A stretch of DNA of 64,000 nucleotides from Pseudomonadota bacterium (GTDB lineage: Bacteria; Pseudomonadota; Alphaproteobacteria; Micropepsales; Micropepsaceae). Positions 1-64,000 of the stretch are shown one piece after another. Under the pieces are notes generated by a model. The model was not told the origin of the DNA and did no database searches. It saw only the letters and a program-made list of their open reading frames with translations. Each line of letters begins with the position of its first letter. Position 1 is the stretch's first letter. A program made the translations under genes and the position numbers. Location: contig JAJZDZ010000003.1 in NCBI GenBank assembly GCA_021851325.1, positions 124,001 to 188,000 of the forward strand, given 5' to 3'.

Positions 1-43
1 TGAAAAGTAAAATGGGGAGATACTCCATCAAGAGCGCGTTCAT
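1..43 (-). CDS. nuoA: NADH-quinone oxidoreductase subunit A, N-terminal fragment (runs off the window)
   Basis: Only the first 14 codons are present, reading MNALLMEYLPILLF from an ATG at 43. This matches the usual start of the small membrane subunit NuoA of respiratory complex I: a short leader, then a Y-L-P-I motif opening the first membrane helix. A GAGGA ribosome site lies 8 nt upstream of the ATG. A nuo operon transcribed leftwards, beyond a tRNA-Asp gene on the same strand and near HU-lon-clpX, is a familiar alphaproteobacterial arrangement and supports the call. The fragment is very short, so the identification rests on this motif plus context. Confidence 0.65.
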   Translation of the reverse strand, partial: MNALLMEYLPILLF

Positions 44-270
44 TGCATGTTCCTCAGGCGGCCGTGAGGCCACAATGATCCAAAGGGATCTAGGTCATTT
101 CGCGGGCGCAGTATAGGCAGGACCAATGCGTACGCAACGCGCGGTTTAGCGCAAGATTCGTAAGAGGGACAAAGGTTTTCTTGCAGCGTCGCGCGGGATA
201 CGCGAACGGTTCTCACTATCGACCTTACGCATGCGACAGGATTGCGATGCCATCATCTCCCTAGGGAGGA

Positions 271-347
271 TGGCGGGAGCGACGGGGCTCGAACCCGCGA
301 CCTTCGGCGTGACAGGCCGACACTCTAACCAACTGAGCTACGCCCCC
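271..347 (-). tRNA. tRNA-Asp (anticodon GTC)
   Basis: On the minus strand the sequence folds as a full 77-nt cloverleaf. The 7-bp acceptor stem (GGGGGCG with CGCTCCC) has one G-T pair. The D arm starts TAGCTCAG, the anticodon loop carries GTC, and the T arm has the TTCGAGC loop. The discriminator base is G, as expected for tRNA-Asp, and the CCA end is encoded at 271-273. Confidence 0.95.
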
Positions 348-582
348 CGCGGCTCACCCCTCGTTTTGTAGCGAGGGACGCGCGAAAGAGCGCCCGTGTA
401 GGCTTCGCAGTGCTCCAAGTCAAGGCGCATCCGCAACCCCTTTAAGTAGCTGATCTAATTTTGCTGCCGGGGCCGCTCGGACTTCTGCACGCCCAAGCAA
501 CCTTGGCCTAACTTTGGCCACCGGCACGGGGGGCCATCCTGAAAAATGACCCAGTCCCTTCCCGACACGCCTACATTGCAGT

Positions 583-1002
583 TCACTGGACGAAATAGCC
601 GATTGGCCTCCACTTTCCGGCCACCCGGTCCATCGTCACGGTTTCACCAGCCTCAGCCTTATGGGCAAAATCGGTATGAAACCGGATCACTGCATAGTGA
701 CCATCCGGAACTCCCGGCAGGCTTCGCGCAAGCGTTTCGGTGGCTACCCGGCGCCCTAACACTTTACCAAACGGCAAGCGCGCCGTCCGAAGCGCGGCTG
801 TCCAGCCGGCAGCACTTATCTTGGCTTGAAAGAGAGGGGCGGCCTGTCTCCAGCTGGCCGCGTAGTGGCCGGCGTCAATAAGCCCCAGCCAATGTTCCGC
901 AGCCACCTCAGCCCGGTTTGAGTGGTCGGCGCTTGCCGGATCCGTGGCAAAAAGTGCCACCACGAGTGCTGCCGCTGTCAACAACATGGAAAACGATCGC
1001 AT
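583..1002 (-). CDS. exported DUF4019-type protein
   Basis: This is a 139-residue protein with a clear Sec signal peptide: a short basic start, a hydrophobic run over residues 5-19, and a likely cleavage after ASA at about residue 26. The rest (W-L-x-L-I-D-A-G-x-Y-x-x-S-W near residue 40, then a C-terminal beta-rich part ending G-K-W-R-P-I-G-Y-F-V) resembles DUF4019 proteins. These are small periplasmic proteins of unknown function. I chose the ATG at 1002 because a GGGGGG ribosome site sits 8 nt upstream; a further in-frame start at 1023 would put extra residues before the signal peptide. It stands alone between tRNA-Asp and an EF-hand lipoprotein. Confidence 0.7.
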   Translation of the reverse strand: MRSFSMLLTAAALVVALFATDPASADHSNRAEVAAEHWLGLIDAGHYAASWRQAAPLFQAKISAAGWTAALRTARLPFGKVLGRRVATETLARSLPGVPDGHYAVIRFHTDFAHKAEAGETVTMDRVAGKWRPIGYFVQ

Positions 1003-1191
1003 CCGAATGCCCCCCAGACACACGTGATCGTAGCTTTATCCAGCCTGACATCGAACTGGAAGAAATTGCAAATTTAATATATGTAATAATGGGTTATCGG
1101 GAAAACCGAAGACCATATTTTCGCTGAAGGCGCGATCAATGTGCCGCCTTACCTTCCTCTCAAGGAAGACAATGCCGCGCCGCTTTCGCGA

Positions 1192-1644
1192 TCAGTCCCT
1201 GGGCAAGTCTATCCTAGGAATTGCGGGCTTGTTCGGCCTCCCCCGAAGTTCCTTGGCCGTAAGCACGCCGTCACCATTTTTGTCCAGCTCCTCAAACAGA
1301 GACAGTGGTTCGGCAGCAAATTCAGCAAAGGTAAGACAGCCGACGTGTTCCCAGTCAACCAAAGGGGTCGCACTGTGATTCGCCGCCCAGCGCTTGGCGT
1401 TGAGCTCCCTAACCTCTGCTGCGTCCAGGCATCCGGTATGATGTTTGTCGGCTGCATTGAATTCCGCATGCAGTCCTTCCTCAAGTTCTGCCAGCGTGAC
1501 CTTCCCATCATGGTTACGGTCATATTTCAGTAGCGCCAGACCCGGGGGTGGTCCGGGCATTACGGGGATGGGACCATAGTGGTCTGAGCTGGAACAGCCA
1601 GACAGAATAGATGCTGCAAGGGCAAGTATGGCGACACGACGCAT
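1192..1644 (-). CDS. EF-hand lipoprotein
   Basis: The 150-residue product starts with a lipoprotein signal peptide (MRRVAILALAAS then lipobox L-S-G-C at residues 14-17), so the mature protein is probably membrane-anchored in the periplasm. Two canonical EF-hand loops are visible: DRNHDGKVTLAE near residue 45 and DKNGDGVLTAKE near residue 125. A degenerate third one (DKHHTGCLDAAE) lies near residue 70. Such proteins bind calcium. No partner is suggested by context. An in-frame extension upstream to 1764 adds 40 basic residues ahead of the signal peptide and was rejected; no strong ribosome site is visible at either start. Confidence 0.75.
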   Translation of the reverse strand: MRRVAILALAASILSGCSSSDHYGPIPVMPGPPPGLALLKYDRNHDGKVTLAELEEGLHAEFNAADKHHTGCLDAAEVRELNAKRWAANHSATPLVDWEHVGCLTFAEFAAEPLSLFEELDKNGDGVLTAKELRGRPNKPAIPRIDLPRD

Positions 1645-1898
1645 AGAGACACGAGGCCAGTAAGCCGGGCCCGGGTCAAGCCTGCCCCTGTCGCGAAGTG
1701 TACTTCGGACCTTTTCAGCCCAGGTTCCAGACGACCGTGGTTGTCGACGGCACCACCGCATCATGGCGCGCCAAGCTAGAGCGGTGGAGGTGGTTCAAGA
1801 CTGCAAGGCCTGGGTCAGTCCACTCAGGGACTTATCTCCTTTGGCGTGGACAATGTACGCTGGGATGAAGCCGGAAATGACGTTGCCGAACCGCAAAA

Positions 1899-1974
1899 TG
1901 GTGGGCGGTGACGGGTTCGAACCGCCGACCCTATCGGTGTAAACGATATGCTCTACCAGCTGAGCTAACCGCCC
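1899..1974 (-). tRNA. tRNA-Val (anticodon TAC)
   Basis: A 76-nt cloverleaf on the minus strand. The acceptor stem GGGCGGT pairs with ACCGCCC, the D arm is TAGCTCAG, the anticodon stem TATCG/CGATA encloses a loop with TAC, and the T loop is TTCGAAC. The discriminator base is A and CCA is encoded at 1899-1901. Confidence 0.95.
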
Positions 1975-2263
1975 GTGCGCAGCCTCATACACCAGAGATT
2001 TTGTATGGTCACCAACGAAAACTGGTTCTGCACCCCGAACACACGCTATCTACTCCTGATCTCTGGCCCCTGCAAATTTTCTGCCTACAGGAGTGTGATA
2101 GTATCAGGACCCGACGCGCTGGATACGTCATTTCCCCAGCGGCCCTACGCCTCCAAAATGGCAATAAAAAGCGGCAGCGTCGGGGTTCTGCGCGACACTG
2201 CCGCGGCCGCCCTGGCAGATATCGTCCCTCTCACCGCAAGGCGGTGCCGGACGATCTTCCGGA

Positions 2264-2539
2264 TCAGGAGTTAAGTAAATCCTTGAGCTGCTTTCCAGCC
2301 CGAAAGCGCGGCTGCTTAGAAGGCTTTATAGTAATTTCTTCACCGGTTTGGGGATTGCGCCCTTTGCCGCCGGCCCTCTCGGCCACGGCGAATACGCCAA
2401 ATCCTGTGAGCCTTACTTCGTCACCAGCCTTGAGGGCGTCAGCGATCAGGTCAAAAACGCCATCAACCGCCTTGGCGGCATCGGTCTTGCTGAGCCCCGC
2501 GCGTTCGGAAAGGTTCTGGCTGAGGTCATTCTTATTCAC
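2264..2539 (-). CDS. hup: DNA-binding protein HU
   Basis: A 91-residue histone-like HU protein that bends and compacts DNA. The sequence follows the family closely: N-K-N-D-L at the start, the dimer core L-T-G-F-G-V-F near residue 45, and the DNA-binding arm G-R-N-P-Q-T-G-E-E-I-T-I near residues 60-72, ending F-R-A-G-K-Q-L-K-D. The start is a GTG at 2539 with AAAGGAG 8 nt upstream; no ATG is available. It lies just downstream of lon on the same strand, with its own promoter and a hairpin between them. Confidence 0.93.
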   Translation of the reverse strand: MNKNDLSQNLSERAGLSKTDAAKAVDGVFDLIADALKAGDEVRLTGFGVFAVAERAGGKGRNPQTGEEITIKPSKQPRFRAGKQLKDLLNS

Positions 2540-2580
2540 GGCAGGAACTCCTTTGTTGCAATTTGCCCTCGTTGGCACTG

Positions 2581-2609
2581 AGTCTAGGGCCTTACCCCCT
2601 TTGGCCCAA
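2581..2609 (-). promoter_or_regulatory. candidate sigma-70 promoter of the HU gene
   Basis: Reading the minus strand, TTGGGC (2609-2604) and TAGACT (2586-2581) are separated by exactly 17 nt. They lie about 45 nt upstream of the HU GTG codon. Both hexamers are reasonable matches to TTGACA and TATAAT, but neither is perfect. Confidence 0.45.
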
Positions 2610-2646
2610 GGGCGAAATCCGACATAGCCAAAGAGAATTACGGTTA

Positions 2647-2670
2647 TCCGGGCGGCCGGGGCCGCCCGGA
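2647..2670 (-). terminator. candidate terminator hairpin downstream of lon
   Basis: A perfect 10-bp GC-rich inverted repeat (TCCGGGCGGC and its complement) with a 4-nt loop lies 36 nt beyond the lon stop codon. In the lon direction it is followed by ATAACCGTAATTCTCTTT, which is only weakly T-rich, so termination strength is uncertain. A second 7-bp hairpin (TCGGACA/TGTCCGA, 2680-2699) lies between it and the lon stop. Confidence 0.5.
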
Positions 2671-2705
2671 CAGTCATCCTCGGACACAAAGTTGTCCGAA
2701 CAGCA

Positions 2706-5144
2706 TTAATGAGCCAAACCTGCTGCGACGCCCTCAGCACTATCGGGCGGGGGCAGACTTCCCGGCTCGATGTCGGGCTCTTCCCAGGTAATGGGCTCAG
2801 GCTGACGCACGAGTGCGACCTTCAAGACTTCGTCGACCGTGGAAACCGGTATAATTTTTAGTCCTGTCTTCACGTTGTCGGGAATTTCGGCCAGATCCTT
2901 CTCGTTTTCCTGCGGGATCAGCACAGTTGTGATCCCTGCTCGCAGAGCAGCAAGAAGCTTTTCCTTTAATCCGCCAATGGGAAGCACGCGTCCCCGTAAC
3001 GTTACCTCGCCCGTCATCGCCACATCGCGCCGAACAGGAATCCCCGTAAGAACGGAGATAATAGAGGTTGCCATGGCAACACCTGCCGACGGACCATCTT
3101 TCGGAGTAGCCCCCTCTGGAACGTGCACATGGATATCACGCCGATCAAATAGCGGTGGCTTGATTCCGTAGCTCGTCGCCTTGGACCTGACAAATGACCT
3201 CGCCGCATCAATCGACTCTTTCATGACATCGCCGAGCTTGCCCGTGGTCTGCATGCGCCCCTTTCCTGGAAGCATCACAGATTCGATCTGAAGCGTATCA
3301 CCGCCCACTTCCGTCCAGGCCAGGCCTGTAACCACGCCTACCTGGTCTTCGCCTTCAATTTCACCAAAGCGAAATTTGCGAACACCAGCATAGTCTCCGA
3401 GGTTTTCCGGCGTTACGGTGAGGGCTGTGATCTTGCCCGAAACAATATCCTTAACGGCTTTACGCGTCAGATTGGCGATTTCGCGTTCAAGATTGCGTAC
3501 TCCTGCCTCGCGTGTGTAATAGCGAATTAAGTCACGCAACGCTGCGTCATTAATTTGCCACTCACCATCCTTGAGACCATGCGCCTTAACCTCTTTCGAG
3601 ATCAGGTGCCGCTTAGCAATTTCCACCTTCTCATCCTCCGTATATCCTGGAATACGGATGATCTCCATGCGGTCCATCAACGGTTGCGGCATGCGCAACG
3701 AGTTGGCGGTGGTGATGAACATTACGTCGGAAAGGTCAAAATCGACTTCGAGATAATGATCATTGAAGGTGTGATTCTGCTCCGGATCTAGTACCTCCAG
3801 TAATGCGCTCGAAGGATCTCCACGCCAATCTGCACCCAACTTGTCGATCTCATCGAGCAAAAAGAGCGGGTTTGACGACTTCGCCTTCTTCATGGACTGG
3901 ATAACCTTACCAGGCATGGAGCCGATATAAGTGCGACGATGACCGCGAATTTCGGCTTCGTCACGTACGCCGCCAAGGCTCATTCGAACATATTCGCGTC
4001 CGGTTGCCTTCGCAATCGAACGTGCCAAGCTGGTCTTGCCGACACCCGGCGGTCCCACCAGGCACAAGATCGGCCCCTTTATCTTTCCGGCGCGCTGCTG
4101 CACTGCCAGATATTCAAGAATGCGCTCTTTCACCTTGTCGAGACCATAATGATCGTCGTGCAAGATACCTTCTGCATGCTTGATGTCTTTTTTAATCTTG
4201 GATTTTTTCCCCCAAGGCAAACTTAACAACCAGTCGAGATAATTCCGCACGACGGTTGCTTCGGCACTCATCGGGCTCATCTGGCGCAGCTTCTTCATTT
4301 CCGCTTGCGCCTTTTCACGAGCTTCCTTGGAAAGCTTGGTCTTGCGAATCCGCTCATCAAGCTCATTGAGCTCATCGCGTCCTTCTTCGCCTTCGCCAAG
4401 TTCCTTCTGGATAGCCTTGAGTTGCTCGTTCAGATAATATTCGCGCTGGGTCTTCTCCATCTGACGCTTGACCCTACTACGGATCTTGCGTTCAACCTGC
4501 AGAACACCAATCTCCCCTTCGATTAGTGCGAGCACACGTTCCAGGCGCTCGGTAACATTCAGGGTCTCCAACAGCTGCTGGCGATCTGGAATCTTTACCG
4601 AGAGATGCGAGGCCACGGTGTCTGCAAGCTTGGCCGGGTCTTCTATCTGGGCAACGCTGGCCAGTGTTTCCGCCGGGACCTTCTTGTTTAGTTTGATATA
4701 CTGCTCGAAATTGGTTTTGACCGTTCGAACCAGCGCTTCGATTTCACGGGCATCTCCGCCGGTTTCCGGGATGTGCACTATCCGAGCCTGAAAAAAATCG
4801 CTGCGGTTTGTGAAGCCAACAACCTGTGCACGGCTTTTGCCCTCGACCAGAACACGTACCGTTTGATCAGGCAGCTTAAGAAGCTGGAGCACGGTTGCGA
4901 GGGTACCGACCGTATGCAGAGCTTCTGGCGTGGGATCATCATCCGCCGCCTGCTTCTGGGTTAAAAGCAATATCTGCTTCTCATCGTTCATTACCTCTTC
5001 CAGCGCCCGCACAGACTTCTCGCGACCTACGAAGAGAGGCACAATCATATGGGGGAACACGACGATGTCGCGTAGCGGCAGCACCGGTGCCAACTGGCCA
5101 CCAGCTTCTCCCTGAGATGTCGTCACAGCGTTGTCTTCAGACAT
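2706..5144 (-). CDS. lon: ATP-dependent protease Lon
   Basis: The 812-residue product is the cytosolic AAA+ serine protease that removes misfolded and short-lived regulatory proteins. The layout is complete. An N-terminal substrate-binding domain opens with the [20 protein letters not shown] signature and is followed by a coiled middle section. The AAA+ module has Walker [10 protein letters not shown] near residue 362 and a Walker B ending LLDEIDK. The C-terminal protease domain has the catalytic serine in DGPSAG near residue 687. The ATG at 5144 is preceded by GAGGAG. It stands between clpX and HU, the usual alphaproteobacterial order. A heat-shock-like promoter candidate lies about 110-140 nt upstream. 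Confidence 0.98.
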
Positions 5145-5481
5145 TAAATTTCTCCTCGCCGACCTGGTGGATCGGGAAATTTGGCTCAGCCCCCTAGGCT
5201 AGGCGGACCCGAGCGGATCATAGAGCCTCCCGAATGGGCCGACTCCGCTGCGTTAACGTGGCCCCCATGCGAGGCAGTTTCAAGGCATCGACAAGGCGTG
5301 GGCCCGATCTATTTGTTACACACCCTCTCGGGCACCGGGAACCTCGCGCCCACGGCTTCCGCTCCGTGTAACATCGGTTACGTTTGACACGCGACATTGG
5401 GTCACGACCTGGCACGGAACCCGCCGAGGACCACATAGCGGCCCCTTGGCACCCCGATTTCCACCATAGGTAGCGGATTGA
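5145..5481. other. clpX-lon intergenic region (337 bp), no gene seen
   Basis: No convincing coding frame is present between the clpX stop and the lon start. The region most likely holds the lon promoter and leader; the one recognisable signal is the heat-shock-like -35 element described separately. Confidence 0.5.
5256..5284 (-). promoter_or_regulatory. lon: possible sigma-32 (RpoH) promoter of lon
   Basis: On the minus strand CTTGAAA (5284-5278) matches the RpoH -35 consensus exactly. The -10 region about 15 nt on (GGCCACGT) matches CCCCATNT only partly. The position upstream of lon, a classic heat-shock gene, is what makes it credible. Confidence 0.3.
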
Positions 5482-6750
5482 TCAGCTAGCCGACTGCTCT
5501 CTGGCCTGCCCCTTGTCGGAGTAGGTATAGAGCGGGCGGGAGCCACCATCTACCACATCCCCGGTAATCACCACCTCCTGCACACCCTGCAAGGTCGGCA
5601 GTTCATACATGGTGTCGAGCAAAATGCCTTCCATGATCGAACGCAAGCCACGCGCACCGGTCTTGCGTGTGATCGCCCGGCGCGCAATGGCGTGCAAAGC
5701 TTCGTCCTGGAAGCGTAGCTTGACGCCTTCCATCTCAAACATGCGCTGGTACTGCTTTGCCAAAGCATTCTTCGGACGCGTCAGAATCTCGATCAGCGCT
5801 TCTTCCGTCAGATCACCCAATGTCGCCAACACCGGCAACCGACCGATGAATTCAGGAATGAGACCGAATTTCAGTAGGTCCTCGGGTTCAACCTCTCGCA
5901 AAATCTCGCCCGTGTCACGCTCGTCGGCGCCACGTACCTGGGCACCAAAGCCCATGGATGTTCCTTGAGTGCGAGACGAAATGATCTTGTCCAGACCAGC
6001 AAACGCTCCACCGCAGATAAAAAGGATATTGGTCGTGTCCACCTGCAGAAATTCCTGCTGGGGATGCTTGCGCCCCCCCTGCGGCGGCACAGAGGCAATG
6101 GTCCCTTCCATTATTTTGAGCAAGGCCTGCTGCACACCCTCGCCCGAAACATCGCGTGTAATTGAGGGATTGTCAGACTTGCGACTGATCTTATCCACTT
6201 CGTCAATATACACGATGCCACGCTGTGCCCGTTCGACATTATAATCTGCCGACTGAAGCAGTTTCAGAATAATATTTTCTACGTCCTCGCCAACATATCC
6301 GGCTTCGGTCAACGTGGTCGCATCGGCCATGGTAAACGGCACATCCAAAATTCGCGCCAGAGTTTGGGCGAGCAGGGTTTTGCCGCAGCCAGTCGGACCA
6401 ATCAGCATGATGTTTGATTTGGCCAGCTCGACATCACCATTCTTACCGCTAGCGTTAATGCGCTTGTAGTGATTGTGAACCGCAACCGACAGCACCTTCT
6501 TGGCATGGGCCTGACCGACCACATAATCATCCAGCACTTTAAAAATTTCCGCTGGAGACGGAACACCGTCGCGGCTCTTCATAAACGAGGTTTTGTTTTC
6601 CTCGCGAATGATCTCCATGCAGAGCTCAACGCATTCATCACAAATGAATACGGTTGGTCCCGCAATTAGCTTGCGAACCTCGTGCTGGCTCTTGCCACAG
6701 AAAGAACAATACAGCGTATTCTTTGATTCGCCGCCGTTCGATTTACTCAT
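5482..6750 (-). CDS. clpX: ClpX, ATPase subunit of the ClpXP protease
   Basis: A 422-residue AAA+ unfoldase that feeds substrates to ClpP. An N-terminal zinc-binding domain has cysteine pairs C15-x2-C18 and a second C-x2-C near residues 37-40. It is followed by Walker A GPTGCGKT near residue 120, the pore loop G-Y-V-G, Walker [11 protein letters not shown], and the C-terminal small domain with TGARGLRSI. Length and motifs match full-length ClpX. The ATG at 6750 has AGGAGAG 6 nt upstream. It follows clpP, with 183 bp between them. In alphaproteobacteria ClpXP drives cell-cycle proteolysis (for example of CtrA), which fits the ccrM and divK/pleD genes elsewhere in the window. Confidence 0.98.
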
Positions 6751-6933
6751 GGGCTCTCCTGGATGCCCTGCCCGCCGAAGCCGGCAGGTCCTGTTGCCAA
6801 ACCAAGGACCATCGCCCGGAGCGAGCGTCCACAGCTGGTTGACCCCTACCGCTCATATTCGACCACGATAGCCGCGATGGGATCAAGAATTGTTTAACTG
6901 GAGGATCCACGGGCATCCGGGTTTGTACCTAGC

Positions 6934-7563
6934 TCACGCGTCGCTGCCCGGCTCCGGCCGGCGCTCGAGGATCTGATCTATCAGGCCAAACGTCCGGGCC
7001 TCCTCGGCCATCATATAGGTATCCCGATCCAGCGCCTTTTCAACCGCCTCAACCGTCTGGCCGGTGTGGTGCGCGTAAATTTCGTTCAACCGCCGCTTCA
7101 ACTTGACAATTTCCTGGGCATGGCGGGCGATATCCGCAGCCTGACCATAATATGACGCCGACGGTTGATGCACCAAAATCCGTGCGTTGGGCAGGCAGAA
7201 GCGCATTCCCTTCTCGCCCGCACACAGTAAAAGTGATGCCGCACTGGCCGCTTGGCCGATACACAGGGTTGTGACGGCAGGACGGATATACTGCATCGTG
7301 TCATAGATCGCCAATCCGGCCGTAACCACCCCGCCTGGCGAATTGATATACATATGCACTTCCTTTTTGGGGTTTTCCGCCTCCAAAAAGAGCAACTGTG
7401 CCGTGATCAGACTGGCGCCGTAATCTTCAACCACCCCAGTAATGAAGATAATGCGCTCCTTAAGCAGGCGCGAATAGATGTCATAGGCCCGTTCGCCACG
7501 GGCCGTTTGCTCTACCACCATAGGTACGAGCGTGTTCATGTAGACGTCGCGGGGGTCTTGCAT
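6934..7563 (-). CDS. clpP: ClpP, proteolytic subunit of the Clp protease
   Basis: A 209-residue serine peptidase with the catalytic triad S107 (in GQAAS), H132 (in LVHQPS) and D181 (in DRDTYM), spaced as in characterised ClpP. I start it at the ATG at 7563 ([10 protein letters not shown]), which matches the alphaproteobacterial family N-terminus. The frame is open upstream to a TTG at 7623, but that TTG lies inside the likely -35 promoter element. Forms the ClpXP complex with the next gene. Confidence 0.96.
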
Positions 7564-7595
7564 GGATCCCGTATAGCCTTTCGATTCGTAAGCTG

Positions 7596-7623
7596 AGCCT
7601 AGAGCCAGCTTGTAGCCTGTCAA
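7596..7623 (-). promoter_or_regulatory. clpP: sigma-70 promoter of clpP
   Basis: TTGACA (7623-7618), a perfect -35, is followed after 16 nt by TAGGCT (7601-7596) on the minus strand. Transcription would start near 7588, leaving a leader of about 25 nt before the clpP ATG at 7563. This supports that ATG over the upstream TTG. Confidence 0.55.
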
Positions 7624-7804
7624 CTACCCTGAGCCTACCTCTACCCCATCCGAGGACCGTGGGTCGTAAGCCCTACCACTTGCCCCCAAAAGGCCTGTTG
7701 ATGCGACAAGGGCGCAGATACAACCCGGTCAGGCCTCGGCGAGCTGGAGGATCCGAGCCCCCACCCCAGTTTTCTTTAGTTCCAGAGCAGAGGCGCGCAG
7801 CGCT

Positions 7805-9169
7805 TTACTGCTGCTCCTTCAGCTTTTCTGCCGCCTCGTCAGGGTCAAGGAACAGTATTTCGCGGCTGACCGGACGCTCGTCGATCTGGGCAAGTTCCGC
7901 GATAAAGTCCACAACCTTCTCTTCGTAGATCGGTGCCCGCAATTCAGCCTGGGCGGCCGGATTCTGGGAATAGTACTGGAAAACCTGCTGCTCCTGGCCC
8001 GGAAATCTCCGTGCCTGGTCCATAACAGCACGATTAAGTTCCTCCTGGGAAACCTGAATTCCATTCTGTTCGCCAATACGGGCAAGGACCAACCCGAGCT
8101 TCACCCGGCGCTCGGCAATTGCACGGTACTCCGCCTTGAGTTCGTCCTCAGACTTGCCTTCCTCTTCTGCCGACTTGCCCTCGCGCTTAAGCTCGTCCTC
8201 TACCTGCTTCCAGATGGCGTTGAACTCGTTCTCCACCATGGTTGGCGGCAGCTCAAAATTGTGGGCCGTATCCAAAGCATCAAGAATACGGCGCTTGACG
8301 TGCACGCGGCTCGCGCGAGCATAGTCGCCCTTCATCTGCTCACGGACACGCTCCTTGAGGGTACCCAGAGAATCGAGCCCCAACTTCCTGGCCAGCTCAT
8401 CATCGATCGCGACCTCATCCGGCCGCTTGACCGCATGCACGGAGACGTCGAACTGGGCTGGCTTTCCGGCCAGCTTTTCCGAGCCATAGTCAGCCGGAAA
8501 GGTCACGTCCACAGTCCGCGTATCCCCCACTTTCGTACCGATCAGCTGATCTTCGAAACCGGGGATCAACTGGCCGGAACCCAACGTAAGCTGGAACCCT
8601 TCGGCTTTGCCGCCCTCGAATTCCTCGCCGTCGACCCGACCAACAAAATCTATAGTGACCTGATCGCCATTTTCGCTGCTTTCACCTTCGGCCCGGTCGG
8701 AATAGGTCCGCACCTGCTGGGCGAGGTTCTTGAGGGCATCATCGACATCCTCATCCGAAACCTTAGCGATAAGCTTTTCCACCTTGAGCTTGGCTGGATC
8801 AGCAATTTCAAATTCCGGCATCAGATCGATCTTGACGCTGAATTCAAGATCCGACTTGCCTTCTACCACCTGAGCTAGATCGCTCACCAGATCCGGGCGG
8901 GGCGGGAAGGCCGGCTTCAGCCCATGATCGGTTACCGCCTTTTGGACAGATTCCTGAACCGCAGCCTCGATGATTTCGCTCATCATCGACTTGCCATAAG
9001 TCTTCTTAAGAAATGAAACCGGGGCCTTGCCGGGACGAAATCCCTTCAAATGCACTTGCGGCTGCATTTCTGCGATGCGCCCTGACAGTCGCTCGTCGAG
9101 GTCCTTGGCACCGATCACGATGCGAAATTCTCGGCGCAGGTTTTCGTTAGCGGTCTCGGTGATCTGCAT
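7805..9169 (-). CDS. tig: trigger factor, ribosome-associated chaperone and prolyl isomerase
   Basis: A 454-residue three-domain protein. The N-terminal ribosome-binding domain carries the signature G-F-R-P-G-K-x-P near residue 45. The FKBP-type prolyl isomerase domain runs over about residues 150-245, with V-D-F-V-G-R-V-D-G. The C-terminal part is a helical chaperone arm that ends in an acidic/lysine-rich tail. Length is normal for the family. The ATG at 9169 is preceded by AGGAATAT. tig-clpP-clpX-lon on one strand is a widely conserved order for nascent-chain folding and protein turnover. Confidence 0.97.
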   Translation of the reverse strand: MQITETANENLRREFRIVIGAKDLDERLSGRIAEMQPQVHLKGFRPGKAPVSFLKKTYGKSMMSEIIEAAVQESVQKAVTDHGLKPAFPPRPDLVSDLAQVVEGKSDLEFSVKIDLMPEFEIADPAKLKVEKLIAKVSDEDVDDALKNLAQQVRTYSDRAEGESSENGDQVTIDFVGRVDGEEFEGGKAEGFQLTLGSGQLIPGFEDQLIGTKVGDTRTVDVTFPADYGSEKLAGKPAQFDVSVHAVKRPDEVAIDDELARKLGLDSLGTLKERVREQMKGDYARASRVHVKRRILDALDTAHNFELPPTMVENEFNAIWKQVEDELKREGKSAEEEGKSEDELKAEYRAIAERRVKLGLVLARIGEQNGIQVSQEELNRAVMDQARRFPGQEQQVFQYYSQNPAAQAELRAPIYEEKVVDFIAELAQIDERPVSREILFLDPDEAAEKLKEQQ

Positions 9170-9278
9170 GGGATATTCCTAAATCAGTCCTTGTTCGGCG
9201 GGCCGCACCACGGCCACGTCCTCGGTAGGCCACTCGTCGTCCGGATTACCAGCCATCGCCCGGCAGACGGACGTGGAC

Positions 9279-9363
9279 TGGTGCGGGCGGAGGGACTTGA
9301 ACCCCCACGACTTGCGCCACTGGAACCTAAATCCAGCGCGTCTACCAGTTCCGCCACGCCCGC
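9279..9363 (-). tRNA. tRNA-Leu (anticodon TAG)
   Basis: An 85-nt class II tRNA on the minus strand. The acceptor GCGGGCG pairs with CGCCCGC, the D arm starts TGGCGGAA, and the anticodon loop is TTTAGGT with TAG. It has a long variable arm and a T loop TTCAAGT. The discriminator base is A and CCA is encoded at 9279-9281. Confidence 0.95.
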
Positions 9364-9471
9364 GTCCGGGCACTCCCGGTGCAGCCCAGCGCCGGAAGGG
9401 CGCCCCTATAACAGGGCTTTCCCGCCCCCGCTAGGCCAAAGGCACCACCAGAGGCGAAATCCCTTGCCCGC

Positions 9472-11124
9472 TTACCGCGCCAAAGCGGTCCCCACCCGTC
9501 CTGGTGCCAGGCTCGATGGGGCAGTCGGCCCCCAAACCGACCGGGATCGAGGCGTCAGCATGTCCAGAAGCGGCGGGTCTCGGTCGTAGCGGTCTGGCCA
9601 GAATGCAACCAGACCACCAGCCTCCACCTCCGCCGTCCAGTACAATAGGTAAATGGGCAGCGCGTGGGCCAGCACCAACCGGTGGGTCTTTCCCGTGGCG
9701 AGTAACCCTCTGAGGGTCTGCGCCGGATCCATGACCGATCCTTCAAGAGCCAGATCGGCGAACTGGGAGATCTTCTGAACCCTGACACAGCCATGGCTGC
9801 GCGCCCGATTGGCGAGATCGAAAAGGGCAGGACTCGACGTTCCATGCAGATATACGTCGAAATGATTGGGCATGTCGAACATGAGGTTTCCCAAGGCGTT
9901 TCCGGGTCCTGGCAACTGGATGACCTGATAGGGCAGTTGTCCGTTCTGGAACTTGGCCCAGTCAATCTGCGTGTGCGCAGGAACACCCACGAGTTCCATA
10001 TGACGGGACTTGAGATAGCTGGGATCCTGTTTCAGGCGTGGCAAAAGGACCGCGCTCGCTATGTCGCCGGGAATGGTCCAGACGGGGTTGGCAACAATTG
10101 CATGGGCTTCCGTCACCAAAATCGGTGTCGTGTCACCGGCGAGGTTACGACCTATGACAACCTTGGACTCTAATGTCGTTCTGCCGTGTTCTATCATCGC
10201 GGCGCGTTGGGCTGCCACATTCACTACAACATAGCGTTGAGGAAGGCGTCGTGGCAGCCATCGCCAGCGTTCCAGATTGGCTTTGATCTCTCCGATCCGT
10301 ACCTGCACGGGTACGTTTAACGCCTGCTTTGTCTGAGGTCCGAGAACACCATCTGGCTCCAACCCGTGTCGCGCCTGAAATCGCCGCAGGGCCTCTGCCA
10401 GCAGCGAGGCTGATGGGTGGCTAAACTGTGCGAAGGCAGGATCTTCGACTGCCAGACGGGCCGCAGTTTGCGCGTTCGTGGGATGCCGCCCAAGCGCGCG
10501 CCAACCACCGTCAGCAGCGATCCTTCTGTACCCTGCCAGCGCCCTTACCAGCGCGTGATATTGAAATGTACGAGGTGATAGGCGCCGCAGAAAACCCTTT
10601 AGGTTTCCAGATGCCAGAGCCTTACTCAGCTCCATAGCCGGCGGAAAATACCGGTGTGGCAATCGAATATCACGGTAGACTTTAGACGGTGAAAGGCGTC
10701 CTAGCCGGACATCGTGAATGTAGGAGATGAGCGACCGCGTGAGCTCGAGATCTGCCGCAGCGGCTGCGTGGGCTCCTTTATTTTGTGGGACACGAGCAGG
10801 AATGGGATATGCACCCTGCGGCAAGCCCTGCTGGTAGGCATGAGCCAGAATGTTCATCACCGAGGCTCGCCGGTGCCGCGCGGCGGAACTGCCGCTCCAT
10901 ACCGGACGATAGTCGCGGGCCTCGTAGAAGTGCCTCAATTGCAAATCGGTATGAGCAGATTCAGTCAGCAAAATTTGAATTTCATCTTGTATTGCCAATC
11001 GTTGCGGCCGCGCGAGGGACGTTTGCCCGGCAAGATCTGAGTGCGGTTCGGCGCAACTGCAGATGACAAGTGCCAGGCCACATATGGCCGCGACCCGCCC
11101 GAAGGATCGAACTTGTAAAATCAC
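9472..11124 (-). CDS. L,D-transpeptidase (YcbB/LdtD-like) with peptidoglycan-binding domain
   Basis: A 550-residue envelope enzyme expected to make 3-3 peptidoglycan cross-links or attach proteins to peptidoglycan. An N-terminal signal with a possible lipobox (I-C-S-C) is followed by a long helical region. A peptidoglycan-binding repeat (RFQARHGLEPDGVLGPQT) lies near residues 240-265. The YkuD catalytic domain has an upstream H-G-T-S-S and the S-H-G-C-V-R motif with the nucleophilic cysteine near residue 445. I start it at the GTG at 11124 because GAGAGGG lies about 9 nt upstream and the signal peptide follows directly. An in-frame start at 11211 would add 29 residues before it. It is divergent from a small lipoprotein gene. 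Confidence 0.85.
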   Translation of the reverse strand: MILQVRSFGRVAAICGLALVICSCAEPHSDLAGQTSLARPQRLAIQDEIQILLTESAHTDLQLRHFYEARDYRPVWSGSSAARHRRASVMNILAHAYQQGLPQGAYPIPARVPQNKGAHAAAAADLELTRSLISYIHDVRLGRLSPSKVYRDIRLPHRYFPPAMELSKALASGNLKGFLRRLSPRTFQYHALVRALAGYRRIAADGGWRALGRHPTNAQTAARLAVEDPAFAQFSHPSASLLAEALRRFQARHGLEPDGVLGPQTKQALNVPVQVRIGEIKANLERWRWLPRRLPQRYVVVNVAAQRAAMIEHGRTTLESKVVIGRNLAGDTTPILVTEAHAIVANPVWTIPGDIASAVLLPRLKQDPSYLKSRHMELVGVPAHTQIDWAKFQNGQLPYQVIQLPGPGNALGNLMFDMPNHFDVYLHGTSSPALFDLANRARSHGCVRVQKISQFADLALEGSVMDPAQTLRGLLATGKTHRLVLAHALPIYLLYWTAEVEAGGLVAFWPDRYDRDPPLLDMLTPRSRSVWGPTAPSSLAPGRVGTALAR

Positions 11125-11252
11125 GACTGCAGCCCTCTCATAATGCAGAAGGGTATTCCTCGTCCGTGCAATTTGGTAATTGTCTGGCGGCCCATGTTTC
11201 AAACTTATCACACGACATCGCTGTCCGCTGTCTCACCTTACCGTAAGATCCT

Positions 11253-11281
11253 TTGCAAAGCTCCGAAAAGCACAGGATAAA
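11253..11281 (+). promoter_or_regulatory. candidate sigma-70 promoter of the small lipoprotein gene
   Basis: TTGCAA (11253-11258) and GATAAA (11276-11281) are 17 nt apart and lie 20 nt before the GTG start of the lipoprotein gene. Both are close to consensus. Confidence 0.45.
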
Positions 11282-11301
11282 AACCGCAGGGAGAACACGA
11301 C

Positions 11302-11583
11302 GTGCGCAAGATACCTCAACAGATCGGCGCATTTTCCATGATCGGAGCAGCCTTAGTCGTCAGCAGCTGCGCGTCCAATGACGACGTGGCACGGACCCAG
11401 CATACTGCGGATCAAGCGATGGCAACAGCGGAGCAAGCGCCGCGATTAGCTAGCGATGCTCAGCAGAAGGCTCGAGAGGCAAACCAAAAAGCAGACGCCG
11501 CGCTTTCCAATATGAAGGTATTGGAACAGCGCGTGACGCCATTCCCTCGCCCTAAGTCGCGACATCGCGCAGAGCGTGGATGA
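11302..11583 (+). CDS. small alanine-rich helical lipoprotein (Lpp/OprI-like)
   Basis: A 93-residue protein. It has a signal peptide and a lipobox (V-S-S-C near residues 20-23), followed by an alanine-rich heptad-like helix of about 50 residues (A-D-Q-A-M-A-T-A and K-A-D-A-A-L), the pattern of Lpp/OprI alanine-zipper lipoproteins. It starts with GTG at 11302, with AGGGAGA 8 nt upstream. Oddly, the last 20 residues are basic and proline-rich and end in R-G. There is no C-terminal lysine or arginine-lysine of the kind used to bond E. coli Lpp to peptidoglycan. It lies divergent to an L,D-transpeptidase, so a link to wall attachment is possible but not shown. Confidence 0.6.
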   Translation: MRKIPQQIGAFSMIGAALVVSSCASNDDVARTQHTADQAMATAEQAPRLASDAQQKAREANQKADAALSNMKVLEQRVTPFPRPKSRHRAERG

Positions 11584-11667
11584 TTTTGGGATGGATTTTG
11601 CGATGGTTTGCCTATTCAGCTTCACCAAGGGCTATAATTGAATACCCCCCAGCGTCCCCCGCTCGGC

Positions 11668-13215
11668 CTAGGCGCTCCCTTGCAGGATGCGAAGGGCTGT
11701 CGGGATCTGTTCCGGCAGGTCCTCGGCAATGAGACCGACCCCAAATATCTGAGCTGCCTGACCATGCAGCCAGACAGCGCAGCAAGCGGCCGCAAATGTG
11801 TCCATCTTCTGGGCCAGCAGACCCACAACTAGGCCGCTCAGAACATCACCTGATCCCGCCGTTGCCAACCATGGAGGCGCATTGGTGTTAACAGCAGCGC
11901 GCCCGTCCGGTGCTGCAATTACGCTATCAGGCCCCTTGAGGATCACAATACACCCGGCCGCGCGGGCTGCTGTGCGCGTTGCCTCAATACGATTGGTTGC
12001 ATCGTCCAACGCACCCGGAAATATCCGCGCAAACTCGCCCTCGTGAGGCGTCAGAACAACACGGTCGTCCAAAAGATCGAAGAGCGTGTTGGGCGCCGCC
12101 GCGAAGCTTGTCAGCGCGTCGGCATCCAGGACGCTCGCTGCACCACTTCGGCGAACCACCTCAACCAGCGCACGGGTATCTTTACCAACTCCACACCCAG
12201 GTCCGATAGCGACGGCATTGAGGCGGCTGTCCGAAAGTACACGCTCAAGACCAGCCGCCCCCTGAAATGGTTTCACCATGATGGCAGTGAGGGCCGCGGC
12301 ATTGATCGGAACCGCATCTGTCGGGCTTGCGACACTGACGAGGCCGGACCCGACGCGCAGCGCTGCGCGGGCGGCAAGACGGGCGGCTCCCGTTGCATGA
12401 GCAGGACCGCTAACCACCACACTATGTCCACGCCCGTATTTGTGTCCCAGAGGCTGAGGCCAGGGCAGCTGATCCAGCCAAAGTTGTGGACCGTTTTCCC
12501 ACAGTTTGGGCGCAAGTTTCTGGAGAGCATCTTGGGGGATACCGATATCCACTACCTGGGTATGCCCGCATAAGATACGTCCAGGCATCAGAACATGCGC
12601 CGGCTTCTTGCGAAAGAATGTGACTGTCCGAGTCGCCTTGATACAATCCGACCCAAGGGGCCGGCCGAGATCACCCGACAGGCCGCTGGGCACATCGACG
12701 GCAATTACAGGTAGATTTTTCCGATTGAGCTCGCGTACCAGTTGTGTACAGAACCCATCCAGGGGTCGCGAGAGGCCCGCCCCAAAGAGAGCGTCGACCA
12801 CAACATCGACATCATCGATAGCCGACAACGTCAGGGGTGCAATCGCTCCCCGCCAGAGTTGAGCCACGTACCTCGCATCATCGCGCAGCGCCTCTGGTGT
12901 CCCAAGCAAGGCAACCTTGACCTGGTGGCCACTACCACGCAGACACCGTGCCGTAACAAAACCATCACCGCCATTATTACCCGGCCCGCACAGCACCGCG
13001 ACCCGTGCATTCGGCCAGCCGGAGTGCACATAGTCAGCAACAGCGGAACCCGCCGCTTCCATGAGCGCCAGACCGGACACACCTGCGTTTACCGCCGATG
13101 CATCGGCGGCATACATCTGCTCAGTTGAGAGAATTTCCCCAGCCCCGGGTACCGCATCATCCGCGCCGCATTCGCGGGTAGGTCGGCGAGGTGCCTGATC
13201 TTCTTTACAAGCCAT
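11668..13215 (-). CDS. nnr: bifunctional NAD(P)H-hydrate epimerase / ADP-dependent dehydratase
   Basis: A 515-residue metabolite-repair enzyme that restores damaged NADHX/NADPHX to NAD(P)H. The N-terminal YjeF epimerase domain (about residues 25-240) contains the G-P-G-N-N-G-G-D-G motif. The C-terminal ribokinase-like dehydratase domain contains G-P-G-C-G and the catalytic A-T-A-G-S-G-D-V-L-S-G near residue 460. The two-domain fusion is the usual form in many bacteria. The first 25 residues are charged and poorly conserved, so the start at 13215 could be later. Confidence 0.93.
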   Translation of the reverse strand: MACKEDQAPRRPTRECGADDAVPGAGEILSTEQMYAADASAVNAGVSGLALMEAAGSAVADYVHSGWPNARVAVLCGPGNNGGDGFVTARCLRGSGHQVKVALLGTPEALRDDARYVAQLWRGAIAPLTLSAIDDVDVVVDALFGAGLSRPLDGFCTQLVRELNRKNLPVIAVDVPSGLSGDLGRPLGSDCIKATRTVTFFRKKPAHVLMPGRILCGHTQVVDIGIPQDALQKLAPKLWENGPQLWLDQLPWPQPLGHKYGRGHSVVVSGPAHATGAARLAARAALRVGSGLVSVASPTDAVPINAAALTAIMVKPFQGAAGLERVLSDSRLNAVAIGPGCGVGKDTRALVEVVRRSGAASVLDADALTSFAAAPNTLFDLLDDRVVLTPHEGEFARIFPGALDDATNRIEATRTAARAAGCIVILKGPDSVIAAPDGRAAVNTNAPPWLATAGSGDVLSGLVVGLLAQKMDTFAAACCAVWLHGQAAQIFGVGLIAEDLPEQIPTALRILQGSA

Positions 13216-13553
13216 TTAAGAGCCCTTGCCATCCCAACCGGGCTAGGCTGTGAACGCTCTGCGCATTCATAGTGGGGAGCAGGTTCACCGAGGTCAACCG
13301 CCTGTGGCGCAAAAGGCAATCCCCTGCCCTGCTCAGTGTCTGACTTCGGCATCATAGCAGGCCACAGGTAAGCCCGGAACTAAAGCTTACTTACGTAAAA
13401 GGGAATGATGTGGATGGCGCGGCGCGGGCCCCCCCGCAGTGACCGGCAAACGGGGTTACCACCTTCGCATCGCAGCCGATGTGTGCGCTACGCCATCCGG
13501 ATCAAAGCTTGGCGTGGCCCCGGAACTAGCTCATTGATCCTTATCAACGTTAC
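13216..13553. other. intergenic region (338 bp) holding an FNR-like box, no gene seen
   Basis: No frame here looks coding; the short open frames have no ribosome site and no recognisable family. The one clear signal is the palindrome at 13534-13547. The region could carry a long nnr leader or a small RNA, which sequence alone does not settle. Confidence 0.4.
13534..13547. promoter_or_regulatory. perfect FNR/FixK-type box
   Basis: TTGAT-CCTT-ATCAA is an exact match to the TTGAT-N4-ATCAA operator bound by FNR/FixK-type regulators. It lies 7 bp beyond the stop codon of the SleB gene and 319 bp upstream of nnr. It is therefore not at the usual position for either gene; a minus-strand transcript starting near 13495-13500 would fit best. 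Confidence 0.5.
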
Positions 13554-14189
13554 TCAGGTACCGCGACTTTGGGTTCGAGGTCGGTAGAAAATATGATTAC
13601 CGATCTGTACCGTCTTCTGCAGCGACGCTGCCCACCGCGGATCGACCGAAACTGCGTGATAGCTAGTTGCATTCTCGGTAATGTCACCAAGACGCACCGC
13701 TCCGGTCATGATCTTAGCCGCCAAAAGGCGAGCCACAGCCCAGGCTTGCGGATTCTTCGGCCGCTCCATATCGCCATTACAGACAAAGCTGAACTGGCAG
13801 GCACGCTTGTCCTGCGCCCCCTCAAAGACAACACCGCAGATAGTATTGGGATAGAGGCTCGATCGCATGCGATGAAAGATCACCTCGGCGATAGCCATTT
13901 CACCAACTGCGCCTTCTCCTCGGGCCTCATAGTACATGGCTTCGGCCAAGCACCGCCTCTGAGCAAGCAGCTGCTCTGCCGCAACTTCAATCGGTGTGGG
14001 TTTGGGTGCAACAGACGCAGCCTTAGCACCGGCCGCCTGTGCCGCCACGCTCCTATTAGAGCCCGGCACGGCATCATGCCGATAGGCCAAAACAGCCTCT
14101 CGCGCGAAACAGGTTGCGAGCACAATCAAAAGTGCACCAACCAGTGCGCGATCTCCGCGTTGCAGGATTTTACGTGACTGATTTTTCAT
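13554..14189 (-). CDS. SleB/CwlJ-type cell wall hydrolase
   Basis: A 211-residue protein with one N-terminal membrane-spanning segment or signal anchor (about residues 13-35), an Ala-rich linker, and a C-terminal Hydrolase_2 domain. That domain opens C-L-A-E-A-M-Y-Y-E-A-R-G-E, whose glutamates are the expected catalytic residues. It also carries the Q-F-S-F-V-C-N-G and A-T-S-Y-H motifs. SleB-family enzymes are lytic transglycosylases or amidases acting on peptidoglycan. I chose the ATG at 14189 because the membrane segment follows; the frame stays open to 14363. No good ribosome site is visible. Two GANTC methylation sites lie 7-18 nt upstream. Confidence 0.85.
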   Translation of the reverse strand: MKNQSRKILQRGDRALVGALLIVLATCFAREAVLAYRHDAVPGSNRSVAAQAAGAKAASVAPKPTPIEVAAEQLLAQRRCLAEAMYYEARGEGAVGEMAIAEVIFHRMRSSLYPNTICGVVFEGAQDKRACQFSFVCNGDMERPKNPQAWAVARLLAAKIMTGAVRLGDITENATSYHAVSVDPRWAASLQKTVQIGNHIFYRPRTQSRGT

Positions 14190-14195
14190 TCGAGG

Positions 14196-14207
14196 GAGTC
14201 TGGACTC
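14196..14207. promoter_or_regulatory. paired GANTC sites forming a palindrome
   Basis: GAGTC-TG-GACTC is a perfect inverted repeat made of two CcrM methylation sites, immediately upstream of the SleB-type hydrolase start. GANTC sites in promoters can make transcription sensitive to the methylation state behind the replication fork. Confidence 0.45.
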
Positions 14208-14399
14208 TCGTTTGGTCTGCTTCGGATTGCAAATACCGCGTAGCCCCGGCGCCTCATCTCCCATGTTAAGGGGATGTTTACGAACCTCGCAGTTTGTGCC
14301 AGCGAAATTCGCAAACGTCAATCGCTTTCGCGCACGATCCTGACACCGTGTCACGATAACCAAGAAAATCCTGATTTTTCAGCGCATTCCGTACACGGA

Positions 14400-17075
14400 C
14401 TAATCGTGTTCGCGTACTGATTGCAGTGCTGCCTGGGCCGCTGCAAGTCGAGCGATCGGCACCCGAAATGGCGAACAAGACACATAATCGAGCCCTGCGC
14501 GATGGCAAAATGCGATCGAATCCGGGTCTCCCCCGTGTTCGCCGCATATCCCAAGTTTCAGATTGGGACGCGTGGAACGACCCCGTTCGGCAGCAGTTTT
14601 GACAAGTTCACCGACACCATCCTGATCAATACTGACGAAAGGATCACGCGCGATAAGACCTTTGGCGAGATAATCGTTTAGGAATGCTCCCGCATCATCG
14701 CGACTGACACCAAGCGTGGTCTGTGTCAGGTCGTTGGTACCAAACGAGAAAAACTGCGCGACATGGGCGATTTCGCCGGCCCGCAGCGCGGCCCTCGGCA
14801 GTTCGATCATCGTGCCCACAAGATAATCAGGGACAGCTCCCCTCTCCGCACGAACCGCATCCGCGACTGCTTCAATACGGGTCTTTAACCAGTCGATTTC
14901 GCTCTTGTAACCTACGAGCGGGATCATGATTTCGAGCTTAACAGCCTCACCACCACGTGCGACGACATTTAGTGCGGCCTCAAAAATCGCTCGTGCCTGC
15001 ATTTCATAGATTTCAGGGTAGGTGATACCGAGCCGGCACCCTCTATGACCTAGCATCGGGTTACTCTCATGCAAGGCAATCGCCCGTGCCCGCAATTTAG
15101 CCGGGTCTCCACCCGCCGCACGTGCGACCTCGGCAATTTCCGCGTCGCTCTTAGGCAGAAATTCATGTAATGGCGGGTCGAGCAGCCGAATGGTGACCGG
15201 CAAGCCTTCCATGACCTCAAAGATGGCCTCAAAGTCACCGCGCTGCATCGGTAGCAGTTTGTCGAGGGCCGACTTTCTGTCGCCTTCGGCATCAGCAAGG
15301 ATCATCTGCCGCACGGCGATAATCCGTTCCGCCTCGAAAAACATATGTTCAGTTCGGCAAAGGCCTATCCCCTCGGCACCAAATTTGCGTGCTGTGGCCG
15401 CATCCTGGGGGCGATCTGCATTGGAGCGGATTCCCAGTTTGCGAACCGCGTCCGCCCACCCCATCAGCGTACCGAAATCTCCGGTGAGTTCAGGTTCGCG
15501 CATGGGAACGGCGCCAAGAAATACCTGCCCCGTACTGCCATCGATCGTGACGACCTCTCCACGACAGATGGTGTGGCCTCCCGAGGTCATGACGCCCTTC
15601 ATCGCGTCAATCTTCAGCGTACCCGCGCCCGATACACATGGCCGTCCCATGCCGCGCGCAACTACCGCGGCATGGCTCGTCATACCACCGCGAGCGGTCA
15701 AAATGCCCTTGGCTGCATGCATCCCATGAATGTCTTCTGGACTTGTCTCGGTACGCACAAGAATGACACTGCGACCCTCGGCGGCAAGCTTCTCGGCCTC
15801 TTCAGCGGAGAACGCCACTTCCCCTGTCGCAGCGCCGGGAGATGCCGCAAGTCCGATCGTAATCTGCTGCTTGGGTGCATCCGGGTCCAACGTTGGATGA
15901 AGCAACTGCTCCAGCGCCAAGGGATCAACACGGGCTACGGCGGTTTGCTGCTCAATCAACCCCTCGCTGACCATATCGACCGCGATCTTGAGGGCAGCCT
16001 CGGCGGTGCGCTTTCCGCTTCTGGTTTGAAGCATATAGAGCTTACCCTCCTGCACGGTAAACTCCACGTCCTGCATGTCGTGATAGTGGCCCTCCAGTGT
16101 CTGCGCGATTCGCAGTAACTCCTCATAGGCCCTCGGCATTACCTCTTCCATGCTCGGCTTTTTACTGGCCTGGCGCTCACGTACCCGCCGGGAAATTGGC
16201 TGCGGCGTGCGGATGCCTGCGACCACGTCTTCTCCCTGTGCGTTAACCAGAAATTCGCCGAACAGAAGCTTCTCACCGGTGGCCGGATCACGTGTAAAGG
16301 CAACTCCTGTGGCAGAACTTTCACCACGATTGCCGAACACCATTGCCTGTACATTGACCGCTGTTCCCCACTCCTCGGGGATGTTGTGCAATCTGCGATA
16401 GGTTTTAGCACGCGCCGATTGCCACGAGCCGAACACCGCGCCAATTGCTCCCCACAATTGCTCTTCAACGGTATCCGGAAACGGCCTTCCTAGTTCGCGA
16501 AGGATTTCGTCCTTATAGAGCGTTGCTATTTGTGCCAACTGCGCGGCGTTAAGCTCGGTATCGAGCTCGACTCCGGCTTCCTCCTTTACGTTCTCCAGGA
16601 TTTCCTCAAAAGTTGCGTGCGGAATGCCCAATACCACATTCGAGTACATCTGGATAAAGCGACGATAGCTGTCGTAGGCGAAGCGTTCATCACCGGTCAG
16701 ATACGCAAGACCTGACACGGTCTTCTCCGTCAACCCGAGATTTAGGACCGTATCCATCATTCCGGGCATCGAAACCCTTGCCCCGGAGCGGACGGAAACA
16801 AGGAGCGGGTTAGCACTGTCGCCAAAGCCGGAACCGGTAATGGCCCCGATCCGTGCCAAAGCAGCCTCCACCGCGGGCTTCAGATCCGCCGGATAGCTTT
16901 GCTGATGGCTATAATAATAGGTGCAGACCTCGGTCGTAATCGTAAACCCCGGAGGAACCGGCAGACCCAAATTGCTCATTTCGGCAAGATTGGCGCCTTT
17001 GCCACCCAGCAGATTTTTCATTGCGGCCGCGCCCTCAGCCCGACCATCACCAAAGGAATATACCCATTGCATCAT
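14400..17075 (-). CDS. ppdK: pyruvate, phosphate dikinase
   Basis: An 891-residue enzyme interconverting pyruvate + ATP + phosphate and PEP + AMP + pyrophosphate. The N-terminal ATP-grasp domain begins V-Y-S-F-G-D-G with K-N-L-L-G-G-K-G-A-N-L. The central swivelling domain holds the phosphorylated histidine in G-G-M-T-S-H-A-A near residue 465. The C-terminal PEP-binding barrel carries G-T-N-D-L-T-Q-T and the catalytic C-G-E-H-G-G. I place the start at the double ATG at 17075/17072, which matches the family N-terminus (M-Q-W-V-Y-S-F). A GTG at 17111 is open but adds unconserved residues. A long inverted repeat lies in the leader. Confidence 0.96.
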   Translation of the reverse strand: MMQWVYSFGDGRAEGAAAMKNLLGGKGANLAEMSNLGLPVPPGFTITTEVCTYYYSHQQSYPADLKPAVEAALARIGAITGSGFGDSANPLLVSVRSGARVSMPGMMDTVLNLGLTEKTVSGLAYLTGDERFAYDSYRRFIQMYSNVVLGIPHATFEEILENVKEEAGVELDTELNAAQLAQIATLYKDEILRELGRPFPDTVEEQLWGAIGAVFGSWQSARAKTYRRLHNIPEEWGTAVNVQAMVFGNRGESSATGVAFTRDPATGEKLLFGEFLVNAQGEDVVAGIRTPQPISRRVRERQASKKPSMEEVMPRAYEELLRIAQTLEGHYHDMQDVEFTVQEGKLYMLQTRSGKRTAEAALKIAVDMVSEGLIEQQTAVARVDPLALEQLLHPTLDPDAPKQQITIGLAASPGAATGEVAFSAEEAEKLAAEGRSVILVRTETSPEDIHGMHAAKGILTARGGMTSHAAVVARGMGRPCVSGAGTLKIDAMKGVMTSGGHTICRGEVVTIDGSTGQVFLGAVPMREPELTGDFGTLMGWADAVRKLGIRSNADRPQDAATARKFGAEGIGLCRTEHMFFEAERIIAVRQMILADAEGDRKSALDKLLPMQRGDFEAIFEVMEGLPVTIRLLDPPLHEFLPKSDAEIAEVARAAGGDPAKLRARAIALHESNPMLGHRGCRLGITYPEIYEMQARAIFEAALNVVARGGEAVKLEIMIPLVGYKSEIDWLKTRIEAVADAVRAERGAVPDYLVGTMIELPRAALRAGEIAHVAQFFSFGTNDLTQTTLGVSRDDAGAFLNDYLAKGLIARDPFVSIDQDGVGELVKTAAERGRSTRPNLKLGICGEHGGDPDSIAFCHRAGLDYVSCSPFRVPIARLAAAQAALQSVREHD

Positions 17076-17116
17076 GTTCAATCCGATTTGAAAGCTCAAC
17101 TTGTAGAGCACGAGAT

Positions 17117-17159
17117 CGCAGCCCCTATGTCAAACGTAGATAAGCACATCGGGGCTGCG
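17117..17159. repeat. 9-bp inverted repeat upstream of ppdK
   Basis: CGCAGCCCC (17117-17125) and its exact complement GGGGCTGCG (17151-17159) are separated by 25 nt and lie 42 nt upstream of the ppdK ATG. There is no T-run, so this is not a standard terminator. It could be a leader stem-loop or a pair of operator half-sites. Confidence 0.4.
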
Positions 17160-17266
17160 TCTCCGTTGAGCGGTTATACTAACTCCACCAAGTGACATCC
17201 TGTCGCGTCACATTGCCCTTAACTATAGCTGTCCCGCGACCCGGCGTGGGACACGTTCCCAGCCCG

Positions 17267-19387
17267 CTAGCCTTCGACCCTGGAAAAGTCCGCGACCAAA
17301 TGCAGTGTCGACCGCAAACGCGAAAGCAGAAGCAGCCGGTTACGGCGCAATGAGGGATCATCGGCGTTGACCGTAACTTTATCAAAGAAGGCATCCACAG
17401 GACCACGCAGCCGTGCCATTACCGCCATCGCCTCACTGAAGCGCTCATGCCCGATTTCGGCGCTGATCAACTCCGCCGCAGTCGCCAGGTCAATAAAGAG
17501 TCCCTTTTCCTCAGCTTGTACAAGGGCCTGAGGATCAGGGATCCCACTGTACACGCAGCTGTCCTTTTTTTCCTCAGCCCTCAGAATGTTTGCCGTCCGG
17601 CGGTAAGCGATCAGCAAATTGGCCCCGTCCTCCGAGTTCAAGAACTTTTGCAGGGCATCAACTCGGGCGAGAAGGCGGGCAAGGTCGTCTTCATCGCCGA
17701 GGCTAAGAACCGCATCGATCAGATCATGGCGGGTACCCTTCTCCCGCCAGCTCACCTTAAGGCGCTCAGCCAGGAAGCTAAAGACAGACGCCGCTGCGTC
17801 CTCGCCAGGGACGGACCGAGAGACGTCGACTTTGGCAGGGCGGTGGAGCTGGTCTGATGCCATAGTGGCTGCAATCAGCTCCTGTGCCCGACTGAGCAAT
17901 TCCAGCAAAGGAAGACGTACGTCGCTATCCAAGATAATGCGAATGATACCAAGAGCGGCGCGGCGCAAGGCATAGGGGTCACCCGAGCCGGTTGGACGCT
18001 CTCCACACATAAAAAAGGCAACCAAACTGTCAATCTTGTCAGCCAGCGCGGTTGCTACGGAAACCGGCGCCACAGGAACTGCATCCCCGGGCCCGAGCGG
18101 CCGATAGTGATCACGGATCGCATCTGCAACTTCGCTATCTTCACCATCATGAAGCGCATAGTACCGACCCATTACACCTTGTAGTTCAGGAAACTCTCCA
18201 ACCAGCCCAGAGGTCAGATCAGCTTTGCACAATCTTGCCGCGCGCATAGCCTTTTCAACATCGGCACCGAGCTTTTGCGCTATTATTCCGGACAGCGCTT
18301 CAATCCGCTCCAGGCGAGAATACTGCGTGCCCAGTTTGGCGTGGAAGATGATGCCCTTCAGCGCCTCGACCCGACTATCAAGGCGGACCTTGCGATCCTG
18401 GTCCCAGAAGAACTTGGCATCGGCCAAACGAGCCCGAAGTACACGTTCATTGCCAGCAACAATCTGCCTGCCATCATCATCAGCTTTCATGTTGGCAACC
18501 ACAGCAAAGCGAGATGCCATCCGCCCTGTAACGGGATCTCGTACTGAAAAGTATTTCTGGTGCGTACGCATCGAGGTCTGCAGGATCTCTGGCGGGACGG
18601 TCATGAAGTCGTCCTCGATCCGTCCGATCAGCACCACTGGCCACTCCACCAAACCGGAAACTTCGTTCAGCAAACCCTCATCGGCGATAGCCTCAAGACC
18701 GAGGGCAAAGCATTTCTGGGCCAGTTCATGGGTAATGATGTCCTTGCGTTCCTCGGCATCGAGAATCACATGGGCGCCCTTCAGCGCCGCCTCGTAATCG
18801 GCAAAGCGGTGAACCACGATGGGCCTTTTCGGACCAAGAAAACGATGCCCAAACGTCACATTGCTGCTAGTTACGCCGGCAAAGGTGCAGGGAACCACTT
18901 CGCCATCAAACAAGGCTACAATGCAATGAAGCGGTCGCACCCAACGGGCGCTGCCGCCAACCCCCCAGCGCATGGATTTGGGCCACGAAAGTTTGGCCAT
19001 CGCTTCAGGCACGACATCGGCAAGAACATCGCTTGTGCTGCGCCCCTTACGTTCGATGACTGCGACGTAAAACTCGCCTTTGGCATCACTCTGTACGAGA
19101 CACTGCTCAAGGCTGACCCCGGCTGTGCGCAGAAAACCGTCAATCGCTTTTTGTGGAGCCCCAACCCGCGGCCCCTTCTTTTCCTCCCGCAGGTCCGGTT
19201 GCTGGTTTGCAAGTCCGTCTATCACCAGGACAAGCCGGCGCGGACCAAAGAAGCTGCGGACAGCTTCGAACAGCAGACCGCGATCACTTAGTCCGCCGAC
19301 GATAAGCCGTTCCAGATCCCGGGCCGCCTGGGCCTGCATACGTGCAGGAATTTCCTCACTAAATAGCTCAAGCAGAAACTCAGCCAT
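17267..19387 (-). CDS. glyS: glycyl-tRNA synthetase beta subunit
   Basis: A 706-residue beta chain of the heterotetrameric GlyRS. It opens with the family signature A-E-F-L-L-E-L-F-S-E-E-I-P-A-R-M. A central HD-like region (R-T-H-Q-K-Y-F near residue 280) and a C-terminal anticodon-binding (DALR-type) domain with F-F-D-K-V-T-V-N-A follow. The ATG at 19387 shares its A with the TGA of glyQ (TGATG). This strongly implies translational coupling and rules out the longer frame reaching 19444. Confidence 0.97.
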   Translation of the reverse strand: MAEFLLELFSEEIPARMQAQAARDLERLIVGGLSDRGLLFEAVRSFFGPRRLVLVIDGLANQQPDLREEKKGPRVGAPQKAIDGFLRTAGVSLEQCLVQSDAKGEFYVAVIERKGRSTSDVLADVVPEAMAKLSWPKSMRWGVGGSARWVRPLHCIVALFDGEVVPCTFAGVTSSNVTFGHRFLGPKRPIVVHRFADYEAALKGAHVILDAEERKDIITHELAQKCFALGLEAIADEGLLNEVSGLVEWPVVLIGRIEDDFMTVPPEILQTSMRTHQKYFSVRDPVTGRMASRFAVVANMKADDDGRQIVAGNERVLRARLADAKFFWDQDRKVRLDSRVEALKGIIFHAKLGTQYSRLERIEALSGIIAQKLGADVEKAMRAARLCKADLTSGLVGEFPELQGVMGRYYALHDGEDSEVADAIRDHYRPLGPGDAVPVAPVSVATALADKIDSLVAFFMCGERPTGSGDPYALRRAALGIIRIILDSDVRLPLLELLSRAQELIAATMASDQLHRPAKVDVSRSVPGEDAAASVFSFLAERLKVSWREKGTRHDLIDAVLSLGDEDDLARLLARVDALQKFLNSEDGANLLIAYRRTANILRAEEKKDSCVYSGIPDPQALVQAEEKGLFIDLATAAELISAEIGHERFSEAMAVMARLRGPVDAFFDKVTVNADDPSLRRNRLLLLSRLRSTLHLVADFSRVEG

Positions 19388-20265
19388 CACGCGCACCTCG
19401 ACGCATAGGCGCCCTGCCCGCTGGCAAGCCAGGTTTCGCAACACGCTTTGGCCAGCGCCCGCACGCGAGCGATGTAAGCCGCCCGTTCGGTAACGCTGAT
19501 GACGCCACGGGCATCCAGCAGATTAAAAGCATGGCTGGCTTTTATGCATTGATCGTATGCGGGCAAAGCCAGTTCGGCAGCCACCAGATGCCGACACTCC
19601 TTTTCAGCATCGGAAAAATGACGAAGGAGCATCTCAGTATCGGCACGCTCAAAGTTAAAGGCGGAGTATTCCCTCTCCGCCTGATGAAAAACTTCGCCAT
19701 AACGGACCATATCATTGAATTTGAGGTCGTAGACGTTCTCCACGCTTTGGACATACATGGCCAGGCGCTCAAGACCGTAAGTGAGCTCCGCCGCCACCGC
19801 CTCACACTCGATGCTCCCCACCTGCTGGAAATAGGTGAACTGCGTGACCTCCATGCCGTCGCACCATACCTCCCATCCCAACCCCCAAGCCCCCAGCGTA
19901 GGGCTTTCCCAGTCGTCCTCCACGAAGCGGATGTCGTGACGCGCCGGATCAAGGCCAATGGCCTTGAGCGAGCCCAGATAGAGCTCCTGAACATCCTCAG
20001 GAGCGGGCTTGAGGACTACCTGGTATTGGTAATAGTGCTGCAGGCGATTGGGGTTTTCCCCATAGCGACCATCTGATGGCCTACGGGAGGGCTGTACATA
20101 GGCGGCCCGCCAAGCGGCGGGCCCAAGGGCTCGCAAGGTCGTGGCAGGATGAAACGTACCTGCCCCCATTTCCATGTCATAGGGTTGCAGAATAAGGCAG
20201 CCCTGCGCGGCCCAGTAGCGGTGCAGGGTCAAGATCAGGTCCTGAAACGTCAAAGTGTCAGCCAC
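19387..20265 (-). CDS. glyQ: glycyl-tRNA synthetase alpha subunit
   Basis: The 292-residue catalytic chain of class II GlyRS. Conserved blocks include F-Q-D-L-I-L-T-L at the start, [16 protein letters not shown] near residue 22, and [29 protein letters not shown] follows. Length is typical. It is followed by glyS with a one-base overlap and preceded by a methyltransferase gene 30 bp upstream, probably in one operon. Confidence 0.98.
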
Positions 20266-20295
20266 GGCTCATATCCCGGTTTGGCGGGGCGGACC

Positions 20296-21048
20296 CTATA
20301 GGAGCCGCTCGCGCGCCATCAAGAGTGGGCAAGCCTTGGCAAGCACCGCCTCGGCCTCTTCTGTGTAACGCCCGTCGGAACGGTGCAGAAGCAGACCGTT
20401 CATCAGCCGCAAGGGACTACGCGCGCCCTTAATGACCTGGATAATCACCCGACCGGCATCCGAACCGGCCCGCGGCCAAAGCGGCAGTACACATACCCCG
20501 CGTTCTGGCAACACTGCCAGCGCCTCTCCCAAGCGGTCCGCGCGCAGGATCGCTGTGAATGTACCTCCGGGCACCGTGCGGCGAAGGCCGGTCCGCAGCC
20601 AGTCCCCGAGGCGCCCATCATCCAGACGGGCCGTCATGCGGGCTGCCAGAGGCGAACCAGGAGTGTCAGGAGCGTGGAACGGGGGGTTGGTGAAAACATG
20701 ATCAAATTGACGCCGCAAGGATCTTGGTAAAGCAAAAACGTCGCCGGCATGGAACCTTGCGGCGAGGGACAGCCCGTTGCTGGCCGCATTTTGATTGGCC
20801 AGGCCGACAAGCGCGCCATCCAGGTCAACGCCCTCAATGAGGCATCCTCTCACCCGTGCGGCAAGGCAAAGCGCGGCCACTCCGCAGCCGGTCCCAAGTT
20901 CCAGCACGCGGGATCCGTCCCCAGCTGGTACTGCGGCAGCTACCATCACTGCATCCAGGCCAGAGCGAAAGCCGTCGCGGGGCTGCCGGAGGCGGATGCG
21001 CCCGCCAAGAAAACCGTCCTCGGTTTGTGCCACTGTTGACACTGCCAT
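20296..21048 (-). CDS. tRNA1(Val) adenine-N6-methyltransferase-like protein (TrmN6 family)
   Basis: A 250-residue class I SAM-dependent methyltransferase. The SAM-binding motif L-E-L-G-T-G-C-G-V-A-A-L lies near residue 50, and motif IV N-P-P-F, typical of N6-adenine methyltransferases, lies near residue 125. A conserved basic start (R-L-R-Q-P-R-D-G-F-R-S-G-L-D-A) matches the TrmN6/YfiC family acting on tRNA. The substrate is inferred from family. The ATG at 21048 overlaps the TGA of the upstream DUF2007 gene as TGATG, which fixes the start over a GTG at 21057. Confidence 0.85.
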   Translation of the reverse strand: MAVSTVAQTEDGFLGGRIRLRQPRDGFRSGLDAVMVAAAVPAGDGSRVLELGTGCGVAALCLAARVRGCLIEGVDLDGALVGLANQNAASNGLSLAARFHAGDVFALPRSLRRQFDHVFTNPPFHAPDTPGSPLAARMTARLDDGRLGDWLRTGLRRTVPGGTFTAILRADRLGEALAVLPERGVCVLPLWPRAGSDAGRVIIQVIKGARSPLRLMNGLLLHRSDGRYTEEAEAVLAKACPLLMARERLL

Positions 21049-21269
21049 CAAGTCCACGGCGGCGGCTCTGCAAGTGCGGTCTTCAAGAGACGTCCAGCCT
21101 CCGCGGCGTCAGCATCCGCCACCATCAGCCGGCGCGGCAAAATGACCATGCTTCCGTCCATCACGCTCATATGACCATCAAAAACAACACTGGGTATGCC
21201 GGCATCTGCCAGCACGGCCTCGGCAAAGTTCAGCTCGACCGGGTTATTTGTCTTGAGGACTTCGCGCAT
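21048..21269 (-). CDS. DUF2007 family small protein
   Basis: A 73-residue protein of the DUF2007 (putative signal-transducing) family, whose function is unknown. Seen here: an N-terminal E-V-L-K-T-N-N-P-V-E-L strand, A-x-x-L-L-A/A-D-A-G-I-P, and a strand with the I-L-P-R-R-L-M-V motif. It is the first gene of the DUF2007-methyltransferase-glyQ-glyS operon and is divergent from the polyprenyl synthase gene, a neighbourhood common in alphaproteobacteria. Confidence 0.85.
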   Translation of the reverse strand: MREVLKTNNPVELNFAEAVLADAGIPSVVFDGHMSVMDGSMVILPRRLMVADADAAEAGRLLKTALAEPPPWT

Positions 21270-21419
21270 GAATTACCCTCAGGTAAAGTAAGCCTACCAG
21301 GCGGAGGTCGCCGCCAGCACTGGGACGAATGCAGCCGAGCTTCTTGACCGGCCTTCGGCGCCCTCCCTAATGTCCGCGCTCGCCACGGGCCCAGGCAAGG
21401 GGCCAGAAAGTTCTGTTTC

Positions 21420-22445
21420 ATGATTATAGCTGCCGAGCTTGGCAAGTTGTCTCTCCCCACTGGCACAGAAACGCCGGTCGATGCGCTTTTTGCCTTGGTG
21501 GCAGGTGACATGCAGGCTGTTGACGCGCTGATCCATGCCCGGATGTCCAGCGCTGTCAGCCTCATACCTGAGCTGTCACGTCACCTCGTCGATTCGGGCG
21601 GGAAGCGCCTGCGCCCAATGTTGACACTGGCAGCGGCGCAAATCTGTGATTACGCCGGAACCCATCACCACAATTTGGCTGCAGCGGTAGAGTTCATCCA
21701 CACCGCCACTTTGCTTCATGACGATGTGGTCGATGCCAGCGCCCTGCGCCGTGGCAAGGTGGCGGCGAATGTCGTTTGGGGCAACAAGCCATCAATCTTA
21801 GTTGGCGATTTCCTCTTCAGCCGAGCCTTTGAGCTGATGGTCGAAACCGGAGATCTGAGCGTTCTTGGCATATTGGCAAGGGCCTCCTCGGTGATCGCTG
21901 AGGGTGAGGTCATGCAGCTGCGTTCGGCCAATAACCTCGGAACAACTGAAGCTGATTACCTGGCCGTGGTAACCGCCAAGACGGCGGCTTTGTTCGCCGC
22001 CTCGGCCGAGGCCGGCGGTGCACTGGCGGCCGCGCCGCGCCCGATCGTGGAAGCACTCCATAATTATGGACTTAATCTCGGAATTGCCTTTCAGCTTACA
22101 GACGACACCCTGGATTACCTGGGTGGCGAGCAGCAGATGGGCAAGGCTGTCGGCGATGATTTTCGCGAAGCTAAGGTGACACTACCAGTCATACTTGCGC
22201 TTCAACGCGCCACGGAGCCACAGCGGCGCTTCTGGCAACGCGTGATCGAGGCTGGTGAACAGAATGATCGCGATCTGGATACCGCGATCCAAATCGTCCG
22301 TGACACCGGCGCTATTGGCGAAAGTCAAGCCAGGGCACGGGCTTATGCCGACGCAGCAATCGCGGCGGCCTCGCGCTTGCCATCCCGTAAAATGAGTGCA
22401 GCACTTATCGATATCGCGAAGTTTTGTGTGGCGCGTACGTTCTAG
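21420..22445 (+). CDS. long-chain polyprenyl diphosphate synthase
   Basis: The 341-residue trans-prenyltransferase probably makes the C40-C50 side chain of ubiquinone. The first aspartate-rich motif is H-D-D-V-V-D near residue 100 with R-R-G following. The second is D-D-T-L-D-Y near residue 220, with G-K-A-V-G-D-D downstream. The G-G-K-R-L-R-P substrate motif is near residue 62. The residues before the first aspartate motif are small/aliphatic (T-A-T-L-L-H), which suits long products; the exact chain length cannot be read from sequence. An ATG at 21420 heads the frame. Confidence 0.92.
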   Translation: MIIAAELGKLSLPTGTETPVDALFALVAGDMQAVDALIHARMSSAVSLIPELSRHLVDSGGKRLRPMLTLAAAQICDYAGTHHHNLAAAVEFIHTATLLHDDVVDASALRRGKVAANVVWGNKPSILVGDFLFSRAFELMVETGDLSVLGILARASSVIAEGEVMQLRSANNLGTTEADYLAVVTAKTAALFAASAEAGGALAAAPRPIVEALHNYGLNLGIAFQLTDDTLDYLGGEQQMGKAVGDDFREAKVTLPVILALQRATEPQRRFWQRVIEAGEQNDRDLDTAIQIVRDTGAIGESQARARAYADAAIAAASRLPSRKMSAALIDIAKFCVARTF

Positions 22446-22663
22446 ACCTCGCCCACTGCAATCTTAAGGACGCGATCATAAAGAGCACGTAATAGGGATT
22501 GCATCGACCGTGCAGGAATCCCACCTGATCACGCGGCAGGCACAATCCTTAGCGAACTGGGTACTCGGCTGGCACCGCCGTATGCAGCAGGAAAAAGTAT
22601 TGCACCCATCGCAAGTGTAGGGTGTTGCGACCGCATATCCTTAACTTCAGCAGGAGATGAAGC

Positions 22664-23029
22664 GTGAACTTTGATCTTGAGCGTTACAACGCCGACTGGC
22701 TACAAGCATGGACCGACAAGAACGTCGAGCAGCTCATCAGCTTTTATAGTTCCGACTGCGTCTACAAGGATCCGCAAACCACAGCGGGGATCGTCGGACA
22801 TTCCGCATTGCGCCGATATCTTACCGGTCTGTTTTCTGCAACGCCCCCCATGCGCTACACGCCTGATGAAATCTGGCAGACGCACAACGGATATTGCGGT
22901 CGCTGGTATTGTGATGTCGGCGAAGCAGGGGACGGGGGAAAATTGCGAGGCTTCGACCTGGTCATTCTTCAAGGCGACAAGATAGCCTTTAATGAAGTTT
23001 ACGTGCATCAGCTAGCAGGTGCAGGATGA
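22664..23029 (+). CDS. NTF2-like/SnoaL-type protein
   Basis: A 121-residue protein with the cone-shaped NTF2 fold pattern. A helix N-A-D-W-L-Q-A-W-T-D-K-N-V-E comes first, then Y-S-S-D-C-V-Y-K-D-P. After that come G-x-S-A-L-R-R-Y-L and beta strands ending in F-N-E-V-Y-V-H. The Y-x-D-P pattern is the usual pocket wall in SnoaL-like proteins, but the substrate is unknown. It starts at GTG 22664 with AGGAG 8 nt upstream. It is isolated between a polyprenyl synthase gene and the convergent ispE. Confidence 0.8.
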   Translation: MNFDLERYNADWLQAWTDKNVEQLISFYSSDCVYKDPQTTAGIVGHSALRRYLTGLFSATPPMRYTPDEIWQTHNGYCGRWYCDVGEAGDGGKLRGFDLVILQGDKIAFNEVYVHQLAGAG

Positions 23030-23206
23030 ACGCCCCCAGGCCAGAGGCAATGCATTTATATAACGATGCCAACTTTCAACGTGTCTCTGGCTCACTGCGG
23101 CGCAGGCCGTGAGGAATCAGCAGGTTACTGCTGTTGAGGTCTTTGCCGGAGGTGCGATATCAAGTCACGCGTTCATGAGCTGCCCATGTCCGCGATGAAA
23201 CCAGGG

Positions 23207-24073
23207 TTAGACGCGGCCTGCAATTCGCGTCGGACACACCCACCATTTCGGCTGCGCGGACGCGATTGTCTGCGCCGCCCGTTCACAGGATGCGACTTCG
23301 CCAAAGATCCCGTAGCACGTCGCGCCGCTGCCGCACATGCGGCTGATCAGTGCACCAGTATGCTCCAGCAGACCAAGAACTTCGCCTATCTCTGGGGCAA
23401 TGTTGCAGGCTGCATCCTGCATATCGTTGCGGGCACCCTTCAGCCATTCCACGAGATCCTGCGCTGTTAGCGAGCCCGGCCAAGTCAGCGCGTCGGGTGG
23501 ACTATCATCCTCGCTCCGCCCAAGATGACGAAAAACAGACGCTGTTGAAACCGCTATCCTGGGATTGACGAGAAGCATGGGCAATTGCGGCAGCCCCTCA
23601 ACTCTATCTACATGCTCGCCTCGACCAGACATCTGCGCCGGCTTACTCAACAGGCAAACTGGCACATCTGAACCGAGTTCTAGGGCAATACGCTCGAGTT
23701 GTATTGGCTCCAGTGAGAGTTCCCACAAACGCGAAAGCCCGCGCAGCGTAGCAGCTGCATCTGCAGACCCCCCTCCAATTCCGGAGGCTACAGGCAATGC
23801 CTTGCTTAGCCGAATATGTGCGCCCGATGATATTCCGGCAGTGCGCGCAAGAGCGTGGGCTGCACGCAGAACGAGATTATTGTCATTGGCGTCCAGTTCA
23901 GAACCAAACGGGCCGTCAAGTTCAAGGCGCAGGTCAGATGCACGCTCAAATTCTAGGTCATCGCCGGCATCCGTGAAGCAGACCAAACTTTGCAGCGCAT
24001 GATAGCCGTCTGCACGGCGCCCTCCGACGTGCAGATAAAGGTTGATTTTCGCCCGTGCCCGTTCGCGCAACAT
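23207..24073 (-). CDS. ispE: 4-diphosphocytidyl-2-C-methyl-D-erythritol kinase
   Basis: A 288-residue GHMP-family kinase of the non-mevalonate isoprenoid pathway. A-R-A-K-I-N-L-Y-L-H-V-G lies at the N-terminus with R-R-A-D-G-Y-H following. The ATP loop P-V-A-S-G-I-G-G-G-S-A-D-A-A near residue 95 is diagnostic, and a C-terminal M-C-G-S-G-A-T-C-Y-G closes the active site. The ATG at 24073 shares its A with the stop of the upstream TPR gene (TGATG), so the two are probably translationally coupled. Confidence 0.97.
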   Translation of the reverse strand: MLRERARAKINLYLHVGGRRADGYHALQSLVCFTDAGDDLEFERASDLRLELDGPFGSELDANDNNLVLRAAHALARTAGISSGAHIRLSKALPVASGIGGGSADAAATLRGLSRLWELSLEPIQLERIALELGSDVPVCLLSKPAQMSGRGEHVDRVEGLPQLPMLLVNPRIAVSTASVFRHLGRSEDDSPPDALTWPGSLTAQDLVEWLKGARNDMQDAACNIAPEIGEVLGLLEHTGALISRMCGSGATCYGIFGEVASCERAAQTIASAQPKWWVCPTRIAGRV

Positions 24074-25821
24074 CAACGCTCTTTTGTTCGAGATGCCTTG
24101 GTTGTGCTGGGCAGCCCATATAGCAGCTTGCTTTCTATGAGTTGCCTCTCTTTACCTCGGGCACCAAAAGCCAGCGCATGATTCCATTGAAAGCGTGCCT
24201 GCAGCTCACGGCCAACACGCCACAGCGCGTCGCCATAATGATCGTTGATTGTGGCATCACCAGGTTGCAATTCGACTGCCTGAGCCAGGGCTGCTGCCGC
24301 ATCCCTGTAGCGTCCAAGGCGATAATAGGCCCAGCCAACACTATCAACGATATATCCGTCGAGCGGGCTTAATGCCCGCGCCCTCTCCAGCATAGCCAGT
24401 GCCTTTGACAGCCGCTCGCCCCGATCTACCCAGCTATAGCCAAGGAAATTGAGGACATCAGGCTGGTTCGGAGAAAGGACAAGTGCACGCTTCAAGTCGG
24501 CCTGGGCAGCAGGCCAATCCTTTGTCTGCTGCTCACAGATGGCACGCGCATAGTAAAGCGGCCACTCATTGGCGGAAGGTACAGCTACGGCCGCAAGAGC
24601 GTGGGTATACGCGACTGTCGCCGGTGCATATTTTCTTTCATTGCGCAGCGCATCCCCGAGTGCGGTCCAGGCTGTCACGCTGTTGGCATCGACCTTGGTT
24701 ATTGCCGTCAATTCGGCAACAGCTAGATCGTTTTGGCCGATGCGCGTACGGTCGATCGCAGCCTCGATTGACGCGGCATTCTTGTAGGGCGAAGCCGCCG
24801 AGACACTATGGTAGGTATCAATCGCAAGCTGCCATTTGCGCAGCGCCTCAAAGCGGTCTGCCAATACAATTTTGGCAAGATCAAGATGCGGCGCGAGGAA
24901 TAGCGCAAAACGCAGATAGAGAATGGCGACGTCGGCGCTGGAGCGATCCGTCAGGGACGCAGCTATGCCAAAGAGGGCTTCAGCAGCGCCCTGTTGCGGC
25001 GTCTCAATCAGAAGCTGAGGCTTTTTGCCTGCAGCTATGCGGGCACGCGCTTGCCGTACGATCCCCTCAAGGCTCGGTACCTTGGCAAACTTGGCATAGA
25101 ACGCTGATGCCCTGGCCGCAGATTCATCGCGCTCCAGAAAGCGACCATATGCTTCGACTTGACGGGGCGTAGGACCCGAGGCCGCCAGCGCTCCCGCAAA
25201 ATCCTTGTCTGCCTGCTGTACCTTGCCTGCCAGAGCAAGAATGAGCGCACTGTGATAAAGAGCAAGCGCACGGGTACCCCCCTGCTCGGTTACCTGCGCA
25301 AGATCCTTCAGGGCCAGATCGGTCCGACCAAGACCCTCTGCGGCCCACGCATCGAGAAGTGTCAGTGTGAGTGAGGTAAAAGGACCGCGAGCCGACTGTG
25401 CGATTTGGGTACGGGCGCCGGCATAATTGGACCTCGCGAGATCATCGACTGCAAGCGCCAGCCTGGCAGTTCGATCATTGGGATCGCGGGCGATCACACG
25501 GGTTGCCAACTTTGCCGCCTGGGTCATGTCCCCGGAAGCAGCAGTGAACAGAAACGCTCGAGCCAGGATTTCCGAATTCTGGGGAGCGTGAGCAAGGGCA
25601 TCGCGATAGAACATCGCGGCTGCCGACAGATCATGGTTGCTGGCAGCCAGATGGCCCGACAGATATTGGCCATACGCCATGGCCTGGCGCGATTGCTGCC
25701 CACGCGGGGCGGGTTGTGGCTTGCCAGTCCCATAAATTGAGTTGATGTGGCCGCACGCTGCTAGCACAGCCACCATGCAGGCAACGGTGGCAAAGGCAAA
25801 TGGCCGTTGACGAAGGGTCAT
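24073..25821 (-). CDS. TPR-repeat lipoprotein
   Basis: A 582-residue predicted lipoprotein. The signal peptide ends in lipobox L-A-A-C near residue 23. The remainder is helical with many tetratricopeptide repeats; clear ones near the C-terminus include L-N-F-L-G-Y-S-W-V-D-R-G and Y-R-L-G-R-Y-R-D-A-A-A-A-L-A-Q-A-V-E-L-Q-P. TPRs mediate protein-protein contact. The pairing with ispE and ETF-QO is common in alphaproteobacteria, but the role is not established. I start at the ATG at 25821, 19 nt past the ETF-QO stop; the frame extends to 25866 inside that gene. Confidence 0.88.
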   Translation of the reverse strand: MTLRQRPFAFATVACMVAVLAACGHINSIYGTGKPQPAPRGQQSRQAMAYGQYLSGHLAASNHDLSAAAMFYRDALAHAPQNSEILARAFLFTAASGDMTQAAKLATRVIARDPNDRTARLALAVDDLARSNYAGARTQIAQSARGPFTSLTLTLLDAWAAEGLGRTDLALKDLAQVTEQGGTRALALYHSALILALAGKVQQADKDFAGALAASGPTPRQVEAYGRFLERDESAARASAFYAKFAKVPSLEGIVRQARARIAAGKKPQLLIETPQQGAAEALFGIAASLTDRSSADVAILYLRFALFLAPHLDLAKIVLADRFEALRKWQLAIDTYHSVSAASPYKNAASIEAAIDRTRIGQNDLAVAELTAITKVDANSVTAWTALGDALRNERKYAPATVAYTHALAAVAVPSANEWPLYYARAICEQQTKDWPAAQADLKRALVLSPNQPDVLNFLGYSWVDRGERLSKALAMLERARALSPLDGYIVDSVGWAYYRLGRYRDAAAALAQAVELQPGDATINDHYGDALWRVGRELQARFQWNHALAFGARGKERQLIESKLLYGLPSTTKASRTKER

Positions 25822-25840
25822 AGGGTCTCGTTTCTGAGCA

Positions 25841-27505
25841 TCACATGTTGGGATAGTTCGGCCCACCCCCGCCCTCGGGAGGAACCCAATTTATGTTCTG
25901 CGATGGATCCTTGATATCGCAGGTTTTGCAGTGCACGCAGTTCTGGGCATTGATCTGAAATCTCGGTCCCGAGGGCTCGTTGATGACTTCATAAACGCCG
26001 GCAGGGCAGTAGCGTTGCGCTGGCTCCGCATATTCAGGCAAGTTCACGCGGATTGGGATCGTGGGATCCTTCAGCTGTAGATGTACCGGCTGATCTTCTT
26101 CGTGATTGGTATTTGACAGGAACACGCTCGACAGTTTGTCAAAGCTGATAATGCCATCGGGCTTTGGGTATTCGATCTTGCGCGCCTGGCTGGCCAGTTT
26201 CAGGCTTGCATAGTCAGCCTTGGCGTGGCGGAGCGTTCCCATTAGCGATAATCCCAACAGCTGGTTGGTCCACATGTCAAATCCGCCCAAAACCACACCC
26301 GCCAGGGTACCAAAGCGCGACCATAGCGGCTTGACATTCCGAACGCGCTTCAAATCCTTGTAAACCGCACTATGCCGGTAGGCATCTTCGTAGGCGGTCA
26401 GGGCATCGTGCGTCCGTCCCTCTGCAAGTGCTGCAAATGCGGCCTCGGCGGCCATCATGCCGCTTGCCATGGCATTGTGGGTGCCCTTGATGCGCGGCAC
26501 ATTCACCAGACCGGCTGCGCAACCGATGAGAGCCCCTCCGGGAAAGCTGAGCTTCGGTACCGATTGAAAGCCACCTTCGGTGATCGCCCGCGCGCCATAG
26601 GAAAGGCGCTTGCCGCCTTCGAGATAGGGCTTGATCAGGGGATGGTGTTTGACGCGCTGAAACTCATCAAATGGTGAGAGATAGGGGTTGGCGTAATTGA
26701 GGTGCACGACAAAGCCAACGGCGCACAGATTGTCACCAAAATGGTACATGAACAAACCGCCGCCAGTACGACTGTCAAGCGGCCAGCCCATCGAATGCAG
26801 CACAAGGCCTCTGCGATGTTTGCCCGGAGCCAACTCCCAAAGCTCTTTCAGACCGATGCCGAACTTCTGGACATCACAGTCCTTTTCCAGTTCGAACCGC
26901 TGGCGAAGCGATTTCGTTAGAGAGCCGCGCGCACCTTCCGCGAACAGCGTATACTTGCCCTTTAGCAGCATTCCAGGAGTGTAGCTGTCCTTGTGATGTC
27001 CATCACGGGCTACGCCCATATCACCGGTGATAACTCCCACGACCTCGCCATTACTGCCATAGGCCACCTCTGCGGCGGCAAAGCCGGGATAAATCTCTAC
27101 GCCCATTGCTTCGGCTTGCGTCGCCAGCCAGCGGCACAGATTGCCAAGACTGACAATGTAGTTGCCGTGGTTGCTCATCAGCGGGGGCAACAGGACGTTG
27201 GGTATACGGACCGCACCCGAGTGCCCCAGATAGTAGAAGCGGTCTTCGCGCACCTGCGTCTCGACTGGCGCACCCAGATCCTTCCAGTTGGGAAGAAGCG
27301 CATTGAGCGCGGAAGGATCAATGACCGCCCCCGAGAGAATATGGGCGCCTACTTCGGAACCCTTTTCGAGGACGCAGACACTCAGCTCCTGGTCTTTCTC
27401 AGCAGCCAACTGCTTCAGGCGGATCGCTGCGGAGAGCCCAGCCGGGCCGGCACCGACGATCACGACATCATAGTCCATGCTTTCGCGCTCGGCCGCCTCG
27501 CTCAT
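25841..27505 (-). CDS. electron transfer flavoprotein-ubiquinone oxidoreductase
   Basis: A 554-residue inner-membrane-associated flavoprotein. It passes electrons from ETF (fed by acyl-CoA dehydrogenases) to ubiquinone. The FAD dinucleotide motif V-G-A-G-P-A-G-L-S-A-A lies near residue 16. The C-terminal [4Fe-4S] domain has C-P-A-G-V-Y and then C-V-H-C-K-T-C-D-I-K-D-P, and ends G-G-G-G-P-N-Y-P-N-M exactly as the family does. With the CoA-transferase and SDR genes at 53-55 kb, it indicates fatty-acid or branched-acid oxidation. Confidence 0.96.
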   Translation of the reverse strand: MSEAAERESMDYDVVIVGAGPAGLSAAIRLKQLAAEKDQELSVCVLEKGSEVGAHILSGAVIDPSALNALLPNWKDLGAPVETQVREDRFYYLGHSGAVRIPNVLLPPLMSNHGNYIVSLGNLCRWLATQAEAMGVEIYPGFAAAEVAYGSNGEVVGVITGDMGVARDGHHKDSYTPGMLLKGKYTLFAEGARGSLTKSLRQRFELEKDCDVQKFGIGLKELWELAPGKHRRGLVLHSMGWPLDSRTGGGLFMYHFGDNLCAVGFVVHLNYANPYLSPFDEFQRVKHHPLIKPYLEGGKRLSYGARAITEGGFQSVPKLSFPGGALIGCAAGLVNVPRIKGTHNAMASGMMAAEAAFAALAEGRTHDALTAYEDAYRHSAVYKDLKRVRNVKPLWSRFGTLAGVVLGGFDMWTNQLLGLSLMGTLRHAKADYASLKLASQARKIEYPKPDGIISFDKLSSVFLSNTNHEEDQPVHLQLKDPTIPIRVNLPEYAEPAQRYCPAGVYEVINEPSGPRFQINAQNCVHCKTCDIKDPSQNINWVPPEGGGGPNYPNM

Positions 27506-27549
27506 CGTCTCATGCCTCAGTAAATGGATCGCTTGTCATTCAGGAGTTT

Positions 27550-28437
27550 ATGGGGCGCTTAGGTGACCGGGGTCAACGGTGGCGCAATGCCCTCGCTCAC
27601 GATTATGCTAGGCCCATGGTAGATGATCACGATGCCCTCTCTCAGCTCGCTTGGCTCGTCGCGGCCGGTGCCGACGAAGCCGTGCTCGAGGCACCGGTCA
27701 ACCGCCTCACGGCCCAAGCCGCCAAAGCAGCTAGGCCATCCCCCATGGCGCCGCCACCAGCCCCCCCCACCACTCCCTCCTTGAACCTCCCGGCGCCCGC
27801 CATCTCCGATCCCATCAGCCGGGCCCATGCAGCTGCGGCCGGGTGCAGCGATCTCGAAGCCTTGGAGGCAGCTCTTGAAAGCTTTGACGCCGGCGCCCTG
27901 AGACAGGCTGCCAAATCCACGGTGTTCGCCGATGGCATTAAGGGCGCCAAGATTCTGTGCATTGGTGAAGCGCCGGGCGCCGAGGAAGACAAAGTCGGCA
28001 AACCCTTCGTCGGGCGTGCAGGGCAGCTGCTCGATCGCATGCTTGCGACGATCGGCCTCTCCCGCCGCCACAATGTTTACATCACTAACGTGGTTAACTG
28101 GCGCCCACCGGCTAACCGGGTCCCCACACCGGAAGAAGCAGCGATCTGCCTGCCCTTTTTGCGCCGACACATCGAGCTCGTCGCTCCGGAACTGATCATT
28201 CTGCTGGGAGGAACAGCGCTGCAGTACGTCAGTGGCCGCACGGAGGGAATCCTGCGCTTGCGCGGAAACTGGCTCGAATATTTTGCGGCTGGCAAAATGG
28301 TCCCGATGATGCCGACCCTGCATCCTGCCTACCTATTGCGCCAGCCAGTACAAAAGCGCCTCGTCTGGCGCGATTTGCAGGAGATTCGCGACCGCGTCCG
28401 AGCTCTCGGGCTAGAGGATCCAAGTGGCGGCCACTGA
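27550..28437 (+). CDS. uracil-DNA glycosylase (family 4/5 type), Fe-S cysteines reduced
   Basis: A 295-residue repair enzyme removing uracil from DNA. A poorly conserved, proline-rich N-terminus (about residues 50-85) precedes the catalytic core. Its motifs are G-E-A-P-G-A-E-E-D near residue 140, G-K-P-F-V-G-R-A-G-Q-L-L-D, N-V-V-N-W-R-P-P-A-N-R, and H-P-A-Y-L-L-R near residue 258. Family 4 enzymes normally hold a [4Fe-4S] cluster through four cysteines. Here the segment before the core reads F-D-A-G-A-L where a cysteine is expected, so the cluster is probably absent. The true start may be the ATG at 27550 or 27616. Confidence 0.88.
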   Translation: MGRLGDRGQRWRNALAHDYARPMVDDHDALSQLAWLVAAGADEAVLEAPVNRLTAQAAKAARPSPMAPPPAPPTTPSLNLPAPAISDPISRAHAAAAGCSDLEALEAALESFDAGALRQAAKSTVFADGIKGAKILCIGEAPGAEEDKVGKPFVGRAGQLLDRMLATIGLSRRHNVYITNVVNWRPPANRVPTPEEAAICLPFLRRHIELVAPELIILLGGTALQYVSGRTEGILRLRGNWLEYFAAGKMVPMMPTLHPAYLLRQPVQKRLVWRDLQEIRDRVRALGLEDPSGGH

Positions 28438-28585
28438 GACGACTGGGCGCTTGGTCCCAAAGCCAGCGGGGCGTTACAATAATAAGTAACAGACCGTGCT
28501 AAATATCCTGTCTTAGCCTACTGCATAGACGCCCGCGCCGAAGGTCGGACGCAGCGTTGCTGCCAACCAATCATGCCGAGGTTCA

Positions 28586-29122
28586 ATGCCACAGCCCGTG
28601 ATCGATGAATCCATTGTCTTTGTCCCAGTGCGGATCGCCGTGCTGACAGTCTCCGACACCCGTACTGCACAAAATGACACCTCTGGAGATACGCTTGCCG
28701 CCCGCATCAGCGAAGCTGGCCATGTCCTGGTTGCACGCAACCTTCTGCGCGATGATGTTGCGCAGATCCGCAGCCAACTGGCTGCATGGATTGCCGACCC
28801 TGGCATTGACTGCGTGATCAGCACCGGTGGCACCGGCTTAACCGGTCGTGACGTCACCGTCGAGGCCATGACCCCCCTGCTCGAGAAGGTCATAGACGGG
28901 TTCTCGGCTCTGTTTCATCAGATAAGTTTCAAAAGTGTTGGCACGTCGACCATTCAATCGCGAGCCTGCGCCGGCCTGGCCAATGCGACCTATCTCTTCG
29001 CCCTGCCGGGCTCCACCGGAGCGGTCAAAGATGGCTGGGATGGCATTTTGCGCTACCAGCTCGATATCCGCCATCGTCCCTGCAACCTGATTGAGATATT
29101 GCCCCGTCTGACCGAACGCTGA
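28586..29122 (+). CDS. moaB: molybdenum cofactor biosynthesis protein B
   Basis: A 178-residue MoaB/Mog-like protein that binds molybdopterin, acting at the adenylylation step. V-R-I-A-V-L-T-V-S-D-T-R near residue 15, I-S-T-G-G-T-G-L-T-G-R-D-V-T near residue 80, and A-L-P-G-S-T-G-A-V near residue 138 form the binding site. It lies downstream of the uracil glycosylase gene on the same strand, separated by 148 bp. Confidence 0.95.
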   Translation: MPQPVIDESIVFVPVRIAVLTVSDTRTAQNDTSGDTLAARISEAGHVLVARNLLRDDVAQIRSQLAAWIADPGIDCVISTGGTGLTGRDVTVEAMTPLLEKVIDGFSALFHQISFKSVGTSTIQSRACAGLANATYLFALPGSTGAVKDGWDGILRYQLDIRHRPCNLIEILPRLTER

Positions 29123-29205
29123 GCCCAAATCCGCGAGGGCGCATCAGGCCTCTGTCTTCGCTTGGCCCACTTGCGAATGTTCTCTTTTTGTTCTATGGTT
29201 TCGCA

Positions 29206-30300
29206 ATGGCCAGTGTCCTCAACCTCACGGCAGATCGACGACAACTGAAAGGCCGGGGTGCCGGCTCCAACGCCAGCGGACGTTTCGAGCGAGAACGGCG
29301 CTTGCTTTTGGACGACGGTTGGCATGCACAAGGCGAGGATCCGGCGCCGCAGCTCAAGACTCAGATCCTGCGCGATACCAGTCGCAGCATTATCACCCGC
29401 AACACTTCGCCAGACATCTCATTCGATCGCTCAATCAACCCCTATCGGGGCTGTGAGCACGGCTGCATTTACTGCTTTGCACGCCCCAGCCACGCCTATC
29501 TGGGTCTTTCGCCAGGTGTCGACTTTGAGAGTCGCATTCTGGTCAAGCCAGAGGCGGCGCAGCTGCTACGCATGGAGCTTTCCGCCCCCGGTTACGTGCC
29601 CAGAGTAATCGCTATTGGCACCAACACCGACCCTTACCAGCCCCTCGAGCGAAATCTTAAAATAATGAGACAAGTTCTTGAAGTGTTATATGAATTCCGG
29701 AACCCGGTTGCCATAGTGACCAAATCTGCCCTGGTGCTGCGTGACCTCGACCTCTTGGGCGCCATGGCCCGTCTGGGTTTGGTAAAGGTGGCACTGTCAA
29801 TTACCACGCAGGAGCCATCTTTGGCCCGCAGCCTCGAGCCGCGAGCAGCTACGCCAGCGCGACGATTTGAGGCACTCAAGGGTTTGAGTGCGGAGGGTAT
29901 CCCGACCGGGGTCATGTTCGCACCGGTCATACCGGCTCTGAATGACAGCGAGCTTGAAAACATACTTGGGGCAGCCGCCAACGCTGGCGCTCGAACCGCA
30001 GGCTACGTGCTGCTTCGTTTGCCGCTGGAGGTCAAAGACCTGTTTCGCGAATGGCTGGACCTGCACGCACCCGCTCGCGCCGGGCATGTTCTTGCGCTCA
30101 TTCGCGCGATGCGCAGTGGTAAGGACTATGATGCGAGCTGGCATGATCGTATGACCGGAAGCGGTCCCTATGCCCGCATGATCGCGCAACGCTTCCATCT
30201 GGCCGCACGGCGCCTGGGTTTAAACCAGAAGCCAGTCGTTCTGGAGTGCGGCAGATTTCGGCGCCCACCTCACCAAGGTGAGCAGCTCAGCCTGTTGTGA
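29206..30300 (+). CDS. PA0069-family radical SAM protein
   Basis: A 364-residue SplB-like radical SAM protein of unknown substrate. The cluster motif C-E-H-G-C-I-Y-C near residue 90 (C-x3-C-x2-C) follows an N-P-Y-R-G segment; F-A-R-P-S-H follows. I-G-T-N-T-D-P-Y-Q-P lies near residue 140. The family is named for a Pseudomonas protein and is widespread, and its reaction is not known. The ATG at 29206 is preferred over a TTG at 29188; no strong ribosome site is seen for either. Confidence 0.9.
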   Translation: MASVLNLTADRRQLKGRGAGSNASGRFERERRLLLDDGWHAQGEDPAPQLKTQILRDTSRSIITRNTSPDISFDRSINPYRGCEHGCIYCFARPSHAYLGLSPGVDFESRILVKPEAAQLLRMELSAPGYVPRVIAIGTNTDPYQPLERNLKIMRQVLEVLYEFRNPVAIVTKSALVLRDLDLLGAMARLGLVKVALSITTQEPSLARSLEPRAATPARRFEALKGLSAEGIPTGVMFAPVIPALNDSELENILGAAANAGARTAGYVLLRLPLEVKDLFREWLDLHAPARAGHVLALIRAMRSGKDYDASWHDRMTGSGPYARMIAQRFHLAARRLGLNQKPVVLECGRFRRPPHQGEQLSLL

Positions 30301-30454
30301 GCGACCGCTGCCGGGGCGAAGCGCCACCGCCGCCAGAACAGCCCCGCTCCCGACCCGGCAGCTCCGGTAGCTATTTCCTGGTTGGCTGTGGATAGCGCGC
30401 CTGGTTATTCACTCCGACACTTACGGAGCGCGGCAGCTCGTGCAATGTAGCGCC

Positions 30455-31081
30455 ATGCCCGATTACTCTGCCGAATGCCGCTATCTCGCCCTCGGCCAAG
30501 GGCCTGTGTGCGGCGTCGATGAAGCCGGACGCGGCCCGCTCGCCGGGCCCGTGGTCGCCGCCGCGGTCATCTTCCTTGACCAAGCCCGCATCCCCGTGGG
30601 CCTTGACGATTCCAAGAAGCTCAGCCCCGAACGACGCGAGCGGCTCTACGCCGATATCATGAGAGAAGGCATCATTGGCGTCGGCGAAGCCAGCGTCGAT
30701 GAGATCGACCTCCTGAATATTCGCAAGGCAACGCATCTGGCGATGGCTCGTGCGGTAAAGGCCCTGTCTCCCGCACCTGCCTTTGCGCTGGTGGACGGCA
30801 ATGATGCCCCAGCCCTCGTCTGCCCCTGTCAAACCCTGATCGGAGGAGATGGCCGCTCCCTGTCAATCGCCGCCGCCTCGATCATTGCTAAGGTATGGCG
30901 CGATCACATCATGCTCGGCTTGCATCAGGACCACCCGGAGTATGGCTGGAATAACAATATGGGATATTCGACTCCGGGCCATTTGAGAGCCCTCAAAAGC
31001 GTCGGACCAAGTGTGCATCATCGGCGCTCGTTCTCTCCGGTACGCCTTGCCTACCAGATGTTGGGGTCACCACCCGCCTCA

Positions 31082-31096
<15 letters not shown>
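30455..31096 (+). CDS. rnhB: ribonuclease HII
   Basis: A 213-residue endonuclease that removes RNA from RNA-DNA hybrids and misinserted ribonucleotides. The catalytic start V-D-E-A-G-R-G-P-L-A-G-P near residue 23, D-S-K-K-L-S, a central V-D-G-N, and S-I-A-A-A-S-I-I-A-K-V near residue 138 are intact. I prefer the ATG at 30455; an upstream GTG at 30440 is in frame. rnhB immediately before ccrM is a well-known alphaproteobacterial pair. Confidence 0.97.
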
Positions 31097-33399
<2,303 letters not shown>

Positions 33400-33420
33400 C
33401 GCGAATCATTCCTTACCACC

Positions 33421-33924
33421 ATGGCCCAAGCTCCCAAGCGCACAAAGCGTGACCCATCCGATCTTGCCGAGGCGAGCGATCCACGGCGGGGACGGAGCGC
33501 GGCCATCGCGGCGGATGCCGGCACGCTGGCTGCGGGCGCGTTTGCACGCCGGGGCTTTACCGATCCCACCCTGGTACTACGCTGGCGCGACATCGTCGGA
33601 GCACAGGTGGCCGACATCGCCATACCGGTCAGGTTAAGCGAAAGTCCCTCTGGCGCCACTCTGACCCTCAAGGCTGAGCCCGGAGCGGCGCTCTTTCTTC
33701 AGCATGAAAGTCGCCAATTGTGCGCGCGCATCAATGCCTGGGCTGGCTGCCACCTGATCAGCCGGTTACGTTTCGTACAGGGACAGCTCGAGGAGCGCCC
33801 GGACAGCCCGTCAGCACGTAACCCGAGCCCCCCGCCTCCAACCGATCCGGCGCGACGATTTATCGGTCAAAAGGAGCTTAAGGCCGCCTTGCTCGCTTTG
33901 GCCGGATGGCGCCGGGCAGATTGA
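33421..33924 (+). CDS. DciA-like protein (DUF721)
   Basis: A 167-residue protein of the DUF721 family, which includes the replicative-helicase loader/operator DciA of bacteria lacking DnaC. The core D-P-T-L-V-L-R-W-R-D-I-V-G near residue 50 and the K-A-E-P-G-A-A-L-F-L-Q-H-E-S strand-helix are characteristic. The basic N-terminus and proline-rich C-terminus are variable. It lies divergently beside mutY and 53 bp before a DsbA-like gene, the usual mutY-DUF721-dsbA-smc order of alphaproteobacteria. Confidence 0.88.
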   Translation: MAQAPKRTKRDPSDLAEASDPRRGRSAAIAADAGTLAAGAFARRGFTDPTLVLRWRDIVGAQVADIAIPVRLSESPSGATLTLKAEPGAALFLQHESRQLCARINAWAGCHLISRLRFVQGQLEERPDSPSARNPSPPPPTDPARRFIGQKELKAALLALAGWRRAD

Positions 33925-33977
33925 ACATGGAGCGCCTCTCTGCCAAATAGGTGCCTCACCACACGGGAGTGTCGAAC

Positions 33978-34658
33978 GTGAGCCGGAAGTCCATACTTTA
34001 CACCATCGTGCTCGTAGCTGCGCTGGCTCTCGTGGTCGCCAGCTATCTGGTTTACACGAACGGCAGTTCCAGTACCGTGGCCAGCGTCGACAATGGCAGC
34101 CTCAAGATGGATATCACGGCGGCTGACCACACGCTGGGCAATCCCAATGCACCACTGAAGGTGGTCGAGTACGGCGCCCCATCCTGCCCGATTTGCGCCC
34201 ATTGGAATGAAGCCAATTTTCCGCAGTTCAAGGCCCAATACATCGACACCGGCAAGGTGTTTTACGTATTTCGGATCTTTCCGCTGCGCTCGCTGGATCT
34301 CGCTGTATCTGCAATGGCCCATTGCCTGCCTCGGGATGCCTACTTTTCATTCATCCATATGATGTGGCGCAACCAGTCGATGTGGGATCCGGATGGGCAT
34401 GACATTGCTGATCCACATGCTGCACTTTTGCACATGGGGGTGATCGCCGGGATGACCCCCCAGCAGACTCAGGCCTGCATCAGTAACCAGCAGCAGCTCC
34501 AGAAGGCCTCAGCCATCGGAGAGCACGCAGAAAAGGCCTACGGCATCAATGCGACGCCTACTTTTATCGTCAATGGCCAGCTCGAGCCTGACATGGGTAC
34601 GTGGCAGAGCGTCCAGGATACCCTGAACCGGCTCCTCAAGGCTCAAGCGCGGCACTGA
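33978..34658 (+). CDS. DsbA-like thiol-disulfide oxidoreductase
   Basis: A 226-residue exported thioredoxin-fold protein. A hydrophobic anchor or signal lies at residues 6-25, and the active site Y-G-A-P-S-C-P-I-C lies near residue 68. A helical insertion and a cis-proline motif (N-A-T-P-T-F-I-V-N-G) near residue 195 complete the DsbA/BdbD-type fold. It probably oxidises periplasmic proteins. The GTG at 33978 has GGGAGT about 9 nt upstream; a GTG at 33951 is in frame but would bury the signal. Confidence 0.9.
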   Translation: MSRKSILYTIVLVAALALVVASYLVYTNGSSSTVASVDNGSLKMDITAADHTLGNPNAPLKVVEYGAPSCPICAHWNEANFPQFKAQYIDTGKVFYVFRIFPLRSLDLAVSAMAHCLPRDAYFSFIHMMWRNQSMWDPDGHDIADPHAALLHMGVIAGMTPQQTQACISNQQQLQKASAIGEHAEKAYGINATPTFIVNGQLEPDMGTWQSVQDTLNRLLKAQARH

Positions 34659-34822
34659 ACCCAAGCTCTGGATAACTCTGCACTTTGAGCCCCCACAGAT
34701 TGACCGTGGGCGGATAGATCTGGCCAAATGCCCGTTCGTGGGCCAAGACCTGGTGACCAGGTGCGGGGCCGATCGTAGCAGGGGCCGGCGACAGCGTGCC
34801 GGCAGATATCAGGCAGGTTGCT

Positions 34823-37800
34823 GTGAAGTTTAACAGGCTCAGGATTTCGGGATTCAAGTCCTTCGTTGAGCCCACCGAGCTGCTCATCGAACCGGGACTG
34901 ACCGCGGTTGTTGGTCCCAATGGTTGCGGCAAGTCCAACCTTTTCGATGCACTGCGCTGGGTGATGGGCGAGACCAGGCCCTCCTCTTTGCGCGGCGGTG
35001 AGATGGACGACGTCATCTTTGCCGGTAGCGCTGCCCGGCCGGCGCGCAATACCGCCGAGGTCCTGCTTTATGTCGACAATGCCGATCGGTCGGCCCCAGC
35101 GGCGTGGAACGAATACGACACGCTCGAAATCTCGCGACGCATAGAGCGCGAAGCTGGCAGCGTATATCGCATCAATGGCCGCGATGTGCGCCAGCGCGAT
35201 GTTCAGATCTTTTTTGCCGATGCGTCCTCAGGCGCCGGATCGACGGCTTTCGTGCGCCAGGGGCAAATCGGTCTCCTGATCAGCCAGAAACCTCTGGCGC
35301 GCCGCGCCATTCTCGAAGAGGCGGCAGGAATTGGTGGCCTGCATCAGCGCCGCCATGAGGCCGAATTGCGCCTGAAAGCGGCTGAAACCAATATGGGACG
35401 GCTCGACGATGTCATCCGAGAAGTCGAGGGGCAACTCGCGAGCTTGCGTCGACAGGCCCGCCAGGCCTCAAGATACCGCAATCTTTCAGGACTGATCGTC
35501 CGCGCCGAAGCTCTGTCCCTGCATTTGCGCTGGAATCACGCCGAAAGTCAGGCCCATGAGGCGCAGGCGGCGCTTGTAGCGATCAACCAGACCGTCGAGG
35601 AATGTACGCAAAACGCGGCAACAGCGGCAACCCTGCAGGCTGAGGCGGCGGCAGGTCTGCCGGCTCTGCGCCAGCTGGAGGCCGAGCGCTCGGCCGCGCT
35701 GCACCGGCTCACGGTTGAACGTGATCAACTCGACGCAGAGGAGCAGAGGGCGCGCGAGGAGGCCCAGCGGCTGCGCGCGCGCATAAACCAGAGCGAACAG
35801 GACCTTGCACGCGAACAGGCCCTCGACAACGATGCCAGTGCCGCGCTCGACCAGCTCGAGGCAGAGGCCACGGGCCTCCGGGCCCGCGAAGACGCAGCCA
35901 AGGCCGATCTTCTGCAGGCACAGGGCCGCGCAGCCGAGGCTGGGGAAGCACTGGCCGAGTGCACCCGAACCCTGGAGCGGCTTACGGCGGAGTTTGCCGA
36001 ATTCAATGCTCAGAAAAATGGCCATGACCGTGCCCGCCAGGTAGCGACGTCCCAGGTCGCGGCGACAACCGAGCAACTTGGGGCCGCCCAAGCGCGCCTG
36101 GACAGGGCCATGCAGGATGCCGCGGCGGCACCCGATGTCCGCGCGGCTGAGGAGGCGGTGGACTCGGCCCGCCGGCAAGCTGAGGCGGCACGGGCAGAGG
36201 CTGAGGGGCTGCGTGCCCAGCTCCCCGAGCAACGTCAAAGCTTCGAAGAGGCTGAGCGCGACGAGGCGGCCGCACGGCGGCCGCTGGAAGACGCCGAACG
36301 CGATCTGCAGCGGATTTCAGCAGAGGCCAAGGCTCTGTCGGATCTGCTGCGCCCGAAGGGCCACGATCTGTGGCCACCCATGATTGACGCGGTCAAGGTG
36401 GTTCCGGGCTACGAAACCGCATTGGCCGTTGCGCTTGGGGATGATCTCGAGGCGCCACTGGACGCCTCCGCGCCTCATCACTGGCGGGAATTGGGCGTGC
36501 ACCAGGAACTAGCGCCGCTGCCGGCCGAAACCGAGCCGCTTCTTCGCTTTGTCACGGCACCAGCCGCCCTTACCCCGCGCCTGAGCATGACCGGGCTTAC
36601 CGACCCCGTCCGCGGGCAGACGCTGCAGCTGGAACTCAAACCCGGCCAGCGACTCGTGTCCCAGCGGGGAGACCTGTGGCGGTGGGACGGCTACCAGGCC
36701 AGTGCCGACGCCCCTTCCGCGGCGGCGGTCCGTCTTGCCCAACGCAATCGCCTGGAAGCACTGGAGCACGAAAGCGAGGCTGCGAAAGTGACGCGCGCGC
36801 AGCTGTTCGAAGTCTACGCCGCCGCCAAGAGCAGAACGGCAGAAGCCAAGCGCGAACTTGCCGAAGCAGAAGAACGTTTGCGTCAGGCCGAAGCCCAGCA
36901 GCGCCGTGCGGACCAAGCTCTGATCGCAGCGCAAGCTGAGGCAGCCAAGGCCCAGCGAGCCGCCGCCGAACGCGCCACTCGCCTCGCCAACCTGGAAGCA
37001 GAAATCCGCCGTCTGACCGATGCCCGGGAGGCCGCACTCGCCAACCAATCGCAAGCCGAGGCTGCTCTTGCTGAACTGGGAGACGGTGCCCTGCTCAGCG
37101 CCGCCCTTGGCAGTGCGCGTACGGCCAGCGCCGAGGCCCGTAATGCCGACAGCGAAGCCCGCGCGGCTGTGGACAGTCAGCAGCGAGATGCACGCCAGCG
37201 CGCTTCCCGCCTACTGGTAATTGCGGAAGATAAATCCCGCTGGCAGAGCCGCCAGGAGGCAGCACGTCGGCAGATAGCAGAGCATGCGACCCGCCGCGCG
37301 CAGCTTGGCGAGGAACTGGCTCTGGCAGACCAAGTTCCTGAACGTATCGCCGAACAGCGTGCCAGCCTGCTCGATGCCCTCGGCCAGGCCGAAGCCCGGC
37401 GTAACGAAGCCGCCGATGCAAGGCAACAGGCCGAGGATCATCTGGCCGAAGCCGATAGGACAGCAAAGGCCTGTGATGCTGCTCTGGCTGCGGCGCGCGA
37501 GGAGCGGGCCCGCCTGCAGGCGCTGTATGAGTCGGCCCAGACCCGCCTCGCGGAACTGGCCCAGCGGATTCGTGATGAACTTGATGCCGATCCCGCCGAC
37601 TTACCTGCCAGAGCGGAGTTGAAGGAAGGTCAGGAGCTACCGGATCTGGAGAGCGCCGATGCTAAGGTCGAAAAGCTTAAGCGCGAGCGCGAACAGCTGG
37701 GCGGGGTCAATCTCAGGGCCGAAGAAGAAGCTGCCGAACACGAACAGCGTTTGACCTCGCTTCAGGCGGATCGCGACGATCTGGATGGAGCAATTGCCAA

Positions 37801-38323
37801 ACTTCGGCGCGGCATTCAGAGCCTTAACAAGGAAGGTCGTGAGCGGCTTCTGGAATCATTCGACAAGGTCAACAACAATTTCCAGGAGCTGTTCACCAAG
37901 CTGTTCGAAGGTGGCGAAGCCAAGCTCACCTTTACCGAATCGGATGACCCGCTGCAGGCCGGCCTTGAGATCTATGCCCGTCCGCCAGGCAAAAAGCTCC
38001 AATCGCTCGGGCTCCTGTCGGGTGGAGAACAGGCTTTGACAGCTATGGCCCTGATCTTCGCGGTCTTTCTGGTCAATCCAGCGCCAGTATGCGTCCTCGA
38101 CGAAGTCGACGCACCGCTTGATGACGCCAATGTTGAGCGCTTCTGCAATATGCTGGACGAGATGACCCGGCGGACCGACACCCGCTTCCTCGTCATCACC
38201 CACCACGCGCTGACGATGTCACGCATGCATCGCCTGTTCGGCGTGACGATGGCCGAGCGCGGTGTGAGCCAGCTGGTATCGGTGAGTCTGGCGGAAGCCG
38301 AGCGTGTAATCGCCGCGGAATAG
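34823..38323 (+). CDS. smc: chromosome segregation ATPase SMC
   Basis: A 1166-residue condensin ATPase. N-terminal Walker A G-P-N-G-C-G-K-S-N is near residue 32. Two long Ala/Glu/Arg-rich coiled coils follow, separated by a hinge at about residues 500-620. The C-terminal signature L-L-S-G-G-E-Q-A-L-T and Walker B V-C-V-L-D-E-V-D-A-P-L-D-D lie near residue 1085. It works with ScpA and ScpB, whose genes are also in this window (45.7-47.4 kb). The GTG at 34823 gives the typical K-F-x-R-L-R-I-S-G-F-K-S-F start; a GTG at 34796 would add nine residues. Confidence 0.97.
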   Translation: MKFNRLRISGFKSFVEPTELLIEPGLTAVVGPNGCGKSNLFDALRWVMGETRPSSLRGGEMDDVIFAGSAARPARNTAEVLLYVDNADRSAPAAWNEYDTLEISRRIEREAGSVYRINGRDVRQRDVQIFFADASSGAGSTAFVRQGQIGLLISQKPLARRAILEEAAGIGGLHQRRHEAELRLKAAETNMGRLDDVIREVEGQLASLRRQARQASRYRNLSGLIVRAEALSLHLRWNHAESQAHEAQAALVAINQTVEECTQNAATAATLQAEAAAGLPALRQLEAERSAALHRLTVERDQLDAEEQRAREEAQRLRARINQSEQDLAREQALDNDASAALDQLEAEATGLRAREDAAKADLLQAQGRAAEAGEALAECTRTLERLTAEFAEFNAQKNGHDRARQVATSQVAATTEQLGAAQARLDRAMQDAAAAPDVRAAEEAVDSARRQAEAARAEAEGLRAQLPEQRQSFEEAERDEAAARRPLEDAERDLQRISAEAKALSDLLRPKGHDLWPPMIDAVKVVPGYETALAVALGDDLEAPLDASAPHHWRELGVHQELAPLPAETEPLLRFVTAPAALTPRLSMTGLTDPVRGQTLQLELKPGQRLVSQRGDLWRWDGYQASADAPSAAAVRLAQRNRLEALEHESEAAKVTRAQLFEVYAAAKSRTAEAKRELAEAEERLRQAEAQQRRADQALIAAQAEAAKAQRAAAERATRLANLEAEIRRLTDAREAALANQSQAEAALAELGDGALLSAALGSARTASAEARNADSEARAAVDSQQRDARQRASRLLVIAEDKSRWQSRQEAARRQIAEHATRRAQLGEELALADQVPERIAEQRASLLDALGQAEARRNEAADARQQAEDHLAEADRTAKACDAALAAAREERARLQALYESAQTRLAELAQRIRDELDADPADLPARAELKEGQELPDLESADAKVEKLKREREQLGGVNLRAEEEAAEHEQRLTSLQADRDDLDGAIAKLRRGIQSLNKEGRERLLESFDKVNNNFQELFTKLFEGGEAKLTFTESDDPLQAGLEIYARPPGKKLQSLGLLSGGEQALTAMALIFAVFLVNPAPVCVLDEVDAPLDDANVERFCNMLDEMTRRTDTRFLVITHHALTMSRMHRLFGVTMAERGVSQLVSVSLAEAERVIAAE

Positions 38324-38411
38324 CGCAGCACCCCACACCAGCGCACAAGCGCATTTCGCCGCGGCCGAATTTTGCCCACAAGATCAATTACTTGTACAGA
38401 AATTCATGTTC

Positions 38412-38440
38412 TTGACAGCGTCGCGGGCCCTCCATATGTT
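38412..38440 (+). promoter_or_regulatory. sigma-70 promoter of the ATP synthase F0 operon
   Basis: TTGACA (38412-38417, perfect) and TATGTT (38435-38440) are separated by exactly 17 nt, 70 nt upstream of the atpI start. The GC-rich octamer CGCGGGCC occurs twice around the -10 element. Confidence 0.6.
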
Positions 38441-38509
38441 CCGCGGGCCTTCCGACGAGCCGGCGGGGGCCCGCTGACGCGCGCAATGTAGGCATCCGGG
38501 GGCAAGCCA

Positions 38510-38848
38510 GTGAGCGACCATCCTCCAGAGCCAGAAGATCTGCGCGCACTCGGTGCCAGGCTCGACGACATGCGCCGGCGCGAGAGTGCCCAGGACCGAA
38601 TAGCGTCTCCTTCGGCATTGGGGATCGCTTACCGGTTTATGACGGAACTCGTGGTGGCGGTGCTCGTCGGTGGGGCAATTGGCTGGGGATTGGACCGCGT
38701 CTTTGGATCAAGGCCCTTCCTTTTGATTATTTTTGTTTTGCTGGGCGCTGCGGCGGGGATCCGTAACGTGGTGCTCGCAGCGAAAAACTTGAATAAGGCG
38801 GCCGGCGAACAGACGCCGCCCACCGATGCGAATAACGAGGAGCGTTAG
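38510..38848 (+). CDS. atpI: ATP synthase protein I (AtpI)
   Basis: A 112-residue small membrane protein with two hydrophobic segments. The first (about residues 45-65) contains G-G-A-I-G-W-G-L-D and the second (about 73-93) contains G-A-A-A-G-I-R-N-V, the AtpI pattern. It assists assembly of the c-ring. The N-terminal 40 residues are charged and cytosolic. It starts with GTG at 38510 and is the first gene of the F0 operon. Confidence 0.9.
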   Translation: MSDHPPEPEDLRALGARLDDMRRRESAQDRIASPSALGIAYRFMTELVVAVLVGGAIGWGLDRVFGSRPFLLIIFVLLGAAAGIRNVVLAAKNLNKAAGEQTPPTDANNEER

Positions 38849-38852
38849 GCCC

Positions 38853-39611
38853 GTGCAAGTGCATATGACACCGCTGGAGCAGTTCCGGGTCGAACCGCTC
38901 TTTCCCCTGCATCTGGCGGGCTACAACATCGCGTTCACCAACCAGGCCGCAATCATGTGCGTGATTGTAGCCGTGATGTCGTTGTTTCTTTTCCTTGCTG
39001 TGCGCAAGGGGCGGCTGGTGCCAACGCGCGCGCAGTCGATTGCCGAGCTCGGCTACGAATTTGTCGCCAACATGATCGAATCAACGGCTGGCAAGGATGG
39101 GTTGCGCTTCTTCCCCTTTGTTTTCGCCATCTTCATGTTCGTGCTGTGCTCGAACTATTTTGGTCTTATCCCCGGGGTGTTCACAGTTACAAGCCAGATT
39201 GCCGTGAATTTCGCGCTAGCTTGTCTGGTGATGGCCGTCGTCATCTTCTTTGGCTTCCTGTTCCACGGCGTTGGCTTCCTCAAGCTGTTCGTGCCCGATG
39301 CCCCGTGGGTGCTGTTACCGCTCCTTATTCCGATCGAGATCATCTCCTTTTTCTTCCGTCCCATCAGCCTCTCAGTTCGTCTCTTCGCCAACATGCTGGC
39401 AGGGCACACAATGCTGAAGGTTTTCGGCGGATTTGTCATTCTATTGGGCACGGCGGGCGGGATCCTCTCGCTCGTGGCCGTCGGCCCCATGTTCATGATC
39501 ATCGCCATCATGGCACTCGAATTCCTGGTCGCGTTCTTGCAGGCTTATGTGTTTGCGATGCTCACCTGCATTTATCTGAACGAGTCCTTGCATCTTCACG
39601 GTCATCACTGA
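38853..39611 (+). CDS. atpB: ATP synthase F0 subunit a
   Basis: A 252-residue membrane subunit forming the proton half-channels. The N-terminal M-T-P-L-E-Q-F, the S-L-S-V-R-L-F-A-N-M-L-A-G-H segment with the essential arginine near residue 182, and several hydrophobic helices are intact. I start it at the GTG at 38853, just past the atpI stop, with GGAG 12 nt and TAGG 3 nt upstream. An ATG at 38865 is an alternative, and an ATG at 38826 overlaps atpI. Confidence 0.96.
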   Translation: MQVHMTPLEQFRVEPLFPLHLAGYNIAFTNQAAIMCVIVAVMSLFLFLAVRKGRLVPTRAQSIAELGYEFVANMIESTAGKDGLRFFPFVFAIFMFVLCSNYFGLIPGVFTVTSQIAVNFALACLVMAVVIFFGFLFHGVGFLKLFVPDAPWVLLPLLIPIEIISFFFRPISLSVRLFANMLAGHTMLKVFGGFVILLGTAGGILSLVAVGPMFMIIAIMALEFLVAFLQAYVFAMLTCIYLNESLHLHGHH

Positions 39612-39633
39612 ACCCAGAAAAGGAGTTTCTGAA

Positions 39634-39861
39634 ATGGATCTTGCAGCAGCAAAAATGATCGGTGCGGGCCTGGCCTGTATCGCCATCGGCGGCGCCGGCA
39701 TCGGCATCGGCGATCTGTGGGGCAAGTATCTGGAAGGTTCACTGCGCAACCCGTCAGCTGCGGCCTCCCAGTTCACCAACCTGCTGCTGGGCTTTGCACT
39801 CGTCGAGGCGACTGGTCTCTACGCGCTGGTGATTGCCCTCATCATCCTGTTTGCATTCTAA
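39634..39861 (+). CDS. atpE: ATP synthase F0 subunit c
   Basis: A 75-residue two-helix proteolipid. The polar loop contains R-N-P-S-A, and the second helix carries the essential proton-binding glutamate in L-V-E-A-T-G-L-Y. The glycine-rich first helix (G-G-A-G-I-G-I-G) packs the c-ring. AAAGGAG lies 9 nt upstream of the ATG, a strong site in keeping with the high c-subunit copy number. Confidence 0.97.
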   Translation: MDLAAAKMIGAGLACIAIGGAGIGIGDLWGKYLEGSLRNPSAAASQFTNLLLGFALVEATGLYALVIALIILFAF

Positions 39862-39867
39862 GTCATC

Positions 39868-40443
39868 ATGACTTCACCGGGACACACGGCGCACAGCATG
39901 GCGGTATCCGGACATACGGTCAGCGGGACGGCGGTGGCGCAAAAGCAGCCCGTCGCCTTCCCGCCTTTCGACACGACGACCTACCCGTCACAGTTTTTCT
40001 GGCTGACGGTCACCTTCGTTGTGCTGTTCGTCGTGATCTGGCAACTCGGGGTGAAGCGGGTTGGGGGCAATATTATCGCCCGCAAGCAGCGCATAGCCTC
40101 TGACCTGGAGGCGGCCGAAGCTCACCGCCGCAATGCCGAGAAGGCTGCGGCTGACTACGAAGCTGCCCTCGCTGCGGCCCGCAACCGAGCTCACGCCATG
40201 GCTGAGGAAAACAGCAGGCTCATCCAAGGTGAGGTCGATGCGGCCAAGGCCAAGGCTGATGCGGACGCCAAGGCGGCGACAGATCAGGCCAAGGCCCGAG
40301 TTGCGCAGCTACAGTCCGATGCGGCTCAACATATAAAAGCAGTCGCCAGCGAAGCGGCTGGCCAGATCGTTGCCCGACTGATCGGTGTCGAGGTTTCGGA
40401 ACAGGATCGGGCCAGCGCCGTCAACCAGGTGAGCGCACGCTAG
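39868..40443 (+). CDS. atpF': ATP synthase F0 subunit b' (second b-type stalk chain)
   Basis: A 191-residue b-type subunit. About 45 polar residues come first, then one membrane helix (F-F-W-L-T-V-T-F-V-V-L-F-V-V-I-W), then a long Ala/Lys/Glu coiled coil. The split b/b' stator is typical of alphaproteobacteria. The extended N-terminus rich in His, Ser and Thr ahead of the membrane helix is usual for b' chains. It begins 6 nt after atpE. Confidence 0.93.
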   Translation: MTSPGHTAHSMAVSGHTVSGTAVAQKQPVAFPPFDTTTYPSQFFWLTVTFVVLFVVIWQLGVKRVGGNIIARKQRIASDLEAAEAHRRNAEKAAADYEAALAAARNRAHAMAEENSRLIQGEVDAAKAKADADAKAATDQAKARVAQLQSDAAQHIKAVASEAAGQIVARLIGVEVSEQDRASAVNQVSAR

Positions 40444-40458
40444 AGGGAAGACGGGTTC

Positions 40459-40950
40459 ATGGCATTCTATCTCGACGCGGAATTCTGGGTAGCCGTTGGC
40501 TTTGTGACGGTCGTCGGTATCTTCATCTACCGTCGCCTTCCGGCCTTTGCTGGTCGCATGCTCGATGAGCGCGCAGCCAAGATCGATCATGAGCTAAATG
40601 AGGCCCGGCGGTTGCGCGATGAAGCCGAGGCGCTCCTGGGCGAATACAAGAAAAAGGCTGCCCAGGCGGAGAAGGAAGCCGAAAATATACTCGTCGAAGC
40701 TCGAGCCGAGGCAGCACGGTTTGCCACCGAGGCTCGCGAACAGCTCAAGGCCCAGATCGAGCGCCGTACGCAGCAGGCTCAGGAGAAAATTGCCCAGGCC
40801 GAAGCGACCGCTATGGCGGAAATACGAGGTCTCGCAGCAGACGTTGCGACCGCAGCCGCCGAGAAGCTGATCGCCGCACGGATCGACGAAGCCCGCGCCC
40901 GCGACCTGATCGCAGGAAGCCTCTCGGAGCTGGCGGACAAGCTGAATTAA
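40459..40950 (+). CDS. atpF: ATP synthase F0 subunit b
   Basis: A 163-residue b subunit. The membrane helix starts almost at once (F-W-V-A-V-G-F-V-T-V-V-G-I-F-I), and a coiled-coil stalk R-R-L-R-D-E-A-E-A-L-L continues to the C-terminus. Together with b' it forms the heterodimeric stator. It is the last gene of the operon; the F1 genes are elsewhere, as usual in alphaproteobacteria. Confidence 0.95.
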   Translation: MAFYLDAEFWVAVGFVTVVGIFIYRRLPAFAGRMLDERAAKIDHELNEARRLRDEAEALLGEYKKKAAQAEKEAENILVEARAEAARFATEAREQLKAQIERRTQQAQEKIAQAEATAMAEIRGLAADVATAAAEKLIAARIDEARARDLIAGSLSELADKLN

Positions 40951-41205
40951 GGACCATCGCAGGAACAAAGTGGCTGCACCGGTCGGTGGCCGCGCGTGAA
41001 CCTATCGGCAGTAACCAGAGAGCATTCAGCGTTCTCGGCCTTTCGCTGCACGAACGTAAAACTTCGATGCCCCCGTTCATCTGCGCGACGCAGGATACAA
41101 GGTAAACGCCAGATCGCTCAGCCGTAGCGACCGCTCCGACAAGGCAGCTCCAACCCAGCCGATTCGGCCACCAGTCAGGAAGAGCCTGGAGCCAGTCAGG
41201 TGCCG

Positions 41206-42018
41206 CTAGGCTGCCTGCGCCAAGCGCATCCCACGTTCTTCAAGGTCATCACGTATGACATCGAGTGGCTGACGCCGATCGATGAGAGCGGACGCAGCAC
41301 TGCGCAACCGCGACCTGATCTCACTCCGGGCCCCGTTGAAGGTAAGTATGGGCGCACAGGGCTGGACCTCTGCTGCGCGCAGGGTTTCGCAGGGCGCACC
41401 ATTGGCGTCGAGTAAGTCGTGATGGTCGAGTTCGATGTGGTAGAAGGTGAGAGGTTCAGCGTGCTCGCACTGGTCGAACACAATGGTTGTGCCGTTTACC
41501 AGCTGTCCGGCCGGAATGAGATATCCGTTAACGTACAGCGCATGCGCTGCGGTCAGACAAAGATCGCGGCTTGGAACATTGTCAGCTAAAGCTCCACGCC
41601 TCACCCAGACAGGCCGCAAATGACCCAGCCATTCGTGGTGCAGGCCATGGGTCGTGACGAAGAAACTCTCTACTGCTTTGATCGCAGCAAGGCCTCCAAA
41701 CTGCGTCACAACCTTCTCACCCACTGATAGCATCTCGATTGGGCGATCGCCTTCAGCGGTTCGGATACGCGTACCCTTGAGGAAGCATCCTCCAGGGCCT
41801 CCAGGGCCTCCAGGGCCTCCAGGGCCTCCAGGGCCTCCAGGGCCACCCGGACCACCAGGGCCACCCGGACCACCAGGACCACCCGGACCACCCGGACCAC
41901 CCGGACCGGCCGACACGGGCTTAGCCGCAAGGCCCATCGTCAATGCTGCAGCTCCGGCAATGCCCGTAGCCTTGATCAGGTTGCGACGGAAGCGATCGAC
42001 CCGTACTTCATCCTTCAT
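41206..42018 (-). CDS. Tat-signal, Gly-Pro-Gly-repeat, Hint-domain protein
   Basis: A 270-residue protein of unknown role with three parts. Residues 1-37 are a twin-arginine-like signal (F-R-R-N-L-I-K, then a hydrophobic run ending P-V-S-A). Residues 38-77 are 13 tandem Gly-Pro-Gly triplets plus one Gly. Residue 78 is the first cysteine of a Hedgehog/intein (Hint_2-type) domain: C-F-L-K-G-T-R-I-R-T, D-R-P-I-E-M-L-S-V-G, then L-T-A-A-H-A-L-Y-V-N-G and Y-H-I-E-L-D-H-H-D-L-L. Hint domains can rearrange the peptide bond before their first cysteine into a thioester. A C-terminal charged tail of about 50 residues follows. The ATG at 42018 has TGGAG 7 nt upstream. It stands alone between atpF and aspS. 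Confidence 0.8.
   Translation of the reverse strand: MKDEVRVDRFRRNLIKATGIAGAAALTMGLAAKPVSAGPGGPGGPGGPGGPGGPGGPGGPGGPGGPGGPGGPGGPGGCFLKGTRIRTAEGDRPIEMLSVGEKVVTQFGGLAAIKAVESFFVTTHGLHHEWLGHLRPVWVRRGALADNVPSRDLCLTAAHALYVNGYLIPAGQLVNGTTIVFDQCEHAEPLTFYHIELDHHDLLDANGAPCETLRAAEVQPCAPILTFNGARSEIRSRLRSAASALIDRRQPLDVIRDDLEERGMRLAQAA
41788..41907 (-). repeat. 9-bp tandem repeat encoding Gly-Pro-Gly
   Basis: 120 nt coding for 13 Gly-Pro-Gly units. Six consecutive units nearest the Hint cysteine are identical at the DNA level (TCCAGGGCC on the plus strand). The units nearer the signal peptide vary by synonymous ACC/CGG changes. Loss or gain of a unit keeps the reading frame, so length variation is tolerated. 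Confidence 0.9.
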
Positions 42019-42076
42019 GCTGATCTCCAATGAACACCAGTCATTGTTCTCCTCTAGCAGTAACAGCTCAACGCTA

Positions 42077-42103
42077 ACATTTTAAAAAAATGTAAAAAAA
42101 TGT
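42077..42103. repeat. AT-rich inverted and direct repeats upstream of the Hint gene
   Basis: ACATTTT (42077-42083) is inverted as AAAATGT (42087-42093) with a 3-nt gap. The 10-mer AAAAAAATGT occurs twice head to tail (42084-42093, 42094-42103). The block lies about 60 nt upstream of the Hint gene ATG and could be an operator or a promoter UP element. Confidence 0.45.
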
Positions 42104-42359
42104 CGCGGCCGTCATACTCAGTGGCACTGTTTTTGTTCTTACTTCGTCCGTTGCATCAAATCCGGGCCAAATACTGAAATGACGGCATCCATAGACTGCA
42201 ATACCGGACAATAATGTTACATATATTCACGATAGCCGAACATATCGTTCTATGAAACTTGATGCTGCGAGGAATCTGTAGTTTTGCCGCTCACAATGGG
42301 CGCGCGCAGCACGGATGTGGCCGCTGCCCACGTGGTACCGGGACGAGCGGCCTGGGCAT

Positions 42360-42369
42360 GGGGGGGGGG
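42360..42369. repeat. homopolymer run of ten G
   Basis: Ten consecutive G bases in noncoding DNA between aspS and the Hint gene. Such runs are prone to slippage; here it is in neither coding sequence. Confidence 0.8.
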
Positions 42370-42470
42370 CGCTTCGGCGGAGCTTAACCCTGTGCCCGCA
42401 TCCCGGACGGACTCAGACTCATAGGGAACCCGACCAGGCCCTCCCGGCACAGCAGCCCAGGGCCCAAGGC

Positions 42471-44273
42471 TCAGGCCTCAGGCTTTACGACTCGGATGTG
42501 CAGCTCCTTCAGCTGACGGGCAGATACGGGTCCAGGGGCCCCCATCATGAGGTCTTGCGCCTGCTGGTTCATCGGGAACATGGTGACCTCACGCAGATTA
42601 TCCTCACCAGCCAGCAGCATGACGATGCGATCGATCCCTGGTGCGGTACCACCATGGGGCGGCGCGCCGTAGCGGAACGCATTTAGCATTCCAGAAAAGC
42701 GTGCTTCCGTTTCCTCACGTGGGTATCCCGCGATTTCAAAGGCCTTGAGCATTACCTCTGGATCGTGATTTCGGATGGCCCCTGAACTGAGTTCGATTCC
42801 ATTGCAGACGATGTCGTATTGATATGCCTTAAGACCAAGAATGGTCTGCTTGTCTGCCGGATCGAGCGAGAGAAACGCGTCGCGCCCATATTGCGGCATC
42901 GAAAATGGATTATGTGAAAAATCGATGCGCTTCTCATCCTCATTCCACTCATACATTGGAAAATCGACGATCCAGCAGAACTTGAATTCACCACTAGCGA
43001 CGAGATCCAGCTCCTTGCCAAGCCGTATACGCGCCGCACCGGCGAGAGCTGCCGCCTTATCTGCCTTGGCATCAGCAGAGAAAAACACTGCATCACCGCG
43101 TTTCAGGGCGCAGCGCTGCAACAATTGCCCCATGATGGGATCCGGTATGAACTTGGCGATTGGTCCCTTGCCCACCAGCTTACCGTCTTCCTCCTCGAAG
43201 ACGATATACCCCAGCCCAGGAGCCTTCATCTCACTGCGTGCCCAGTCATTGAGGCGATCAAAAAAGCTGCGCGGCTGCTGCCCCGCTCCAGGAGCCGGAA
43301 TCGCCCGTACGATCTTGTCCTTGAAGGCCTTGAACGCAACACTGGTGTCAGCAAAGAGGTCTGAGACGTCGCTGATGACTATGGGGTTGCGTAGGTCAGG
43401 CTTGTCGACCCCATATTTTAACATGGCCTCGTCGAACGCAATTCGTGGAAATGGGGGCGCGGACACGCTTCGACCACGTGCAAACTCTTCGAATACGCCA
43501 TGCAATACCGGCTCGACTGCCGCAAAGACGTCGTCTTGGGTAACAAAACTCATCTCAAGATCAAGCTGGTAGAACTCACCTGGAGAACGATCAGCGCGCG
43601 CGTCCTCGTCGCGAAAACATGGCGCGATCTGAAAGTAGCGATCGAAGCCGGCGACCATGATCAGCTGCTTGAACTGCTGCGGCGCCTGGGGCAAGGCATA
43701 GAACTGGCCCGGATGCAGTCGGCTTGGAACCAGAAAGTCACGCGCACCCTCAGGCGAGGAGGCCGTCAGTATCGGTGTCTGGAATTCCGTGAACCCCTGC
43801 CCGATCATGCGTCGACGGATAGAGGAAATCACCTCGCTGCGCAGGGTGATATTATTGTGCAGCCGTTCGCGGCGCAGGTCGAGGAAGCGATATCTGAGCC
43901 GCGTGTCCTCCGGATAATCCAGATCACCAAAAACCGGCAGGGGCAATTCCTGAGCCACCGACTGAACAGTGATCTCTTCGATCCGTATCTCAATTTCTCC
44001 CGTCGGAAGATCGCGATTTACGGTTTCAGCCGATCGGGCCACCACAGGTCCGCTGACCGTTACCACCCACTCGGAGCGGCAGCGATCCGCCTCGGCAAAG
44101 GCCGGGCTGTCCGGCTCGATGACACATTGGGTAATGCCATAGTGGTCGCGCAGGTCAAGAAAGACCAAGCCACCATGATCGCGCCTGCGGTGCACCCAGC
44201 CGCTCAACCGTACCTTCTGGCCCACCGCGTCACTGCGTAATTGTCCACAGGTATGAGTTCGATAGGCGTGCAT
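42471..44273 (-). CDS. aspS: aspartyl-tRNA synthetase, probably non-discriminating (Asp/Asn)
   Basis: A 600-residue bacterial-type class II synthetase. The N-terminal anticodon-binding OB domain has [11 protein letters not shown]. It is followed by the F-x-x-I-x-T-P-x-L type motif 2 region ([10 protein letters not shown]), a bacterial insertion domain, and motif 3 ([10 protein letters not shown]) near residue 540. The histidines in R-R-R-D-H-G-G follow the pattern of the characterised non-discriminating enzyme of Pseudomonas aeruginosa, against R-R-R-D-L-G-S in E. coli. It may thus also charge tRNA-Asn for GatCAB. The ATG at 44273 is preferred to a TTG at 44279. Confidence 0.96.
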
Positions 44274-44504
44274 GGGCAAGAATCCTAGGCTTGAAAGCGC
44301 CGCTTGTGGCGTTTCTGCCCCGCCTGGTCAAGTCCAAGCCCTTCCCCTTCGGGCCGGTAACAGACACCCGAGCGGCCGGCTGGATGAGCAACGACTCCCC
44401 AGCCGGTGCTGGCCCATGTGCCAGGCGGCAAAAAGGCTCGCTCCCACGCCCATGACAGAGGTTACGGGGGGACGGGGTGCCGCGAATCCGCTATATCGGA
44501 GGAC

Positions 44505-45662
44505 ATGCGCATCATCCTCACAACCGATGAGCTGAACGGGCTCGTCCGCGAACTACAGAAGTCGCCTTATATCGCCCTTGATACCGAGTTCATGCGGGAT
44601 CAGACCTACTGGCCCAAGCTGTGCCTAATTCAGGTTGCGGCCCCGGGGGGAATAGCGGCCATCATCGATCCTTTGGCCGAGGGCCTTGATCTATCGTGCT
44701 TTTATGCCCTGCTCGGCTCAGACGCCATTCTCAAGGTCTTCCATGCCGGTCGCCAGGACATCGAAATTTTCTTCCAGAAGGGCGGGATCATTCCCCACCC
44801 CATCTTTGACACCCAGATCGCCGCGATGGTCTGCGGCTTTGGCGAGGCGGCATCCTACGAGACCCTGGCCCGCAAGCTTGCCAATGCCGAGATCGACAAA
44901 AGCGCACGCTTCACCGACTGGAGCAGACGGCCATTGAGCCCCCGTCAGCTTGAGTACGCCCTGGCTGACGTCACCCATCTGTGCGTTGTCTACGAGCAAC
45001 TGGAGGCCCAGCTCAAGCGCACCGGCCGCCACCAGTGGGTCGAGGAGGAGGTTGCGGCACTGCAGGACCCTGAGCTCTACCGCCTTGAACCCAAGGATGC
45101 CTGGAAGAGGCTCAAGGCCCGCACGGCCAACAAGCGGTTTCTCGCTGTTCTCGCCGCAGTCGCGGCCTGGCGGGAGCGCGAGGCACAGACCCGCGACATT
45201 CCCCGCAGCCGCGTACTCAAGGACGAAGCTCTGCTCGAAATCGCCGCCCATCCGCCTCAGAACCAGGCGGATCTCGAGCGCTTCCGTGCCGTTCCCAAAG
45301 GTTTCGGCGGCAGCCGTCTGGCCAAGGCGCTCCTTGAAGCGATCGAGGAAGGTCGCCAGGGTGATGCGCCGGTGCAAGCAGCCCATGACGCACCCAGGCG
45401 CAGACGGGAGCCTTCAGCCTCGGCCGTCGACCTTCTGAAAGCCTTGCTGCGGCTGCGGGCCGAGGCCGCGCATGTGGCGCCGCGGCTGATTGCCAACGCC
45501 GACGACATCGAGCGGCTTGCCGCCGGCGATGATGACGGCGTTGCAGCCCTGCATGGCTGGCGTGCCAAGGTATTTGGTAATGATGCCCGCGCCCTGCGCG
45601 ACGGCCGCATTGCCCTCACACTCGATGACGGCCATGCGGTTATTGTCGAGATCGAGGATTGA
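44505..45662 (+). CDS. rnd: ribonuclease D
   Basis: A 385-residue 3'-5' exoribonuclease that trims tRNA and other stable RNAs. The DEDD exonuclease domain has D-T-E-F-M-R near residue 22, H-A-G-R-Q-D-I-E near residue 80, and Y-A-L-A-D-V-T-H-L near residue 148. HRDC domains follow (R-F-R-A-V-P-K-G-F near residue 265 lies in the first). Start at ATG 44505, with CGGAGGAC directly upstream; the frame is open to 44406 without support. Convergent with scpB. Confidence 0.95.
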   Translation: MRIILTTDELNGLVRELQKSPYIALDTEFMRDQTYWPKLCLIQVAAPGGIAAIIDPLAEGLDLSCFYALLGSDAILKVFHAGRQDIEIFFQKGGIIPHPIFDTQIAAMVCGFGEAASYETLARKLANAEIDKSARFTDWSRRPLSPRQLEYALADVTHLCVVYEQLEAQLKRTGRHQWVEEEVAALQDPELYRLEPKDAWKRLKARTANKRFLAVLAAVAAWREREAQTRDIPRSRVLKDEALLEIAAHPPQNQADLERFRAVPKGFGGSRLAKALLEAIEEGRQGDAPVQAAHDAPRRRREPSASAVDLLKALLRLRAEAAHVAPRLIANADDIERLAAGDDDGVAALHGWRAKVFGNDARALRDGRIALTLDDGHAVIVEIED

Positions 45663-45704
45663 GGCCGTCACCGTCCCCTGCCCGCCGCATCACCGGGATA
45701 CGCC

Positions 45705-46547
45705 TCACAGCTCATGGGGATCGGCGCCGCCGGTGGCCAGCTCTTCCGTTGCCTCCGCTTCATAGGGATCCTCATCGGCAGCCAAGTCTTCGGACGGGTT
45801 GGGCACATCGAATCCACTCGGGGGCAAGGCCTCCAGAAATCCTGCGGCCTTGAGTTCATCCTGCCCCGGAAGATGGCTGACGCTTTCCAGGCCAAACTGG
45901 ACGAGGAAGGCCTCGGTGGTGCCATAGGTGACCGGACGGCCAGGGGCGCGTCTTCGGCCACGGATCTTGACCCAGCCGATTTCCAGCAGCGTATCGAGCG
46001 TGCCTTTGGAGACCGCCACACCGCGAATATCCTCGATTTCGGCACGCGTTACGGGCTGATGGTAGGCAACGATCGCGAGAGTTTCGATCGCTGCGCGCGA
46101 CAGCCGGCGCTGTTCTGGCTGTTCCTTGCGCAGCAAAAAAGCCAAATCCGGCGCGGTGCGGAACTGGTACTTGCCTGCTACACAAACAAGGCGAACTCCA
46201 CGCTTTTCATAGTCGGCCTGCAATTCTGCCAAGATCGCAGGCACATTGGCGCCATCCGGCAAAGACGCAGCCAGCGCCTTGACGTCGAGTGGTTCAGCAG
46301 ATGCAAACAGCAATGCTTCAGCCATGCGGATGTGTTCGAGGACGAGCTGGGGCTCTTCCTCCTCAAGATTTTCCGGTATATCTGGGGCTCCAGCCCCTTC
46401 CGGATTTACTGTCATGAGCGACTCTTGTTCGTCAGTCGCCGCCTCATCGACGTTTGCAGGATCGCCAGCACGCTCTTCAGCCTGATCATCGCCCACTTCC
46501 TGGGCCGAGCCCTGGGCGAATTCAGCAAGTCGCACGACGGTATTCAT
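45705..46547 (-). CDS. scpB: segregation and condensation protein B
   Basis: A 280-residue kleisin-associated protein with two winged-helix domains (I-R-M-A-E-A-L-L-F-A-S-A-E-P-L near residue 75; A-I-E-T-L-A-I-V-A-Y-H-Q-P-V-T-R-A-E-I near residue 155). It has a long acidic N-terminus and a C-terminal acidic tail. Its ATG overlaps the scpA stop as ATGA, with AGGAGGGGG 4 nt before the ATG. It forms condensin with SMC and ScpA. Many alphaproteobacteria have tatA next; here the next gene is the convergent rnd. Confidence 0.93.
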   Translation of the reverse strand: MNTVVRLAEFAQGSAQEVGDDQAEERAGDPANVDEAATDEQESLMTVNPEGAGAPDIPENLEEEEPQLVLEHIRMAEALLFASAEPLDVKALAASLPDGANVPAILAELQADYEKRGVRLVCVAGKYQFRTAPDLAFLLRKEQPEQRRLSRAAIETLAIVAYHQPVTRAEIEDIRGVAVSKGTLDTLLEIGWVKIRGRRRAPGRPVTYGTTEAFLVQFGLESVSHLPGQDELKAAGFLEALPPSGFDVPNPSEDLAADEDPYEAEATEELATGGADPHEL

Positions 46548-47368
46548 ACTACCCCCTCCTGACCGGCGCGGGGTACGGCCCGGTCTTTCACATAAATTTC
46601 CTCGAACGGCGTAAGTTGGCGCAGCTCAATGCGGCCGTCGCGGCATAGCTCCAGACACGCCAGTAATGTACTGGCCTTCGCAGAGCGCAAACGCAGACCA
46701 TTCTCCCACCCCGGCGGCAGCAGACTTGTCAACGTACTCCAATTACCGATTCGTCCCAGCATGCGCTCAAGGCGCGCACGCGCCTCCTCAATGAGTAGGA
46801 CGGGGGCGTGTCGCGGCTGGTAGGTCCCGGTTTTGGCCTTGCTTAGCCGTTGGGTCGCATAGGCCGTCAGCAAATCATAAAGCGAGTCGCTATATGTTCT
46901 CAGCTTGACAATGTTGAGCGGCTCCGGTGCACCTCGGGCAAACACCTCGCGGCCGAGGCGGTCTCGGGCCATCAGGCGTGCGGCGGCTTCGCGCATCGCG
47001 TCAAGCCGCTGTAGCCGCCAGCGCAGCCGTGCTGCCATTTCGTCGGCACTGACCTCACCATCCTGCGTTCCGGGCGGTGCCGGGAGCAACAGCCGCGACT
47101 TGAGGTAGGCAAGCCATGCAGCCATCACAAGATAATCAGCTGCCAGCTCAAGATTGAGCCTGCGCGCCCGCTCAACAAATTCGAGATACTGCTCAGCCAG
47201 CTTGAGTACTGAGATCTTCGCCAGATCAACCTTCTGATTGCGTGCCAGTCCGAGGAGTAGATCCAGAGGGCCCTCAAACCCGTCAACCGCCACGACCAGT
47301 GCCTCTTCAGCGCTGGCATTAGCCGCAACCTCACCCATGGCTTCGAATTCGTCGACGAATTCGCTCAT
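46544..47368 (-). CDS. scpA: segregation and condensation protein A (kleisin)
   Basis: A 274-residue kleisin bridging the SMC heads. The N-terminal V-D-G-F-E-G-P-L-D-L-L-L-G-L-A-R motif near residue 28 is diagnostic. A-D-Y-L-V-M-A-A-W-L-A-Y-L-K-S-R-L-L-L-P follows near residue 78, and a C-terminal winged helix has F-L-A-x-L-E-L type residues (L-L-A-C-L-E-L). The ATG at 47368 overlaps the nagZ stop as ATGA, so the longer open frame reaching 47536 inside nagZ is rejected. Confidence 0.94.
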   Translation of the reverse strand: MSEFVDEFEAMGEVAANASAEEALVVAVDGFEGPLDLLLGLARNQKVDLAKISVLKLAEQYLEFVERARRLNLELAADYLVMAAWLAYLKSRLLLPAPPGTQDGEVSADEMAARLRWRLQRLDAMREAAARLMARDRLGREVFARGAPEPLNIVKLRTYSDSLYDLLTAYATQRLSKAKTGTYQPRHAPVLLIEEARARLERMLGRIGNWSTLTSLLPPGWENGLRLRSAKASTLLACLELCRDGRIELRQLTPFEEIYVKDRAVPRAGQEGVV

Positions 47369-48381
47369 GCCGAAACTCCCATCAGTTCGCCAAGCCGGCC
47401 ATGAGCGTGCTCGACGTCGAAGCTGGACGGAATCCGCAGCTGGGCCAGCGCCGCCCGCGCCCGCCGACCTGCCTCGCCATCCAATGCTGTAGTCTGCCTG
47501 GAGACATCGCGCATTTCCGCTATGTTCCCGTTGCAATGTAAGACCACATCACATCCCGCAGACAGAGCATCGGCAGCGCGCGTTGTGATCGCCCCCTCAA
47601 GTGCCTGCATCGACAGATCATCGCTGAGCAGAAGACCGTCAAATCCGATCTCGGCGCGGATGATCTCTGCAATCACCTTGGCGCTGGTGGTCGCTGGCCG
47701 GCTCGCATCGATCTGCGTATAGACAACATGGGCCGTCATGGCCATGGGAGCGTGGCGTAACCTATGAAAGGTGAGAAAATCGCTCGCCCTCAAATCCGCA
47801 TGCGCCGCTGTCACCTTTGGTAGGGCCACGTGAGAATCAGCGAGAGCTCGCCCATGGCCGGGTATGTGCTTCATCACTGGTAAAACACCGCCATCCAAGA
47901 GCCCTTCGATCACCTGGCGCCCAAGATCGATGATGGGTTCGGGTACCCGCCCATAGGCACGGTCACCGATGATATCGTGGGCGCCAGCTATGGGTACATC
48001 GAGCACCGGCATGCAGTCGACATTAATGCCCAGCTCAAACAGCTGGTGCGCGATCAGCCGGGCGTTGAGATAGGCCGCTTCGCGCCCGGCTTCTCGATCA
48101 ACCGCGTAGAGCTCGGCAAAACGGGCCGCTGGTGCATGAACCCGCCAATGAGGGGGCTTCAAGCGTGCGACCCGCCCGCCCTCCTGATCGATTAGAACCA
48201 CGACCTGCTCACCGTTCGCAGTTGCCTGCAGCTGCTCTACCAGCGCGCGCACCTGATCTGGATCCTTGATGTTGCGGGCGAAGAGAATGAACCCGAAAGG
48301 TCTGACATCGCGGAAAAAAGCTTCTTCCTCGGCGGTCAGACGGTAGCCCGCACAACCATATATGGCCTGTGTCCTTGGCAT
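47365..48381 (-). CDS. nagZ: beta-N-acetylhexosaminidase NagZ
   Basis: A 338-residue family 3 glycosidase that removes N-acetylglucosamine from muropeptides during peptidoglycan recycling. Conserved blocks are D-Q-E-G-G-R-V-x-R-L near residue 77, N-x-x-F-D/N-V-D-C-M-P-V-L-D-V near residue 122, the catalytic loop K-H-I-P-G-H-G near residue 170, and the aspartate nucleophile in L-L-S-D-D-L-S-M near residue 245. The ATG at 48381 overlaps the SPOR gene by 11 bp, consistent with one operon. Confidence 0.95.
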   Translation of the reverse strand: MPRTQAIYGCAGYRLTAEEEAFFRDVRPFGFILFARNIKDPDQVRALVEQLQATANGEQVVVLIDQEGGRVARLKPPHWRVHAPAARFAELYAVDREAGREAAYLNARLIAHQLFELGINVDCMPVLDVPIAGAHDIIGDRAYGRVPEPIIDLGRQVIEGLLDGGVLPVMKHIPGHGRALADSHVALPKVTAAHADLRASDFLTFHRLRHAPMAMTAHVVYTQIDASRPATTSAKVIAEIIRAEIGFDGLLLSDDLSMQALEGAITTRAADALSAGCDVVLHCNGNIAEMRDVSRQTTALDGEAGRRARAALAQLRIPSSFDVEHAHGRLGELMGVSA

Positions 48382-48391
48382 CAGTCTCAGC

Positions 48392-49246
48392 TCAGCCTTT
48401 AGCCGGAAAGCATGCCGCACCATCCGCCTTCAGCCGGTCGCAGGCACGGGTTGCGTCCATACGGCTTGTGTAAGAACCGATGCGAAGGCGATACCAGACG
48501 CCCTTGGCGCCAAGGTCAACCCGCAGAATATCGTGCGAGAGCGAGGCAGCAGCGGCATGGCGGTGGGCATAACTGCGCCACGCTGCCTCTGCCTGATCCC
48601 GGCTCTTGTACGCCCCTATCTGGAGCATCCAGGAACCGGCAGCGGCAGGAGCCGCGGCAGGATGTGCAGGCACAGATGCCTTGGGAGCCAGCCGGGATGG
48701 TGCGGCCAGCGCGACTTTCGTGCGCCCGGCATGAAGCGGAAGCGGGGTCCCGTGTGCGTGTGGTTCCGCGACAGGTCTGGGCAGGCTTGTCGCTCGGGGT
48801 GCGACAGCAGCAGGCTTAGGCCGGGAAGAGGGAACCAGCTTGGTCAGAGCTTGTGGCCTGGCCGTAGCCACTTGCGGCACTGACAACGGGGCAGTTGTGC
48901 TCGGCGCAATTGGCGCCGCCTGCGTGGTCGCAGCGCTGCCGGACGCCGGATGTTCATAGATTTTCAGCCCCTCATAGGGGGTGGCTCCGCCAGGATGGGC
49001 CGGAGCGGTCCGCACCGGTCCAGGAGCCGCTGTGATGAGCTGCGGTGCGCCTGACCGGCCCGTCTGCACGCCCCGTGTATAGGCAAACCACACCACTGCA
49101 CCAAAGGCGAAAACCAAGATGAGAGCGACTACCAGCAGCAAGGGCAGCCGTGAACCATCCTCGTCGAGGTCATCATCCGCGCCGTCGAAAACGCGTATCT
49201 CTTCCGGAGAAGACGGCTCGTAGAACTCCGGTTCGCGTCTGGGCAT
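48392..49246 (-). CDS. SPOR-domain membrane protein
   Basis: A 284-residue protein. An acidic cytosolic N-terminus of about 33 residues is followed by one membrane helix (L-P-L-L-L-V-V-A-L-I-L-V-F-A-F-G), a long Ala/Pro-rich periplasmic linker and a C-terminal SPOR domain of about 75 residues (W-M-L-Q-I-G-A-Y, ending V-W-Y-R-L-R-I-G-S-Y). SPOR domains bind stripped glycan strands at division sites. ATG at 49246 with GGAG upstream; a GTG at 49285 is in frame. It lies between dgt and nagZ, where alphaproteobacteria usually place argS before it. Confidence 0.9.
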   Translation of the reverse strand: MPRREPEFYEPSSPEEIRVFDGADDDLDEDGSRLPLLLVVALILVFAFGAVVWFAYTRGVQTGRSGAPQLITAAPGPVRTAPAHPGGATPYEGLKIYEHPASGSAATTQAAPIAPSTTAPLSVPQVATARPQALTKLVPSSRPKPAAVAPRATSLPRPVAEPHAHGTPLPLHAGRTKVALAAPSRLAPKASVPAHPAAAPAAAGSWMLQIGAYKSRDQAEAAWRSYAHRHAAAASLSHDILRVDLGAKGVWYRLRIGSYTSRMDATRACDRLKADGAACFPAKG

Positions 49247-49327
49247 GGGCTGCTCCGCCGAATCTGTCCGCTTCGACCCTAGCACTGCCGTCCCACCGAA
49301 TCACGGTTGACCGGCAGATTCCCTGCC

Positions 49328-50539
49328 TCAAAGCGCGATTTGGGTGTGGAACAACCGCTCAAACTCGCTCAGCGCAAAGCGATCTGTCATGCCGGCGATA
49401 TAGTCGCGAACAATTGAAACACGCGCCGCGTCCGAAGCCCCCGCGCAGGCCCCCGCCCAGTCGGCAGGAAGCAGCGCCGGTTCCGCCTGAAAGGCGCGGA
49501 ACAATTCGGAAATCACCAGCTTGGCCTGCGCCATGCTCTGCATGACCCGGGGATGCCGGTACATATGTGAAAATAGCCAGGCCTTGAGCTCTGTGACATT
49601 TTTTGCCATCGCCGGAGAAAATGCCGCCGTCGCGGCGTCAGCGACCCGGATCTCATGCACCGAACGCGGCGCAAGACGGTCAAGACGCTGACGGGTTTCC
49701 TCGAGCAGATCAGAGATGATCGCACTCATCAGCCGCCTAACCAGTTCGCCCACAAAACGGCTGAGTTCCAGCGAACCATAGCGCTCACAAACCGCAGTGA
49801 CATAGCCGCCGGCTAGTGGCGCTGCCGCGAGGGCTTGGACATCGAAGAGACCCGCCCGCAAACCGTCATCAAGATCATGATTGATATAGGCGATGTCATC
49901 TGCCAGAGACGCCACCTGTGCCTCCAATCCGGCAAACGTGCCCAGCGCGAGATCGAATCGGGCATTGAAGGACGCAATCGGTCCCGGCACCATATGGGCG
50001 TCAAGCGGCCCATTATGCTTGACCAAGCCTTCGAGGCACTCCCAGGTAAGATTGAGGCCATCAAAATCGGCATAGCGATGCTCGAGCTGGGTAACCAGCT
50101 TGAGGGCATGGGCATTGTGGTCGAAGCCCCCGAACTGCGCGGTGGCATCGGCCAGGGCCTCTTCGCCGGCATGACCAAAAGGTGTATGGCCAAGGTCATG
50201 GGCTAGGGCCACCGCCTCGGCCAAATCCTCGTCAAGAGCAAGGACGCGGGCGATGGATCGGGCGATTTGCGCAACTTCCAGGCTGTGGGTCAGCCGAGTC
50301 CGGTAATAATCGCCCTCATGCTGTACAAAGACTTGGGTCTTGTGCTTCAGCCGGCGAAAAGCACTGGAGTGCAGGATGCGGTCGCGGTCGCGCTGAAAAG
50401 CCGTACGGGTGGCGCTTTCAGGCTCATGATGGCATCGGCCATGGCTCTGCAGCACCTGTGTGGCGAAGGTGGCGGTTTGATTGGGCGCTACGAAAAGGGG
50501 CGGAACTAGCCGGCCCGGCCGCTGGACGGATGGCACCAC
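49328..50539 (-). CDS. dgt: deoxyguanosinetriphosphate triphosphohydrolase-like protein
   Basis: A 403-residue HD-domain dNTPase that hydrolyses dNTPs to nucleosides and triphosphate. R-D-R-D-R-I-L-H-S-S-A-F-R-R-L near residue 42, K-T-Q-V-F-V, T-R-L-T-H-S-L-E-V near residue 72, and A-H-D-L-G-H-T-P-F-G-H near residue 100 hold the metal-binding His and Asp residues. I start it at the tandem GTG codons 50539/50536 because AGGAG lies 5 nt upstream. The frame stays open to 51088, antisense through erpA, which cannot be right. Confidence 0.93.
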   Translation of the reverse strand: MVPSVQRPGRLVPPLFVAPNQTATFATQVLQSHGRCHHEPESATRTAFQRDRDRILHSSAFRRLKHKTQVFVQHEGDYYRTRLTHSLEVAQIARSIARVLALDEDLAEAVALAHDLGHTPFGHAGEEALADATAQFGGFDHNAHALKLVTQLEHRYADFDGLNLTWECLEGLVKHNGPLDAHMVPGPIASFNARFDLALGTFAGLEAQVASLADDIAYINHDLDDGLRAGLFDVQALAAAPLAGGYVTAVCERYGSLELSRFVGELVRRLMSAIISDLLEETRQRLDRLAPRSVHEIRVADAATAAFSPAMAKNVTELKAWLFSHMYRHPRVMQSMAQAKLVISELFRAFQAEPALLPADWAGACAGASDAARVSIVRDYIAGMTDRFALSEFERLFHTQIAL

Positions 50540-50599
50540 TTTGCTCCTGGAGCGCAAGGTACTACATAAGACAGGTAATCTAAATCGCACACACTTGCC

Positions 50600-50932
50600 A
50601 TGAGCGACAGTCCTGTATCCCTTTCCGCCCGCGCCGCGAAGCGAATCGCCGAAATTCTGAAGGGCGAACCGGCGCAGATGAAGCTGCGGGTAGCGGTCAC
50701 CGGCGGCGGCTGCTCGGGCTTCCAATATTCGTTCGCCCTGGATGATCTCCAGGCCCCCGACGATCTGGTAATCCAGCGCGACGGCGTCGCGTTGCTGGTG
50801 GATCCCGTCTCGCTTGACTTCCTCAGAGGGGCCGAGATCGATTACGCCAACGAGCTTATTGGAGCCCATTTCAAGGTCAACAATCCGAACGCCACCTCCT
50901 CCTGCGGCTGCGGCACCAGCTTTTCCGTGTGA
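50600..50932 (+). CDS. erpA: iron-sulfur cluster insertion protein ErpA
   Basis: A 110-residue A-type Fe-S carrier. The three cysteines are in place: G-G-G-C-S-G-F near residue 37 and S-C-G-C-G-T-S-F near the C-terminus. It delivers clusters to apoproteins such as those of the isoprenoid pathway and respiration. It is divergent from dgt with a 60-bp shared promoter region, a standard alphaproteobacterial arrangement. IscA or SufA are alternative names for the same family. Confidence 0.93.
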   Translation: MSDSPVSLSARAAKRIAEILKGEPAQMKLRVAVTGGGCSGFQYSFALDDLQAPDDLVIQRDGVALLVDPVSLDFLRGAEIDYANELIGAHFKVNNPNATSSCGCGTSFSV

Positions 50933-51303
50933 GAGGCCCGAGGGCGGCGTGGTGCTTTCCCGAGTGCAGGGACACACGCCTCCCAAAGAAGGGCGCAGGC
51001 CCGAGCAGGGCCCGGGGACCCGGCAATGGGGAGCAGAGGTACGTTGCGGCGCTGCGGCTGCTTTACGCCGCACCGGTGATATTGGCACAGACGGCAGCCC
51101 CCAGCGGCTAGCGACGAGAAGGCGGCCTTTTAGGTCGCCCCGGCAAATCGCGCCAAGGTTGCCTTGGGCTGACGCCCCACTTCATGGCATCCTGTGATGA
51201 TGTGACCCGCTCTGCCATCGCCGGACATGTCATGCAACCCGCTAAAGATGCTGCATTTTCTTCCTTCACAGGACCAAGAAGATTGTCAGCGCTCGGAGAC
51301 CAG
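50933..51303. other. erpA-xth intergenic region (371 bp), no gene seen
   Basis: No frame here looks coding. An imperfect 7-bp stem with a 5-nt loop (GGCGGCC/GGTCGCC, 51121-51139) is visible but has no T-run. Confidence 0.4.
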
Positions 51304-52086
51304 ATGAAGCTTGCCACCTGGAACGTCAATTCAATCAAGGTCCGCCAGCCCGCCGTTGTTGCCTGGCTGAAAGAAGCCGTCCCCGAAGTGGTTTGCCTCC
51401 AGGAAATCAAATGTACCGATGACAGCTTCCCCTCAGGGGTGTTTGAAGAACTCGGCTATAATTGCGCCGTACATGGCCAGAAAACCTATAACGGCGTAGC
51501 AATTCTCTCCCGCAGACCGATCGAAGATGCGACCCCGCGCCTTCCCGGCCAGGATGGGGATGAGCATGCCCGGTACCTCGAAGCAGTTATTCCAGCCAGG
51601 CATGGCACTGTGCGGGTGGCGTCGATTTATGCGCCGAATGGCAATCCGGTGGAGAGCGACAAATTTCCTTACAAGCTCAAATTTCTGGACCGCCTCAAGG
51701 CTCACGCTGAGCATTTACTGACGTTCGAAGAGCCCACTGCTCTGCTGGGTGATTACAACGTCATCCCCGATCCGGATGACGTATGGGATCCCAAGCTCTG
51801 GGAGAACGATGCCCTTTACCGTCCTGAGTCGCGGTCAGCCTTCAGAGCAATCCAGTACCTTGGCTATACTGATGCCTTCCGCGCCTGCCATGCCCAGACA
51901 CACCAGTACACATTCTGGGATTATCAGGGCGGCAGCTGGCAGAAGGACCACGGCATACGCATTGATCACATCCTGTTGTCGCCGCAAGCAGCCGATCGTC
52001 TGGCTGCAAGTGGTATCGACAAGAAAGTACGGGCCGGGGAAAAGCCCTCGGACCACGTTCCTGTGTGGTGCGAACTCAACTTGTAG
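51304..52086 (+). CDS. xth: exodeoxyribonuclease III
   Basis: A 260-residue AP endonuclease/exonuclease of base-excision repair. The motifs of the family are all present: A-T-W-N-V-N-S-I, C-L-Q-E-I-K near residue 40, Y-A-P-N-G near residue 105, G-D-Y-N-V-I-P near residue 150, R-I-D-H-I-L near residue 220, and the C-terminal S-D-H-V-P-V-W. ATG at 51304 follows CGGAGACC. An in-frame start at 51184 would add 40 unconserved residues. Confidence 0.95.
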   Translation: MKLATWNVNSIKVRQPAVVAWLKEAVPEVVCLQEIKCTDDSFPSGVFEELGYNCAVHGQKTYNGVAILSRRPIEDATPRLPGQDGDEHARYLEAVIPARHGTVRVASIYAPNGNPVESDKFPYKLKFLDRLKAHAEHLLTFEEPTALLGDYNVIPDPDDVWDPKLWENDALYRPESRSAFRAIQYLGYTDAFRACHAQTHQYTFWDYQGGSWQKDHGIRIDHILLSPQAADRLAASGIDKKVRAGEKPSDHVPVWCELNL

Positions 52087-52152
52087 GAGCCGGGTTATGC
52101 CAAGCCGCGGCCACATCGTGCTACCCATCAAAAATTGAGAGCTGGCACGTGA

Positions 52153-52437
52153 TTGATAGCGCAAAGTCTGAATTTTGTGCTCGAATTCGAGCTAACGGAC
52201 CGCAAGACCGCAGCCCTGCGGGGCAGCAATGACGTGACTATGTTCCTTTGTGAGGTAAGCGTACAGCCACGCCCGGACATAGCCTTCAGCATTCGGATCG
52301 AGGATGTCGAGGCCAAATTTCGTCAACTTGTCGCCAGAGGGATTTCCCTTATCCATGGGCCCAAGCAGGCATTCTGGGGATACGGAGCGGAGCTTCACGG
52401 TTTGGAGCACTATTGCCTGAGACTTTGGGATCTCTGA
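52153..52437 (+). CDS. truncated glyoxalase/VOC-like protein, possible pseudogene
   Basis: Up to 94 residues resembling the last two-thirds of a vicinal-oxygen-chelate domain protein. V-L-E-F-E-L-T-D-R, then D-I-A-F-S-I-R-I-E-D-V-E-A-K-F-R-Q-L-V-A-R-G and H-G-P-K-Q-A-F-W-G-Y. The usual first strand and helix with the first metal ligand are missing, and no in-frame sequence upstream restores them. The only starts are TTG at 52153 or GTG at 52177, with no ribosome site. Most likely a decayed gene. Confidence 0.5.
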   Translation: MIAQSLNFVLEFELTDRKTAALRGSNDVTMFLCEVSVQPRPDIAFSIRIEDVEAKFRQLVARGISLIHGPKQAFWGYGAELHGLEHYCLRLWDL

Positions 52438-52461
52438 CCATACAGTGGCAGGCTCAGCCAC

Positions 52462-53214
52462 TCAGATCCTTTCTTCGGCAAAATCTCTATCGAAGATCGC
52501 CTCAAGACTGGTCAAATTCATGCCATGCTTGAGATAATTGTAGGGTGTCAGGTTCAAAGCCTTGATCAGAACCCGCTCAATCTTAGGTTCCTGTCCATCG
52601 TCTTCGGCAGGTACCATGTCGAAATCCAGTACATTGATGCAGCCTGTGTCCTGCTCGAATGCCGCGGTTGCGTGCAAGCCGGTACCTGCCGCCCAGCTAA
52701 GAATGAGGCGATTGATCCCTTCATGAGCAACAATCAGGATCTGCCGCCAGTCTGGCCGGCAGAGAAGACGCCAGAGGGCGCCCGTGCTGCGCGCCTGAGC
52801 GGCAGCAAAGGCTTCGCCGCCTCGCATCATGGTCGCCCCCTCTTCCGCAGCACGCGCAAATTCGAACGACATAACCGCGATCAGGTCTTTTCGGTTGGAA
52901 AGCGGCGTCGTGGGTACTCCCCCGCGAATTTCGACCAGATCGCCTTCCACCTCTAATGCCGGGGCCGGATCAAGGAACGTCTGTACGATCTCCGCGGTTT
53001 CGCGGGTGCGCGGCAATCCCGAGCAGATGACCCGATCGAACGCAACTCCGGCTAGAGCCCGTCCGGCAGCCTGGGCCTCCAGACGCCCCCTGCTGGTCAG
53101 AGGCACCGCATGAATCCCGCCGCTGGCGATCACCGCCGGAGCGAGATAGTCCACATGACCGTGCCGCATGAGATAGATGCGGCGTCGGCCGGTAGTGCCG
53201 GGCAGCCTATGCAT
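52462..53214 (-). CDS. histidine phosphatase family protein
   Basis: A 250-residue phosphoglycerate-mutase-like phosphatase. The phosphohistidine motif L-M-R-H-G-H-V-D lies near residue 18. L-T-S-R-G-R-L-E-A-Q-A-A-G and C-S-G-L-P-R-T-R-E-T-A follow near residue 65, and the second histidine is in V-A-H-E-G-I-N-R near residue 165. The substrate cannot be told; relatives act on small phosphate esters. It lies 87 bp downstream of a CoA-transferase gene on the same strand. Confidence 0.88.
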   Translation of the reverse strand: MHRLPGTTGRRRIYLMRHGHVDYLAPAVIASGGIHAVPLTSRGRLEAQAAGRALAGVAFDRVICSGLPRTRETAEIVQTFLDPAPALEVEGDLVEIRGGVPTTPLSNRKDLIAVMSFEFARAAEEGATMMRGGEAFAAAQARSTGALWRLLCRPDWRQILIVAHEGINRLILSWAAGTGLHATAAFEQDTGCINVLDFDMVPAEDDGQEPKIERVLIKALNLTPYNYLKHGMNLTSLEAIFDRDFAEERI

Positions 53215-53301
53215 GACAAGTTCTCCCTAACCTGCCCGCTTCGGAGCAAATGCTGTCAGCCCCTGACCCAAGGGCATAACGAAACCAGAGCACCGTTTGT
53301 C

Positions 53302-54420
53302 CTAAATGGCACCACTGCGCTCGAGAGCCTCAATATCATTATCCCCAAAACCCCAACGTCCCAGACTGGAGCGATTGTTTGCAGCCTGGGGTGGTCCCTG
53401 AACTGCCCCCGGTGTGCGCGAAAAACGCGGCGCAGGACCCGGCTGGGTTACTCCGTCTACCTCAACGAAAGTTTCGCGCGCTCGGTTATGGGGATGATTT
53501 GGAGCTTCAGAGAGATTGAGCACGGGGGCATAGCAGACATCGCTGCCAAGCATAATCGCATCCCATTCATCGCGGCTCTTGGTTTTGAAAACCGCGGCAA
53601 GCTTGTCCTTCAACATTCCCCAGGAAGCTCGGTCCATTTGGGCTGCGAAGGCAGGATCAGCGATACCACAGCGGCGGAGAAGTTCCTGGTAGAATTGCGG
53701 TTCGATCGATCCAATGGCAACAAACTTGCCATCCTTGGTTTCGTAGGTGTCATAGAAATGGGCTCCCGAATCGAGAAGGTTCTCGCCGCGAGCATCTGAC
53801 CACATACCCATGGATTTCATGCCGTAAAACATAGCCATCAGCGACGCCGCCCCGTCGGTCATTGCAGCGTCTACAACCTGCCCCTTGCCCGAGCGTTGAG
53901 CCTCGAGCAGCGCCGCTAGCATGCCCATTACGAGATAAAGAGCGCCGCCGCCAAAGTCCCCCACCAGATTCAACGGCGGAACCGGTTTGCCACCACGCAG
54001 ACCGATACCATGCAGCGCGCCACTGAGTGCGATGTAGTTGATGTCATGCCCTGCGGCATGAGCCAGTGAGCCCGTTTGTCCCCACCCCGTCATCCGTCCA
54101 TAGACCAGCTTCGGGTTCCGCTCCAAGCAAATCTGTGGCCCTACACCCAATCGTTCCATAACCCCGGGACGAAACCCTTCAATTAGGCCATCAGCAGCAT
54201 CTATCAGTTTTAAGGCCGCTTCGACGGCTTCCGGCTTCTTCATGTCGAAAGCCACGGCTGACCGCCCACGATAGGTTATCTCACCCCGACTAGGCGAGCG
54301 TCCGCCTTTGCGGTCGATGCGGATGATGTCCGCCCCCATATCTGACAACAGCATGGCCGCAAAGGGTCCTGGCCCGATGCCGGCAAACTCCACTATCTTG
54401 ATCCCACTGAGCGGTCCCAT
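53302..54420 (-). CDS. CaiB/BaiF CoA-transferase family, alpha-methylacyl-CoA racemase-like
   Basis: A 372-residue class III CoA-transferase-fold protein. It starts [17 protein letters not shown] as alpha-methylacyl-CoA racemases do. The residues matching the racemase acid/base pair are present: His in A-G-H-D-I-N-Y near residue 122 and Asp in L-V-G-D-F-G-G-G near residue 152. A racemase acting on branched acyl-CoA is therefore more likely than a transferase, feeding beta-oxidation and ETF-QO. It is followed by a histidine phosphatase gene. Confidence 0.9.
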
Positions 54421-54486
54421 TCGTCTAATCCCAATGATCTTCTATCCAAGGTTACCGAGCTAAAATCCACTCGTAAACGCCGACGC

Positions 54487-55239
54487 TCAAAGGGACTGAC
54501 CATCGTCCACGCTAAAGAGTGCGCCGGTTACAGCGGCCGAACTATCAGAGGCAAGCAAGAGAAGTATCTCATCAAGATCCTCTTCCCGCATCAATTGACG
54601 TCGGGGAAAGCCCTTGATCTGTGCTTTGCCAGCCTCGCTCTCAAACCAGTCTTGGTTGAGCTCCGTCGCAATATAGCCGGGGCAGATCGCATTGACATTA
54701 ATGCCATATCTCGCCCACTCGCGGGCCAGACACTGGGTCATCATGGCGACCCCGGCCTTGGACATGCAGTAGGCAGAAAGCCCCGCCAGCACCCGAAATG
54801 CCCCGATCGACGCAATATTGATGATCCGTCCGCCCTCACCCCGGGAAATCATTCGCCGGGCCAGTTCTGTTGCGAGCAGGAACGGAGCACGCAGATTGGT
54901 ACTCATGATCTGGTCCAAGCTAGATGGATCGAGGTCAATGGCGCGCCCCTGAATATTCATACCTGCATTGTTCACAAGAATGTGGATCGGCCCCAAACTG
55001 GCCTCGGCCTCGTCCACAGCTTTGGCCAACGTCGTCGCCAAAGTGACATCTAGGGTAACCGGGATGCACCTCTGTCCCAGAGCCAGTACTTCGCCCTGCA
55101 CCGCCTCCAGACGTTCGCGCCGGCGGCCGGCAATCGCGACAGCACAGCCGGAGCGGGCAAGAACATGCGCAAAATGCCGTCCGAGCCCGCTGCTCGCGCC
55201 TGTTATCAGTGCAGTCTTTCCTGTCAGATTGAACGGCAT
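54487..55239 (-). CDS. SDR-family NAD(P)-dependent oxidoreductase
   Basis: A 250-residue classical short-chain dehydrogenase/reductase. The cofactor motif T-G-A-S-S-G-L-G lies near residue 14, N-N-A-G near residue 88, and the catalytic serine in I-A-S-I-G. Y-C-M-S-K near residue 155 (Y-x3-K) is followed by P-G-Y-I-A-T-E-L. Arg residues after the first strand (A-G-R-R-R-E-R) suggest NADPH. The substrate is unknown. Start ATG 55239 after GGGA; a GTG at 55263 is in frame. Same strand as the racemase-like gene, 66 bp apart. Confidence 0.9.
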   Translation of the reverse strand: MPFNLTGKTALITGASSGLGRHFAHVLARSGCAVAIAGRRRERLEAVQGEVLALGQRCIPVTLDVTLATTLAKAVDEAEASLGPIHILVNNAGMNIQGRAIDLDPSSLDQIMSTNLRAPFLLATELARRMISRGEGGRIINIASIGAFRVLAGLSAYCMSKAGVAMMTQCLAREWARYGINVNAICPGYIATELNQDWFESEAGKAQIKGFPRRQLMREEDLDEILLLLASDSSAAVTGALFSVDDGQSL

Positions 55240-55320
55240 GATATAATCCCTTGGAAAGGACACAGACGATGCGCAGTTGGCATTTTGAATGCAACCGACA
55301 AATCATCTAAACTCCCGACC

Positions 55321-55992
55321 ATGACAAACCTATCTTCTTTCAACATCGCTATCGATGTCGTTTCCGACACGGTATGTCCGTGGTGTTTCATTGGCAAAAG
55401 ACGATTGGGCAAGGCCCTGGCGAGCAGGCCAGAGATAAGCTTCGCCGTGCGTTGGCGGGCCTATCGGCTTGATCCCACTGTTCCACGCCAAGGTCTTGAG
55501 CGCAAAGCCTATCTGAAAGCGCGCTTCGGCGACGACGATCGTATACGTCGGATGGGCGATGCCATCCGTGACGCAGGGGCAACGGAGGGTATCCAATTTG
55601 CCTATGAACGCATCGCGCGGACACCTAACACGCTCGATTCCCATCGCCTCATTCGCTGGGCTGCCAGTGCCGGTGTCCAGGACAAGGTCGTTGAATGTCT
55701 CTTTAAGGCTTATTTTGAAGAAGGACGCGATATTGGTTCAGCATCAGTTCTCTGCGATATTGCGGATACGGCAGGGATGGACCGGGAGCTGGTTTCGCGC
55801 TTGCTCGCCTCTGAGGCTGATGTTGAGTTGATCGAACGCGAAGATGCTCTAGCCCATCAGATGGGAATCTCCGGAGTTCCGACCTTCATATTCGCCAACC
55901 GTTACGCAACCTCCGGCGCACACGAACCCGAAGTGTTGCTACAGGTTATTGATCGGCTACTGAATGAGGCGGCTGCTGCGACAGGTGCTTAG
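55321..55992 (+). CDS. DsbA-family oxidoreductase (FrnE-like)
   Basis: A 224-residue cytosolic thioredoxin-fold protein (no signal peptide). The active site V-C-P-W-C-F-I-G-K lies near residue 20, and the R-W-R-A-Y-R-L-D-P segment follows. A helical insertion and the cis-proline G-V-P-T-F-I-F near residue 185 match the FrnE/2-hydroxychromene isomerase-like group. Likely a disulfide isomerase or oxidoreductase. Its stop overlaps the stop of the convergent pleD by 4 bp. Confidence 0.9.
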   Translation: MTNLSSFNIAIDVVSDTVCPWCFIGKRRLGKALASRPEISFAVRWRAYRLDPTVPRQGLERKAYLKARFGDDDRIRRMGDAIRDAGATEGIQFAYERIARTPNTLDSHRLIRWAASAGVQDKVVECLFKAYFEEGRDIGSASVLCDIADTAGMDRELVSRLLASEADVELIEREDALAHQMGISGVPTFIFANRYATSGAHEPEVLLQVIDRLLNEAAAATGA

Positions 55993-57359
55993 GCCGCGGT
56001 CGCTATAACCCGGTTGCGTCCTTCCCGCTTGGCGCGATAGAGCGCCTGGTCAGCGCGACGGAGCAAAGCGTCCGCCGTATCGTCCTGCCTCTGAGAGGCA
56101 GCGATACCAATGCTGATAGTTACATGAAGATGTCCGGGGGCAGAACTAATCTTGAATGGTTCGGCTTCCACGTGCTTACGCAGGCGCTCGGCCACTGCAG
56201 TCGCAAATGCCACGTCCGTATCGGGCATGACGACAACAAACTCCTCACCACCGTAGCGGCAGGCCAGGTCAATACCACGGACATTGGCACTGATCCTACT
56301 TGCGAACTGACGCAAAACTTCGTCGCCGACATCATGCCCATGCCCATCATTGATTGACTTGAAGTGATCGATATCGAGGATCAAGAAGGCTAAGGGCTTA
56401 CCTGACTTTTGGGCATTGGCAATCAGGGTATCGAGGTGACGTGCCATGTAGCGGCGATTATGCAAGCCCGTCAACTGATCGGTGATTGCCATCTCAAGGG
56501 AGAGCTGAACATTCTGCCGCAAGCGGTCAGCGTACCGCTTCTTTCGTAGCTGGGTCCGGACTCTCGCCACCAGTTCGTTGCGGTCGACAGGGCGCGACAG
56601 GTAATCATTCACACCCATTTCAAGTGCCTGGGTAAGTTTGCGTCGCTCACCATCGCTGACGACGACAAGTATTGGCACATTGCGAACTTCTGGCAGTGAA
56701 CGAAGTTGCGAGCATAATCGCAGCCCATCAAATCCGCGCAACCCAAGGCTGACTATGATCAGATCGTAGTCTCCGCCGCGCACACGTACGATCGCCTCCT
56801 CGAAAGTATCGACGGCCGCAAGCTCATTTGCCGGTACCAGGGATTGCTCAAACCAGGCAACAGATTCAAGCCGGTCTTCTACTATAAGGATACGCCCCCC
56901 CTGCTGGACATCAATCATGGCACCGGCCGGATCGATCAAGCCTATGGTTTCGCCGGTTTTCTCGCGCATGCGCATCTCGTCCATCATCATCTTCAGACGT
57001 ACGAGACTTCTGACCCGGGCAAACAGGGCAGCGTCGTCAACAGGTTTGGTCAGAAAATCATCGGCCCCAGCGTCAAGACCAGCAATTCGATCTGCTGGCT
57101 GGTCAAGAGCCGTCACCATTACCACGGGAACGTGTGCGGTACGCGGATTTTCCCGAATGCGGCGGCATACTTCAAAGCCGTCCATGCCTGGCATCATCAC
57201 GTCGAGCAGAACGATGTCAGGCTCATGCTCTTCAATTAGTCGCAGCGCGTCTACACCGTTATAGGCGGTCACAACCTCGAAATATTCTGCCGACAGTTTG
57301 GCTTCGAGAAGCTTTACATTGGAGAGAATATCATCGACGACAAGAACGCGGGCGGTCAT
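55989..57359 (-). CDS. pleD: PleD-type response regulator / diguanylate cyclase
   Basis: A 456-residue REC-REC-GGDEF protein making cyclic di-GMP, which controls the swarmer-to-stalked type transition in Caulobacter. REC1 has the phospho-acceptor Asp in I-V-L-L-D-V-M-M-P-G near residue 53. REC2 (about 150-265) reads Y-D-L-I-I-V-S-L-G-L where the Asp should be, so it is an adaptor, as in Caulobacter PleD. The cyclase domain has Y-G-G-E-E-F near residue 365, with an R-G-I-D inhibitory site just before it. It is encoded 4 nt downstream of divK. Confidence 0.96.
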   Translation of the reverse strand: MTARVLVVDDILSNVKLLEAKLSAEYFEVVTAYNGVDALRLIEEHEPDIVLLDVMMPGMDGFEVCRRIRENPRTAHVPVVMVTALDQPADRIAGLDAGADDFLTKPVDDAALFARVRSLVRLKMMMDEMRMREKTGETIGLIDPAGAMIDVQQGGRILIVEDRLESVAWFEQSLVPANELAAVDTFEEAIVRVRGGDYDLIIVSLGLRGFDGLRLCSQLRSLPEVRNVPILVVVSDGERRKLTQALEMGVNDYLSRPVDRNELVARVRTQLRKKRYADRLRQNVQLSLEMAITDQLTGLHNRRYMARHLDTLIANAQKSGKPLAFLILDIDHFKSINDGHGHDVGDEVLRQFASRISANVRGIDLACRYGGEEFVVVMPDTDVAFATAVAERLRKHVEAEPFKISSAPGHLHVTISIGIAASQRQDDTADALLRRADQALYRAKREGRNRVIATAA

Positions 57360-57363
57360 GACC

Positions 57364-57738
57364 TCACCCGATGAACTGCTTCACCGTGGCCAGAAAGCTC
57401 GTCACGGAGATGGGTTTGGAGATATAGGCTTCACAGCCACCCTGACGAATTACTTCCTCATCGCCCTTCATTGCGAACGCTGTTACCGCGACCACAGGAA
57501 TGGCCTTCAGATTGTCATCTTCCTTGAGCCACTTGGTGACCTCGAGCCCGGAAACCTCAGGAAGCTGGATGTCCATCAAAATCAGATCCGGGTGGTGCTC
57601 CCGGGCAATATCCAGCGCCTCCATGCCATCCTTGGTCTGCAGGATATTATACCCATGCGCGTCAAGCAGGTCGTGAAAGAGCTTCATATTGAGCTCGTTG
57701 TCTTCCACGATGAGAACAGTTTTCGCTGCAACGTCCAT
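57364..57738 (-). CDS. divK: single-domain response regulator DivK
   Basis: A 124-residue receiver-only protein. [12 protein letters not shown] at the N-terminus, the phospho-acceptor Asp in [10 protein letters not shown] near residue 53, Thr in A-V-T-A-F-A-M-K-G near residue 83, and Lys in I-S-K-P-I near residue 105. DivK controls asymmetric division through DivJ/PleC and DivL. Start ATG 57738, with GGAGAG 9 nt upstream. One GANTC site lies in the leader (57744-57748). pleD follows at once. Confidence 0.96.
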
Positions 57739-57833
57739 GACTTGACTCTCCGAGGCCGACACGCGTCAATCCTTTCGCTGGCAGCCCAGAGCCGGCCAGC
57801 ACCCCAACGGAACCTCACTATCCTCCCAAACCA

Positions 57834-57848
57834 TTAACGCTCTATTGA
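57834..57848. promoter_or_regulatory. near-consensus CtrA-type site
   Basis: TTAA (57834-57837), 7 nt, then TTGA (57845-57848): one base off the TTAA-N7-TTAA box bound by the cell-cycle regulator CtrA. It lies between the divergent divK and DUF3572 genes, touching the DUF3572 start. Confidence 0.35.
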
Positions 57849-57850
57849 CA

Positions 57851-58120
57851 ATGACCCCTCCCCCTACCCCCTCGGCCGAGGTTCTAGCCCTCGAAATCTT
57901 GGAATTTCTCGCAGAATCTCAGGCGCCCCTCGACCGTTTTGTCGCAGAAAGCGGGATCACGATTGGCGAACTGCGAACCCGGGCCAGCGCACCGGAATTT
58001 CTGGCCGCGGTAATGGACTTCCTGCTGAACCATGAGGACCTGGCACGAGAATTCTGCACGACGCGCTCGCTCAGCGCCGAAGCCCTTCACCGCGCTCGCA
58101 GGGGGCTACCGGGTGCATGA
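57851..58120 (+). CDS. DUF3572 family protein
   Basis: An 89-residue protein of a family largely confined to alphaproteobacteria, with unknown function. Core pattern: A-E-V-L-A-L-E-I-L-E-F-L-A near residue 10, G-I-T-I-G-E-L-R-T-R-A near residue 38, and F-L-A-A-V-M-D-F-L-L-N-H-E near residue 52. It sits divergent to divK as in many relatives, and its stop overlaps the next gene as ATGA. The ATG at 57851 is preferred to a TTG at 57845; no ribosome site is visible. Confidence 0.88.
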   Translation: MTPPPTPSAEVLALEILEFLAESQAPLDRFVAESGITIGELRTRASAPEFLAAVMDFLLNHEDLAREFCTTRSLSAEALHRARRGLPGA

Positions 58121-58761
58121 GCGACCTCTATATTACAGCCGACACGGTACCGATTGATGCCAACCGCCCTCTTCTGATCGTCGACGCCGACGAAGTCTTG
58201 CTACGCTTCGTTGCCGGGCTGGAGGCGTTTCTCGACCCCAAAGGGCTCGTTCTTGATCTGACGAGCTACCGCCTACACGGTAACGTGCGGGTGCGCGCGA
58301 CCGGCGAACCACTTCTTGATGTTGAGGTCACCGCCCTTCTTGAGGAATTTAGGTCAGATCTTGATGATCTTGAGGCGGTGGAGCATGCCGATGCTGCCCT
58401 AGCGGAACTGAGCCCGCTACTGCAGATCGTGGTGCTTTCGAATGTGAGCCCACATCAGGCCCCGGCTCGGCTTCGCAACCTCCAGCGGCTGGGGTGGCAC
58501 CTGCCATTGCTATGTAATGCCGGGCCCAAAGGGCCCGCGGTTGCAGTTCTGGCTCGACGGGCGGCTCCAACGGCATTTTTCGTCGACGATATCGGCCAGC
58601 ATCTGCACTCTGCCGCCGCCAACGCCCCGGCCGTGATTCGCATTCACCTGGTTGGTGATGACCGGTTAAAGCCGCTTCTGCCGCCAGCACCTGACGCCCA
58701 TTTGCGGGCTGAAGACTGGCGCGAAGTCAGTACCTTCATCCGCGCCCGGCTCATTGGCTGA
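58117..58761 (+). CDS. HAD-like protein
   Basis: A 214-residue protein with the motif order of the haloacid dehalogenase fold. An N-terminal acidic D-A-D-E-V-L-L comes near residue 23 (motif I), then V-V-L-S-N-V-S near residue 110 (motif II). A lysine in G-P-K-G-P-A follows near residue 142, and F-F-V-D-D-I-G-Q-H near residue 155 is the acidic motif IV. A phosphatase activity is plausible but the substrate is unknown. Translation probably couples to DUF3572 (ATGA overlap). Confidence 0.75.
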   Translation: MSDLYITADTVPIDANRPLLIVDADEVLLRFVAGLEAFLDPKGLVLDLTSYRLHGNVRVRATGEPLLDVEVTALLEEFRSDLDDLEAVEHADAALAELSPLLQIVVLSNVSPHQAPARLRNLQRLGWHLPLLCNAGPKGPAVAVLARRAAPTAFFVDDIGQHLHSAAANAPAVIRIHLVGDDRLKPLLPPAPDAHLRAEDWREVSTFIRARLIG

Positions 58762-58953
58762 ACCCGATCATTACCCGCAAGACGCAGTCGAGCACACCCT
58801 AATAACGAGCGGTCTCAGGTAATACAGCGCCAGAACATTCCCAAGGCTCACACCGCCTCACTCCGGTTAGAGCTGGCATGAAAGCGGCGTCCTGGGCTGG
58901 CAGCGTACCAACACCTGTCCTAAACTTGCCACGGTACTCATTCCCTTGGTTCC

Positions 58954-59862
58954 ATGGCTTCGCTGCGCTATCGCTTCGGTATTGACCTTGGCGGCACCAA
59001 AATCGAAATCGCGGCACTGGATGCAAGCAGCAACATAGTCTTGCGGGAGCGAACCCCGACTCCCAGGCTGGATTATGCTGCCACCGTAAGCAGTATAGTC
59101 GGCCTCGTCACCTCTGCGGAGGCTCAGCTCTGCGCATCGGGAAGTGTTGGCGTTGCCATCCCCGGCACACTCAGTTCTTTAAGCGGGACGGTGAAGAACG
59201 CCAATTCGACCTGGCTCAATGGCCGCCAGCTCGGTACTGACCTTGAGACAGCGCTGGGACGCCCCGTGCGCCTCGCCAATGACGCCAACTGTTTCGCACT
59301 CTCCGAGGCAACTGACGGGGCGGCGGCTGGAGCCAATGTAGTATTCGGGGTCATATTGGGCACCGGCGTCGGTGGTGGTCTAGTGATCAGAGGACAGGTG
59401 ATCCCTGGCGCCCATGGAATTGCGGGCGAGTGGGGGCATAACCCCTTGCCGCAGGCCCATGGCGAGGAGCTCCCCGGCCCGGCTTGCTACTGTGGTCGAC
59501 GGGGCTGCATCGAAACCTTTCTCAGCGGCCCGGCGCTCGAGGCCTCCTACGTGCGGCAAGGCGGGAAGCCATGGGCGGCCACTGACATTGCCCGGCGCGC
59601 GAGCGAGGGCGAAACCTTGGCGCTGGCGGTTCTTGCTCAGCATCAGGACCGTCTTGCGCGGGCACTTGGTACGGTCGTCAATCTGCTTGATCCGGACTGC
59701 ATTGTGCTTGGAGGCGGTCTATCAAACCTTGAGAGCCTTTATTCGGGTCTGCGTGAACGGGTGATGGCTTACGCGTTTACACCGGAGGCCCCGCCGCGAA
59801 TCCACCGTAACCGCCACGGCGATTCCTCGGGAGTACGGGGCGCCGCATGGCTTTGGCCATGA
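58954..59862 (+). CDS. ROK-family sugar kinase
   Basis: A 302-residue kinase of the fructokinase/N-acetylglucosamine kinase type. The ATP motif F-G-I-D-L-G-G-T-K-I lies near residue 7. Sugar-binding N-D-A-N-C-F-A near residue 109 and G-T-G-V-G-G-G-L near residue 137 follow. The zinc site is G-E-W-G-H-N-P then C-Y-C-G-R-R-G-C-I-E-T near residue 180. The exact sugar is not readable. Its stop overlaps dinB as ATGA. Confidence 0.92.
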   Translation: MASLRYRFGIDLGGTKIEIAALDASSNIVLRERTPTPRLDYAATVSSIVGLVTSAEAQLCASGSVGVAIPGTLSSLSGTVKNANSTWLNGRQLGTDLETALGRPVRLANDANCFALSEATDGAAAGANVVFGVILGTGVGGGLVIRGQVIPGAHGIAGEWGHNPLPQAHGEELPGPACYCGRRGCIETFLSGPALEASYVRQGGKPWAATDIARRASEGETLALAVLAQHQDRLARALGTVVNLLDPDCIVLGGGLSNLESLYSGLRERVMAYAFTPEAPPRIHRNRHGDSSGVRGAAWLWP

Positions 59863-61106
59863 ACAGTTTCTGCCGCGATTGTCTTACCGAAAACGTAGGA
59901 CAGCGTTGCCATGCCTGCGGCAGCCGGCGGGTGCTTGCTCATGACGAACTAAACAGCCTCAGCCTCGCCCACCTGGACTGCGACGCATTTTACGCTGCGA
60001 TCGAAAAGCGTGATGATCCTTCCCTGCTCGACAAGCCGGTGATTATTGGCGGTGGCAAACGCGGGGTCGTTTCGACCGCCTGCTATATTGCACGGATTTT
60101 TGGGGTGCGCTCGGCGATGCCCATGTTCCAGGCCCTGAAGCTATGCCCTGAGGCAGTCGTCATCTCCCCAAATATCAAGAAATATACCGAAGTTGCCCGC
60201 GCGGTCCGTACAGCTATGCGGGCGCTGACGCCGCTGGTGGAACCTGTTTCGCTTGACGAGGCTTATCTGGATCTGACGGGAACCGAACGACTGCATGGAA
60301 CCTCGCCGGCCCGGACCATGGCCAAGCTGGCCAGGCGCATCGAGCAAGAGATTGGAATTACTGTCTCGATTGGCCTATCGTTCAATAAGTTCCTGGCCAA
60401 GGTAGCGTCCGATCTCGACAAGCCCCGGGGTTTCGCAGTGGTCGGTCACGCCGAAGCGATTGACTTCCTCCGTTCCAAGCCAATTTCGTTTATCCGTGGG
60501 GTCGGCGACGCCACCGCAGCCAGACTGGCACGCGATGGGATCACCCGTATCGCCCAGCTTCAGGACATGGCGCCCGACGATTTGGCCAAGCGTTATGGCA
60601 AGACAGGGTGGTGGCTAGCAAATATGGCGCGAGCCGAAGACAAAAGGCCTGTTGATCCGGATACCGAAATGAAGAGCATCTCTGGTGAGACGACCTTTGC
60701 CGAGGATATCGTTGACCTTGAAATGCTGTCCCAACTCCTGTGGGATCAGGCAGAACGGGTTTCCGCCCGGGCCAAGGCAGCACAAATAGGCGGCCGAACA
60801 ATTACCTTGAAGCTGAAGACTTCACGTTTTCAGACTCGGTCCCGTGCCGCGTCACTCGATGCACCGACCCAGCTTGCGCATCGCATTTTTGAAGTCGCTC
60901 GTCCGCTGCTTGCGCGCGAGGCAGACGGAACTGCGTTCCGTCTCATCGGGGTTGGCCTGTCCCATCTTGCTCCAGCCGGCGATTGTGACCCTCCCGATCT
61001 TCTAGGAGGCGGCCGTCAGGCGGCCGCCGAACGTGCTATCGATAAGGTCCGCGCCAAATTTGGCCGCGATGTTGTTGCCAAAGGACGATCTTTGACCCGC
61101 CGTTAG
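59859..61106 (+). CDS. dinB: DNA polymerase IV with N-terminal zinc ribbon
   Basis: A 415-residue Y-family translesion polymerase. A short zinc ribbon (C-x2-C at residues 4-7 and C-x2-C near 16-19) precedes the catalytic core, as in many alphaproteobacterial DinB proteins. The core has L-D-C-D-A-F-Y near residue 40, S-L-D-E-A-Y-L-D near residue 132, and H-G-T-S-P-A-R. The little-finger domain contains T-I-T-L-K-L-K. The ATG at 59859 overlaps the ROK stop (ATGA); an ATG at 59847 adds four residues. I see no GTTC-N7-GTTC LexA box upstream. It overlaps the convergent amidase by 4 bp. Confidence 0.95.
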   Translation: MNSFCRDCLTENVGQRCHACGSRRVLAHDELNSLSLAHLDCDAFYAAIEKRDDPSLLDKPVIIGGGKRGVVSTACYIARIFGVRSAMPMFQALKLCPEAVVISPNIKKYTEVARAVRTAMRALTPLVEPVSLDEAYLDLTGTERLHGTSPARTMAKLARRIEQEIGITVSIGLSFNKFLAKVASDLDKPRGFAVVGHAEAIDFLRSKPISFIRGVGDATAARLARDGITRIAQLQDMAPDDLAKRYGKTGWWLANMARAEDKRPVDPDTEMKSISGETTFAEDIVDLEMLSQLLWDQAERVSARAKAAQIGGRTITLKLKTSRFQTRSRAASLDAPTQLAHRIFEVARPLLAREADGTAFRLIGVGLSHLAPAGDCDPPDLLGGGRQAAAERAIDKVRAKFGRDVVAKGRSLTRR

Positions 61107-61975
61107 GCATCGTCATGGTGGCGCGTCAGAATCCCATAGAGATCTGGACGCCGATCGCGAAACACACCCCAGCTCGCGCGCATCTTGGTCAGCAGGTCAA
61201 GGTCAAAATGGGCAGTAATTATACCCTCGTCCTCGCGATCGAGTTCGGCCACGATTTCTCCTGCGGGCCCGGCGATAAAAGAAGAACCATAAAATGTCAG
61301 CTCCGAATGCAGACCTTTTTCGACTCCTACCCTATTGGCGGCAATCACAGGCATCAGATTGGCAGCAGCATGTCCCTGCATTGTTCGACGCCAGTGATCG
61401 CGCGAATCGATGGGAAAAGCTGGAGGTGGTTCCGAGCCGATAGCAGTCGGATATAGAAGGGCTTCCGCGCCCATCAACGCCATCGCACGTGCGGCCTCTG
61501 GAAACCACTGGTCCCAGCAAATTGCACATCCCAGTGCGCCGGCGCGCGTTTGCCACACCCGAAAACCGGAATCTCCAGGGGTAAAATAGTACTTTTCCTG
61601 ATAACCTGGTCCATCAGGAATATGTGCCTTGCGGTACCGTCCGAGCACTGTGCCATCGGCGTCAATCATGGCCAATGCATTGAAGTAAGCGGTGCCGGCG
61701 CGCTCAAAGAAGCTTACAGGCAAGACCACAGCTAGAGTTCGGGCGAGTTCCGCCATTTCACGAACGAGCGGATTGTCCACAAACGGGCGGGCCAACGCAA
61801 AAAAATCTGCTGACTGATCCTGACAGAAGTAAGGGGTTTCGAATAATTCCTGTAGAAGGACAACGTTAGCCCCCTGCGCGGCTGCAGCCCGCACCAGTTC
61901 CTTGGCTTTCCTCAAATTTTCGTCACGATCCCATGTGCAGGAGAACTGGACGGCGGCGAAGCTGACGGATCTCAT
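61103..61975 (-). CDS. aguB: N-carbamoylputrescine amidase
   Basis: A 290-residue nitrilase-fold enzyme hydrolysing N-carbamoylputrescine to putrescine. The catalytic triad is visible: Glu in L-L-Q-E-L-F-E near residue 42, Lys in Y-R-K-A-H-I-P-D near residue 118, and Cys in C-A-I-C-W-D-Q-W-F-P-E near residue 157. S-R-D-H-W-R-R and the family-typical Y-F-T-P-G-D-S-G are also present. ATG 61975 lies just past the aguA stop, so an operon is likely. The longer frame to 62017 runs into aguA. Confidence 0.94.
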   Translation of the reverse strand: MRSVSFAAVQFSCTWDRDENLRKAKELVRAAAAQGANVVLLQELFETPYFCQDQSADFFALARPFVDNPLVREMAELARTLAVVLPVSFFERAGTAYFNALAMIDADGTVLGRYRKAHIPDGPGYQEKYYFTPGDSGFRVWQTRAGALGCAICWDQWFPEAARAMALMGAEALLYPTAIGSEPPPAFPIDSRDHWRRTMQGHAAANLMPVIAANRVGVEKGLHSELTFYGSSFIAGPAGEIVAELDREDEGIITAHFDLDLLTKMRASWGVFRDRRPDLYGILTRHHDDA

Positions 61976-61983
61976 GGCAATAC

Positions 61984-63036
61984 TCAGCGCCCCAAAGGTT
62001 CCTGTTGGGTGATGCAATGAATTCCGCCGCCCCCCATGACCACGTCCTGTGCGTCAATCTGCAGGATATCTCGTCCCGGAAAGCAATCCGCAATGACGGC
62101 GCGTGCAGCCTCATCATTGGCATCTTCAAATGCCGGCATCACCACACCGCCATTGGTAAGATAAAAATTGACGTAGCTTGCAGCAAGCGGGCGCCCCCTC
62201 CAGTCCAGTCGGCTCACAGCGGGCTGGACAATTTCAGCGACCTTAAGAACCCGGCCCTCAGCGTCACGGGTTGCCTTCAGTCGGCGGATCGCTTCACGTG
62301 CCGGCCCGTAATCGGGATGCGACTTATCTTGCGGCACACCAACGATGACAAGGCCAGGGGCCGCAAAACAGGCAATATTGTCAATGTGGCCATCGGTCTC
62401 CTCATCGCAAAACCCATCGCCCAGCCAGATAATTCGCCGGGCTCCGGTAAACAGGGCTAGCCGCTCCTCGACTTGTTGCTGTGTTAGTTCCGGATTACGG
62501 TTGGAATTAAGGAGACACTGCTCAGTGGTTAGCAGGGTACCCTGACCATCTACATGGATCGCCCCCCCTTCACAAACAAGCGGCGCAAGGTAGACCGGTG
62601 TCTGGAGGCGTTGCCCCACGCGGGTTGCAAACTGGGCGTCTTCTACATAGGGGGCATATTTGCCACCCCAGGCATTGAATTGCCACTGCACCGCGGCAGG
62701 CAAGGCGCCCTGGCCGATTACAAAGGTCGGGCCGATATCCCGGGCCCATGAATCATCCAGCGGACACTCGAAAATCTCCGCTTTACCCGCACACGCGAGC
62801 TTTACCTCCGGGGCATCAGATGGCCGGACGGCCATAACGACCGGTTCAAATGTCGAGATAGCCCGGGCTATACGTGCCACCGCCTGCTTGGCACGCAGCA
62901 GACCATCCGGTCCCCCCCACGCCTCCGTGCGACAGGGCCAGCACATCCAGGTACGCGCGTGCGCAGTCCACTCCGCCGGCATCCAATAGCCATCGCGAAC
63001 GGGACATGGGTCGTCTGCGTCGAGGCGTCGCGTCAT
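61984..63036 (-). CDS. aguA: agmatine deiminase
   Basis: A 350-residue guanidino-modifying enzyme converting agmatine to N-carbamoylputrescine. The catalytic cysteine lies in G-G-G-G-I-H-C-I-T near the C-terminus. W-A-R-D-I-G-P-T-F near residue 96 and E-T-D-G-H-I-D-N near residue 212 supply the other active-site residues; N-A-W-G-G-K lies near residue 118. With aguB it makes putrescine from arginine-derived agmatine. ATG at 63036. Confidence 0.96.
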   Translation of the reverse strand: MTRRLDADDPCPVRDGYWMPAEWTAHARTWMCWPCRTEAWGGPDGLLRAKQAVARIARAISTFEPVVMAVRPSDAPEVKLACAGKAEIFECPLDDSWARDIGPTFVIGQGALPAAVQWQFNAWGGKYAPYVEDAQFATRVGQRLQTPVYLAPLVCEGGAIHVDGQGTLLTTEQCLLNSNRNPELTQQQVEERLALFTGARRIIWLGDGFCDEETDGHIDNIACFAAPGLVIVGVPQDKSHPDYGPAREAIRRLKATRDAEGRVLKVAEIVQPAVSRLDWRGRPLAASYVNFYLTNGGVVMPAFEDANDEAARAVIADCFPGRDILQIDAQDVVMGGGGIHCITQQEPLGR

Positions 63037-63151
63037 GGGCCCTCCACCACCCTCTATAGCGGCAGATTGCGCGTCGCGGGAGCCCTTCTTTCCGCTCGCA
63101 TCGCCGGCCGTGGCGGATTAGCTTCCGCTTGCGTCCACAAAGGAGGATTCT

Positions 63152-63619
63152 ATGACCGGCACCATCGACCGGCGCCTGAGCGAGCTTGGTATAGTATTGC
63201 CGCAGCCGCCAGCCCCCGTTGCGTCCTATGTACCCTATGTGACAACCGGCAACCTGGTTTTCATCTCGGGTCAGATCCCGCTGGAAAACGGTCAGGTTCG
63301 CTACGCGGGCACGGTAGGAAAGGATATGAGCCTGGATGACGGTAAGGCGGCAGCCCGGATGTGCGGGATCAATCTCATCGCTCAGTTGAAAGTGGCATGC
63401 GGTGGTAATCTGGACCGGGTCCAACGCTGCGTCCGCCTCGGTGTCTTCGTCAATGCCATCCCGGGCTTTGGTCAGCACCCGGAGATCGCCAATGGAGCCT
63501 CTGATCTGATGCTTGAGGTTTTTGGCGATAATGGCCGTCATGCGCGCGCCGCGGTAGGTGCCGGTTCGCTGCCCAGAAACGTAGCCGTGGAAGTAGAAGC
63601 GGTGTTTGAAATCAAGTGA
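63152..63619 (+). CDS. RidA family protein
   Basis: A 155-residue Rid-superfamily protein, expected to be a trimeric enamine/imine deaminase that removes reactive 2-aminoacrylate. T-G-N-L-V-F-I-S-G-Q-I-P near residue 34, the R-V-Q-R-C-V-R-L-G-V-F-V-N strand, and the active-site arginine in G-S-L-P-R-N-V-A-V-E-V-E near residue 145. AAAGGAGG lies 6 nt upstream of the ATG, one of the strongest ribosome sites here. Its stop overlaps the next gene as GTGA. Confidence 0.94.
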   Translation: MTGTIDRRLSELGIVLPQPPAPVASYVPYVTTGNLVFISGQIPLENGQVRYAGTVGKDMSLDDGKAAARMCGINLIAQLKVACGGNLDRVQRCVRLGVFVNAIPGFGQHPEIANGASDLMLEVFGDNGRHARAAVGAGSLPRNVAVEVEAVFEIK

Positions 63620-64000
63620 GCGGGGTTTCGGCGCGCATCGTCGGTGGTGTTGACGCGATTGGGCGTGAAGTCTGGAACGCCTGTGCCAACCCTAATGCTC
63701 TCACCGAGCCGCATCCCTTCACGACCTACGAGTTCTTTTCGGCCCTGGAAGATACCGGCTGCGCGAGTATTCGCAGTGGATGGCAACCCGTTCACCTAGT
63801 ACTGACGGACGGCACTGCAATCGTCGCAGTGATGCCGCTATACGCCAAAAATCACTCTCACGGGGAATACGTATTTGACTGGGGCTGGGCTGATGCTTTC
63901 GAACGTGCAGGGGGCGTCTATTACCCTAAGCTGCAAGCGGCAGTCCCGTTCACTCCAGTTACCGGCCACCGGTTATTGGTTGGTGCAAATGCGCCCAAAG
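63616..64000 (+). CDS. GNAT/FemAB-like protein (DUF482), 5' part, runs off the window
   Basis: The first 128 codons, from a GTG at 63616 overlapping the RidA stop. The text reads P-H-P-F-T-T-Y-E-F-F-S-A-L-E near residue 35, then V-M-P-L-Y-A-K-N-H-S-H-G-E-Y-V-F-D-W-G-W-A near residue 73. Y-Y-P-K-L-Q-A-A-V-P-F-T-P-V-T-G follows near residue 103. This is the signature of DUF482 proteins, an acyl-CoA N-acyltransferase fold sometimes annotated as peptidoglycan biosynthesis proteins. Function is not established. The RidA-DUF482 pairing suggests an operon. Confidence 0.8.
   Translation, partial: MSGVSARIVGGVDAIGREVWNACANPNALTEPHPFTTYEFFSALEDTGCASIRSGWQPVHLVLTDGTAIVAVMPLYAKNHSHGEYVFDWGWADAFERAGGVYYPKLQAAVPFTPVTGHRLLVGANAPK

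Follow-up and report, generated by a model that had tools for sequence, protein, structure and literature searches.

A gene at 41206–42018 on the minus strand of the window, by which we mean the whole 64,000-nucleotide stretch of DNA analysed here, encodes a protein of 270 amino acids in which a twin-arginine-like signal, 13 pure Gly-Pro-Gly units, and one further Gly lead directly to the first Cys of a Hint_2 domain. The arrangement raises the question of what such a protein is for: is the Gly-Pro polymer a product that the Hint domain releases or hands on, as an earlier note on this DNA had proposed, or is it a connection between signal and domain whose sequence is of little consequence?

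The Gene and Its Surroundings

The gene runs from an ATG at 42018 to a stop codon at 41208–41206, as read from the open frames, so the coordinates given in the earlier note are correct; the strand, which that note left unstated, is minus. A Shine-Dalgarno-like GGAG (42025–42028, minus strand) lies 6 nt 5' of the ATG. The placement between atpF and aspS given previously agrees with the open reading frames there: the gene for ATP synthase subunit b occupies 40459–40950 on the plus strand and aspS 42471–44279 on the minus strand, both named from their reading frames and not from a family search.

Upstream of the gene is an AT-rich stretch (42020–42319, 40–46% GC) that is a possible promoter region. 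It holds one weak sigma-70-like match, against a mean of 0.5 in shuffled sequence. GC content elsewhere around the gene is 53–74% in most 120-base segments; a stretch within aspS (42680–42979) is likewise low, at 47–50%, and the upstream region, rightly described as AT-rich, is therefore not unique in this. A run of ten G residues (42360–42369) in the gap between aspS and the Hint gene is a likely assembly or slippage spot. The antisense frame at 41654–42085 (plus strand, 143 amino acids), with a mirrored Pro-Pro-Gly repeat, is a by-product of the tract and was not treated as a gene.

Signal, Hint Domain, and Tail

The translation bears out the order of parts described before: MKDEVRVDRFRRNLIKATGIAGAAALTMGLAAKPVSA, (GPG)x13, G, and then CFLKGTRIRT. 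The twin-arginine-like signal (residues 1–37, RRNLIKATGIAGAA...PVSA; 41908–42018, minus strand) would be cleaved after A37. It falls just below the cut-off of TIGR01409 (16.5 bits versus 16.7) and scores 14.3 bits on Pfam TAT_signal, for which the cut-off is 22.7. None of the seven relatives scanned reaches the Pfam TAT cut-off, and four of them have no TAT match whatever (L138, L168, L110, and L111, the last two slightly trimmed). The RR pair is present in all 36 full-length copies of the family described below, and TatC is encoded in the genome from which the window is taken.

Pfam Hint_2 (PF13403) matches residues 78–214 with 114.1 bits (cut-off 28.4; E 9e-33), and membership in Hint_2 is firm on this profile. 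No Pfam domain besides Hint_2 and the weak TAT match was found in the protein; a ubiquitin-like N-terminal partner is absent. The domain, delimited as Cys78 to Thr212 (41383–41787, minus strand) from Pfam, the AlphaFold block means, and fold matches in the PDB, contains four sites of interest, all on the minus strand: Cys78 (41785–41787), which aligns with residue 1 of inteins and BILs and so stands at the position of the N-S acyl shift nucleophile; the block B motif Thr156-Ala-Ala-His159 (41542–41553); a block-F-like His, His200 (41419–41421); and Glu211-Thr212 (41383–41388), at the place of the intein-terminal His-Asn. The C-terminal tail that follows (residues 213–270, about 57 amino acids; 41209–41382, minus strand) is conserved in the family and predicted to form two helices (231–248 and 251–269).

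Predicted Structure and Known Hint Proteins

The AlphaFold2 model has a mean pLDDT of 76.1 and a pTM of 0.64. Hint block means are 81–98 over residues 81–220; residues 8–46 and 61–73 fall below a pLDDT of 50, and we take the linker to be disordered on the evidence of the model. Comparison with known structures (Foldseek and VIA-align, with Z differences under 1 counted as ties) matched the model to BIL2 (6y75, Z 14.5), a Clostridium thermocellum BIL (2lwy, Z 13.9), inteins, and Hedgehog (1at0, Z 11.9). A Z of at least 8 was reached by 77 of 999 aligned chains, and among the 50 matches listed all are inteins, BILs, Hog, or Vint; as far as a predicted model allows, membership in the Hint fold is firm. 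By sequence alone, a search of the PDB found no Hint chain, and its five matches, all to MelC, were discarded as not meaningful, having come about through the signal and the Gly region.

The alignment of the model with the MchDnaB intein sets Cys78 opposite intein residue 1 and ends with Thr212 opposite residue 145, so the Asn that enables the C-terminal cut of inteins is replaced here by Thr or Ser. Glu211 (41386–41388) stands where inteins have their penultimate His.

Hedgehog, which passes its thioester to cholesterol, has a Gly-Cys-Phe junction and a TAAH motif. The window protein shares both of these and the fold of the Hog domain; unlike Hedgehog, it has no folded N-terminal signalling domain. 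It resembles other Pfam Hint_2 proteins in Cys1, the block-B S/TxxH, the HIELxxHD block, and the E(S/T) end, but in most of the others met here the domain is part of a longer frame, in some cases one with RTX-type repeats (L123–L125), whereas the window protein has no N-terminal domain, only signal and linker.

Type B BILs are without block G and cleave without splicing, according to the available part of one account (PMC4031507). The window protein, with Cys78 at residue 1, Glu211-Thr212 at the place of block G, and no His-Asn, is likened to them by description, and differs from them in that its N-terminal partner is a linker with a Tat-like signal.

The closest fold match, tied within 1 of the next rows, is the BIL2 of BUBL from Tetrahymena, which is activated by zinc and attaches the ubiquitin-like partner at its N terminus to lysines, as described in the portion of the paper at hand (PMC8616854). 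The view that no system of this design had been described was in that light too strong. BIL2 is unlike the window protein in belonging to a eukaryote, in the ubiquitin-like nature of its tag, and in ending with Asn143, where the window protein has Thr212. Buerglin (2008) treats bacterial proteins that carry a Hint-like domain at the C terminus and in some of which a signal peptide is predicted; these proteins, from Myxococcus, Photorhabdus, Serratia, and others, are set apart from ours by the conserved two-cysteine upstream region described in the accessible part of that article (PMC2362128). No description of the signal-linker-Hint architecture was found among the matches listed in the open-licence literature, and the part available of a paper on the Asaia secretome makes no mention of Hint. 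Hint-driven tag transfer is known; the minimal exported form seems to be undescribed.

Distribution of the Family

A second protein of the same kind is encoded on another contig of the same genome (L001), with the linker DNNHHGGGGDGGGGGDGGGGGQWWSGGGGDGGGDGGDGGGDGG, of GGGD type, before the Cys. When this genome and 60 relatives were searched, 8 of the 61 had a match at E 1e-3. The protein itself occurs in three of the 37 genomes of the genus (the window's own, G005, and G023); in G016 the match is to a longer Hint_2 protein, and in G003 there is only a low-complexity match. The copies in two sister MAGs, REEB323 (presumed to be G005) and LL6.bin46 (presumed to be G023), adjoin atpF; that of REEB323 is truncated by a contig end.

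A single-protein search of named genomes gave no match. An alignment-based scan of named genomes returned 47 loci; at most of these, in Acetobacteraceae and other groups, the Hint_2 domain sits within a longer frame. One of the 47 (L032), in an Enhydrobacter MAG, has the signal-linker-Hint-tail order. The family to which this MAG belongs has a match in 11 of 75 genomes at E 1e-10: eight carry a full-length signal-linker-Hint-tail copy, those of G429 and G455 ending a few residues before the query, two (G476 and G495) carry broken copies only, and one (G493) only other Hint_2 proteins. Three larger samples were even draws in which 6 (class), 6 (phylum), and 10 (family) candidates per genome were scored, and their counts are lower bounds: any match in 10 of 385 genomes of the class, with no full-length copy outside the window's own genome; a match at E 1e-20 in 17 of 398 genomes of the phylum, in three of which, apart from the window's own genome, the match starts inside the signal; and a match at E 1e-20 in 28 of 247 genomes of the family of one such phylum-sample genome, 19 of them with the signal-linker form, in 21 copies. 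Judged from these sequences, the signal-linker-Hint form is scattered and not universal. MAG contigs were seen to stop inside or near the Gly-rich linker or the Hint start (L016 end, L005 start, L013 end), and such genes may for that reason be under-counted in draft genomes.

Named plasmid copies occur in Sinorhizobium meliloti (pSymB, L168), Phyllobacterium (L169), and S. medicae (L171). The S. meliloti gene, whose product is annotated as "Hint domain-containing protein," has a match in 30 Sinorhizobium plasmid records; in 26 of these the match spans 80% or more of the gene. Two of these 26 near-full-length copies span 844 and 846 bases rather than 843 (CP130047 and CP130056), which may reflect strain indels or read errors. 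A Rhizobium lusitanum protein (L170) was rejected as a family copy, being a longer Hint_2 protein of 395 amino acids. The f174 group is presumably rhizobial, since its copies share one starred clade of 24 with the named copies from Sinorhizobium and Phyllobacterium. A quick tree placed the Tat-type copies in two separate clades, of 14 rows (99*) and 24 rows (96*). A tree constrained to keep all 38 rows as one group scored better, by 17 log units (p-AU 0.905), and was not rejected; a convergent origin of the two clades was accordingly dropped, and a single origin is possible.

No partner gene is shared across lineages in an all-against-all comparison of the frames at 36 loci, with flanks of mostly 1.5 kb. 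Real shared neighbours occur in at most four loci, all four from one genus (g309), and the members listed of the larger neighbour clusters (34, 16, 9, and 9 loci) overlie the Hint gene in other frames. Membership in a defence system was also discarded, none of the four proteins examined having a PADLOC match.

Conserved Residues and Selection

Sixty frames were aligned, and residues were counted on the 36 full-length signal-linker-Hint-tail copies among them, the window copy included (13 on the window/Enhydrobacter side and 23 rhizobial); the remaining 24 frames were set aside, two being cut by contig ends, eight coming from broken copies, and 14 being other Hint_2 proteins. Cys78, His159, His200, Glu211, and a Ser or Thr at 212 are kept in every one of the 36 copies, and position 156 is Thr in 13 and Ser in 23. 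Positions 194, 196, and 201 are variable in this set. A 45-row alignment, mainly of other Hint_2 proteins, has His159, His194, Glu196, His200, Asp201, and Glu211 invariant and Cys78 in at least 90% of rows. The earlier note had held that common loss of the active-site Cys, or of the His of the TxxH-like motif, among homologues would tell against thioester-type chemistry; with both kept in 36 of 36 copies, such chemistry is plausible as far as sequence can indicate.

Cys210 (41389–41391) and Cys221 (41356–41358) are both present in all 13 copies of the window/Enhydrobacter side, suggesting a disulfide near the active site in that group; among the 23 rhizobial copies Cys210 occurs in none and Cys221 in two.

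For pairs with finite dS, dN/dS was 0.08–0.34 in the Hint domain and 0.08–0.32 in the tail (11 of 12 pairs each); 12 of 14 intended pairs were computed, the S. fredii NGR234 copy (L172) being left out, and of the 12 one had saturated dS in Hint and one in the tail. Within the genus, Hint and tail together gave 0.07–0.13 (10 of 15 pairs, the other five being saturated). Hint and tail are under purifying selection.

Selection of this kind could also act on a Hint fold kept for a structural or binding role in the periplasm, with an unreactive Cys, a reading we think unlikely though far from negligible. It is favoured by the LL6.bin46 copy (L012 1312–2130, the same place as L029), an exception outside the 36: lying between aspS and atpF, this syntenic copy has Tyr for the Cys and Arg for the block-F His, yet over Hint and tail it shares 73% identity with the window copy, and the dN/dS is 0.09. 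By its sequence the copy has probably decayed recently; the dN/dS of 0.09 speaks against decay, long-term selection being not visibly relaxed. The broken copies in the family of the Enhydrobacter MAG indicate that the gene can be lost, and a non-catalytic scaffold would retain the fold too, though Cys and His less easily. Against an unreactive module stands the retention of Cys, Ser/Thr, His, His, Glu, and Ser/Thr in 36 of 36 copies alongside variation at positions 194, 196, and 201, a pattern that fits a working active site; moreover, the Tyr copy is without the block-F His as well and has no signal within its open frame.

The Gly-Pro-Gly Tract and the Linkers of Relatives

The linker, or N-extein (residues 38–77; 41788–41907, minus strand), consists of the 13 Gly-Pro-Gly units and one Gly, and is recognized as a TRF array (41792–41907), from a reading of the repeat, and by low model confidence. 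The tract is not due to chance. It is built on a 9-bp repeat of 13 units in four sequence types, in which three of the nine positions vary, all of them third codon positions and all synonymously; the probability that three variable positions of nine should all be third codon positions is 1 in 84, a figure that treats as independent copies that are not. The tract thus appears to have grown as a repeat while staying Gly-Pro-Gly, and the restriction to synonymous change is a hint that selection has to some degree kept it Gly-Pro. A Thr-rich stretch in one eukaryotic Hog-type protein has been ascribed by its author to slippage (PMC2362128, in the part available).

The linkers of relatives have other sequences at the same place, such as GGGD, GNGN, HHHGGGDD, FFHHGPDHKP, or QGGRVKDPWKDNR. 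In the 33 of 36 copies in which a simple cleavage-site rule allowed an estimate (L107, L139, and L144 were left out), they are 9–137 amino acids long, with a Gly fraction of 0–0.71. The 20 residues before the Cys contain 0 to 15 Gly across the 36 copies, the linker of L152 being without any Gly, and the Enhydrobacter MAG copy (L032) has only 13 ordinary residues between signal and Cys, with the same tail. The residue before the Cys is of 12 types in the 36 copies (N 10, A 5, M 5, R 4, G 3, P 2, Q 2, and V, S, H, K, and L one each). A search for homologues with signal, GPG repeats, and Hint in that order, as had been suggested, yielded the signal-linker-Hint order in the 36 full-length copies and the GPG repeats in none of them but the window copy: the tract was not found in any other copy compared, and the two same-place orthologues are uninformative about it because one is cut off and the other decayed. 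Collagen-like Gly-X-Y proteins resemble the window copy in its 13 perfect triplets, but its relatives follow no triplet rule, and a Gly-X-Y repeat is not shared by the linkers of the 33 measured copies.

The proposal that a 40-residue Gly-Pro polymer is the point of the protein is not supported by linkers that differ so in sequence and in the residue before the Cys. A collagen-like or polyglycine tag was rejected as the purpose of the family because the linker is not conserved, and a specific collagen-like tag is unlikely for this tract as well, which is probably a lineage-specific spacer.

Two readings would nevertheless have the Hint domain transfer what precedes it. A Tat-exported Hint might act as a one-turnover acyl-transferase of the envelope, forming a thioester with any linker it bears and passing this linker, perhaps together with a membrane signal, to an envelope nucleophile; we regard this as distinctly unlikely. 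If true, a flexible peptide or anchor of no set sequence would be installed with neither ATP nor a sortase. Quite improbable, too, is a transfer of the Gly-Pro-Gly peptide as such, in which the Hint thioester would hand it to a surface nucleophile as a collagen- or polyglycine-like modification. The intact chemistry residues in all 36 copies, the conjugation of an N-terminal partner to lysines by BIL2, the closest fold match (PMC8616854, in part), and the persistence of all 13 units as Gly-Pro-Gly through synonymous change only are consistent with such a tag; the freedom of linker sequence, linker length, and –1 residue across the family, the Gly-less linker of L152, the 13 ordinary residues of L032, and the lack of a neighbour common to lineages within flanks of mostly 1.5 kb argue against it.

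There is little to recommend a last reading, in which the Hint domain serves to release or present the C-terminal helical hairpin and the hairpin itself is active, on the pattern of polymorphic toxins with a pretoxin Hint. In its favour are the conservation of the tail, its helical form in the model, and a second half (DRRQPLDVIRD...) specific to the window's clade and kin. Against it, many Hint_2 proteins share the first half (CAPxxxxGxxLxxxRxxL), which so seems to belong to the Hint unit; the tail shows conservation and no polymorphism; there is no intein-type Asn at the Hint end; no immunity-like small gene adjoins; no neighbour is shared within the mostly 1.5-kb flanks; and none of four proteins has a PADLOC match. 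The variable toxic C-terminus and immunity gene of polymorphic toxins are thus not seen in the window protein.

A Probable Stand-Alone Exported Hint Protein

The reading that we prefer, with a probability of roughly 0.55, is that of a stand-alone exported Hint protein, probably reactive, which cleaves at the bond between linker and Cys and in which the Gly-Pro-Gly run is a spacer grown by slippage. It draws on the anatomy of the protein, its family, its conserved residues, its predicted fold, and the selection acting on it. From these we infer the use of the Tat route, the cleavage, the nucleophile, and the role of the spacer, which may be pictured as follows.

The Tat route, which exports folded proteins (PMC3305326, in the part available), would carry the Hint domain already folded. 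With a folded cargo whose reactive Cys is the first residue of the fold, a flexible spacer would be needed between signal and Cys, and the Gly-rich run could be that spacer. After export, the Hint domain (Cys78, Thr156/His159, and His200) would convert the linker-Cys78 bond to a thioester, and water or another nucleophile would resolve it, releasing the Hint-tail module from the linker and from any signal that had not yet been removed. Because the last Asn of inteins is replaced by Thr or Ser, cleavage would be expected on the N-terminal side only, without splicing, as in type B BILs and Hedgehog. Linker sequences would drift by slippage, and the pure Gly-Pro-Gly form would have arisen by expansion of the 9-bp repeat within a linker of indifferent sequence. 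A Hint domain folded in the cytoplasm could cut before export, and the proposal requires some delay; cleavage at that stage would waste the protein, so delay or activation in the periplasm is likely, with control by a metal or a disulfide as candidates.

If this reading is right, the tract offers an example of a striking low-complexity sequence beside an active site that is a spacer and not a product. Several lineages of Alphaproteobacteria, with S. meliloti, a species used in the laboratory, among them, would export a minimal Hint protein whose active site is intact and whose N terminus carries no folded partner. The family would then be a clean natural case of an exported Hint domain with nothing to splice, in which one may ask what such a domain does and whether water or a physiological nucleophile attacks the thioester.
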